From positions 1 to 35,677 of the forward strand of contig CAMNSB010000007.1 of the NCBI GenBank assembly GCA_946554325.1: a stretch of 35,677 bases of DNA, written 5' to 3'. The notes under the pieces were generated by a model. The model was not told where the DNA came from. It did not search any database and was given only the letters and a program-made list of their open reading frames with translations. Each line of letters starts with the position of its first letter. Within the stretch, counting starts at the first letter, position 1. The stretch is from an uncultured Mycoplasmatota bacterium (GTDB lineage Bacteria; Bacillota_I; Bacilli_A; RF39; UBA660). The position numbers were made by a program, and so were the translations under genes. This document shows, piece by piece, positions 1 to 35,677 of the stretch.

Positions 1-87
1 TAAGTTCATTCATCATTAGTTTTTGGCTTCACCAACACTACTTGACATTTAACCAAAATGGTTTTTCTTTCTATTTAGAATGAGATT

Positions 88-1479
88 CTACATTGTTTTT
101 CCACCTAAGGGTTCTGAAAAACTAGGAGCTTCCGTTGCCATAGATTCCAAAGAAACAGGAGTTGGCATAACAGGTTGAGGAGCTATTTGTTGAGTTTGAG
201 GAGCAACTGCTTGTACTTCAGTTGCTTGCTGCACTAAAGGAATAGAAACAGAAGGTACAGGACTAACAGGAACTTCTGGTTGATTTAACAACTCTGTAGC
301 ACCTTGCACATCTAATTTTTCGGTGGTACTATCCCCATTCACAACATCATTAACCATCTGATTATAGGCTTCTGCACTAATTGTCGTATTCACTTCTGGC
401 ATAGCAGAAGGAACAGGATTGATACTTTCTGGTGTAGCAGAAGAGGAAGCCACACTAGGAATATTCACAATCGTCTCTGATAAAGGCGTACTCTGAACAG
501 CACTTTTCTCTTTCCCTACACTAGCTACTGCTACATCTGGTACAGCAGAAGTTTCTACTGAAGGTACAGAAGGAACAGGAACTTCTACTGCAGTTGGTAC
601 ATCAACTGTCGCTTGCGGTTGTTGGCTAACACTTTCTAAAGGTGCTTGTTCTAATGATGGTAATTCTTCCTGCTTTAAAACACCTTCTTCATCACTAACC
701 ACATTTTGAACTTGTGATGCTGTTGCCTCAACAGAAGCATCTGGTACTACTACAGAATCATCTTCACTTTGCTCAAGATCTTCTTCATTTTCTGTATCCA
801 CTTCATCCAAAGTAGGCTCTTCTTCTATTTCGTCATCATCTTCATCTATTTCCCCTGAATCTTGTTCCATCTCGTCTTCAGAGGCATCTTCTTCCTCTTC
901 TAAACTCTCTTCGCTCTCATCAACTTCCATCTCTTCCTCATCTTCCATATTATCAACCATTTCGTCTTCATTAGAAAGAGATGCTCCCTGAAATAGCTCT
1001 AATGCCCCAATAGATTTTTCATAAAGACTACCATCTAAATAACTAAGCATTAAAGTAGCAAGTTTAGATTTAGAAGAAACAACATCATAATTAGCATCAT
1101 TAGATTTAATGCGTTCTGTAATAATACGATCTATCTCTTCATTACAAAAATCAATTGCCTCTTCCTTACTTTTCGTCTCTAAAAGAGTTCTTCCCTTTAC
1201 AATAGCAGTTAAATAATCACTAGAAGAACCAAATGTTAAATTACTAGTCGCTAAAATAACTTTTTCTTCCATAGTTGGATTTTCTAAAATAGGAATTTCT
1301 CTTTCCATAAAATGTTCTGGAATATCAAAAAAATCAGTATATCCTACAGACTGCACTACAGTAGAATAATTTTTTAAATATAAAGTCCCTCCATTAAAAT
1401 TAGAAACCAATGGAAGATAAGACTGACTATTTACAAAATTTTCTATATGTTCATCCATTATATTTTCTGTTTCATTCAT
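88..1479 (-). CDS. Acidic, Pro/Ser/Val-rich protein of unknown function
   Basis: I do not recognise this protein. It has about 463 residues in three parts: an N-terminal region of about 170 residues that looks globular, a strongly acidic Glu/Asp run at roughly 175-245, and a long C-terminal tail rich in Pro, Val, Ser, Ala and Gln that looks disordered. There is no signal peptide or membrane segment, so it is probably cytoplasmic. The start is taken as the ATG at 1479, because AAGGAG lies 8 nt upstream; a GTG three codons earlier overlaps that ribosome site. A promoter sits just upstream at 1511-1539. The tail resembles the low-complexity ends of some cell-division or scaffold proteins, but that is only a resemblance. 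Confidence 0.8.
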   Translation of the reverse strand: MNETENIMDEHIENFVNSQSYLPLVSNFNGGTLYLKNYSTVVQSVGYTDFFDIPEHFMEREIPILENPTMEEKVILATSNLTFGSSSDYLTAIVKGRTLLETKSKEEAIDFCNEEIDRIITERIKSNDANYDVVSSKSKLATLMLSYLDGSLYEKSIGALELFQGASLSNEDEMVDNMEDEEEMEVDESEESLEEEEDASEDEMEQDSGEIDEDDDEIEEEPTLDEVDTENEEDLEQSEDDSVVVPDASVEATASQVQNVVSDEEGVLKQEELPSLEQAPLESVSQQPQATVDVPTAVEVPVPSVPSVETSAVPDVAVASVGKEKSAVQSTPLSETIVNIPSVASSSATPESINPVPSAMPEVNTTISAEAYNQMVNDVVNGDSTTEKLDVQGATELLNQPEVPVSPVPSVSIPLVQQATEVQAVAPQTQQIAPQPVMPTPVSLESMATEAPSFSEPLGGKTM

Positions 1480-1510
1480 AATCTTCACTCCTTATTATTC
1501 ACTACTATAC

Positions 1511-1539
1511 AGTATACCAAAACCAAAAAATAAAAACAA
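1511..1539 (-). promoter_or_regulatory. Promoter of the acidic protein gene
   Basis: On the minus strand TTGTTT (1534-1539) and TATACT (1511-1516) are separated by 17 nt. They lie about 30 nt upstream of the ATG at 1479. Confidence 0.6.
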
Positions 1540-1571
1540 GGCTTTTGACACACAAAAATTTTTTTCAGTTA

Positions 1572-1600
1572 TTGACAAACAAAGGGAAATATGGGACAAT
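1572..1600 (+). promoter_or_regulatory. Promoter of tRNA-Cys
   Basis: TTGACA (1572-1577) and GACAAT (1595-1600) are separated by 17 nt. The predicted transcript start near 1607 lies about 35 nt before the mature tRNA. This promoter is divergent from that of the acidic protein gene. Confidence 0.6.
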
Positions 1601-1641
1601 AAATACACATTAATGAGATATTTTCATATAATAAATTAAAT

Positions 1642-1715
1642 GGGTCTATAGCCAAGTGGTAAGGCGTGGGACTGCAACTCCCTGATCGTTGGTTCAAATC
1701 CGACTAGGCCCTCCA
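1642..1715 (+). tRNA. tRNA-Cys (anticodon GCA)
   Basis: The acceptor strands GGGTCTA (1642-1648) and TAGGCCC (1705-1711) pair over seven positions with one G-T wobble. They are followed by T as discriminator base and an encoded CCA (1713-1715); U73 is a cysteine identity element. The anticodon loop CTGCAAC carries GCA, and the T arm contains GGTTCAAATCC. One T-T mismatch is seen at the end of the anticodon stem. The gene is complete, so the neighbouring element has not disrupted it. Confidence 0.95.
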
Positions 1716-1725
1716 TTTGAAAACA

Positions 1726-1765
1726 ACTTACGAACCTTTATGGTATCGTGAGTTTTTATTTTATA
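1726..1765 (+). terminator. Rho-independent terminator of tRNA-Cys
   Basis: ACTTACGA (1726-1733) pairs with TCGTGAGT (1746-1753) with one wobble. An inner ACC/GGT helix caps a TTTAT loop, and the stem is followed by a T-rich tract. Confidence 0.8.
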
Positions 1766-1807
1766 TAAAACTTAAAGTTCTCTTTCTAGAAAGGAGGGCC
1801 TTTTTTG

Positions 1808-2092
1808 ATGTTGAAATTTAAAATTATGGAAACGCTAAAGCCAAATAGTGAAATTTTGGAAATTATTAAAGACTACACCTACAAAGTTAAAAAAGGAACA
1901 GTTAAACACTTATTACATACTAATTTACAAGTTATAGAGCCAACTACATATTTAATTACATATCCTACTACTCTTACAATACTAGAGTATAAAATTAACG
2001 AAATATCTAACAAACCATTTTTTATTAAAGAGCATAATCAAAAATATTCATTATCAGAACTTATCCAAATTTTAAAGAAATTGAAAATTTAG
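1808..2092 (+). CDS. Hypothetical protein, 94 residues
   Basis: I do not recognise this small Lys/Ile/Thr-rich protein, which has no membrane segment. AAGGAGG at 1791-1797 lies 10 nt before the ATG at 1808, so that start is preferred to the TTG one codon earlier. The gene is co-directional with the serine recombinase that starts 115 bp further on and has similar AT-rich codon use, so it may be the first gene of the mobile element. Its ribosome site GGAGGGCC is an exact complement of the tRNA-Cys 3' end; see findings. Confidence 0.6.
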   Translation: MLKFKIMETLKPNSEILEIIKDYTYKVKKGTVKHLLHTNLQVIEPTTYLITYPTTLTILEYKINEISNKPFFIKEHNQKYSLSELIQILKKLKI

Positions 2093-2112
2093 ACTTAACT
2101 TTTTGGATTTTT

Positions 2113-2198
2113 GTGAGGAAACATATGAGAGGACATTTTTACAAATTCTTAAGTTTATTGTTTGCTATTTTGTCTTTCAGTGAGGAAACAAGTGAGGA
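2113..2198 (+). repeat. Direct repeats upstream of the recombinase
   Basis: GTGAGGAAACA occurs at 2113-2123 and 2180-2190, and a partial copy GTGAGGA follows at 2192-2198. The repeats fill the 115-bp gap before the recombinase and the last copy runs into its ribosome site. They could be recombinase binding sites of an attachment region or an operator. Confidence 0.5.
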
Positions 2199-2207
2199 GA
2201 TTATTTT

Positions 2208-3998
2208 ATGAGATGTGCAGTATATGTAAGAGTTAGTACAGACGACCAAAGAGATAATGGTTATTCTATTGATTCACAACTTCGTATGATTAAAGAATAT
2301 TGTGAGAAAAACGATTATAGTATTGTTGATGTTTATAATGACGCAGGTCATTCTGGAAAAGATTTAATGCGACCAGAAATGCAAAGATTACTTGCTGATA
2401 TTAAATCTAAAAAGATTGATAAGTTAATTGCTATTAAGGTAGATAGACTTACAAGAAGTAACTATGATGGCTTTTGGTTACTTAATTATTGTGAAGAACA
2501 CGATGTTAAAATTGAGTTAATACTCGAGCCTTATGATGTATCTACTGCTAATGGAGAAATGATATTCGGTATGAATTTAGTATTTGGTCAAAGAGAAAGA
2601 AAAGAAATTGGAGCAAGAACAAAAAGAGCAATGGAAGAAATGGCACTAGAGCATATTCAACCTAGTAAAGCACCTTATGGCTATGTAAGAAATAAAGATA
2701 CAGGTCATTTAGAAATAGACCCTATTGAAGCCCAAGTTGTTAAAGAAATATTTAAACTTTGCCAAGAAGGACAATCTACTAGAGGCATTGCTACTATTAT
2801 GGATGATAATAATGCTTATTTAAAAAATGGTAAGTGGAGAGCCGATAGAGTTTATAAAATACTTACTAATTCTATTTATATAGGTATATTTGAATATGGA
2901 AAATATAAAAGAAAACAACAAGATATTTTAAGAGTAAAAGATTATTGTGAGCCAATTATTGATGAAATTACTTGGAATGCTACTAGAAATGTATTGGTGA
3001 AAAATAAGCATTCAAACTATGGCGAGTTTATTCATTTATTTTCAGGATTAGTAAAATGTCCGATATGTGGCGAGATTATGGCTTCATCAGAATCTTTTAA
3101 ATATCCAAATGGAAAACAAAAAGTTTATTATCATTTAAGATGTAAAAATCATAATTGTAGTGGCTATGGACTTCATTATAATACCGAGAAAATAGAAGTT
3201 AAATTAAGGCGTGTTTTAGAAGAATTAACTATCTTTATGATGGGAACAAATAATGAGATTATTACTTGTAATTCTACAAAAAGTAATGATGTAAAAGAAA
3301 TAGAAAAAGCCATTGAAAAATTAAAATTACAGGAAAAAAGATTAGTGGATTTGTATTTAAGTTCTACCCTAGATGTTGAGGCAATTAATCATAAAAATGA
3401 TGTTATCAAAAAGGAAATTGAGAAACTAAATAAAAAGAAAATAACTCTTGATCCAGATAATGAATCAAAAGAATATACAACAGAACTATTAAAAAAATTA
3501 GATTGTAAAAAGGAAGATGACAAATTGATATTTAAAAATGTTAAGATGTTTGACTTTACCTTTTTCTATAATTTACTATCAAGAGAAGCCAAACGAGATA
3601 TGATTCATAGACTAATATCACAAATAGAAATCACAAGAGATAATAACTACAATATTGACATTAAATATATAAAATTCACTGATGAATTTATCTCAAAAAG
3701 TAGCAATGAGTTTATCAAATACTTATATATTGTTCTAAAAAATGATACTATTGGTATTAAATATCTAAATGGAATTACTGAGAAAGAATTAGAAATCAAG
3801 AAAAAAGATTATGATGTTTTATCCATTCTAAAAATGACAAGTAATAAATATTCGAGTGAATTTGTTGATGATTTTTTTGCTAAAGCTCATAGTCATTTCT
3901 ATGTAGATGGTATAATTGACAGTCCTTATTTTGAGGGAAATGTCTCTAAAGATTTTCTATTATTAGTGCCTAAAAATGAAATTGCTAAAGCAAATTAA
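2208..3998 (+). CDS. Large serine recombinase (integrase of a mobile element)
   Basis: This is a large serine recombinase of 596 residues, expected to catalyse site-specific integration and excision through a phosphoserine link. The resolvase domain (about 1-150) has the catalytic Ser10 in YVRVSTDDQ and the conserved arginines of KVDRLTR (80 and 83). The recombinase domain follows (about 155-260), then a zinc ribbon with cysteine pairs at 284/287 and 312/317, and a Lys/Glu-rich coiled coil near 365-415. The length is in the range for TndX/TnpX-like transposases of integrative elements. AGGAG lies 8 nt before the ATG. It appears intact although its neighbours are decayed, so the element may still be excisable. 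The attachment sites could not be fixed. Confidence 0.93.
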   Translation: MRCAVYVRVSTDDQRDNGYSIDSQLRMIKEYCEKNDYSIVDVYNDAGHSGKDLMRPEMQRLLADIKSKKIDKLIAIKVDRLTRSNYDGFWLLNYCEEHDVKIELILEPYDVSTANGEMIFGMNLVFGQRERKEIGARTKRAMEEMALEHIQPSKAPYGYVRNKDTGHLEIDPIEAQVVKEIFKLCQEGQSTRGIATIMDDNNAYLKNGKWRADRVYKILTNSIYIGIFEYGKYKRKQQDILRVKDYCEPIIDEITWNATRNVLVKNKHSNYGEFIHLFSGLVKCPICGEIMASSESFKYPNGKQKVYYHLRCKNHNCSGYGLHYNTEKIEVKLRRVLEELTIFMMGTNNEIITCNSTKSNDVKEIEKAIEKLKLQEKRLVDLYLSSTLDVEAINHKNDVIKKEIEKLNKKKITLDPDNESKEYTTELLKKLDCKKEDDKLIFKNVKMFDFTFFYNLLSREAKRDMIHRLISQIEITRDNNYNIDIKYIKFTDEFISKSSNEFIKYLYIVLKNDTIGIKYLNGITEKELEIKKKDYDVLSILKMTSNKYSSEFVDDFFAKAHSHFYVDGIIDSPYFEGNVSKDFLLLVPKNEIAKAN

Positions 3999-4016
3999 AA
4001 ATGAAAGGAGTTAGCA

Positions 4017-4331
4017 ATGAAACAATTAACAAAAGAAAATATTTTAAAGAATCAAGTAGATACTGTAGAACAATTTAAAGTTCTTGATTATCTAAAAAAG
4101 CAATTATCTATTAGTGATTTTGCTGTAATTTTAATTGATAGATTTACTATTAAAGTTATAGATAAAAACAATGAACAAGGATATTTTAAATATAACGCTA
4201 AAACACAATCAGTAGATTTTTATGAGAAAAATATTAAAAATAAAGAAATGAGAGATGAAAAAATGATATTAAATTATATAAAAGTTGGTGATTATTTATT
4301 GCCAAACTTAACAATAAAAAAAACAAAATAA
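4017..4331 (+). CDS. Small element protein running into a truncated TnpV N-terminus
   Basis: The reading frame encodes 104 residues and starts 18 bp after the recombinase, with AAAGGAG upstream of the ATG. Residues 1-82 are a Lys/Asp/Ile-rich unit I do not recognise. Residues 83-104 match the N-terminus of TnpV (YIKVGDYLLPNL). The internal ATG at 4263 is probably the original TnpV start, so the upstream gene either lost its stop codon or naturally reads into TnpV. The frame ends prematurely where TnpV is frameshifted. Confidence 0.55.
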   Translation: MKQLTKENILKNQVDTVEQFKVLDYLKKQLSISDFAVILIDRFTIKVIDKNNEQGYFKYNAKTQSVDFYEKNIKNKEMRDEKMILNYIKVGDYLLPNLTIKKTK

Positions 4332-4626
4332 TGAAAAAATTAACAAGTATGGCTATTTAAGATTACACTATCTGAAAGAAAATAATAAGCCACTTTATAC
4401 AACACTTTTAATGAAAAATGAATTAACAAATCATCTTGTTTCAGTCAGTATTGAAGCAGAAAATAGATTAAATTATTTAATGGAACAATACAAAAATTCT
4501 GATAAATTACTATCTGAAAAGGATAAAATGGATAACCAACTTGAATGGGTAAAACGAATGAATAATTATAAAAATATGGCAGAATAAGTGATTTTAAAGG
4601 AACTAATTTATACCGAAAATGTGTGA
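4263..4626 (+). pseudogene. TnpV-family transposon protein, frameshifted and with a nonsense codon
   Basis: Start and end regions match TnpV proteins of Firmicute mobile elements: GDYLLPNL near the start, then HYLKENNKPLYTTLL, EWVKRMNNYKNMAE and KELIYT. The frame shifts in the A-rich stretch at about 4317-4335. The second part runs from there to a TAA at 4585-4587, where a glutamate codon is expected, and the conserved KELIY end follows in the same frame up to TGA at 4624. Two independent lesions make this a dead gene. It marks the region as part of a Tn4451-like or ICE-like element. Confidence 0.8.
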
Positions 4627-4712
4627 GGACAAATTAAAATTTATGTCCTAGCCAGCACTGAAAACCTACTCCCGCACCTTTTCGATTTATGGGAACCCCC
4701 CAACCCTTAAAA
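4626..4712 (+). other. Candidate origin of transfer (oriT) upstream of mobC
   Basis: An 87-bp non-coding patch lies directly before the MobC gene. It opens with the inverted repeat AGGACA (4626-4631) / TGTCCT (4644-4649), followed by a C-rich segment (about 4650-4710) that stands out from its AT-rich surroundings. Relaxosome accessory genes commonly lie next to oriT. No nick site was identified, so the call rests on position, the inverted repeat and base composition. Confidence 0.45.
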
Positions 4713-4734
4713 TTTAGAAAGGAAATTCTTAAAA

Positions 4735-5040
4735 ATGAGAACAAGAAATATTAAAATCAATGTTTTTCTAAACGAAACTGAAAAGAAAATGCTTGAAGAA
4801 AAATCCTCTAAAATGAAATTATCTCAATCTAAATTTATTAGAAAATTGATTGATGATTTTAAAATAAATTCTTTATCTAATAGTGATATTAATTATATTG
4901 CTGAAAGTTTAGAGGAGAGCATAAATGAATTACTAAAACTCAAAAAGAGACTTCATAATTTTGGCTATTTTGAAGATGAAGAATTTTTAAAAAATAAAAT
5001 GATTGATTTTGACTTCTGGATAAGCAGACTGAAAAAATAA
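4735..5040 (+). CDS. mobC: MobC-like relaxosome accessory protein
   Basis: The 101-residue protein has the layout of MobC proteins: a short N-terminal basic strand with a ribbon-helix-helix motif (RNIKINVFLNETEKKML), the segment SKFIRKLIDDF, and a C-terminal helical region. Such proteins bind oriT and help the relaxase open it. AAAGGAAA lies upstream of the ATG. The relaxase gene that normally follows is absent: the next feature is a terminator. The element therefore cannot mobilise itself unless a relaxase acts in trans. Confidence 0.7.
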   Translation: MRTRNIKINVFLNETEKKMLEEKSSKMKLSQSKFIRKLIDDFKINSLSNSDINYIAESLEESINELLKLKKRLHNFGYFEDEEFLKNKMIDFDFWISRLKK

Positions 5041-5045
5041 ATTTA

Positions 5046-5073
5046 AAAAGTCCCGTTTAATTGTGGGACTTTT
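5046..5073. terminator. Bidirectional terminator between mobC and the KTR remnant
   Basis: AAAAGTCCC (5046-5054) and GGGACTTTT (5065-5073) form a perfect 9-bp stem with a 10-nt loop. T runs result on both strands, so it can end mobC on the plus strand and the KTR gene on the minus strand. Confidence 0.85.
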
Positions 5074-5235
5074 CACTTGTATTTATAATTTTAAAATCTT
5101 TAACATCTATCAAACTTTCCTTTTTACATTTAGGACAATAAAGTGGAAAGTTCTTCATTATTGTATCACTTCTCATTTTCAGTCGAGTTTAATATCACAA
5201 ATAGGGCATTTAATCCATTCTAATTTTTGTTTCAT
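5057..5235 (-). pseudogene. Cysteine-rich KTR-domain protein, frameshifted
   Basis: GGAGG precedes the ATG at 5235. The protein begins EWIKCPICDIK, then a one-base deletion in an A run near 5187-5191 breaks the frame. In the next frame it continues RLKMRSDTIMKNFPLYCPKC to the stop at 5057. Together these parts rebuild the small zinc-ribbon-like KTR protein (two CPxC pairs) common in integrative elements of gut Firmicutes. Adding back one A restores the KTR motif, which points to recent decay or an assembly error. Confidence 0.8.
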
Positions 5236-5253
5236 TTTTTCCTCCGAATGTTT

Positions 5254-6135
5254 TTAAAATGTTATTTTAATTTTTAATATATTTCGACTATATTGTGCTG
5301 TAATATTTCCACCACTCAAATCGACTAATTGTTTAGCAATACTTAATCCTATTCCAGTAGATTTTTTTGCACTCTGCACGGTATAATATCTATCAAACAT
5401 TTTTTCTAAACTGGTACAATCTATCATAGTCGTTTTATTTGAAAATTCTATTGTACCATCACAATACAGTTTTACTTTAAAAAAACGTTCACTATATTTA
5501 ATTGCATTAGATATAATGTTTTCAAAGATTCTTTTAACCATATTCTCATTTAATAATCTAATAACTTTCTCATCACATATATCTATGTTTGGAGTAATAT
5601 TATGTTCTTTAAATACTCCATAAAAACTAACAAGAGTTTCCTCTAATACATTATTTATACAAATATTTTCTTTTTCTATTGTCTTTTGTATATCTAATGA
5701 CTTTGAAAAATCAAAAAGTTGTTCTGTAAGATTTGTTAAATCTTTTACTTTACTATCAATAATCTCTAAATATTTAATCTGTTTAGAGTCAAGATTACTA
5801 CTATCCATTAAATCGAGATAACCTCTTATAGCAGTAAGAGGTGTTCTTAAATCGTGTGAAATGTTAGTTATTGATGATTTAAGTTCTCCGTTTCCATTTT
5901 TATATTCAAGTTCTAATTTTCGTAATTCTTTTAAACTATTATTAAGTAAATTCGCTAATTCTTTTAATTTTCTATCATTTGTACCAGTAGTAATTAAATT
6001 ATTTGTATCTGTGTTTATTATATTTGATAAAGTTTTTCCAATATTTTTAATTTCCTCTTTCATTATCCATATTTTTGTAATCAAAAATATGGAAATACAT
6101 AATACTACTAAAAATAGATAAAACCAGATACTCAT
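5254..6135 (-). CDS. Sensor histidine kinase of an antimicrobial-peptide response system
   Basis: This is a 293-residue histidine kinase with one N-terminal membrane segment (about 3-24) and almost no extracellular sensor. It has a linker, an H-box with His94 in NISHDLRTPL, an N-box (ENIISNAIKYS) and a G-box (STGIGLSIAKQL). Kinases with so little outside the membrane usually sense through a partner transporter. It is the last gene of the regulator-ABC-permease-kinase block and starts 14 bp after the permease, with AGGTGAT before the ATG. It should phosphorylate the regulator at 7956-8618. Confidence 0.9.
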   Translation of the reverse strand: MSIWFYLFLVVLCISIFLITKIWIMKEEIKNIGKTLSNIINTDTNNLITTGTNDRKLKELANLLNNSLKELRKLELEYKNGNGELKSSITNISHDLRTPLTAIRGYLDLMDSSNLDSKQIKYLEIIDSKVKDLTNLTEQLFDFSKSLDIQKTIEKENICINNVLEETLVSFYGVFKEHNITPNIDICDEKVIRLLNENMVKRIFENIISNAIKYSERFFKVKLYCDGTIEFSNKTTMIDCTSLEKMFDRYYTVQSAKKSTGIGLSIAKQLVDLSGGNITAQYSRNILKIKITF

Positions 6136-6149
6136 AAATAATCACCTAC

Positions 6150-6974
6150 TTACTTTAGTTCTTTTTTTCTAAATAATACTAATCCAGCACCAGTAAATAT
6201 TACTAAAATACCTAAAGAATATAATGGTAAAATTTTCAAGCTTGCAGCACTTCTTCCGGCTATTTGAAACATTTGTCCTGCTGGGTTAAAATCAAGTACT
6301 GTCTGACATACTTTCTTTTTTTTCTCACTTGGATACTTAGGATTTGGTACTTCTTCAATTTTTGTTTCTCCATTTAACATTGTTACTTCTTGAATAGTTT
6401 TAGGTGTTTCTAAAATATTAAAACAAGTTAAGGCTATCATCATCATTCCAAAAGAAAGCATAATGCATACTATTGCTGTAATAGTTTTATTTGAAATAAT
6501 CATTGCCATAAAAGTAAATATACTTGAATAAGCAGTAACAGTTACAAAAATACAACCTAATAACATAAATAATTGTGATAGTGTAATTGTAATTTTTCCT
6601 AATAAAGGAATCCCTATGGCTGATACTATTCCTAAAAATACAATATATGAAAATAAACTTGTAATTACTACAACTATCAAATTAGATAAATATATATTTA
6701 TTCTCTTATGACCTATGCTTATTTTATTTCTAATTGCTCCATCTGAATATTCTACTCCTAAAAACAAACTGGTAAATATAGCACTAACAATACCTATAAT
6801 TGTAGAATAATTAAGCATAAGTTGTTCTACTTCCAAAGCCGTTCCATATCTTTTTAAATCACTATATTGTGCATAAACCATAAATAAGGCAACACCAATA
6901 CTAAATATTGTTAACAACCAAAATAATCTATTTTTGCGAAGTCTTGTAAAATTTGCATTTAATAATTTAATCAT
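6150..6974 (-). CDS. ABC-2 type permease, lantibiotic/bacitracin immunity type
   Basis: This membrane protein of 274 residues has about six hydrophobic segments and a large loop between segments five and six. That matches permeases paired with BcrA-like ATPases that export or expel peptide antibiotics. The ATG at 6974 is chosen because GGAGG lies 8 nt upstream inside the end of the ATPase gene; the two genes overlap by 8 nt, so translation is probably coupled. Substrate identity is not visible in the sequence. Confidence 0.85.
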   Translation of the reverse strand: MIKLLNANFTRLRKNRLFWLLTIFSIGVALFMVYAQYSDLKRYGTALEVEQLMLNYSTIIGIVSAIFTSLFLGVEYSDGAIRNKISIGHKRINIYLSNLIVVVITSLFSYIVFLGIVSAIGIPLLGKITITLSQLFMLLGCIFVTVTAYSSIFTFMAMIISNKTITAIVCIMLSFGMMMIALTCFNILETPKTIQEVTMLNGETKIEEVPNPKYPSEKKKKVCQTVLDFNPAGQMFQIAGRSAASLKILPLYSLGILVIFTGAGLVLFRKKELK

Positions 6975-7881
6975 TATTACTACCTCCAATTAAATTCATA
7001 TAATAGTTTTCTAATGATTCTTCTTGTTCGTGTACTTCATCTGCTATTAAATTTTTCTTGGATAATTCGTTAATGAATTTAGATAAATTATATTTTCCAT
7101 AAACATTTATAGTTTTACTATCAACTACTTCATAAGAAATTTTATTTTCTTCAAAATATTTAACAAATTCTTTTGAATCATTTACTGTGAGTATAATTTT
7201 GTGTTCCATCTTTTTCATTAGTTCATCACTACTAATCTCTTTAATAATAGAACCATTATCCAAAAAACCATAATGTGTTGCTATTTTAGATAATTCATCT
7301 AAATAATGGCTAGATATTAAAATAGTAATTCTTTTCTCTTTGTTTAGTTTTAAAATTAACTTTCTAATTTCAATAATACCTTGCGGATCAAGTCCATTGA
7401 TTGGCTCATCTAAAATTAAGAAATCAGGATTATTAGCAAGAGCAATAGCAATTCCTAGTCTTTGTTTCATTCCTAAAGAAAAGTTTTTTGCCTTTTTCTT
7501 TCCGGTTTTATCTAGTCCTACTAATTTTAATAAATCATCAATACCATCTAAACTTGGCATTCCAACTAACTTATATTGCTCTATTAAATTATCTCTCGCA
7601 GTCATCTCTCCATATATAGATGGAGTTTCAATAATTGCTCCCATTCTCTTTCTTACATTTGAAATCTCACTATTACTATTGTCCACTCCATAGATAGCAT
7701 AATTTCCATAGGTAGGTTTTTGAAGCCCACAAATAATTCTAATTAGTGTTGTTTTACCTGCACCATTTTTACCAATAAGCCCATATATTGCTCCTTTTTC
7801 AATATGAACATTGGTATGATTTAAGGCTCTAAAGTCCTTATATTTCTTTTCAAGATTATTAGTTTCTAATACATATTCCAT
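6967..7881 (-). CDS. ABC transporter ATP-binding protein, BcrA-like
   Basis: The ATPase has Walker A GKNGAGKTT (about residues 38-46), signature FSLGMKQRLG, Walker B FLILDEPINGLD and the switch histidine in ISSHYLDEL. A C-terminal extension of about 80 residues is typical of BcrA/lantibiotic-immunity ATPases. The ATG at 7881 follows AAAGGAG by 7 nt. It works with the overlapping permease. Four direct repeats and a -10 box stand directly upstream, so its expression is probably switched on by the response regulator encoded just before it. Confidence 0.92.
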   Translation of the reverse strand: MEYVLETNNLEKKYKDFRALNHTNVHIEKGAIYGLIGKNGAGKTTLIRIICGLQKPTYGNYAIYGVDNSNSEISNVRKRMGAIIETPSIYGEMTARDNLIEQYKLVGMPSLDGIDDLLKLVGLDKTGKKKAKNFSLGMKQRLGIAIALANNPDFLILDEPINGLDPQGIIEIRKLILKLNKEKRITILISSHYLDELSKIATHYGFLDNGSIIKEISSDELMKKMEHKIILTVNDSKEFVKYFEENKISYEVVDSKTINVYGKYNLSKFINELSKKNLIADEVHEQEESLENYYMNLIGGSNND

Positions 7882-7904
7882 AGTCTTTCTCCTTTCCAAT
7901 ATTC

Positions 7905-7961
7905 ATTTTAGTAAAAATTTGTTAAGAAAATGGTTAAGAAATTGTTAAGATTTTGTTAAGA
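7905..7961 (-). promoter_or_regulatory. Response-regulator binding repeats and -10 box before the ABC genes
   Basis: GTTAAGA (plus strand) occurs four times, at 7921, 7933, 7944 and 7955, with start-to-start distances of 12, 11 and 11 bp. This is one helical turn, as in tandem OmpR/PhoB-family sites. On the transcribed strand it reads TCTTAAC. A -10 box TAAAAT lies at 7905-7910 without a good -35, so an activator is likely needed. The last repeat overlaps the regulator's stop codon. Confidence 0.75.
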
Positions 7962-8618
7962 TTTTATTTTAAAACCGATTCCCCATATTGATTCTATATA
8001 TTCAGTTTCAGTATAATTTCTAATTTTTTTTCGTAAATTACTTATATGAACTCGAAGTGAATTTTCGTCACAATCTTCTGTATCAATACTTATTAAATCT
8101 AAAAGTTTATTTTTTGTTATGACTTGTGTACGATTTAATAGTAGTTGTTTTATAATTGCATATTCTGTCTTTGTTAAGTTTACTTTTTTATTACAAACAA
8201 GTAATGTATGGTTATCATTTAATAATTCTAATTCTCTATATTTTAAATTTTCTATAATATTGTTCTTACTACGATTTCTTAATTGTACTTCTATTCTTGC
8301 AAGTAATTCTTTACTGTCAAAAGGCTTTGTAATATAATCATTTGCACCAGATAATAAACAATTAACTTTATCATCACTAGATATTTTTGCCGAAAGAACT
8401 ATTACTGGAATATCTTTAACTTTTACAAGTAATTCTTCACCAGTTAAACCCGGCAACATTAAATCAAGTAATATTAAATCATACTTTTCCTTTTCAAGTA
8501 GTAATAATGCTTCTGTTCCAGAATAAGCATTAAAAACAACATATCCATTTTCCTTTAATAATTCTTCTATAATATTATGAATACTCTCATCATCTTCAAT
8601 AATCAAGATTTTTTTCAC
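7956..8618 (-). CDS. OmpR-family response regulator
   Basis: This is a 220-residue regulator. The receiver domain has acidic residues near Asp9-Asp10, the phospho-acceptor Asp52 in LLDLMLPG, and Lys98 in ITKPF. The C-terminal winged helix contains LRVHISNLRKKI and ends in the family's WGIGFKI. It starts at a GTG preceded by AGGTGG, 13 bp after the AbiEii gene, so it may be co-transcribed with the toxin-antitoxin pair. It probably binds the four repeats at 7921-7961. Confidence 0.93.
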   Translation of the reverse strand: MKKILIIEDDESIHNIIEELLKENGYVVFNAYSGTEALLLLEKEKYDLILLDLMLPGLTGEELLVKVKDIPVIVLSAKISSDDKVNCLLSGANDYITKPFDSKELLARIEVQLRNRSKNNIIENLKYRELELLNDNHTLLVCNKKVNLTKTEYAIIKQLLLNRTQVITKNKLLDLISIDTEDCDENSLRVHISNLRKKIRNYTETEYIESIWGIGFKIKS

Positions 8619-8631
8619 ATTATTTCACCAC

Positions 8632-9483
8632 CTATACCATAATTTCTTCTTTACTTAATATATTTGTTATGTACTCTAATGAGTCAAATAATGTTTCATA
8701 ATCTATATCTTTAGAATATGGATCAGTTACTTGATAATTTTTCCATAGTCTTACCAAGTTATCATTGGTTTTAAGCATTTTCAATCCTAATTCAATTTCT
8801 TCTATATTTAATTCTGTTTCTCTATGTTTAAATGTATTCTTTATCGCCATAATTAAATTCTTAAAATCTATTTTTTCAGCATTTTCTTTGATTAAAACAT
8901 AAATATCATAAAAATCTTTCATTCTAGTATTATAAATACCCCTTGAAATAATAGTTTGATATTTTTCTGCTACGACTGTTTCGACCGTATAAGCAAGTAT
9001 AGGAATTTTCTTATCTTCAAATATACAATTATAGTTATATTCTGTTTCTCTTGGGGTTATTTTATCGCCAGTTGTAAGTTCAATGGCAAGATATATTTTT
9101 AAAATTTCCAGTTTGGCAAGAATATTGATTTTAAAGCCACCATACTCGCTTTCTAATCTTATATCCTTAATATTTACAATCTCATAAGAAATACCATCAT
9201 CTGTATCTATACTTAATATTTCCTGTATAATTTTTTCAATATTCTCTTTTTCAAGTGGAATACTCTTTAAAGTAGCATCCATATCTTTTGTTGTCCTTTC
9301 ATCATCTCCTATAATTGATGATAATAAAAGTCCACCTTTTAAGATAATATTATTTTTATATTTACTTTTTGAAAGTCTATCTAAAATGTGTTCGAAAAAA
9401 TACATCTGATATAGTTGTGCTGATAAATTATTATCTCCTTTGGCTTTTTTTGATATAATACTTTTCAACTTATCTTTATTCAC
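8632..9483 (-). CDS. abiEii: AbiEii-family nucleotidyltransferase toxin (type IV TA)
   Basis: This is a 283-residue member of the AbiEii nucleotidyltransferase family, whose toxins stop growth and can abort phage infection. The core motif is visible as KGG at 49-51 and RTTKDMD at 63-69, where Asp67 and Asp69 are the expected metal ligands. A later conserved segment is IYNTRMKDFYDIY. The GTG start overlaps the stop of AbiEi by one base (TAGTG), and GGAGGTG lies inside the AbiEi end. Tight coupling fits an antitoxin-toxin pair. Confidence 0.9.
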   Translation of the reverse strand: MNKDKLKSIISKKAKGDNNLSAQLYQMYFFEHILDRLSKSKYKNNIILKGGLLLSSIIGDDERTTKDMDATLKSIPLEKENIEKIIQEILSIDTDDGISYEIVNIKDIRLESEYGGFKINILAKLEILKIYLAIELTTGDKITPRETEYNYNCIFEDKKIPILAYTVETVVAEKYQTIISRGIYNTRMKDFYDIYVLIKENAEKIDFKNLIMAIKNTFKHRETELNIEEIELGLKMLKTNDNLVRLWKNYQVTDPYSKDIDYETLFDSLEYITNILSKEEIMV

Positions 9484-10076
9484 TATAATAACACCTCCAT
9501 ATATTCACTAACTTTTTTTTCAATATTCATTTTCTTTGCGTACATTGCAAGTTTGTTTAAGTTTTTATTTTTACTTTTTGCATATTCTTTTAATGCTTTA
9601 GAAAAAATTTCAGCATTCATTTTATTTTTGTTTTTAATAATATCACAAATTGTTCTTTCAACATCATAAACTTTGATTTTCATTCCAAAAGGAGATTCCA
9701 TTTCTATAACACCTAAATCAAGTAGTTCTCTTTTTACAAAATTAAGAATTACATTTTTTTCTTTTTGCAATACTCCACTATATCCAAAAGGCAAAGTAAC
9801 GTTATATACTAATGGTGTACGATCAGATAGATTATGAAGATAAAGTGCAGTTGCCATTGAAAATCTAGCATTTTTACTTTTAGAAGCAATTTTATAATAT
9901 TCATCTTCTATATAATCAGGTAATCCATAATATCCTCTTGAAATCCTTACTAATGTTCCATTCTTAACCATATTTGTTAAAAATGTTTTATTGATTCCAT
10001 TTTTTACAACTTCTTTAGTTGTAACATAACCATTATTTTTTTTAACAATTTTTAAAATTTTATCATAAAAATCCAT
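9483..10076 (-). CDS. abiEi: AbiEi-family antitoxin (type IV TA)
   Basis: The 197-residue protein has an N-terminal winged helix (NNGYVTTKEVVKNGINKTFL) followed by the AbiEi domain with RISRGYYGLP and DVERTICDIIK. AbiEi antitoxins repress their own operon and counter AbiEii without forming a stable complex. It is the first gene of a minus-strand block that continues through the toxin, the response regulator and the ABC transporter. A promoter and an inverted repeat spanning its start codon lie at 10076-10131. Confidence 0.9.
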   Translation of the reverse strand: MDFYDKILKIVKKNNGYVTTKEVVKNGINKTFLTNMVKNGTLVRISRGYYGLPDYIEDEYYKIASKSKNARFSMATALYLHNLSDRTPLVYNVTLPFGYSGVLQKEKNVILNFVKRELLDLGVIEMESPFGMKIKVYDVERTICDIIKNKNKMNAEIFSKALKEYAKSKNKNLNKLAMYAKKMNIEKKVSEYMEVLL

Positions 10077-10131
10077 TTTAGTTCATTTCCTTTCTAACTA
10101 AAATTATAATATTTATTCGTTAAAAAGTAAA
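10076..10131 (-). promoter_or_regulatory. abiE promoter and inverted repeat over the ribosome site
   Basis: On the minus strand TTTACT (10126-10131) and TATAAT (10103-10108) are 17 nt apart. TTTTAGTT (10076-10083) and AACTAAAA (10096-10103) form a perfect 8-bp inverted repeat. The ribosome site lies in its loop and the A of the start codon in its arm. It could be an AbiEi operator or an mRNA hairpin limiting translation. Confidence 0.65.
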
Positions 10132-10149
10132 TAAATTTTAAAAAAATTA

Positions 10150-10178
10150 TTGAAATATTGTTTAAATTCATATACAAT
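10150..10178 (+). promoter_or_regulatory. Promoter of a small RNA
   Basis: TTGAAA (10150-10155) and TACAAT (10173-10178) are separated by 17 nt, pointing into the non-coding stretch 10185-10303. It is divergent from the abiE promoter. Confidence 0.55.
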
Positions 10179-10184
10179 ATTCAT

Positions 10185-10303
10185 AGAAAGAGAACAAAGT
10201 TCGTAACTTGTATGTGATTCGCTCCATTAGACAAGGGGTACAAAACTTTGTACTTAATATAAAGGAGTCGTTGTAAACAAAGGATTTGCAACGATTTTTA
10301 TTT
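10185..10303 (+). ncRNA. Candidate small RNA, about 119 nt
   Basis: This plus-strand stretch has a promoter at one end and a perfect intrinsic terminator at the other: CGTTGTAAA at 10269-10277 pairs with TTTGCAACG at 10285-10293, then ATTTTTATTT. No reading frame is evident. Two further hairpins are visible: ACAA/GTT with AAC/TTGT near 10195-10211, and GTACAA/TTGTAC around 10228. A CTCC/GGAG pairing closes the second. I do not recognise the family. It lies at the right edge of the mobile element, so it may belong to either the element or the chromosome. Confidence 0.6.
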
Positions 10304-10326
10304 GCTAAAAAAAAGAGTTTAAGAGT

Positions 10327-10355
10327 AAAAAAAAGAAATTTTCACCCAAACTTCT
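10327..10355 (-). terminator. Terminator of the MATE gene
   Basis: Directly after the stop codon the minus strand has an 8-bp stem (AGAAGTTT with AAATTTCT, one wobble) followed by a run of eight T. Confidence 0.7.
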
Positions 10356-12320
10356 TTATCTTTTAATTAAAATATTTTGAATCATCTCAACAGTCTTTTC
10401 TACCCCTAAGCTATCTACATTAATAGCCAAATCATAATGTGAAAAATCAGTCCATTTTTGATTAGTATAATATTCATAATGTTTTGCTCGTTCCCTATTT
10501 ACTCTTCGTATCGTTTTTAATGCGTCCTTTTTATCTAAATGATAATACTGAACGGCCCTATTTACTTTATCTCTTTCACTACTATATAAGAAAATTTTAG
10601 TGACATTTTTCTTATCTTTTAAAATATAGTCTGCACAACGACCTACAATCACACAAGATTCAGTCGCTAAACTCTCAATTACTTTGGACTCCGCTATAAA
10701 TATCTCATCATCACTATTATATTCTGGAGAATAACTTTTCTTTTTCTGTTCATTTTTTTGAATATAACCTTCTGTAAAACCAGACTCCTTTGCAGTTAAA
10801 GATATAATTTCTTTATCATAAAATGGAATATTTAAACCCTCTGCAAGTAAATGCCCAACATATCTTCCACCAGATGCATATTCCCGATTGATAGTAACAA
10901 TTTGCTTGATTTTTAATACTTCTTTATTTAATTTCAACCTTATCTCTTTCTCTTTTTCTACTGTATTACTATTTCCAATCTTCTTATATTCTGACATAAA
11001 GATATAAATAACAGCAAAAAAGCATAAAATATCAGCAATTGGTCCTGCATATAAGGCACCATAAATTCCCATAAAATGAGATAATAGTAAAGCAATAGGA
11101 ATAAATAAAATAATTTGACGAATAAAAGTAACAAGAGTTGCTTTCTTTACATTTCCAAGAGATTGAATCATAATACTACTACTCATCTCAAATGCATTTA
11201 AAAAAGATACCATCAAAAAAATTCTACAAGAGTCTATTGCAAATTTTAAATAAAGTTCATTATCTTTACTACCAAAAAGCATAATTAATTGTCTTGGAAA
11301 AATTAAGAAACATAAATTAAAGAAAACGCCAATCACTAAATTTACTATAATGACTTTACGAAGTGTCTCTTGTACCCTTTTGGTCTTCCCAGCACCATAG
11401 TTAAACCCAACAATTGGCTGTGCTCCAATCGCAATTCCAAGAACAGAGGAAACATATAAGTTATTCAGCTTAGAAATAACACCATAAACAGAAAGTGGAA
11501 TATCACTCCCAAATTCAGATAATGCTCCATAATGAGTCATCATATTATTCATAAAAACAAATAATACTAATATAATCATTTGTGTAATAAAGGAAGATAG
11601 ACCATAGCCCAACACTTTACGTAGCGATTTATTGAGATGATAGTCTTCTCTTTTCAAAGGAATACTTTTAAATTTTTTAAGATAAAAAAGAGCAATTACA
11701 CAAGAAACGCCTTGTCCAATAATAGTAGCAAGAGCTCCTCCTTCTACACCCATATGAAACTTTAATATGAAAATAGCATCTAAAATAATATTAATAATTG
11801 CTCCTATAACTAATAAAATCATAGAGTATTTAGGAGATCCATCTGCACGTATTAATGAAGAAAGTGATGTATAAGTAATCATGAATGGGGCTCCCATTAA
11901 AATAATTCGCCCATATTTTAAAGCATAAGGATAAACATTTTCTGTACATCCAAAAAGAGGAAGGAAAACAGGTAATAAAAAATAGCACAGAATACTAAAA
12001 ATAATAGAAAACAGAATCGTAAATACAACTGTCCCACCTACTGATTTAGCCGCTTCCTCTCCCTTCCCTTCTCCAAGACGCAAACTAAGATTCGCAGCAC
12101 ATCCATTCCCAATTAGTCCAGCAAATGCATTACAGATAATAACAAGGGGAAAGATGACATTCGTAGCAGCATTTCCTAAATATCCGACTCCCTGTCCAAT
12201 GAAAATTTGATCAACGATATTGTAAATAGAGTTTACAATCATACTAATAATACAAGGAATAGAAAAAGCAAATAATAATTTAGATATCTTCTCTTCCCCC
12301 AAATTGAATGTTTTATTCAT
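10356..12320 (-). CDS. MATE efflux transporter fused to a cytidylate-kinase-like domain
   Basis: The protein has 654 residues when started at the ATG at 12320, which has AAAGGAG upstream. Residues 1 to about 445 form a MATE-family cation/drug antiporter with twelve hydrophobic segments and the family start GEEKISKLLFAFSIP. From about 470 to the end lies a cytidylate-kinase-like domain: INREYASGGRYVGHLLAEGL, then FYDKEII, VIVGRCADYIL and an RRVNRERAKHYEYYT lid-like region. MATE proteins are normally about 450 residues, so the kinase-like part is a true C-terminal extension facing the cytoplasm. The glycine motif SGGRYVG is a variant P-loop, so catalysis is uncertain. Confidence 0.9.
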   Translation of the reverse strand: MNKTFNLGEEKISKLLFAFSIPCIISMIVNSIYNIVDQIFIGQGVGYLGNAATNVIFPLVIICNAFAGLIGNGCAANLSLRLGEGKGEEAAKSVGGTVVFTILFSIIFSILCYFLLPVFLPLFGCTENVYPYALKYGRIILMGAPFMITYTSLSSLIRADGSPKYSMILLVIGAIINIILDAIFILKFHMGVEGGALATIIGQGVSCVIALFYLKKFKSIPLKREDYHLNKSLRKVLGYGLSSFITQMIILVLFVFMNNMMTHYGALSEFGSDIPLSVYGVISKLNNLYVSSVLGIAIGAQPIVGFNYGAGKTKRVQETLRKVIIVNLVIGVFFNLCFLIFPRQLIMLFGSKDNELYLKFAIDSCRIFLMVSFLNAFEMSSSIMIQSLGNVKKATLVTFIRQIILFIPIALLLSHFMGIYGALYAGPIADILCFFAVIYIFMSEYKKIGNSNTVEKEKEIRLKLNKEVLKIKQIVTINREYASGGRYVGHLLAEGLNIPFYDKEIISLTAKESGFTEGYIQKNEQKKKSYSPEYNSDDEIFIAESKVIESLATESCVIVGRCADYILKDKKNVTKIFLYSSERDKVNRAVQYYHLDKKDALKTIRRVNRERAKHYEYYTNQKWTDFSHYDLAINVDSLGVEKTVEMIQNILIKR

Positions 12321-12349
12321 AAACTTACTCCTTTCTAAAAACACATAAA

Positions 12350-12384
12350 AATTGCGCAACCCATCTGACTAGATTTACGCAATT
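12350..12384 (-). promoter_or_regulatory. Attenuator-like hairpin in the MATE leader
   Basis: AATTGCG and CGCAATT form a perfect 7-bp stem around an inner ATCT/AGAT hairpin. On the transcribed strand it is followed by TTT, so it resembles a weak terminator or a leader hairpin. A TTGACA is present upstream (12393-12398), but no good -10 lies at the right distance. Confidence 0.4.
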
Positions 12385-12444
12385 ATGCTACGTGTCAACA
12401 ATTGTTATTTTAGCACATCAAAATTTTAATTTCAAATGTTTTTC

Positions 12445-12894
12445 TTATTTTTTATAAGCAATTAATTGATCTGGAAGTAAAAAAATTTGCTCATTATAGC
12501 CTAATATTTCCACTGGATCATGATTTATTTGTCTTGCTAATTTCTGCAAAGTCTCCCCTGGTTTTGTAACATAAATCCCAATTTTCTCTTTCGGAATTAA
12601 AATTTGTTGATTAGGATAAATATATTCATTCATATTCATCCCATTTAATAATAAGATATATTCTAAAGATATTCCATTATCTCTTGCAATACTATAAAGC
12701 GTATCCCCTGGCTTTATGGTATAAAATTGAAATGCAGAACGTTTATTAATGGGAATTTGAAGTCTCATCCCAGGAATTATCTCATAAGCATTCTCAAGTC
12801 CATTATTAATCACAAGCTCATAAACAGGAATTTGAAATTTTTTAGCAATTGCTTCCATGGTATCACCTTTTTGAACAACATAAGTCTTATACAT
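12445..12894 (-). CDS. Triple LysM-domain protein
   Basis: The 149-residue protein consists of three LysM repeats with little else. They start near residues 4 (YVVQKGDTMEAIAKKF), 57 (YTIKPGDTLYSIARDN) and 107 (YVTKPGETLQKLARQ). LysM repeats bind N-acetylglucosamine polymers such as peptidoglycan. There is no signal peptide, so it is either exported by another route or acts inside the cell, as spore-coat LysM proteins do. AGGAGG precedes the ATG. It may be reached by read-through from the DpnII operon. Confidence 0.85.
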   Translation of the reverse strand: MYKTYVVQKGDTMEAIAKKFQIPVYELVINNGLENAYEIIPGMRLQIPINKRSAFQFYTIKPGDTLYSIARDNGISLEYILLLNGMNMNEYIYPNQQILIPKEKIGIYVTKPGETLQKLARQINHDPVEILGYNEQIFLLPDQLIAYKK

Positions 12895-12974
12895 ATAAAA
12901 CGCCTCCTACAAAATGTATATGCAAAAAAAAAGAAAGTATAGCTACTTCACAAAAACTTATATGAATGAATTTT

Positions 12975-13868
12975 TTATATTTTTTCTAATATACCACTTT
13001 CTAAATCTTCAATTGTATATAAATGTTCAATTTCATCATAAGCATCTTCTAAATTATCTCTAGATGGCAACCAACCTTTTCCATCAGTTATAAAAACAAA
13101 TTTCACATTCTCTATTCCTTTTATTTTATTATTTAATTCAATATAACTTTTTGCTGTTTCGTTTGGTTTCGAACCTTGCTTTGCATAATAATTAACCTCC
13201 ATAACAATTATTTTGTTATCATTTTTACTTTTATAAACAAAATCAAATTTTTTAGTCGCTTTACCTATAGAACACAAATTAGTTCCATACTCTTTATCTA
13301 TATCAGAATTCTTCATTTGACAATGATATGGCACATCCAAAAGTTTAATGTATTCTTCTACAATAGCTTCCATTATTTGACCAGATCTAGATTTTCTAGC
13401 ATTAGTATCCATACCAACTTCTATTCCAATTGCATAATCAACCAAGTTTTTTATCTTCTTATCTCGTAATAATCCCAACAAGCCACTCTTTCTTAAAAAC
13501 TCTGCATAATCTTCAATAGGATGATTTAATTGTATAAAATCATAGCATATATATTGTTCATCAATGATATTAAAATTTCTGTTTTTTATATTATCAAGCA
13601 TTATCATTGCCGGAACATTTATAATATTAAATTTTGTCTCATGTGTTGCCAAAAGAATAGGAATTGATTTCATGATTTCTGGATATTCTGATATTAAATC
13701 AATAAATTCTTCCTCAATATTTTCTTTACCAATTAAACTATTTAATAAATTCAAATGTCTTTCATAATCCTTTATATTCAAATAAACTTTAGGATAATCT
13801 ACAAAGAAATCGGTTGGAGTAATACTATTCTTTAAACCTTTTATTATATCACTAAACTCTCGCTTCAT
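12975..13868 (-). CDS. dpnB: DpnII-family type II restriction endonuclease (GATC)
   Basis: The 297-residue protein matches DpnII/MboI-like endonucleases in length (DpnII has 288) and in the segments ARKSRSGQIMEAIVEEY and KFDFVYKSKNDNKIIVMEVNYY. The Asp-Phe-Asp and Glu-Val-Asn part has the shape of a PD-(D/E)xK active site. It should cut unmethylated GATC. Its ATG overlaps the stop of the second methylase by four bases (ATGA). It is last in the operon, so the methylases are made first. Confidence 0.92.
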   Translation of the reverse strand: MKREFSDIIKGLKNSITPTDFFVDYPKVYLNIKDYERHLNLLNSLIGKENIEEEFIDLISEYPEIMKSIPILLATHETKFNIINVPAMIMLDNIKNRNFNIIDEQYICYDFIQLNHPIEDYAEFLRKSGLLGLLRDKKIKNLVDYAIGIEVGMDTNARKSRSGQIMEAIVEEYIKLLDVPYHCQMKNSDIDKEYGTNLCSIGKATKKFDFVYKSKNDNKIIVMEVNYYAKQGSKPNETAKSYIELNNKIKGIENVKFVFITDGKGWLPSRDNLEDAYDEIEHLYTIEDLESGILEKI

Positions 13869-14632
13869 CTTCTATCACTTTCCCTTCTTCTTATAGTTAA
13901 ATCTAAAAAATCTTTTTCTTTTTCAATACCAATATATTTTCTATTTAATCTACTGGCAACGATTCCAGTTGTTCCACTACCATTAAACGGATCTAGTATT
14001 AAGTCCCCCTCATCAGTAGATGCAAGTACTATTTTCTCTAATATTTCTATTGGTTTTTGAGTTGGATGTTTACCACATTTTTTCTCACTAGGTTTTGTAA
14101 GTGATGACTCCCAAACATCTTTCATTTGTTTTCCACCATTTAATTCTCTCATCAAAGAATAATTAAATTTATGTCTTGTTTTTTTAATATCTTTTTTTGC
14201 CCAAAGAATCGTTTCAGTAGAATGAACAAAAAATCTACAACTAATATTAGGGGGAGGATTTAACTTCTTCCAAGTAATATTATTGATTATCTTAAATCCT
14301 TCTTGTTCCAATGCCATACCTATTGAATAAATATTATGCATCGTTCCACTAATCCAAATAGTACCATCATCTTTTAATACCTGATAACATAGTTGAATCC
14401 ATTTTCTATTAAACTTATGTTTTTCTGAAATACTAATTGATTTATCCCAATCACCTTTATTTACTGATACCATTTTTCCACCACTACAAGATATCCCATC
14501 ACTAGACAAAAAATAAGGAGGATCTGCAAATATCATATCAATACTTTTAGGTTCTATACTTCTAAGTATTTTCAATGAATCACCTTGTATAAGTTTAAAA
14601 TTTTTCTCTTCATAATAATATTTATTACCCAT
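13865..14632 (-). CDS. dpnA: DpnA-type DNA adenine methyltransferase (second methylase)
   Basis: This 255-residue N6-adenine methyltransferase has the catalytic DPPY at 37-40 near the N-terminus and the AdoMet-binding DPFNGSGTTG near 217. That motif order is typical of the DpnA group, which methylates GATC and, in pneumococcus, also single-stranded DNA during transformation. GAGGAGG precedes the ATG. It stands between the Dam-like methylase and the endonuclease, as in the dpnM-dpnA-dpnB operon. Confidence 0.93.
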   Translation of the reverse strand: MGNKYYYEEKNFKLIQGDSLKILRSIEPKSIDMIFADPPYFLSSDGISCSGGKMVSVNKGDWDKSISISEKHKFNRKWIQLCYQVLKDDGTIWISGTMHNIYSIGMALEQEGFKIINNITWKKLNPPPNISCRFFVHSTETILWAKKDIKKTRHKFNYSLMRELNGGKQMKDVWESSLTKPSEKKCGKHPTQKPIEILEKIVLASTDEGDLILDPFNGSGTTGIVASRLNRKYIGIEKEKDFLDLTIRRRESDRR

Positions 14633-14671
14633 ATAAACTACCTCCTCATTTATATTGTACGAGAAAATTAC

Positions 14672-15520
14672 TTAAATTCCTTTTTTATTTTCAAAATTGG
14701 TAACAATAACTTCTTCTACTTTACCCCTCTTTGATCCATTAGAATTAATATTTCTCTTCGCTTCAATTACATGAATAGAAAAATCTTTATACAATTCATG
14801 AATTAAAGTAGTATTATGATTAGATAGCATAACATAACAACCTTTATCAGATAATTCCTTAAATACCTTAGCAAGCCTTCTTTGTTCATCTTTTCCAAAG
14901 CCATCTTCAGTATAACTATTAAATGTAGAAGTATCAGAGTCATATGGTGGATCAAAATAAATAAAATCGCCCTTTTTCGCATCTTGAACTGCCTCTTCAA
15001 AATCTACTGAGAGTAATTGAATATCATTATAATTTAAGTAGCCACATATAATTCCTAGATTTTGTCCCTCATAAGTATTTACCTTATTTTTTTTACCAAA
15101 TGGCACATTAAACTCATTCTTACTATTAACTCTATATAACCCATTAAAACATGCCTTATTTAGATAGATAGTACGAGCTGCTCTTTTATAATCTGCTAAT
15201 CGATTAAATTTCTTTTTATCCCTATCAATATTTCTAATTGTATAATAGTATTCTTCAGAATGTTCAGCCTCATGATGATTTAATTCTCTGCACATTAAAT
15301 CAAATTTTTTTTCATCTTTAATACACTCATATACATTAATAAGTTCCTGATTAAAATCATTAATAACGGCAACTTTAGGAGAAAGTTCAAATAACAACGC
15401 TCCACCCCCAACAAACGGTTCATAATAAGTATTAAATTCATCAGGAACATATTTTTTTAACTGTTCGATTATTTGTCTTTTCCCACCAGCCCATTTTACA
15501 AATGGTTTTCCTTTAATCAT
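14672..15520 (-). CDS. dpnM: DpnM-type Dam DNA adenine methyltransferase (GATC)
   Basis: This Dam-family methylase has 282 residues. The AdoMet-binding motif PFVKWAGGKRQ lies at 6-16, YYEPFVGGGALLFEL follows, and the catalytic FDPPYDSDT lies near 180. It protects GATC sites of the host from the endonuclease in the same operon. An unknown gene ends 17 bp upstream of its start and is probably co-transcribed. The ribosome site AAAAGG is a little far from the ATG, so expression may depend on coupling with the upstream gene. Confidence 0.94.
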   Translation of the reverse strand: MIKGKPFVKWAGGKRQIIEQLKKYVPDEFNTYYEPFVGGGALLFELSPKVAVINDFNQELINVYECIKDEKKFDLMCRELNHHEAEHSEEYYYTIRNIDRDKKKFNRLADYKRAARTIYLNKACFNGLYRVNSKNEFNVPFGKKNKVNTYEGQNLGIICGYLNYNDIQLLSVDFEEAVQDAKKGDFIYFDPPYDSDTSTFNSYTEDGFGKDEQRRLAKVFKELSDKGCYVMLSNHNTTLIHELYKDFSIHVIEAKRNINSNGSKRGKVEEVIVTNFENKKGI

Positions 15521-15537
15521 TATTCATCACTACCTTT

Positions 15538-16344
15538 TCATTGAATTCCGAATCTAGCTAGAATTCCTGTTGCAATTAAACTACTTATTGTTCCAAATGC
15601 AACATCTTTCAAAACACTAACCACTTTCTTTTTCTCTTTTTTGTAACAAGCTTCTTCTAATAATTTTAAATCCGATTTAGAAATCCCTTCTTTTTCCATC
15701 AACTCTAATTTTAATAATACTATATTAAATAATTCTTCATCATTATTCTTTGAATTACTATTTTGCTCAATATTTCCAAAACGATTACCATTACCACTCA
15801 CCACAAATACATTTTCTGATATAATTGATTGAATTTCCTTCTCTGTATATAAAACAGCTTTAATATTGCCATATATAATCCCAAAAGCTGGATCATTAGA
15901 TGCAGAAATAAAAACTTTACCTATATATTCAATTATCCCTACCTCTTTACAATAGTCTAAAATTTCCTTTTTACCAGCATTAATTATATTATCGGTTACT
16001 AATTCAAATTCTTCTTGTAAAAATTCACCATTATCACTAATACTATCTCTTACCTGCTCCACTTTATAGTTTAAATAATCCTTTTTAGTACTAAGTTTCA
16101 TCTTTGGAAAACCATTATAAATATATTGATGACCACTTAGAGTACTAGCATCTACAACACAATTATCATTAAAATAAAATTTATACTCATGCCAAAAATC
16201 ATAAATATCACAAACCTTACTAATGAATCCATCTAGTTCAGAGCATAATTGTTCATTATCTACATTTTCAAAATAATCTCCTTTTAATCCCACACTAGTA
16301 GAAAATATATAGTCAAATATTTTTATAGTTAATTTATTTATCAC
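15538..16344 (-). CDS. Unknown protein with hydrophobic C-terminus, first gene of the DpnII operon
   Basis: I do not recognise this 268-residue protein. It has a mixed N-terminal region (1-185), a short Gly/Asn/Ser-rich linker (SGNGNRFGNIEQNSNS), an acidic/basic helix, and a hydrophobic stretch near the C-terminus (FGTISSLIATGILARF) that could insert in or lie on the membrane. It starts at a GTG with AGGAG 10 nt upstream and ends 17 bp before dpnM. An 8-bp inverted repeat lies before it. Its place at the head of a restriction operon suggests a role in defence or its control, but this is inference from position only. Confidence 0.75.
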   Translation of the reverse strand: MINKLTIKIFDYIFSTSVGLKGDYFENVDNEQLCSELDGFISKVCDIYDFWHEYKFYFNDNCVVDASTLSGHQYIYNGFPKMKLSTKKDYLNYKVEQVRDSISDNGEFLQEEFELVTDNIINAGKKEILDYCKEVGIIEYIGKVFISASNDPAFGIIYGNIKAVLYTEKEIQSIISENVFVVSGNGNRFGNIEQNSNSKNNDEELFNIVLLKLELMEKEGISKSDLKLLEEACYKKEKKKVVSVLKDVAFGTISSLIATGILARFGIQ

Positions 16345-16359
16345 TCAAAATCAACTCCT

Positions 16360-16390
16360 GATATAATTTCTTAACACATAATATTATATC
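16360..16390 (-). promoter_or_regulatory. Inverted repeat with -10 box before the DpnII operon
   Basis: GATATAAT (16360-16367) and ATTATATC (16383-16390) form a perfect 8-bp inverted repeat with a 15-nt spacer. On the minus strand TATAAT sits inside the upstream arm at 16383-16388, and the downstream arm is next to the ribosome site. No good -35 is seen. This is a likely operator. Confidence 0.5.
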
Positions 16391-16396
16391 ATAGAA

Positions 16397-16422
16397 AAAC
16401 AAATCTTGAATAAGATCTGTTT
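16397..16422 (-). terminator. Terminator after the ASCH gene
   Basis: On the minus strand AAACAGATCTT and AAGATTTGTTT pair (one mismatch) around ATTC and are followed by TTCT. This separates the ASCH gene from the DpnII operon. Confidence 0.6.
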
Positions 16423-16434
16423 ATTTAAAAAAAA

Positions 16435-16776
16435 TTACTTTAATTCAACTCTTATACCTAAAACCCCATATTTTTCTTGTCTTTCTTTGGTATAAAATTG
16501 CTCAAGAACATGAATCAATTCATCTTTAGTCATTGATTCATCAGATAAGACCGAAATGTCAAAGTCTTGAAACATATCCTCAAAAGAACTATACCTCAAT
16601 AAACCTACCACTTTTGCCTGAAAAGATTCATTTAATTCTGCCTCTTTCAAAAAAACTATAGTATCTCCAATGTTAATTTGTTGTCTTTTTTTCATCAAAA
16701 AGTCTAATTTCAATTCTTTAGTACCATTAAGTATAAAATGATAATACTCAGGTTGTAATTTCATTTCATGCACCAT
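16435..16776 (-). CDS. ASCH-domain protein
   Basis: This small protein of 113 residues has the ASCH fold pattern: an N-terminal MKLQPEYYHFILNGTKELKL, then NIGDTIVFLK, and a final strand GVLGIRVEL. ASCH domains are PUA-like RNA-binding modules and some have RNase or amidohydrolase activity. GGAAG lies 8 nt before the ATG. It is a single-gene unit ended by the hairpin at 16397-16422. The exact substrate cannot be seen. Confidence 0.8.
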   Translation of the reverse strand: MVHEMKLQPEYYHFILNGTKELKLDFLMKKRQQINIGDTIVFLKEAELNESFQAKVVGLLRYSSFEDMFQDFDISVLSDESMTKDELIHVLEQFYTKERQEKYGVLGIRVELK

Positions 16777-16876
16777 ATTATTTTCTTCCTTTCATTTTTA
16801 CACTTTGCAATATCAAACAATCTATTTTTTGAAGGACAAATCCATAATATATGAAAAAAGAAAATATAATTACTTC

Positions 16877-17479
16877 CTAATTTCCATAATTTGCACGAAT
16901 AACTTTCCCTTGTTCTGTTGACTTTGAAATTTTACTTCGAATACTTATGATAAGAAATAAAGCAATTCCAATCATAATAATACCTGTGATAAGTAAAAAA
17001 TTACTTCCTCCACCCATAACGAATTCTTGAGGATTTTTTGGATTATACGAAACAGTAGCAATAGGTTGAAACTCTTCTTTACTACTAATTAAATTAGGAG
17101 AAGCTTGATAAGTCTTTCCATCAACAACATACTCATATAAAGCACTACAAAGTTCCATCTCCTCTTCTTGCCTACAATCTTTATATTGAACTAATTTTCC
17201 CTCTATCTGTAAATAATCTTTTGTTTTATTATAATCAGATAAAATATGAAACCCACCAATTACGGAAAAAACAAGTCCTAGCAAGATAAGTGGTATAAAC
17301 AAAAATAAAAGAACAATTGTAAATACACGATTAGTAGTCTTACTCCCTAGAAATAAAGAAGAAAAAGTTGCTAAAACTCCAACACGATTCAAAAAATAAT
17401 CATTCTCGAGTGGATGTCCACAAGACCAACATGTATCCCTACTATCATTATTTTCATACCCACAATGTACACACTTCAT
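16877..17479 (-). CDS. Zinc-ribbon membrane protein with DUF3592-like region
   Basis: The 200-residue protein starts with a zinc ribbon (cysteines in CVHCGYEN and CWSCGHPL, residues 3-22). Two membrane segments, around 45-75 and 160-180, enclose an outer domain of the DUF3592 type with YVVDGKTYQASP and YNPKNPQEFV. Its function is unknown. GGAGG lies before the ATG. It follows the gene at 17504-18739 by 24 bp and is probably co-transcribed with it. Confidence 0.75.
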   Translation of the reverse strand: MKCVHCGYENNDSRDTCWSCGHPLENDYFLNRVGVLATFSSLFLGSKTTNRVFTIVLLFLFIPLILLGLVFSVIGGFHILSDYNKTKDYLQIEGKLVQYKDCRQEEEMELCSALYEYVVDGKTYQASPNLISSKEEFQPIATVSYNPKNPQEFVMGGGSNFLLITGIIMIGIALFLIISIRSKISKSTEQGKVIRANYGN

Positions 17480-17503
17480 ATCATTACCTCCTCTTTATGA
17501 GTG

Positions 17504-18739
17504 TTATTTTTGTAAAACATCAAATATATTCTTATGATTATATAAAAGCTCTGAATGTGTCACAATCTTATGATAACCAGAGTTAAAGTTATACATAACA
17601 ATATGATCTCCTGATACAAAAAACAAATCATCCTCTACTAATTTAAACTCCTCTAAAGAAAAATCTTGAAATAACAATACTTTCGTTTTTAAATCATCTT
17701 TCATTGTATAATAAACCCTACCATCTTCTGTTACAAAATAGTATTTATGAATAGACTCTCTAATAAATTTAGGATGATATAACTTTTCAAGTTCATCTAC
17801 TTTTAAATTCATATCAAACATTTTTTTAGAAGAAGAAACAGTATAAATATTTTCCTCTTGAAACTTCCCTTGAGAATATACACTAGCATTTGTATCTTTA
17901 TTTCCTATTTCATTTAACTTTCTAGTCTTTATATTAAAGGTATATTGTTTTTTCTGATCTCTATCTAAAATATAAATATCATCACCAACAACTCCCATAA
18001 AATAACTATCTTTAGAAATATGTACATCTAAATCAACAAAATCTTTACTTTCATTCAAGACATCTACAATATAAAGACGATCATACTCAAAATTTTGATC
18101 TGTATCAGCGGCAACATAATACTTACCAACTAAAATACCAAGAGTATTTTCATAATGATCATCATCTAAAATATCAAGTGATTTAATATGATCTTGCGTA
18201 ACAATATGAAGTCCCCTATAATTCCATAAAGCAAGAGAGTAATTCTTAGGAAAATGCTGATAAACCGTAATTTTGTCATTTTTACTAACTACATCATTAT
18301 AGTCAAGAGTATATCCCTTTTTTTGTAAATTTTCTTCAAAGGAGGAAAGAACAAGTCCCTCCCTTCTCAAATAATCATAACTAACTAGCTCATTATTACG
18401 GCGGCATACAATACCACCTAGCCTATGATTTTTAAAAATTGGTGCCATACAATAAACATCATTTTCTTTATATATTTCCACTTGTTCTAATACTTTCTTT
18501 TTTTTCTTATAATCTTCATTATAATAGAAAACAAACTTATTTTTACTCTTATCTAATACTTCAAAATAATAATAATGTTTCTTTTTTATTTTTTCAAAGT
18601 TTTCTTTTACTGTATAAGTATTACTACCTTGAGAAAGTATATACTGAATCTCATGTTTATTAATAAAAAACATTACAGCAAACTGAAAAATAAAAAGAAT
18701 AAAACCAATAGCTATAACAAATTTAATGATACGTTTCAT
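17504..18739 (-). CDS. Membrane-anchored, beta-rich protein of unknown function
   Basis: I do not recognise this 411-residue protein. It has one N-terminal membrane segment (about 5-23) with no lipobox. The rest should lie outside the cell and consists of repeated short strands (GILVGKYYVAADTD, DDIYILDRDQK, DDLFFVSGDHIVMYN), which suggest a beta-propeller. AGGGTGAT precedes the ATG. It is the first gene of a likely two-gene unit with the zinc-ribbon membrane protein. Confidence 0.75.
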   Translation of the reverse strand: MKRIIKFVIAIGFILFIFQFAVMFFINKHEIQYILSQGSNTYTVKENFEKIKKKHYYYFEVLDKSKNKFVFYYNEDYKKKKKVLEQVEIYKENDVYCMAPIFKNHRLGGIVCRRNNELVSYDYLRREGLVLSSFEENLQKKGYTLDYNDVVSKNDKITVYQHFPKNYSLALWNYRGLHIVTQDHIKSLDILDDDHYENTLGILVGKYYVAADTDQNFEYDRLYIVDVLNESKDFVDLDVHISKDSYFMGVVGDDIYILDRDQKKQYTFNIKTRKLNEIGNKDTNASVYSQGKFQEENIYTVSSSKKMFDMNLKVDELEKLYHPKFIRESIHKYYFVTEDGRVYYTMKDDLKTKVLLFQDFSLEEFKLVEDDLFFVSGDHIVMYNFNSGYHKIVTHSELLYNHKNIFDVLQK

Positions 18740-18783
18740 TCTATCACCCTTTATTTTATTTGTTATTTTTATTATAGCACGTT

Positions 18784-20101
18784 TTACTCTATTCTTCCTA
18801 AAAAACCTAAAATTTCTTGCCAGTTTTTTGACATTTCCTCTATTTTTTTATTCATTTTAAAAAGATGAATCATTTCTTTTTTTATACTCTTTTCTACTCC
18901 TTCTTCACATACTCCTTTTAAAAAGGAAGGGATGATTTTTGTCCCTAAAGAAGCTACTTCTTTTACATCATTTATTGTCCTATTGGTATAAAACTCTATA
19001 ATGTGTGAATGAAGTAACTCTTCTGTTGATGAAAAATTTCCAATAATAGTATTAAGACCAAATAGTGCAACGGTTGCTTTTGCCATTTTATAAAGATACT
19101 CAGGTGGATCAATATTATAGTTAGTATATACATTAATCATATCGATAAAAAACTGAGTTACTGGAATTTGCTTAAATTTTCTACAGCACTTTTCCATATC
19201 ATGTTTTAAAGCTTCTCTATCTACATTCTTTTTTGGACTACCATCAATTAGTAGCTTACATAGATCTTCCATATTGCACAAATAAGCATTTAAAAATAAT
19301 CTTCTAGTAAAATCCCTCGCTAGAAAGTTCAAAGATAAGTCCCATATCTAAAAAGCCTACATTTCCATATTTATCGAGGTAAATATTACCACCGTGAGGG
19401 TCCCCATGAAAAACAACAGGCATTTGATGCAAAAGAGCATAGAAGGAAAGAGAAATATAGTCATTTAAAGCACTTTTAATTTGCATTTTATTTTCCTTTG
19501 TAAAATCTAATTGATTAATTGTCTTGGAAAATATAAATTGCATCACAATGATATTTTTTGTACATAAGTTTTTATATACTCGTGGTACAACAATTCTTCT
19601 GCTATTTTCTATTTTTCCATTTACACTTTTTGCAAACTGATAATATCTCAATATATTTCTTTGTTCCCTCTCAAAATTAGTCTCTTCTAAAATCCAACTT
19701 AAATATAGGTTAAGTGCAGCATCACTTCCTAGATAATTTTGAAATTTTACTAATCTTCCAAAGCGATGAATAAATCTTCTTATTTGTTTAATATCTTTTT
19801 CTATATGTTTTGCCACATCTTTTCTTTTTACTTTGATGGCAACAACTTTCCCATTTTTTAGTACTGCTTTATGAACTTGCAAAATTGATGCAGAACCAAC
19901 AGGCTCTTCATATATTTTTCTAAATTTCTTTTTGACAGGACAACCATATTCTTTTTCTATTATTTTTTCTATTTTTTTATAGGAAATTGGATTACAATTA
20001 TCACAAATAGAGGATAGACATGCTCTATCCTCTTCAGTAAATAAGTTGCCAAAATTTTGCATTGCTAAAATCTGGGCTAATTTAATATAGGTAGTTCCCA
20101 T
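18784..20101 (-). pseudogene. UbiB/AarF (ABC1) family kinase-like gene, split by a +1 frameshift
   Basis: Two overlapping frames together make one ABC1/UbiB protein. The first (20101-19304) has YIKLAQIL in place of the KxGQ motif, GSASILQVHKAVL, the lysine of VAIKVKR, HGDPHGGN and the metal motif LDMGL. It runs into TAG just after LSSEGFY. The second frame, beginning around 19332, carries the rest (TRRLFLNAYLCNMEDL to the stop at 18784). Removing one T from the TTTT run at about 19308-19313 joins them in frame. The first frame also lacks a ribosome site, and its ATG leaves out the usual N-terminal 30-50 residues. Either a decayed gene or a homopolymer sequencing error. Confidence 0.8.
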
Positions 20102-20121
20102 TTGTTTGAAAAAATAATATT

Positions 20122-20571
20122 TTACTGCATATGATTTCCGTATTTCTTTTTTTCTTGAATCATAAAAGAAGTAATCTTAGTTTCAATTTCTGGTAATGCT
20201 TGTTTTGAAATATTAGAAAATGTCACAAATTCTTTTACCGTATCAATATCAACTTTACCCCAGATAATACCACTTCTCACTTTTAAATCGTTAAACAAAT
20301 CTGGCGTAATGGAATCCATAAAATAGCCAATGACAACACGAGCTCGTCCTATTAAAATACGTTGATTCGTTAATGCTACTACAGCAGTTCCTAAAATATT
20401 AAGGGGATGATCATTCTTTTGTGCACAAAATACATAAAGTACCTTCTCATCTGGATTTAAATGTTTCTCAATAACAGAAGAATTCTTCTTCAATCGCCAA
20501 GCAATAGTTTTACTATATTTTCTTTTAAATTCTAATGCCTGTTCATAGACACTTCTATCAAAGCTTTCCAT
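20122..20571 (-). CDS. PH-like domain protein
   Basis: The 149-residue cytoplasmic protein has an N-terminal helical region and then a bacterial PH-like core: EKVLYVFCAQ, the turn ALTNQRILIGRARV, and IDTVKEFVTFSNIS. The strand-turn TNQRI is typical of this fold. AGGTGAT precedes the ATG, 11 bp after the thioredoxin-like gene, and the UbiB-like frame follows within 20 bp, so the three form one unit. Its partner is unknown. Confidence 0.65.
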   Translation of the reverse strand: MESFDRSVYEQALEFKRKYSKTIAWRLKKNSSVIEKHLNPDEKVLYVFCAQKNDHPLNILGTAVVALTNQRILIGRARVVIGYFMDSITPDLFNDLKVRSGIIWGKVDIDTVKEFVTFSNISKQALPEIETKITSFMIQEKKKYGNHMQ

Positions 20572-20582
20572 ATCATCACCTA

Positions 20583-21161
20583 CTAAGAAATAATATCATT
20601 CTTCTTAAAGAATTCAAGTAACGTATTTTTATCTGTTAACCCCTCTGCTTTCGCTACAATTTTATCATCTTTAACAATAATCGTACATGGTGTTCCAAAT
20701 CCCTCTTTAAACATATCATCAGACTGTGTAAAAGTAATAGTATCATCAGAATCCATTGCATCTGTATTTAAATAGTAAATTGGAAATTCATGTTCAAAAG
20801 CAATATTTTTAATAATAGGTCCTTGAATCTCACAATAATGACAAGTTGGTCTAGCAATATAAATAACACTAGCTTCGCTATCTTTCTTTACCTCTAAATA
20901 ACGATCTACGCCAATTTCTTCTAACTCTTTTTGCACATCTTCACTAATAGACTTGCTCTCTTCTTCTGCTTTACTAGCATCACTAGATAAAGTATCACTA
21001 ACTACTTCTGTATTAGTATCTTCCTTTTCTGAAAGTGATGCTTTCTCACCACCAATTTGAGTTGCCATAAAACTAGCTCCAAAAACAATTACTAAAATAA
21101 GAACAATAATAACAATATTTTTTACTTTCTCTATAGAAATATTTCTTTTTTTCTTTTTCAT
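20583..21161 (-). CDS. Membrane-anchored thioredoxin-fold protein
   Basis: The protein has 192 residues from the ATG at 21161, chosen because AAAGGGAG lies just upstream; a longer frame upstream has no ribosome site. A basic N-terminus (KKKKR) and a membrane helix (about 14-35) are followed by a Ser/Glu-rich linker. The thioredoxin domain has the redox pair CHYC (cysteines near 107 and 110) and the cis-proline segment FGTPCTIIV. It should act outside the membrane in disulfide exchange or reduction. Confidence 0.88.
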   Translation of the reverse strand: MKKKKRNISIEKVKNIVIIVLILVIVFGASFMATQIGGEKASLSEKEDTNTEVVSDTLSSDASKAEEESKSISEDVQKELEEIGVDRYLEVKKDSEASVIYIARPTCHYCEIQGPIIKNIAFEHEFPIYYLNTDAMDSDDTITFTQSDDMFKEGFGTPCTIIVKDDKIVAKAEGLTDKNTLLEFFKKNDIIS

Positions 21162-21185
21162 AATATTCTCCCTTTCTACGTGCCT

Positions 21186-21214
21186 ATTATAACATAATAG
21201 TACAAAAAAGTAAA
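21186..21214 (-). promoter_or_regulatory. Promoter of the thioredoxin/PH/UbiB unit
   Basis: On the minus strand TTTACT (21209-21214) and TATAAT (21186-21191) are 17 nt apart, with a TG one base before the -10. They are 25-55 bp upstream of the start at 21161. Confidence 0.65.
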
Positions 21215-21245
21215 TGAAAAGAAAAAGCACTTATCCATAGTACTC

Positions 21246-22118
21246 TTATTTCACAAGTTTTTTATCACGCTTAGTAACTAACTCTGGTAAGAATAAAGAA
21301 ACAGAAGAATCTATTCCATATTCTGAATGAAAACCATCTTTATATTGCTCTGCCACTAAAGAAATAATATCCTGCTTAAAAGGAAGCATTTCATTTAGAC
21401 TTTTTCTAAAATATCTAAAAGATTCCAACCCTCTTTTATGATACATAATCTCCTCTTCTAAAGTAGAATCTAGTAAAATACGATGAGATTCTACTTCTCT
21501 ACCATCCTTCCATAAAGTAGTTTTTCTACATATATTTCCACCACCAATAAATTCATGAGGACTTTCTTTAAACTGAATATCAAAAGTAGTTCTGCCTTTT
21601 TCTTTATCTAATGATTTACCTTTTTCACAAAAACGTAATTGATACTCATAGGTGCAATCAAATACACCTCGTTCTAATGCCACTATTTCCTCTTTATGAA
21701 AACAATAAGTATCTCTTTGAAAATTCAAATACATATGATCAGAATCTAGAGTAAACATCATTTTTTCACGCCAACCATCTTGTACTACAATAGAAGACTT
21801 ATTACCAAATTGAAGAGATACTGCCATTTTCTTATCTTTCTCATTTTTAATATCAAAATGATAGCAAAACTTAGAAAGCTCATCTTGAAGAAAACGAGTA
21901 TCATCATAAAAGATTTTATCATTACTAATTACCATGTGATAACCAAATACAGCAGGTTTCCCATCTTTTTCACGATGTACTTTTCTATATTGAATAAATC
22001 CTACAATTTTTCCTTCTTCATCTAAAATGTTGTAACAATTACTAGAAGAAGGTCCAACTAGTTGAAGTCCTAATAACTGGATAAACTTTTCTTCATGTTC
22101 CATACTTGCTAATTCCAT
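21246..22118 (-). CDS. Hypothetical protein, 290 residues
   Basis: I do not recognise this protein. It is soluble and has no signal peptide or membrane helix. The sequence alternates short strands and charged loops (IVGFIQYRKVHREKDGKP, FDIQFKESPHEF) with a helical end. GGGGAGGA lies 8 nt before the ATG at 22118. The thermonuclease gene ends 29 bp upstream in the same direction. Confidence 0.7.
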   Translation of the reverse strand: MELASMEHEEKFIQLLGLQLVGPSSSNCYNILDEEGKIVGFIQYRKVHREKDGKPAVFGYHMVISNDKIFYDDTRFLQDELSKFCYHFDIKNEKDKKMAVSLQFGNKSSIVVQDGWREKMMFTLDSDHMYLNFQRDTYCFHKEEIVALERGVFDCTYEYQLRFCEKGKSLDKEKGRTTFDIQFKESPHEFIGGGNICRKTTLWKDGREVESHRILLDSTLEEEIMYHKRGLESFRYFRKSLNEMLPFKQDIISLVAEQYKDGFHSEYGIDSSVSLFLPELVTKRDKKLVK

Positions 22119-22147
22119 AAATAATTCCTCCCCACGTTTTCTATCTA

Positions 22148-22702
22148 TTATAGCATCTTCTTTAAAAACTTGTAGATTTTTTTCAAAATACTTTCTGCTT
22201 CCTGATAATTTTTCTTTCTTAGTACTTCATCATCATTCCAAAGTCCACGCTTATTGACTCTAGCCATCTTCTCTTCTAGTTTTAAGATGCTCGTATATTT
22301 ATAGTCTCCATAAAGATACGCCACTTTTGCGTATCCCTTCTCAACAAGTTCAGATTGTAATAACTCTCCATCAACAAATATCCAGGCAAGAACTCGTCCA
22401 TACTTATCTTCCTTTTCACTAGCTGTGTCATACTCAAGTTCTATTTTTTTAGCACCTTTTAATCTCTTACAAGTGTAAAGACTTGCCTCCTTCCCAAATG
22501 GTTCTTCCCCTTTTTTAGGATGCTTTGTCTCAGGAGTATCTACTGCTAAAAACCTCGTTGTATAAACTTTACCCGCTATTTCAAACTTTGCTGTGTCACC
22601 ATCTACACATTTAAAAAGCGTGACCTCCTCTTTCGAAGCGTAAACTGGAAATGGTACTAAAAGAAAAAGGAAAAAGAAGAAAATATAAACGACTCTTTTC
22701 AT
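22148..22702 (-). CDS. nuc: Secreted thermonuclease (staphylococcal nuclease family)
   Basis: This nuclease of about 184 residues starts at the ATG at 22702, which has AGGGTGA upstream; two ATGs further upstream lack a ribosome site. A hydrophobic signal peptide ends near VYAS. The nuclease core keeps the active-site arginine, aspartate and glutamate in TTRFLAVDTPETKHP and the second arginine in DKYGRVLAWI. VEKGYAKVAYLYGDYKY and the KRGLWNDD end also match the family. It should degrade DNA and RNA outside the cell with calcium. Confidence 0.93.
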   Translation of the reverse strand: MKRVVYIFFFFLFLLVPFPVYASKEEVTLFKCVDGDTAKFEIAGKVYTTRFLAVDTPETKHPKKGEEPFGKEASLYTCKRLKGAKKIELEYDTASEKEDKYGRVLAWIFVDGELLQSELVEKGYAKVAYLYGDYKYTSILKLEEKMARVNKRGLWNDDEVLRKKNYQEAESILKKIYKFLKKML

Positions 22703-22809
22703 ATACATCACCCTATATTTCATTATAATGATTTTGTCATAAATTGACTATAAGTAACAGGAAAACTCGACACTAGTTTGACATAGTATTTAGAGAAAGG
22801 ATGTTGGCA

Positions 22810-23739
22810 ATGATAAGAAAAACAGTTGGAATTCCAAGAGCACTACTTTTTTATTACTATAAGGATTTATGGGAAGCATTTTTTGAAAAATTAGATGTAA
22901 GTGTTGTCTACAGTGAAGAGACGAATAAAGAAATAATAGAAAAAGGAGAACAGTTAAGCATCGATGAAGCATGTCTTGCCTTAAAAATTTATCTAGGACA
23001 TATTGATAATTTAAAAGGACGATGTGACTACGTTTTAGTGCCCCGAATGTACTGTGTAAAAAAGTGCGAACAGGTCTGCACAAATTTTAATGCTTTATTT
23101 GATATTGTTCATACTCTCTATCCTGATATCAGTATTTTAAATTACAACGTTGACCTAGAAAGACGAAAAAAAGAGTCCAAAGCTTTTATCCATATGGGAG
23201 AAGAGTTAGGTTTTTCCTACATTGAAAGCTACAATGCTTATCTTTGTGCAAAAGAAATAGAAAGAAAAAGAAAAGAAGAAAGAATAAAAGAACAAGAAAA
23301 AAAGTTCTCATCAAATAAATTAAAGGTGTTAGTAGCATCCCACCCATATAACTTATATGACTCCTATATTAGTGGTGAGGTAATCACTCATCTAAAAAAG
23401 GAGAATATAGAAATTATCTATTCTGATATTATCCAAAGAGAACTAATAGATAGAGAATGCAAAAATATATCAACAGATATTCACTGGACTCATAGTAAAG
23501 AAGTAATGGCAAGTATCAGTCGCTATCAAAAGAAAGTAGATGGAATGATTTTAATTTCCTCTTTTCCTTGCGGACCAGACTCTCTTGCTATTGAGATGAT
23601 TAAAAGAAAAGTAGATATTCCCACTTTGTATCTCGTCTTTGAAAACGAAAATAGTACTGCTGGTATTACGACTCGACTTGAGAGTTTCTTTGATATTTTG
23701 AGGTCAAAAAAGGAGGTGCTATATGAAAGAGGTCATTAG
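22810..23739 (+). CDS. 2-hydroxyacyl-CoA dehydratase-related subunit (DUF2229-like)
   Basis: The 309-residue protein begins IRKTVGIPRALLFYYY, the typical start of the DUF2229 part of giant CoA-dehydratase activases. Conserved cysteines occur in YCVKKCEQVC and SSFPCGPDS, candidates for an iron-sulfur cluster. The ATG at 22810 is preferred because AGAAAGG stands 9 nt upstream; the ATG at 22801 would overlap it. The gene overlaps the next by 17 bp. In many Clostridia this module is fused with the next two, while here it is separate. The physiological substrate is unknown. Confidence 0.8.
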   Translation: MIRKTVGIPRALLFYYYKDLWEAFFEKLDVSVVYSEETNKEIIEKGEQLSIDEACLALKIYLGHIDNLKGRCDYVLVPRMYCVKKCEQVCTNFNALFDIVHTLYPDISILNYNVDLERRKKESKAFIHMGEELGFSYIESYNAYLCAKEIERKRKEERIKEQEKKFSSNKLKVLVASHPYNLYDSYISGEVITHLKKENIEIIYSDIIQRELIDRECKNISTDIHWTHSKEVMASISRYQKKVDGMILISSFPCGPDSLAIEMIKRKVDIPTLYLVFENENSTAGITTRLESFFDILRSKKEVLYERGH

Positions 23740-24790
23740 TTTTCCCCATCTTGGAGACTACTATATTCCTATTCGTAAACTACTTCGCAATTTAACGAAA
23801 ATGGAAGTTATCCCCGCTCCTCCTATTACAAAAAAAACTATTGAACTTGGAAGCAAATATGCACCAGATACTGTCTGTGTTCCATTTAAATATAACTTAG
23901 GAAACTTTATTGAAACACTAGATGAGGGGGCTACCATTTTATTTCAAGCAGGTGGTGGATGTCGGTATCGCTATTATGCAGAAGTACAAGAAAAAATTTT
24001 AAAAGATTTAGGATACAAGTTTCACTTTTTCAAACTAGTAAGTCATGACCGCGTTCGAGTACTAGAAACTTTTCGTCTCTTTAAACAATTAAACCCACAT
24101 CTTAAATTTAGAACTTTTATAAAAGAAGCACTCCATGCTCTATGTTTCATTTATTATATGGATAAAATTGATGAAGTAATTAGAAAAAATATTGGCTTTG
24201 AAAAAGAAAAAAATAGCTTTAAGAATTTAAAAAAAGAAATGTTAAATGAAATGGATAAAACACATTCTACTTTTGCACTTTGGCGTATGTATAAAAAATA
24301 TAAGAAAAAATTCCGTAAATTAAAAGTAGAAAAGCCAAAAAACACGTTAAAAATTGCTGTCATTGGAGAACTATACACTGCAATGGAACCGTTTTCTACT
24401 TACTTTTTAGAAGAGGCTTTAGCGAGTATGAACATTGAGATTAAAAGGTTTACTAACGTCAGTTATCTTTTATGGCAAAAAGCGCTTGTGACAAAATGGT
24501 TATTATTTAAAAGTCGTAAGTATTGTAAATATACACTGGGAGCGGATGGTCTCGATAATGTTTATCGGGTGCTCTATGCAAAACGTCATCATTTCGATGG
24601 TGTAATTCATACAAAACCTTTTGGATGCACTCCAGAAATTGGGGCAATCCCTATTATTCAAAAGGCAGCACAAGATGCATCTCTTCCCATACTTTTCTTC
24701 TCTTTTGATAGTCAAACATCGGAAGAAGGAATAAAAACTAGACTAGAAGCATTCTATGACTTAATTAAAATACGAAAGGAGAAACAATGA
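23723..24790 (+). CDS. 2-hydroxyacyl-CoA dehydratase-like subunit
   Basis: The 355-residue protein begins KEVISFPHLGDYYIPIRKLL and contains APDTVCVPFKYNLGNF, FQAGGGCRYRYYAEVQ and HTKPFGCTPEIGA, each with a conserved cysteine for an iron-sulfur site. These match the dehydratase part of large activases. AGGAGG precedes the start inside the upstream gene. It overlaps the activase gene by four bases (ATGA), so translation is coupled. Confidence 0.82.
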   Translation: MKEVISFPHLGDYYIPIRKLLRNLTKMEVIPAPPITKKTIELGSKYAPDTVCVPFKYNLGNFIETLDEGATILFQAGGGCRYRYYAEVQEKILKDLGYKFHFFKLVSHDRVRVLETFRLFKQLNPHLKFRTFIKEALHALCFIYYMDKIDEVIRKNIGFEKEKNSFKNLKKEMLNEMDKTHSTFALWRMYKKYKKKFRKLKVEKPKNTLKIAVIGELYTAMEPFSTYFLEEALASMNIEIKRFTNVSYLLWQKALVTKWLLFKSRKYCKYTLGADGLDNVYRVLYAKRHHFDGVIHTKPFGCTPEIGAIPIIQKAAQDASLPILFFSFDSQTSEEGIKTRLEAFYDLIKIRKEKQ

Positions 24791-25731
24791 AAAAAGGATA
24801 TTTAGGAGTAGATATTGGTTCGATTTCCACAAAAGGCGTTGTAATCGATGAAGAAAATAATGTTCTTGCTAGTTGTTATTTAATGACGCAAGGAAATCCA
24901 ATTGACGCTGTAAAAAGGCTTTTGAGGGAACTAGAAAAGCAAAGCGATAATATAAAAATTGTGGGAGTTGGGACCACTGGTTCTGCTAGAAAATTAATTG
25001 GTACAATGCTAAATGCCTCTATTGTTAAAAATGAAATTACAGCACATGCGATTGGCACTTTGTCACGTTATCCAGATATTAGAACGATTCTAGAGATTGG
25101 TGGACAGGACTCTAAAATTATTCTAATAGATGATGGAATTGTAGTGGACTATGCAATGAATACTCTTTGTGCTGCTGGGACTGGTTCTTTTTTATCCAGT
25201 CAAGCAAAACGTCTTGATATTCCAGTAGAAGAATTTGGTCCACTCGCTCTAACAAGCAATAATCCTACTCCTATTGCTGCACGTTGTACCGTCTTTGCAG
25301 AAAGTGACCTTGTTCATAAAGCACAGATGGGTCATACCAAAAAAGATATTGTAGCAGGACTTTGTCGGAGTGTTGCACTCAATTATTTAAATAATGTTGG
25401 TAAAGGAAAAAGAATAGTAGAACCGATTATTTTTCAAGGTGGCGTTTCCAAAAATGTAGGAGTAATAAAGGCTTTTGAAGATATTTTAGGATGTTCCATC
25501 AAAACAGATGAAAATGGTCATTTAATGGGAGCAATCGGGGTTGCTATCCTTTCAAAAAAAGAAAAAGAGATAGAATTCAACTTTGAGGTAAGTGAACACG
25601 AATTCACAACAGTTGGAACAAATTGTGGAAAGTGTCCTAATCACTGTGAAATTGTAGTTATCAAAAAGGATAAGAAATTAATTGATGCTTGGGGAAATCG
25701 TTGTGAAAAGGGACAAGTGAAAATTTCTTGA
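24787..25731 (+). CDS. Acyl-CoA dehydratase activase (BcrAD/BadFG, HgdC-like ATPase)
   Basis: This 314-residue ASKHA-fold ATPase has the phosphate loops GVDIGSISTKGVVID (7-21) and LEIGGQDSK (102-110). Cys128 in NTLCAAGTGS and Cys167 in AARCTVFAES are the expected ligands of the [4Fe-4S] cluster shared by the dimer. It should pass electrons to the dehydratase subunits with ATP hydrolysis, in strict anaerobes. An unusual tail carries a second cysteine group (280, 283, 287 and 306), perhaps another metal site. The stop TGA overlaps the -35 of the downstream RNA promoter. Confidence 0.92.
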   Translation: MKKGYLGVDIGSISTKGVVIDEENNVLASCYLMTQGNPIDAVKRLLRELEKQSDNIKIVGVGTTGSARKLIGTMLNASIVKNEITAHAIGTLSRYPDIRTILEIGGQDSKIILIDDGIVVDYAMNTLCAAGTGSFLSSQAKRLDIPVEEFGPLALTSNNPTPIAARCTVFAESDLVHKAQMGHTKKDIVAGLCRSVALNYLNNVGKGKRIVEPIIFQGGVSKNVGVIKAFEDILGCSIKTDENGHLMGAIGVAILSKKEKEIEFNFEVSEHEFTTVGTNCGKCPNHCEIVVIKKDKKLIDAWGNRCEKGQVKIS

Positions 25732-25756
25732 TAAAACTAATACTTTATGTTAAGAT
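25728..25756 (+). promoter_or_regulatory. Promoter of the antitoxin-like RNA
   Basis: TTGATA (25728-25733) and TAAGAT (25751-25756) are 17 nt apart, with an extended TG before the -10. The -35 overlaps the stop codon of the activase gene. Predicted start about 25763. Confidence 0.7.
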
Positions 25757-25762
25757 GTATAC

Positions 25763-25885
25763 AGATGAAGGAAACTTCATACAATAAGAAAAGGATACAT
25801 TTGAGACGTGCAATCAGATGTTATCCCTTGATTGGTTTTGCATCTGAAGTCAACATTAGTTGAAATCAGATGCTTTTGTTATTTT
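25763..25885 (+). ncRNA. Candidate antisense RNA antitoxin, about 120 nt
   Basis: A promoter at 25728-25756 and an intrinsic terminator at 25840-25885 bound this RNA. The terminator has the stem GCATCTGA/TCAGATGC with an inner TCAAC/GTTGA helix and a T-rich tail. The 5' part begins with ATGAAG-GAAA-CTTCAT, a GNRA-capped hairpin. TCAGATG at 25814-25820 can also pair with CATCTGA, so alternative folds exist. The RNA is convergent to the 25-residue peptide gene, overlaps its stop codon, and is complementary to its whole 3' UTR. Confidence 0.7.
25840..25885 (+). terminator. Terminator of the antitoxin-like RNA
   Basis: A perfect 8-bp stem (25840-25847 with 25866-25873) encloses a 5-bp inner helix (25850-25854 with 25859-25863), followed by TTTTGTTATTTT. 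It would also end read-through from the dehydratase operon. Confidence 0.85.
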
Positions 25886-25956
25886 AGAAGTAAAAGGATT
25901 ACTACAAAGAATAACAGTAGAATTATAATAAATTGAGAAACTTCTCGTTTTGTCAT
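25879..25956 (-). CDS. Candidate type I toxin: 25-residue hydrophobic peptide
   Basis: The peptide has a short charged N-terminus (MTKREVSQ), one membrane helix made almost only of Ile, Leu, Phe and Val, and a final Lys. This is the form of small membrane toxins from type I systems. AAAGGTGG lies 8 nt before the ATG at 25956. The leader carries a 9-bp hairpin reaching into the ribosome site, and a promoter lies at 26027-26055. A convergent RNA covers the 3' side. It is not an obvious member of the TxpA, BsrG, Fst or Ldr families by eye. Confidence 0.65.
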   Translation of the reverse strand: MTKREVSQFIIILLLFFVVILLLLK

Positions 25957-25967
25957 AACTACCACCA

Positions 25968-25993
25968 CCTTTCTTTATCAACTAAAAGAAAGG
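25968..25993 (-). promoter_or_regulatory. Hairpin covering the toxin ribosome site
   Basis: On the minus strand CCTTTCTTT pairs with AAAGAAAGG over nine positions with an 8-nt loop. The 3' arm contains the AAAGG of the ribosome site, so the folded leader should hinder initiation. Confidence 0.75.
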
Positions 25994-26008
25994 GAAAGCA
26001 CCTGATTA

Positions 26009-26055
26009 TCAAATGTATCCAGATTCATTTTATCGAATATCTGTTTTAAATACAA
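26009..26055 (-). promoter_or_regulatory. Toxin promoter and 5' pairing segment
   Basis: TTGTAT (26050-26055) and TAAAAT (26027-26032) are 17 nt apart on the minus strand. The predicted first base, about 26020, begins GGATACATTTGA (26020-26009). That segment is repeated in the antisense RNA at 25793-25804, so the mRNA 5' end is complementary to its own 3' UTR. Minus-strand codons also run open through here without a start; see findings. No other feature was seen in 26056-26170. Confidence 0.65.
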
Positions 26056-26170
26056 CTCTTTTAATCTAAAAAATTCAGATTCTAACTGAATTCTTTTTAT
26101 GTCCTATTTTTCTATTTTCAATACTTTGTGATTGCTATCACAATAGAACTTTACTTTTATGTGCTTTTTA

Positions 26171-26554
26171 TCAAAGTCTTTTTTCAACTCTTTTGAAGTA
26201 AGTAATATCAAATCTTTTTTCTTCCTTCGCCAAATCATCTAGCGTAATAAAGAACGACTCATTTTCTTCTTGTTCCTGAGGTATACCAGAAAACTCTGTT
26301 GCGAGATACACTTTAAAATTAAAAATTCTATCGGGATACTCTATGATAGTATCTCCAACACTTATTAGCTTATTTACTGTCATTCCTGTTTCTTCATAAA
26401 CCTCCCGAATAGAAGCCTCCTCTGGTGTTTCTCCCTCTTCTATTTTTCCTCCAGGAATATCAAGATAACCCATCTCACCTGTTTTATATTTAATACAAAC
26501 TACTTTATCATCCTGTATCAAAAAGCATCTAACCGCATTTCTTACTTTCTTCAT
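26171..26554 (-). CDS. NUDIX hydrolase
   Basis: The 127-residue protein has a complete Nudix box from GKIEEGETPEEASIREVYEE on to TGM, with the metal-binding REVYEE. The preceding segment DIPGGK is also typical. Such enzymes cleave nucleoside diphosphates linked to another group, often oxidised dNTPs. It lies 10 bp after the ABC-F gene and is probably co-transcribed. The substrate cannot be read from the sequence. Confidence 0.92.
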   Translation of the reverse strand: MKKVRNAVRCFLIQDDKVVCIKYKTGEMGYLDIPGGKIEEGETPEEASIREVYEETGMTVNKLISVGDTIIEYPDRIFNFKVYLATEFSGIPQEQEENESFFITLDDLAKEEKRFDITYFKRVEKRL

Positions 26555-26564
26555 CTAACTTCTC

Positions 26565-28151
26565 CTATTTATTATTCTTAACGTACTCTTCATAAGAGAC
26601 TCTTCTATCAATAATCGTTCCATCTTCCTTAATTTCAATGATACGATTTGCAACTGTACTATTTAATTCATAGTCACGGGATGTAAAGAGAACTTCTCCT
26701 TGAAAGTTGACAAGGCCTTTATTAAGAGAGGTAATACTTTCTAGGTCTAAGTGGTTTGTTGGCTCGTCTAGTATTAAGAAGTTAGGTCCTTCTAGCATCA
26801 ATTTTGATAACATACAACGGCTCTTCTCTCCACCAGATAAAACATTTACCTTCTTAAATACGTCTTCACCTGAGAATAACATTCTACCTAAGAAACCTCT
26901 AAGAATCGTATCATCTTTAATATCATAATAGGTTCCTATCCACTCCATAATATTTTTATCGGTATCGAAATACTCATTATTATCTTGTGGCAAGTAACCA
27001 TGTTCTATGGTCTTTCCCCACTCTATTACACCTTTATCATATTTTTCACATCCTGCTAAAATATTAAATAGTGTTGTCTTTACCATATCATCGTGGGCGA
27101 TAAAAGCAATCTTATCTCCTTTTAAAACTGTAAATGATACTTTATTTAAAATTTTCTTGCCATCTACTTCTTTTACTAAGTTTTCTACTTTTAGTATTTC
27201 TTTTCCAGCAGGACGTTCTATTTTAAAATCAATATAGGGATACTTTCTGGAAGAAGGAATAATTTCATCTAACTGAATTTTTTCTAGCATTTTCTTACGA
27301 GAGGTTGCTTGCTTACTCTTAGAAGCATTGGCACTAAAACGTGCAATAAAGGATTGTAATTCCTTAATTTTCTCTTCTTTCTTTTTATTAGACTCTCTCA
27401 TCTGGCGTTGTAAAAGCTCACTAGACTGATACCAAAAATCATAGTTTCCAATATATAGTTTAATCTTGCCATAATCGATATCAGCGATATGAGTACAAAC
27501 TTTATTTAAAAAGTGACGGTCATGAGAAACAATAATCACAGTATTATTAAAACTAATTAAGAACTCTTCTAACCATTCTATCGCTTCTAGGTCCAAACTG
27601 TTTGTTGGCTCATCTAATAGTAAAATATCAGGGTTTCCAAATAAAGCTTGAGCGAGTAGCACTTTAACGCGTTCCTTTACTGGAATGTCCTTCATCAAAG
27701 AACTATGATGTTTCTCCTCTACTCCTAAGTTATTTAAAAGAGTGGCTGCATCACTTTCGGCATTCCATCCATCTAACTCCATAAAATCTGCCTCTAACTC
27801 TGCAAGACGCATACCATCTTCATCGCTAAATTCTGTCTGAGCATACATCTTCTCTTTTTCACATTTAATCTCATAAAGACGAGTATTTCCCATAATAACA
27901 ACGTCTAAAACTCCCATCTCATCATAAGCATAGTGGTCTTGCTTTAAAACAGAAATCCTCTCTCCCTTCGTCACAATAACCTCTCCACTTGTCGTATCTA
28001 CTTCACCTGTTAATACTTTTAAAAAAGTTGACTTTCCACTACCATTTGCCCCAATTAATCCATAGCAGTTTCCACTCGTAAATTTAATATTTACATCTTC
28101 AAATAACGTTCTTTTTCCAAATCGTAATGTCACATTTTGTACTTGAATCAT
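26565..28151 (-). CDS. ABC-F family ATPase (YkpA/YbiT group) with one degenerate ATP site
   Basis: This 528-residue ribosome-associated ABC-F protein has two nucleotide-binding domains and the linker typical of the family. Domain 1 has Walker A GANGSGKST, Walker B ILLLDEPTNSLD and switch SHDRHF, but its signature is KDIPVKERVK instead of LSGGQ. Domain 2 has signature LSGGEKSR and LDEPTNHLD, but its Walker A is AHDDMVKTT and its switch is SRDYEL without histidine. One composite site therefore looks intact and the other disabled. The ATG at 28151 has AGGAGGTG upstream. ABC-F proteins act on translation or antibiotic protection; no antibiotic-resistance loop was recognised. Confidence 0.9.
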   Translation of the reverse strand: MIQVQNVTLRFGKRTLFEDVNIKFTSGNCYGLIGANGSGKSTFLKVLTGEVDTTSGEVIVTKGERISVLKQDHYAYDEMGVLDVVIMGNTRLYEIKCEKEKMYAQTEFSDEDGMRLAELEADFMELDGWNAESDAATLLNNLGVEEKHHSSLMKDIPVKERVKVLLAQALFGNPDILLLDEPTNSLDLEAIEWLEEFLISFNNTVIIVSHDRHFLNKVCTHIADIDYGKIKLYIGNYDFWYQSSELLQRQMRESNKKKEEKIKELQSFIARFSANASKSKQATSRKKMLEKIQLDEIIPSSRKYPYIDFKIERPAGKEILKVENLVKEVDGKKILNKVSFTVLKGDKIAFIAHDDMVKTTLFNILAGCEKYDKGVIEWGKTIEHGYLPQDNNEYFDTDKNIMEWIGTYYDIKDDTILRGFLGRMLFSGEDVFKKVNVLSGGEKSRCMLSKLMLEGPNFLILDEPTNHLDLESITSLNKGLVNFQGEVLFTSRDYELNSTVANRIIEIKEDGTIIDRRVSYEEYVKNNK

Positions 28152-28219
28152 AAAGCACCTCCTAAAACTATTACTAATTTTATAATAAATAACGAAAAAA
28201 GACAAGGAATTATATGTTC

Positions 28220-28248
28220 TAGACAGTAAAATAAGCTTCTCCTATAAT
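28220..28248 (+). promoter_or_regulatory. Promoter of the gene at 28273
   Basis: TAGACA (28220-28225) and TATAAT (28243-28248) are separated by 17 nt. Confidence 0.7.
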
Positions 28249-28272
28249 ACTAAATTACGAAGAGGTGAAAAA

Positions 28273-28605
28273 ATGAGAAGAGAAATAATAAATCGATTTA
28301 GTTTATGTGAACAATTTCCTATTGAAACCTGGCAAAAAATTGCAGAAGCCACATCTCTTTTAGAACTGCAAGATGCAAATAATGAAAAAGAATTTAAAAA
28401 AAACTTAAGAATACTAAAACAAAGCATAATAAAAACGGAAGTAAGTCTAGATGAAGGATCTCGCTATACAAAAAATTTTATGGAAATAGGAACGTCCACA
28501 TTACTGCAAGCAATATACGATATAAAAGTAAGTGATAAAAAGAAACATCTAATAGAACAAATAAATATTTTAAAAGAATTAGGAATAAAGCACATTCGTT
28601 CTTAA
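28273..28605 (+). CDS. Hypothetical helical protein, 110 residues
   Basis: I do not recognise it. It is charged, predicted mainly helical, and has no membrane segment or signal peptide. AGAGGTG lies upstream of the ATG, and a consensus-like promoter lies 25 bp before that. The gene is divergent from the ABC-F gene. Confidence 0.65.
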   Translation: MRREIINRFSLCEQFPIETWQKIAEATSLLELQDANNEKEFKKNLRILKQSIIKTEVSLDEGSRYTKNFMEIGTSTLLQAIYDIKVSDKKKHLIEQINILKELGIKHIRS

Positions 28606-28619
28606 TAAAACATTTACAG

Positions 28620-28841
28620 ATGGTACTTTTTGTATTAATCAAAACGAAAAACAATGATAAAATAATTTCAGAAAATTCAAAAGCAATATTATTAAATTTT
28701 GATGGTATTTTTCCAAGCCCTGAAGAAATTATGGCACCATACCAATCATTTCTAGAACAAGAATCTACTATAATAGGATGGCAAGAAACTACCTCTCCTG
28801 TGAAAGAAGTATTCACACCCTATGTAAAACAGAAAAAATGA
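28620..28841 (+). CDS. Possible small protein or remnant, 73 residues
   Basis: The frame follows the previous gene by 14 bp in another phase and has no convincing ribosome site. Its composition (ILLNFDGIFPSPEEIMAPYQ, IIGWQETTSPVKEV) looks like real protein, so it may be the C-terminal piece of a broken gene or a coupled small gene. I do not recognise it. Confidence 0.35.
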   Translation: MVLFVLIKTKNNDKIISENSKAILLNFDGIFPSPEEIMAPYQSFLEQESTIIGWQETTSPVKEVFTPYVKQKK

Positions 28842-28855
28842 TAAAACATAAAAAT

Positions 28856-28884
28856 TTGTCTATTAAAATAAACTGTGATAATAT
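28856..28884 (+). promoter_or_regulatory. Promoter of the gene at 28909
   Basis: TTGTCT (28856-28861) and TAATAT (28879-28884) are 17 nt apart, about 25 bp before the ATG. Confidence 0.6.
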
Positions 28885-28908
28885 TATCTTATTAAGAGGA
28901 GAAAAGAT

Positions 28909-29415
28909 ATGATAGAAAACGATTTAGATAATTATAAAATGGCAATGATTCCTAATAATGGCCATTTAGAACTAGAAGAAGGAGAAACTAAATATTTCGG
29001 GAATACAAACTTTTATATACTTCACGATTATACTTTTCGAGAATTCTGTAAAAAATATAGTCCTGAAATTTTAACAAAACCAGGTATAAAAAAGGATTCT
29101 CCTGCTGAACTATATGCCTATTATCTACAAGAAGATGGTAATATTCCAATTGCCAATCTTACACATTCTAGTACGATAGAAAAATATGGAAAAGAAGCGA
29201 TGATTTTTATGCCAGAAAACCCATCAGAAAAACAACATAAATCTCTAGAAGCATTAATGGATGAGTGTTCTGAATATACTTTCTTTATTCTCTATGACTT
29301 TAAATTAGTAGATAACTACCCAATGAGCCAAAATATATTTCAAACAAAAGAAGAAAAACCGATAGATTTACTAAATAGATACTTTGAAAATACAAATACA
29401 TCCACAAAAAAATAA
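28909..29415 (+). CDS. Hypothetical protein, 168 residues
   Basis: I do not recognise it. It appears soluble with mixed helices and strands (GKEAMIFMPENPSEKQ, YTFFILYDFKLVDNYP). AAGAGGAG precedes the ATG. It is convergent with the membrane protein gene ending at 29423. Confidence 0.7.
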   Translation: MIENDLDNYKMAMIPNNGHLELEEGETKYFGNTNFYILHDYTFREFCKKYSPEILTKPGIKKDSPAELYAYYLQEDGNIPIANLTHSSTIEKYGKEAMIFMPENPSEKQHKSLEALMDECSEYTFFILYDFKLVDNYPMSQNIFQTKEEKPIDLLNRYFENTNTSTKK

Positions 29416-29422
29416 ATCCACC

Positions 29423-30031
29423 CTATTTACAAGGATAGAAATAAGAAATTACTTTTGCAAACTGATAGAGAATGATATTACTCTTATTAACAGCAAAGCT
29501 TTTGCCAATTGCTTTTCCACCAATCGTAAGTGCAGAAATAACACCAGTTACAGCAAGTGTCGTAAGGAGTAAATCCCAATGAAACTTGGAAACTAAAAGA
29601 GAGGTAATCGTAATACCAGAAGCACCAGAAATAACTCCACAAATATCTCCCACTACATCGCAACAAAAACTAGAAACTTTTTCGGCATTTTTATGAAACT
29701 TAACAGCAACTTTAGCACCACGCACTTTTCTAGCACTCATCGAATGAAATATTTTGTCATCACTAGAGGTAACAGCAACACCAATAATATCAAACAAAAT
29801 ACCTAAAAAGATAAAAATAAATGTAATCAAAATACTAACTGGTAATGTAGATTGTTTAATCGTCACTTCTGATAAAAAAGAAAGTCCGAACGATAAGAAG
29901 AAGGAAATAGTAAAAATGGTTATAATCCATCGCCAATTAACAAGTTCTTTCTTCTTTTTTTCACGTCTCCTAGTCTGTACTTCTAAGCTACGCAGTTCTC
30001 CTTTTATTTTACTTTTCTCTGCTCGATTCAT
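29423..30031 (-). CDS. Integral membrane protein, CNNM/CorB-like region
   Basis: The 202-residue protein has a basic N-terminus and about four hydrophobic segments. The central part, ILFDIIGVAVTSSDDKIFHS followed by ARKVRGAKVA, resembles the DUF21 (CNNM) membrane domain of CorB/CorC proteins, which takes part in magnesium or cobalt transport. The usual CBS pair is missing. AGGTGG precedes the ATG. TATAAT with TTGCTT 17 nt upstream lies inside the end of the large RNA gene. The family assignment is tentative. Confidence 0.6.
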   Translation of the reverse strand: MNRAEKSKIKGELRSLEVQTRRREKKKKELVNWRWIITIFTISFFLSFGLSFLSEVTIKQSTLPVSILITFIFIFLGILFDIIGVAVTSSDDKIFHSMSARKVRGAKVAVKFHKNAEKVSSFCCDVVGDICGVISGASGITITSLLVSKFHWDLLLTTLAVTGVISALTIGGKAIGKSFAVNKSNIILYQFAKVISYFYPCK

Positions 30032-30067
30032 TTTTTACCACCTACTATCATTATAATAAAAAACATC

Positions 30068-30092
30068 AAAAAAAGCAAAATTTCTTTTGCTT
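30068..30092 (-). terminator. Terminator of the large RNA
   Basis: On the minus strand AAGCAAAA-GAAA-TTTTGCTT is a perfect 8-bp stem with a GNRA-type loop, followed by TTTTT. Confidence 0.85.
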
Positions 30093-30701
30093 ATTTCAAA
30101 TAAAAATAAATGGCTATCAACTTGGTAAACTTTGAGCCTTAGGTCAAGCAGGATTTCCCTAACTTCTACACAGTCGTTACCAACTGTGCGGTTCCCCATT
30201 TCTAGAAGTTAATACCCAAAGGTATGGCTTGATCACCACTTAGTGCCCACTGCAATCCCAACTGACATCACTCTAGGAGATTTCCTCACCAGACTTTATT
30301 ATTAATTCTTTTTTGCAAAAATGATTTCAAATTGCAACTTTAAGGACTTCGGCCAAAGACCCTAAAGCCGTTCAATTATCCCAAGCATCTTCACTCAAGA
30401 CAAGCTACACTACACATAGCTTTCGCCACATAGTAGGTTTAATCCTAAATCGTAATAAGTCCGTCAGCCTAAAATGAATTTTTGGTTGGCGTATAGGCTT
30501 ACCACAAAGATAGGTCTCCACAGATACTGGGTCGTTTATCGTATGCCATTACGGACGCCCAATACCCTAACCCTCCAGCATCCACCCCAAACTGGGCGTA
30601 AGAAGCAAACACCAAAGGTTTCACAGATGTGCTCTTTAACGGTGGTTTATTCCCGTCTTCATAATAAAGTAACTGACTAGAATAGTGTGCCATCAATTAC
30701 G
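30068..30701 (-). ncRNA. Large structured non-coding RNA, about 630 nt
   Basis: This stretch has no credible gene, is visibly richer in G and C than its surroundings, and has a consensus promoter at one end and a strong terminator at the other. Many nested helices can be drawn on the minus strand: AACTTCTA/TAGAAGTT enclosing CACAGT/ACTGTG; TCAAGC/GCTTGA closing a junction with the hairpin ATACC/GGTAT; AGCCTA/TAGGCT; CGCCCA/TGGGCG; TTGCAA/TTGCAA. ATGGC near the 5' end can pair with GCCAT near the 3' end. Size and style recall the ROOL, GOLLD and OLE ornate RNAs; ROOL is closest in length, but I cannot confirm a class. It is not tmRNA, RNase P RNA or a group II intron by their hallmark motifs. 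Confidence 0.75.
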
Positions 30702-30707
30702 TACTAA

Positions 30708-30736
30708 ATTATACCAAAAATATAAAATTTTGTCAA
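30708..30736 (-). promoter_or_regulatory. Consensus promoter of the large RNA
   Basis: On the minus strand TTGACA (30731-30736) and TATAAT (30708-30713) are both perfect, with exactly 17 nt between them. Predicted start about 30701. Such a promoter implies abundant transcription. Confidence 0.9.
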
Positions 30737-30818
30737 GTTCTAGAAAGTTCAAAGTTCAAACTCTCACCAATATATTATGCAAAGAAACATCCAAATATCA
30801 CTAAAAAGTACACCACTC

Positions 30819-30847
30819 TTGACACTTTTAAATTTACAATTTATAAT
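30819..30847 (+). promoter_or_regulatory. Consensus promoter of the gene at 30870
   Basis: TTGACA (30819-30824) and TATAAT (30842-30847) are perfect with a 17-nt spacer. It is divergent from the large-RNA promoter, about 85 bp away. Confidence 0.85.
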
Positions 30848-30869
30848 ATGCCAAAGTCGAGGTGAAAGT

Positions 30870-31355
30870 ATGTATTCTTATAAACAACAATCTTTTATAA
30901 TCAACGAAAATAAAGAACTACTACTAGAACAATCATTAGAAAATAGTATTGAAGAAATAGAAAAAAAGGTTCCGATAATCTATGAACAATGCTATCTCGA
31001 ATTAAGGCAAAAGAAAAATCTACACCCTATAAAATTATCCATTCTACAAAATAGTATACCTATCATCTTTAATAAAAATCACGACTTTTTCGAAATAAAA
31101 AGTTGTAGTAGAACAGCCCAAATACAAGCATTTAATCTATTGAATGAATATATCTATTATCAAATACAAAATAAAATGGTAGAAGACGAAACATTTTATG
31201 ATATAACCAAAATAATAGAGATAGAAGAAACAACATTAAAAGATATAGAAAAAGAAGATGATCCACAAATGGATTTTGGAAGAAAAGGTCTTGTAAAAAG
31301 TGAATTATATAAACATCATAATTATAAAATGACCAAACAAAATAAAAAGAGCTAA
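30870..31355 (+). CDS. Hypothetical protein, 161 residues
   Basis: I do not recognise it. The ATG at 30870 is chosen because GAGGTG lies just upstream and the promoter at 30819-30847 would exclude the longer frame starting at 30777. The protein is soluble and highly charged, with a long helical part (ENSIEEIEKKVPIIYEQCY) and a basic Lys-rich end. The strong promoter suggests good expression. Confidence 0.7.
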   Translation: MYSYKQQSFIINENKELLLEQSLENSIEEIEKKVPIIYEQCYLELRQKKNLHPIKLSILQNSIPIIFNKNHDFFEIKSCSRTAQIQAFNLLNEYIYYQIQNKMVEDETFYDITKIIEIEETTLKDIEKEDDPQMDFGRKGLVKSELYKHHNYKMTKQNKKS

Positions 31356-31370
31356 CTTGCTCTAATTTTT
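31341..31370. terminator. Shared bidirectional terminator
   Basis: AGAGC (31348-31352) and GCTCT (31359-31363) form a stem with T-rich tails on both strands. It ends the plus-strand gene and overlaps the end of the convergent glucosaminidase-like gene. Confidence 0.75.
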
Positions 31371-32044
31371 TCAATATAAGAATAAATTTTAGAAACCCAC
31401 GTAGAACTTTGTGCATATCTAGGTCCAATCGCATCTACTGTAGTAAACCCTTTTTCATAATAATTATGATATAAATTATCCAAAAAGCCAATAACTCCTG
31501 CATCCATCGTTGGGTAGCTCCTATAACTTCCTCCACCACAGGAAGGAGTACCTTTTTGTCCACCAACATTGTTACAACTAACCACTAAACTACTACACTG
31601 CCAACTGCACCCTGTCTCATGCAACATAATAGCAACAGCAAGATAAGGATCTACTCCGAGTTGTAAAGAATAAGTGGCAATCAAATTACCATATCCAGAA
31701 AGAACAGAATTCAAATTACGATCTAATTTTGCACTTAACTCTTCTATCGTCATATTTTCATAAACTTCTACACGTGGTGGCGGAAGAGGTTCTGGTTCAA
31801 CAGATTGAGAAGCAACCTCCATAGGAACTTCCTCTACCTTTTCTTCTACTACCACTTCCTCTTTTGGCACTTCAATAACTCGATTAGAAGAAGCCATACT
31901 TTTAATATCTACTTGATTAAGAGAAACAATCCTACTAGCATCAATTTTCCCATAATCTTTATTCACTTGCAGTGTCATAGCAATTACTATCATTACAATA
32001 GCAATAATAGAAAGTACACCACTAACTACAATGGATTTTTTCAT
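31352..32044 (-). CDS. Secreted or membrane-anchored glucosaminidase-like protein
   Basis: The protein has 230 residues from the ATG at 32044, which has AAGGAG 8 nt upstream. An N-terminal membrane anchor (about 5-28) is followed by a Glu/Val/Pro-rich linker (70-100). The C-terminal lysozyme-like domain begins with IEELSAKLDRNL and contains LHETGCSW, with a likely catalytic glutamate, and NNVGGQKGTPS, as in glucosaminidase/SLT-like folds. Several cysteines near the active site may form disulfides outside the cell. It should act on peptidoglycan. Confidence 0.8.
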   Translation of the reverse strand: MKKSIVVSGVLSIIAIVMIVIAMTLQVNKDYGKIDASRIVSLNQVDIKSMASSNRVIEVPKEEVVVEEKVEEVPMEVASQSVEPEPLPPPRVEVYENMTIEELSAKLDRNLNSVLSGYGNLIATYSLQLGVDPYLAVAIMLHETGCSWQCSSLVVSCNNVGGQKGTPSCGGGSYRSYPTMDAGVIGFLDNLYHNYYEKGFTTVDAIGPRYAQSSTWVSKIYSYIEKIRAS

Positions 32045-32070
32045 CTTTAACACTCCTTAAAAACAATTTT

Positions 32071-32099
32071 ATTTTACCACATTTAGAGTAAAAAGTCAA
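32071..32099 (-). promoter_or_regulatory. Promoter of the glucosaminidase-like gene
   Basis: On the minus strand TTGACT (32094-32099) and TAAAAT (32071-32076) are separated by 17 nt. Confidence 0.7.
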
Positions 32100-32179
32100 T
32101 TTTACGAAACATCTACTATTATAGTATATGACAAAAAAAAGAATATTAAATAGAGGAAAAAACCAAAAAGTTCGTCAAA

Positions 32180-33742
32180 TTATTTTAAACGAAAAGTCCT
32201 TGGTGACACTTTGAAAACAGCAATCAAAGAAACAACAATATAGAAAATAGTAACAAAAATGACAAGAAGAGAAAAAGGAAGAAAAGAAAGATGAATATCC
32301 TTACACAAATAACAAACAAAATAAGTAAGAAAAGAAACAACAGAAAAGGAAACACTCTTCATTTTCATATGTACATCATAGGGTTGTAATAAATAATAAA
32401 TAACCAAATAATGAACAGAGAAAAAGACACTAATTATAATAACAGAAAGAAGAATAAAAAGATAAGTAACCTGAAAAGATCCATTACAAATACTAAAAAG
32501 AAAGACAAGTCCTAAACCAATCACCAAAGCAGGACGTAAATTAACTCGCATTACGGTCTTCAATCTTTCTTTAAAAACATTTAAAACTACACTAGGATCT
32601 TGATAAAAGTTAAAAGTAAGCATACTTCTATCACAATTATAAAACATAGCCTGTGTAATAATCTCCCCTCGATTTACAAAATACATAATAAAAATAATCA
32701 AAGAGAAATGACTAGTAACAAAATCTAATACTTGTCTTTGGTAAGAGGTATGAATACAAAGGAAAATAGAAATACCTACAAAGAAAAGAAATGAAAAAAT
32801 AGCATAAAGATTAGCAGAATGAGAAAGAATAGCTTTATGTCGTAAAAAGAAAATAGTATTAAAGTAATCATACCCTATCTTCCCTACTAATTTTTTCTCA
32901 TCAATAGCATAATCTTTTTTTCTAATGGAAACAGCAAGTTGTCTGCCATATCCAATATTCCCTTGATTCATAATAGCCTTTTTTGTATTAATGTGTTTAT
33001 ACATTTTTTTATAATCTTTGATATGAAAAATATAAAAAGAAAAGAGAAAGGCTCCTATGAATGTAACAAGTAAAATAAAGAAATAACTAGAGTATGGTAA
33101 AAACAGATGAAGATAAGGAAATAAAAAGGCACATATTCCTCCTATTATCAAAATGAGAAAATAAAGAGAAGTTTGATAAATAAGAAAATACCCATATTTC
33201 CTATAAAACCAAATAGCAATACCCTCACCAATGATTTTAAGAAAAACAGTAATCAAAGAAAGAAGAAGAGGAATTAGAAAAGAAGTCTGAAAGAAAACAC
33301 TATAAAAGAAAGACAAACTAAGAAAAGAAAAGAAAAACATTGTAACCATGTCATAAATAAAATAAGCAAGTGTATACTCTCTAGCATCCATATTCATAAG
33401 AATAACAGAATAATACTTCTTTTTTCCAACAGACAGAATTTTTGCATTAATAAAACAACCAATAATCGCTAAAAACAAATAAATATGAGCAAAAACTTCT
33501 CCATTTAAACTAGAAAAAAGAAACAAAGAAAGTGCATAAATCGTTCCTAAGTACATAAACTTAGAAAAAATCATTCGAAAGAAAGTACAAATAAAAGCAA
33601 GAATTTGTACCATTCTTTTAGTACACTCACTTTTATATAAATTATATTTTTTAAAAAAAGGAATCTTTGTTAATCGATAAAGAAAAGAATGAATAGCACA
33701 AGTAATATCTATTTGAAAGGATATCTTCAAAGTATTAAACAT
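32180..33742 (-). CDS. ABC transporter permease, large membrane subunit
   Basis: The 520-residue protein is almost wholly membrane embedded, with around twelve hydrophobic segments and one central basic cytoplasmic loop (about 235-290). It overlaps the ATPase gene by 8 bp and is therefore its partner. Size and layout fit ABC-2-like exporters of unknown substrate. The N-terminal 45 residues are basic and probably inside the cell. Confidence 0.8.
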   Translation of the reverse strand: MFNTLKISFQIDITCAIHSFLYRLTKIPFFKKYNLYKSECTKRMVQILAFICTFFRMIFSKFMYLGTIYALSLFLFSSLNGEVFAHIYLFLAIIGCFINAKILSVGKKKYYSVILMNMDAREYTLAYFIYDMVTMFFFSFLSLSFFYSVFFQTSFLIPLLLSLITVFLKIIGEGIAIWFYRKYGYFLIYQTSLYFLILIIGGICAFLFPYLHLFLPYSSYFFILLVTFIGAFLFSFYIFHIKDYKKMYKHINTKKAIMNQGNIGYGRQLAVSIRKKDYAIDEKKLVGKIGYDYFNTIFFLRHKAILSHSANLYAIFSFLFFVGISIFLCIHTSYQRQVLDFVTSHFSLIIFIMYFVNRGEIITQAMFYNCDRSMLTFNFYQDPSVVLNVFKERLKTVMRVNLRPALVIGLGLVFLFSICNGSFQVTYLFILLSVIIISVFFSVHYLVIYYLLQPYDVHMKMKSVSFSVVSFLTYFVCYLCKDIHLSFLPFSLLVIFVTIFYIVVSLIAVFKVSPRTFRLK

Positions 33743-34430
33743 TTTTCTCTTCCTTCAAACTTTCAATAATTTTATTTTTATAAGCTTCTTTATTCAAATC
33801 CTTTTTCTCTATCAATTCTAACTTTTTATGATGAATAATAACAATAGCATCACACAAATCCATAGCAATTTCCAAAATATGAGTAGAAAAAATAAGAATA
33901 TGTTCTTGTTTTATTTGTTTCAAAAGTTTTTTCATCTCATCTTGTACAACAATATCAAAAGAAGTAAGTGGTTCATCTAGTAATAATACTTTAGGATTAC
34001 TAATAATATGAATCAATAGTTGCATTTTATTTTTCATCCCATGGGAATATTCTTTCATAATTTTATTTTGATCTTCTTCCTTAATTTTTACCATATCAAA
34101 ATATTCAGAAATAGTTTTAGGATTTGGAATTTTTTCTGAATTAATTTCTAAAAAAAATTTTAAAAACTCATATCCTGTCAAAAACTCTGGAACATTAGGG
34201 GTAGCAGTAACATATCCAATATCGCGAATATCTATTTTTTCTTTATCTAGCAATATATCTCCACAATCAATATCAATATCTTCGTTAATAGCATTAAAAA
34301 ATGTTGTCTTTCCGCTTCCATTTCGTCCAAGTAATCCATAAATTTTTCCATCTTCAAATGTAAAGTTAACACCATCTAAAACTTTTTTTTGATGATAACT
34401 TTTTGATAATCCTTTTACTTTTAATTCCAT
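33735..34430 (-). CDS. ABC transporter ATP-binding protein
   Basis: The 231-residue ATPase has Walker A GLLGRNGSGKTT, signature EYSHGMKNKMQL, Walker B VLLLDEPLTSFD and switch FSTHILE. The signature YSHGMKNK is the variant common in exporters. The ATG at 34430 is chosen because AGG lies 9 nt upstream; an ATG three codons earlier directly abuts it. The gene starts at the end of the cysteine desulfurase gene and overlaps the permease, so the three are one operon. Confidence 0.9.
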   Translation of the reverse strand: MELKVKGLSKSYHQKKVLDGVNFTFEDGKIYGLLGRNGSGKTTFFNAINEDIDIDCGDILLDKEKIDIRDIGYVTATPNVPEFLTGYEFLKFFLEINSEKIPNPKTISEYFDMVKIKEEDQNKIMKEYSHGMKNKMQLLIHIISNPKVLLLDEPLTSFDIVVQDEMKKLLKQIKQEHILIFSTHILEIAMDLCDAIVIIHHKKLELIEKKDLNKEAYKNKIIESLKEEKNV

Positions 34431-34440
34431 ATAATACATC

Positions 34441-35568
34441 CTAACCTTTTAAATTTCTAAAATACTCAACTTTTTGTTTAAAAACATCAAGAAACAAATC
34501 AATTTCTTCTCTAGTAGTAAGATGAGATAAACTAATTCTAATACTAGATTTTGCTCGCTCCATATCCCCTGTAATAGCATAAATGGTCTTGGAATAATCA
34601 TCACTACTACAAGCAGTTCTTGCAGAAACATAAATCTCTTCTTCCTCCAAGGCATGAAGCATGACTTCTGCTTTAACAAAAGGAACACTAATATTGATAA
34701 TATGAGGAATAGAATAAGAATTACTATTAATAAAAACACCATCTATTTTAGACAACTTTTCTATAAAATAATGATTCAGTCCCTCCACTTGTTTTCTTTT
34801 TTGTAAAAGACCATCATAAGAAAGTCTTAACGCTTTAGAAAAAGCAACAATAAGCCCTAAAGCAGGAGTACCACTACGATAAATAGTAGTAGATTTTCCT
34901 CCATGAATCAGTGGTTCTAACTCAATTTTTTCACGTTTATAAAGAACACCACTTCCCTTTAATCCATAAAATTTTTGACTAGACATGCTAGCAAGATCAA
35001 CATAGGTAAGATCTATTTTTTCTTTACCAACACTCTGTGTCATATCACTATGAAAAAAAATTTTAGGATATAGAGACAGAAGCTTACCAATTTCAAAAAT
35101 ATCTTGAGAAATCCCTACTTCACTATTTACACTAGCAATACTAACAAGCAAAGTATCCTCTCTAATCATCTCTTTTAAAGAATCAAGATTCACTCTTCCA
35201 TAACGATCAAGTTTAGCATAACTAACGGAAAAGCCTAATGACTCTAGATAACGAAATGTTTCAAGTACAGAAGAATGCTCTAATTCAGTAGTAATAATAT
35301 GTTTACCTCTATTTTGATATTTAAAACAAATTCCTTTAATAGCCATATTATTTGCTTCACTCGCCCCACTGGTATAAATAATTTCACGAGGAGAAACATT
35401 TAAAATAGTAGCGATTTGTTTAGTAGAAGCATCCATCAACTTTTTAGCATCCACTCCCAAAGTATGTAAAGAATTAGGATTTCCAATATAATTTTTAACT
35501 ACTTTGTTAAAACTATCCAACACATCTAAATGAACAGGAGTTGTTGCCGAATAATCCAAATAAACCAT
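34441..35568 (-). CDS. Cysteine desulfurase (NifS/IscS-like)
   Basis: The 375-residue PLP enzyme begins VYLDYSATTPVHLDVLDSF, contains TELEHSSVLE, the PLP lysine in SSQKFYGLKGSG and the catalytic cysteine in SARTACSSDDYSK. It takes sulfur from cysteine for iron-sulfur clusters or tRNA thiolation. The ATG at 35568 has AGGTGG upstream, and a longer frame does not. It leads the ABC exporter genes in one operon. No iscU/sufU or tRNA-thiolation gene is in the window, so its sulfur acceptor cannot be told. Confidence 0.93.
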   Translation of the reverse strand: MVYLDYSATTPVHLDVLDSFNKVVKNYIGNPNSLHTLGVDAKKLMDASTKQIATILNVSPREIIYTSGASEANNMAIKGICFKYQNRGKHIITTELEHSSVLETFRYLESLGFSVSYAKLDRYGRVNLDSLKEMIREDTLLVSIASVNSEVGISQDIFEIGKLLSLYPKIFFHSDMTQSVGKEKIDLTYVDLASMSSQKFYGLKGSGVLYKREKIELEPLIHGGKSTTIYRSGTPALGLIVAFSKALRLSYDGLLQKRKQVEGLNHYFIEKLSKIDGVFINSNSYSIPHIINISVPFVKAEVMLHALEEEEIYVSARTACSSDDYSKTIYAITGDMERAKSSIRISLSHLTTREEIDLFLDVFKQKVEYFRNLKG

Positions 35569-35677
35569 AATATCACCACCTATATTATATAACAAAGCAA
35601 AACAATAGCACAAGTAGCAAGCTCAGGATAAAAACACGAAAAAATAACAGATAAACTATTGACATCCAAAATATAAA

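Follow-up and report, generated by a model that had tools for sequence, protein, structure and literature searches.

In this work we describe a full-length OLE RNA gene and its partner gene oapA in a Bacilli lineage with reduced genomes, and we consider it very probable that the pair encodes an RNA dimer held by OapA. The gene lies on the minus strand of the window (the whole stretch of DNA analysed, 35,677 nucleotides), where a first-pass annotation had proposed, naming no strand, a large, ornate, non-coding structured RNA of the ROOL class or of a new class. The class assignment itself is ordinary, the RNA being a well-preserved representative of the already known OLE class. The present analysis establishes the OLE identity, the conservation of the fold, the identity and linkage of OapA, and the co-occurrence of the two genes. 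The features of the locus, in the order of transcription, are as follows.

30708..30736, minus strand: OLE promoter, TTGACA-17-TATAAT plus a TG extension (12/12 consensus; family loci)
30094..30709, minus strand: OLE RNA (RF01071), full length (375.6 bits, model 1-616 of 616; covariation)
30638..30657, minus strand: P4 hairpin with A-rich loop, RNA 53-72 (transferred structure, covariation, loops)
30572..30618, minus strand: P5/P5.1 arm with conserved GCCCA loop, RNA 92-138 (transferred structure, covariation, loops)
30522..30567, minus strand: P6/P6.1 arm with conserved GGCA loop, RNA 143-188 (transferred structure, covariation, loops)
30410..30514, minus strand: P7 and P8 region, RNA 196-300, largely missing from short family variants (transferred structure)
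30307..30400, minus strand: P9 arm with self-complementary GGCC loop, RNA 310-403 (transferred structure, covariation, loops)
30289..30302, minus strand: 3' strand of P3/P3.1, RNA 408-420, with partner RNA 35-49 at 30661-30675 (duplex prediction, pair counts)
30115..30267, minus strand: stems of domain 2, among them the P13 hairpin (loop GGUAAC), RNA 443-595 (transferred structure, covariation)
30068..30092, minus strand: intrinsic terminator with a GAAA-capped stem and a T run (seen in the sequence itself)
29423..30031, minus strand: oapA, a 202-aa CNNM-like membrane protein with DxxxD (motif, weak profile, predicted fold, OLE co-occurrence)

Identity and transcription of the OLE gene

An Infernal search against all 4227 Rfam families returned a sole match at the locus (30709..30094, minus strand), to OLE (RF01071), with a score far above the cutoff (375.6 bits against 50; E = 4.7e-107) and spanning the entire model; with permissive filters and E values up to 1, no other Rfam family matched there. 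OLE was among the models that the first-pass annotation had listed for such a search, together with ROOL and GOLLD, neither of which matched. Its reading as an ornate structured RNA is upheld by this match, the fold and the covariation, whereas the ROOL guess and the new-class option give way to a known class. The 616-nt match and the lack of any reading frame conserved among relatives agree with the size (~600 nt) and non-coding character of OLE. A coding function was rejected, since the 65-aa sense and 68-aa antisense open reading frames are broken by stop codons in nearly all relatives; one relative (G311) has the sense frame open, without a start codon. The sequence of the locus also folds better than its shuffles (z = -2.85; 0/20 shuffles), and its own genome (1.40 Mb in 92 contigs; assembly 94.6% complete) carries exactly one OLE copy.

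The perfect promoter reported earlier is real (TTGACA-17-TATAAT with an extended -10 element, 30736..30708, minus strand), and the window contains two promoters that match all 12 consensus bases, where shuffles would give 0.07 by chance. The first ~8 bases of the RF01071 match overlap the -10 box, and because the match begins at 30709, within that box, the 5' end of the transcript probably lies near 30702. A TTGACA-16/17-TG-TATAAT pattern recurs across 24 family loci, about half of which retain all 12 bases, and this dedicated, near-consensus promoter conserved in the family is a modest addition to what is known of OLE. At the other end, the GNRA-capped terminator described earlier was likewise located (30092..30068, minus strand), reading by eye as AAGCAAAA-GAAA-TTTTGCTT followed by a T run; a pattern scanner missed it because the stem has just two G-C pairs. 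A strong sigma-A promoter of its own would drive OLE, and its own terminator would end the transcript.

The second perfect promoter (30819-30847, plus strand) points away from OLE and precedes a 161-aa orphan gene (30870-31355). No relative of this divergent protein was found in 40 related genomes, phages, Pfam, NCBIfam or PHROGs, and a functional link between it and OLE was rejected on that ground. Elsewhere the window holds a tRNA-Cys followed on the same strand by a large serine recombinase gene (1642-3998, plus strand), which may mark the border of an integrated element; a single 667-aa frame in which MATE transporter and cytidylate-kinase-like domains are joined (10356-12359, minus strand); a DpnII-type restriction endonuclease with a D12 adenine methyltransferase, likely a restriction-modification system (12975-15520, minus strand); and three neighbouring genes with DUF2229, HGD-D and BadF/BcrA ATPase domains that resemble a split CoA-dehydratase activase (22801-25731, plus strand).

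Conserved fold and predicted dimer contacts

Transfer of the Rfam consensus structure to the window sequence gave 138 standard pairs, which were counted across 14 family sequences aligned with MAFFT (65-83% identity to the OLE sequence of the window); as the structure was taken from Rfam, it was not fitted to the sequences tested. Pairing was found in 88.4% of cells, and both sides had changed in 78 of the 138 pairs among the 14 relatives. The covariation score of 0.396 compares with 0.179 on shuffling (0/500 as high) and at most 0.135 with the partner slid; the Rfam helices covary among these relatives well above either control. Support is weaker for the outer stem (RNA 443-452/585-595, ~53% paired) and the distal P9 arm (65-76% paired). 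Two helices that had been picked out from the sequence are Rfam helices: the 8-bp AACTTCTA/TAGAAGTT corresponds to RNA 499-506/543-550, with both-side changes in seven of its eight pairs, and TCAAGC/GCTTGA to RNA 478-483/561-566, with five invariant pairs and one that covaries. OLE would fold into a domain 1 running from P3 to P9 and a domain 2 from P10 onwards.

The long-range helix P3/P3.1 is not part of the Rfam OLE model. In 14/14 sequences, the 5' end was predicted to form a duplex with approximately nt 408 to 447, and the helices RNA 35-37 plus 40-49/408-420 and RNA 26-33/434-441 covary or stay paired beyond both controls, in a count that includes one misaligned column pair scored as mostly unpaired. 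We assign the names P3/P3.1 by position and length: the window helix has 13 bp with a 2-nt bulge, compared with the 12 bp that P3/P3.1 typically total according to Lyon and Breaker (2025), who propose the helix to be membrane-spanning (PMC12265935). An outer P3 extension (RNA 18-22/443-447) is poorly supported, with pairing of 56% and 50%, and is not claimed.

Cryo-EM has placed the contacts of the OLE dimer at L4, at L5/L6/L7 and at an L9.3 kissing loop, and the P4 hairpin with its A-rich loop is a dimer contact in other OLE RNAs (PMC12286853). Every one of 26 aligned family sequences has the P5.1 loop GCCCA and the P6.1 loop GGCA, and the A-rich P4 loop is present with variation. The P9 loop reads GGCC in most members, UAGCUA in four (G020, G234, G091 and G204, the last read by eye from the sequence, its predicted fold being different), UGUACA in G009 and GUCGAC in G280, such that self-complementarity is kept while the sequence changes. 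A 6-nt palindrome is expected by chance in 8-15% of such loops, so no single P9 case is decisive; taken together, the three different palindromes are suggestive. A switch of the P9 loop from GGCC to GAUC or AGCU has been published previously, to which the GUAC and UCGA palindromes seen in these sequences add. The most likely reading is that this OLE RNA dimerises via its A-rich P4 loop, its P5.1 and P6.1 loops and its self-complementary P9 loop.

OapA and its association with OLE

The oapA gene lies directly downstream of OLE, as is usual for OLE genes. Its product shares with the MpfA / CorB / CNNM Mg2+ transporters a weak CNNM profile match and its nearest solved fold, and its hydrophobic segments fit a protein that crosses the membrane several times. 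The profile score of 22.2 bits is under the Pfam cutoff of 28.4, and a sequence search against the PDB gave no match. An AlphaFold2 model (helical, pLDDT 85) had CNNM/CorB/CorC structures as its top four matches in a PDB fold search, with modest E values (best 3.5e-3). Unlike those transporters the 202-aa protein is too short for CBS or CorC domains, and it carries a FC[CN]DV[VI]GD-type motif in which both DxxxD aspartates are invariant across 23 sequences; DxxxD is the feature that sets OapA apart from CNNM domains (PMC11332333).

Across 25 family genomes, OLE and OapA were both found in 13, neither in 10, and one without the other in two (Fisher p = 3.5e-5). Each of these two lies at a contig end: in G001 a 141-base piece of OLE (94% identity) abuts the end of the contig, and the contig of G019 stops 117 nt beyond the downstream end of OLE. 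When 295 genomes drawn evenly from the phylum were searched with stricter filters, under which weak matches are lost, OLE turned up in the family of the window only. Full-length CNNM (MpfA-like) proteins occur in 0/15 OLE carriers versus 13/25 non-carriers, which is in line with a published anticorrelation and is confounded by phylogeny. Genomes of the lineage measure 0.8-1.7 Mb. Within the family, OLE varies in length from ~495 to 619 nt, with sequence lost from the P7/P8 region, from the distal P9 arm or from both (at loci including L014, L015, L016, L047, L051 and L053). Most of nt 185-275 is missing only in G013, G019, G022 and G204, most members keeping P7/P8, and the distal P9 arm is lost in a few members (G311, G290, G013 and G022).

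This arrangement bears on whether the RNA might instead be a long cis-acting leader controlling oapA rather than an independent particle RNA, an alternative that we regard as improbable. In most family genomes OLE does immediately precede oapA, with both genes on one strand, and while a terminator separates the two in the window and a number of relatives, in others oapA begins soon after OLE with no terminator evident (both read by eye). However, the two genes are located on different contigs in G004, the conserved dimer loops are unexpected of a leader, and work on H. halodurans shows OLE bound to OapA in a membrane RNP, where disrupting OLE produces phenotypes of its own (PMC12265935).

A candidate particle and its relation to known systems

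Drawing on work in H. halodurans and Clostridium for dimerisation, membrane anchoring and a role in stress or Mg2+, the best reading of this locus is that OapA would anchor an OLE homodimer as part of a particle for stress or Mg2+ homeostasis. OapA, as a CNNM-like membrane protein, would hold the RNA at the membrane, and the particle would probably take over part of the job of the Mg2+ exporter MpfA, together with a wider stress adaptation.

The further proteins of the particle were sought and appear to be missing. The OapC (L7Ae/YbxF) domain PF01248 was found in 0/25 family genomes (94.6% completeness for the assembly of the window) versus 14/15 genomes from other families, and ribosomal S12 (rpsL), sought as a synteny anchor for OapC, is not in the assembly. 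OapB was sought by its KOW domain, not by OapB sequence, and the matches in the own genome were ribosomal L24 and NusG only; in its adk-map-infA region, map and infA stand 4 bp apart with no OapB gene between them, the slot that in Bacillus holds the OapB gene (ybzG). The class also includes genomes that read TGA inside the L24 frame, in the manner of Mollicutes, which together with the genome sizes of 0.8-1.7 Mb would suggest an RF39-type lineage. OapB and OapC are essential in H. halodurans, so that the particle may work differently here.

The RNA nevertheless keeps conserved sequence at the OapC k-turn site (strand 1 UGUGAA, J6/7 GGAGA) and in the P13 loop near the OapB site. We had entertained an erosion of the k-turn, since its pairing with J5/6 looked degraded; the cryo-EM structure pairs it with J6/7 (PMC12286853), which is invariant in the 14-sequence alignment, and the idea was dropped. 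The apparent retention of these site sequences where both partners appear to be missing is a modest addition. It is possible, though we put it at somewhat less than an even chance, that a minimal OLE particle in this family consists of full-length OLE RNA and OapA alone. If so, the k-turn and P13 motifs would serve the RNA's own architecture, OapB and OapC would be later additions or lost helpers, and the family would offer the simplest system for studying what OLE and OapA do.

The locus could alternatively be read as a decaying relic that survives by chance in a shrinking genome and has no function: the genome is reduced (1.4 Mb), OapB and OapC were not detected, and the P7/P8 region or the distal P9 arm is gone from some relatives. 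We give this very little credence, as present selection is indicated by the perfect promoter, by stems that are intact and show compensatory changes, by loops that do not vary, and by an intact OapA that strictly co-occurs with OLE. Last, and with hardly any weight, a ROOL-class or new ornate RNA would account for the length, promoter, terminator and complex helices, which suit any large ornate RNA, but not for a sole Rfam match to OLE over its entire model or for the adjoining oapA. ROOL and GOLLD belong to the same size class of large ornate RNAs as OLE and form homo-oligomers (PMC12286853).

An OLE homodimer with OapA remains our preferred reading, and the locus is moderately useful as a comparative system. 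The lineage offers what appears to be an RNA-plus-OapA version with single-gene transcription in a small genome, and natural variants with and without P7/P8 in one family make a good comparative set for the essential parts. With the OLE RNAs of H. halodurans and Clostridium, the window RNA shares the full-length model, P3 to P9, the domain 2 stems, the dimer loops and a downstream oapA; it differs from both in that a small hairpin of the model (positions 424-435) is missing from nearly the entire family. Unlike the H. halodurans gene, which is part of a polycistronic cluster (PMC12265935), it has a near-consensus promoter of its own, and neither the OapB nor the OapC of the H. halodurans-type RNP was detected with it. 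Closer to hand, Fernando and Breaker (2024) reported that RF39 OLE RNAs are commonly of variant 2, without P7/P8, OapB and OapC (PMC11332333). Our locus probably belongs to the same lineage of reduced gut-type genomes and likewise appears to lack OapB and OapC; unlike variant 2, its P7 and P8 (RNA 196-300) are present and paired.
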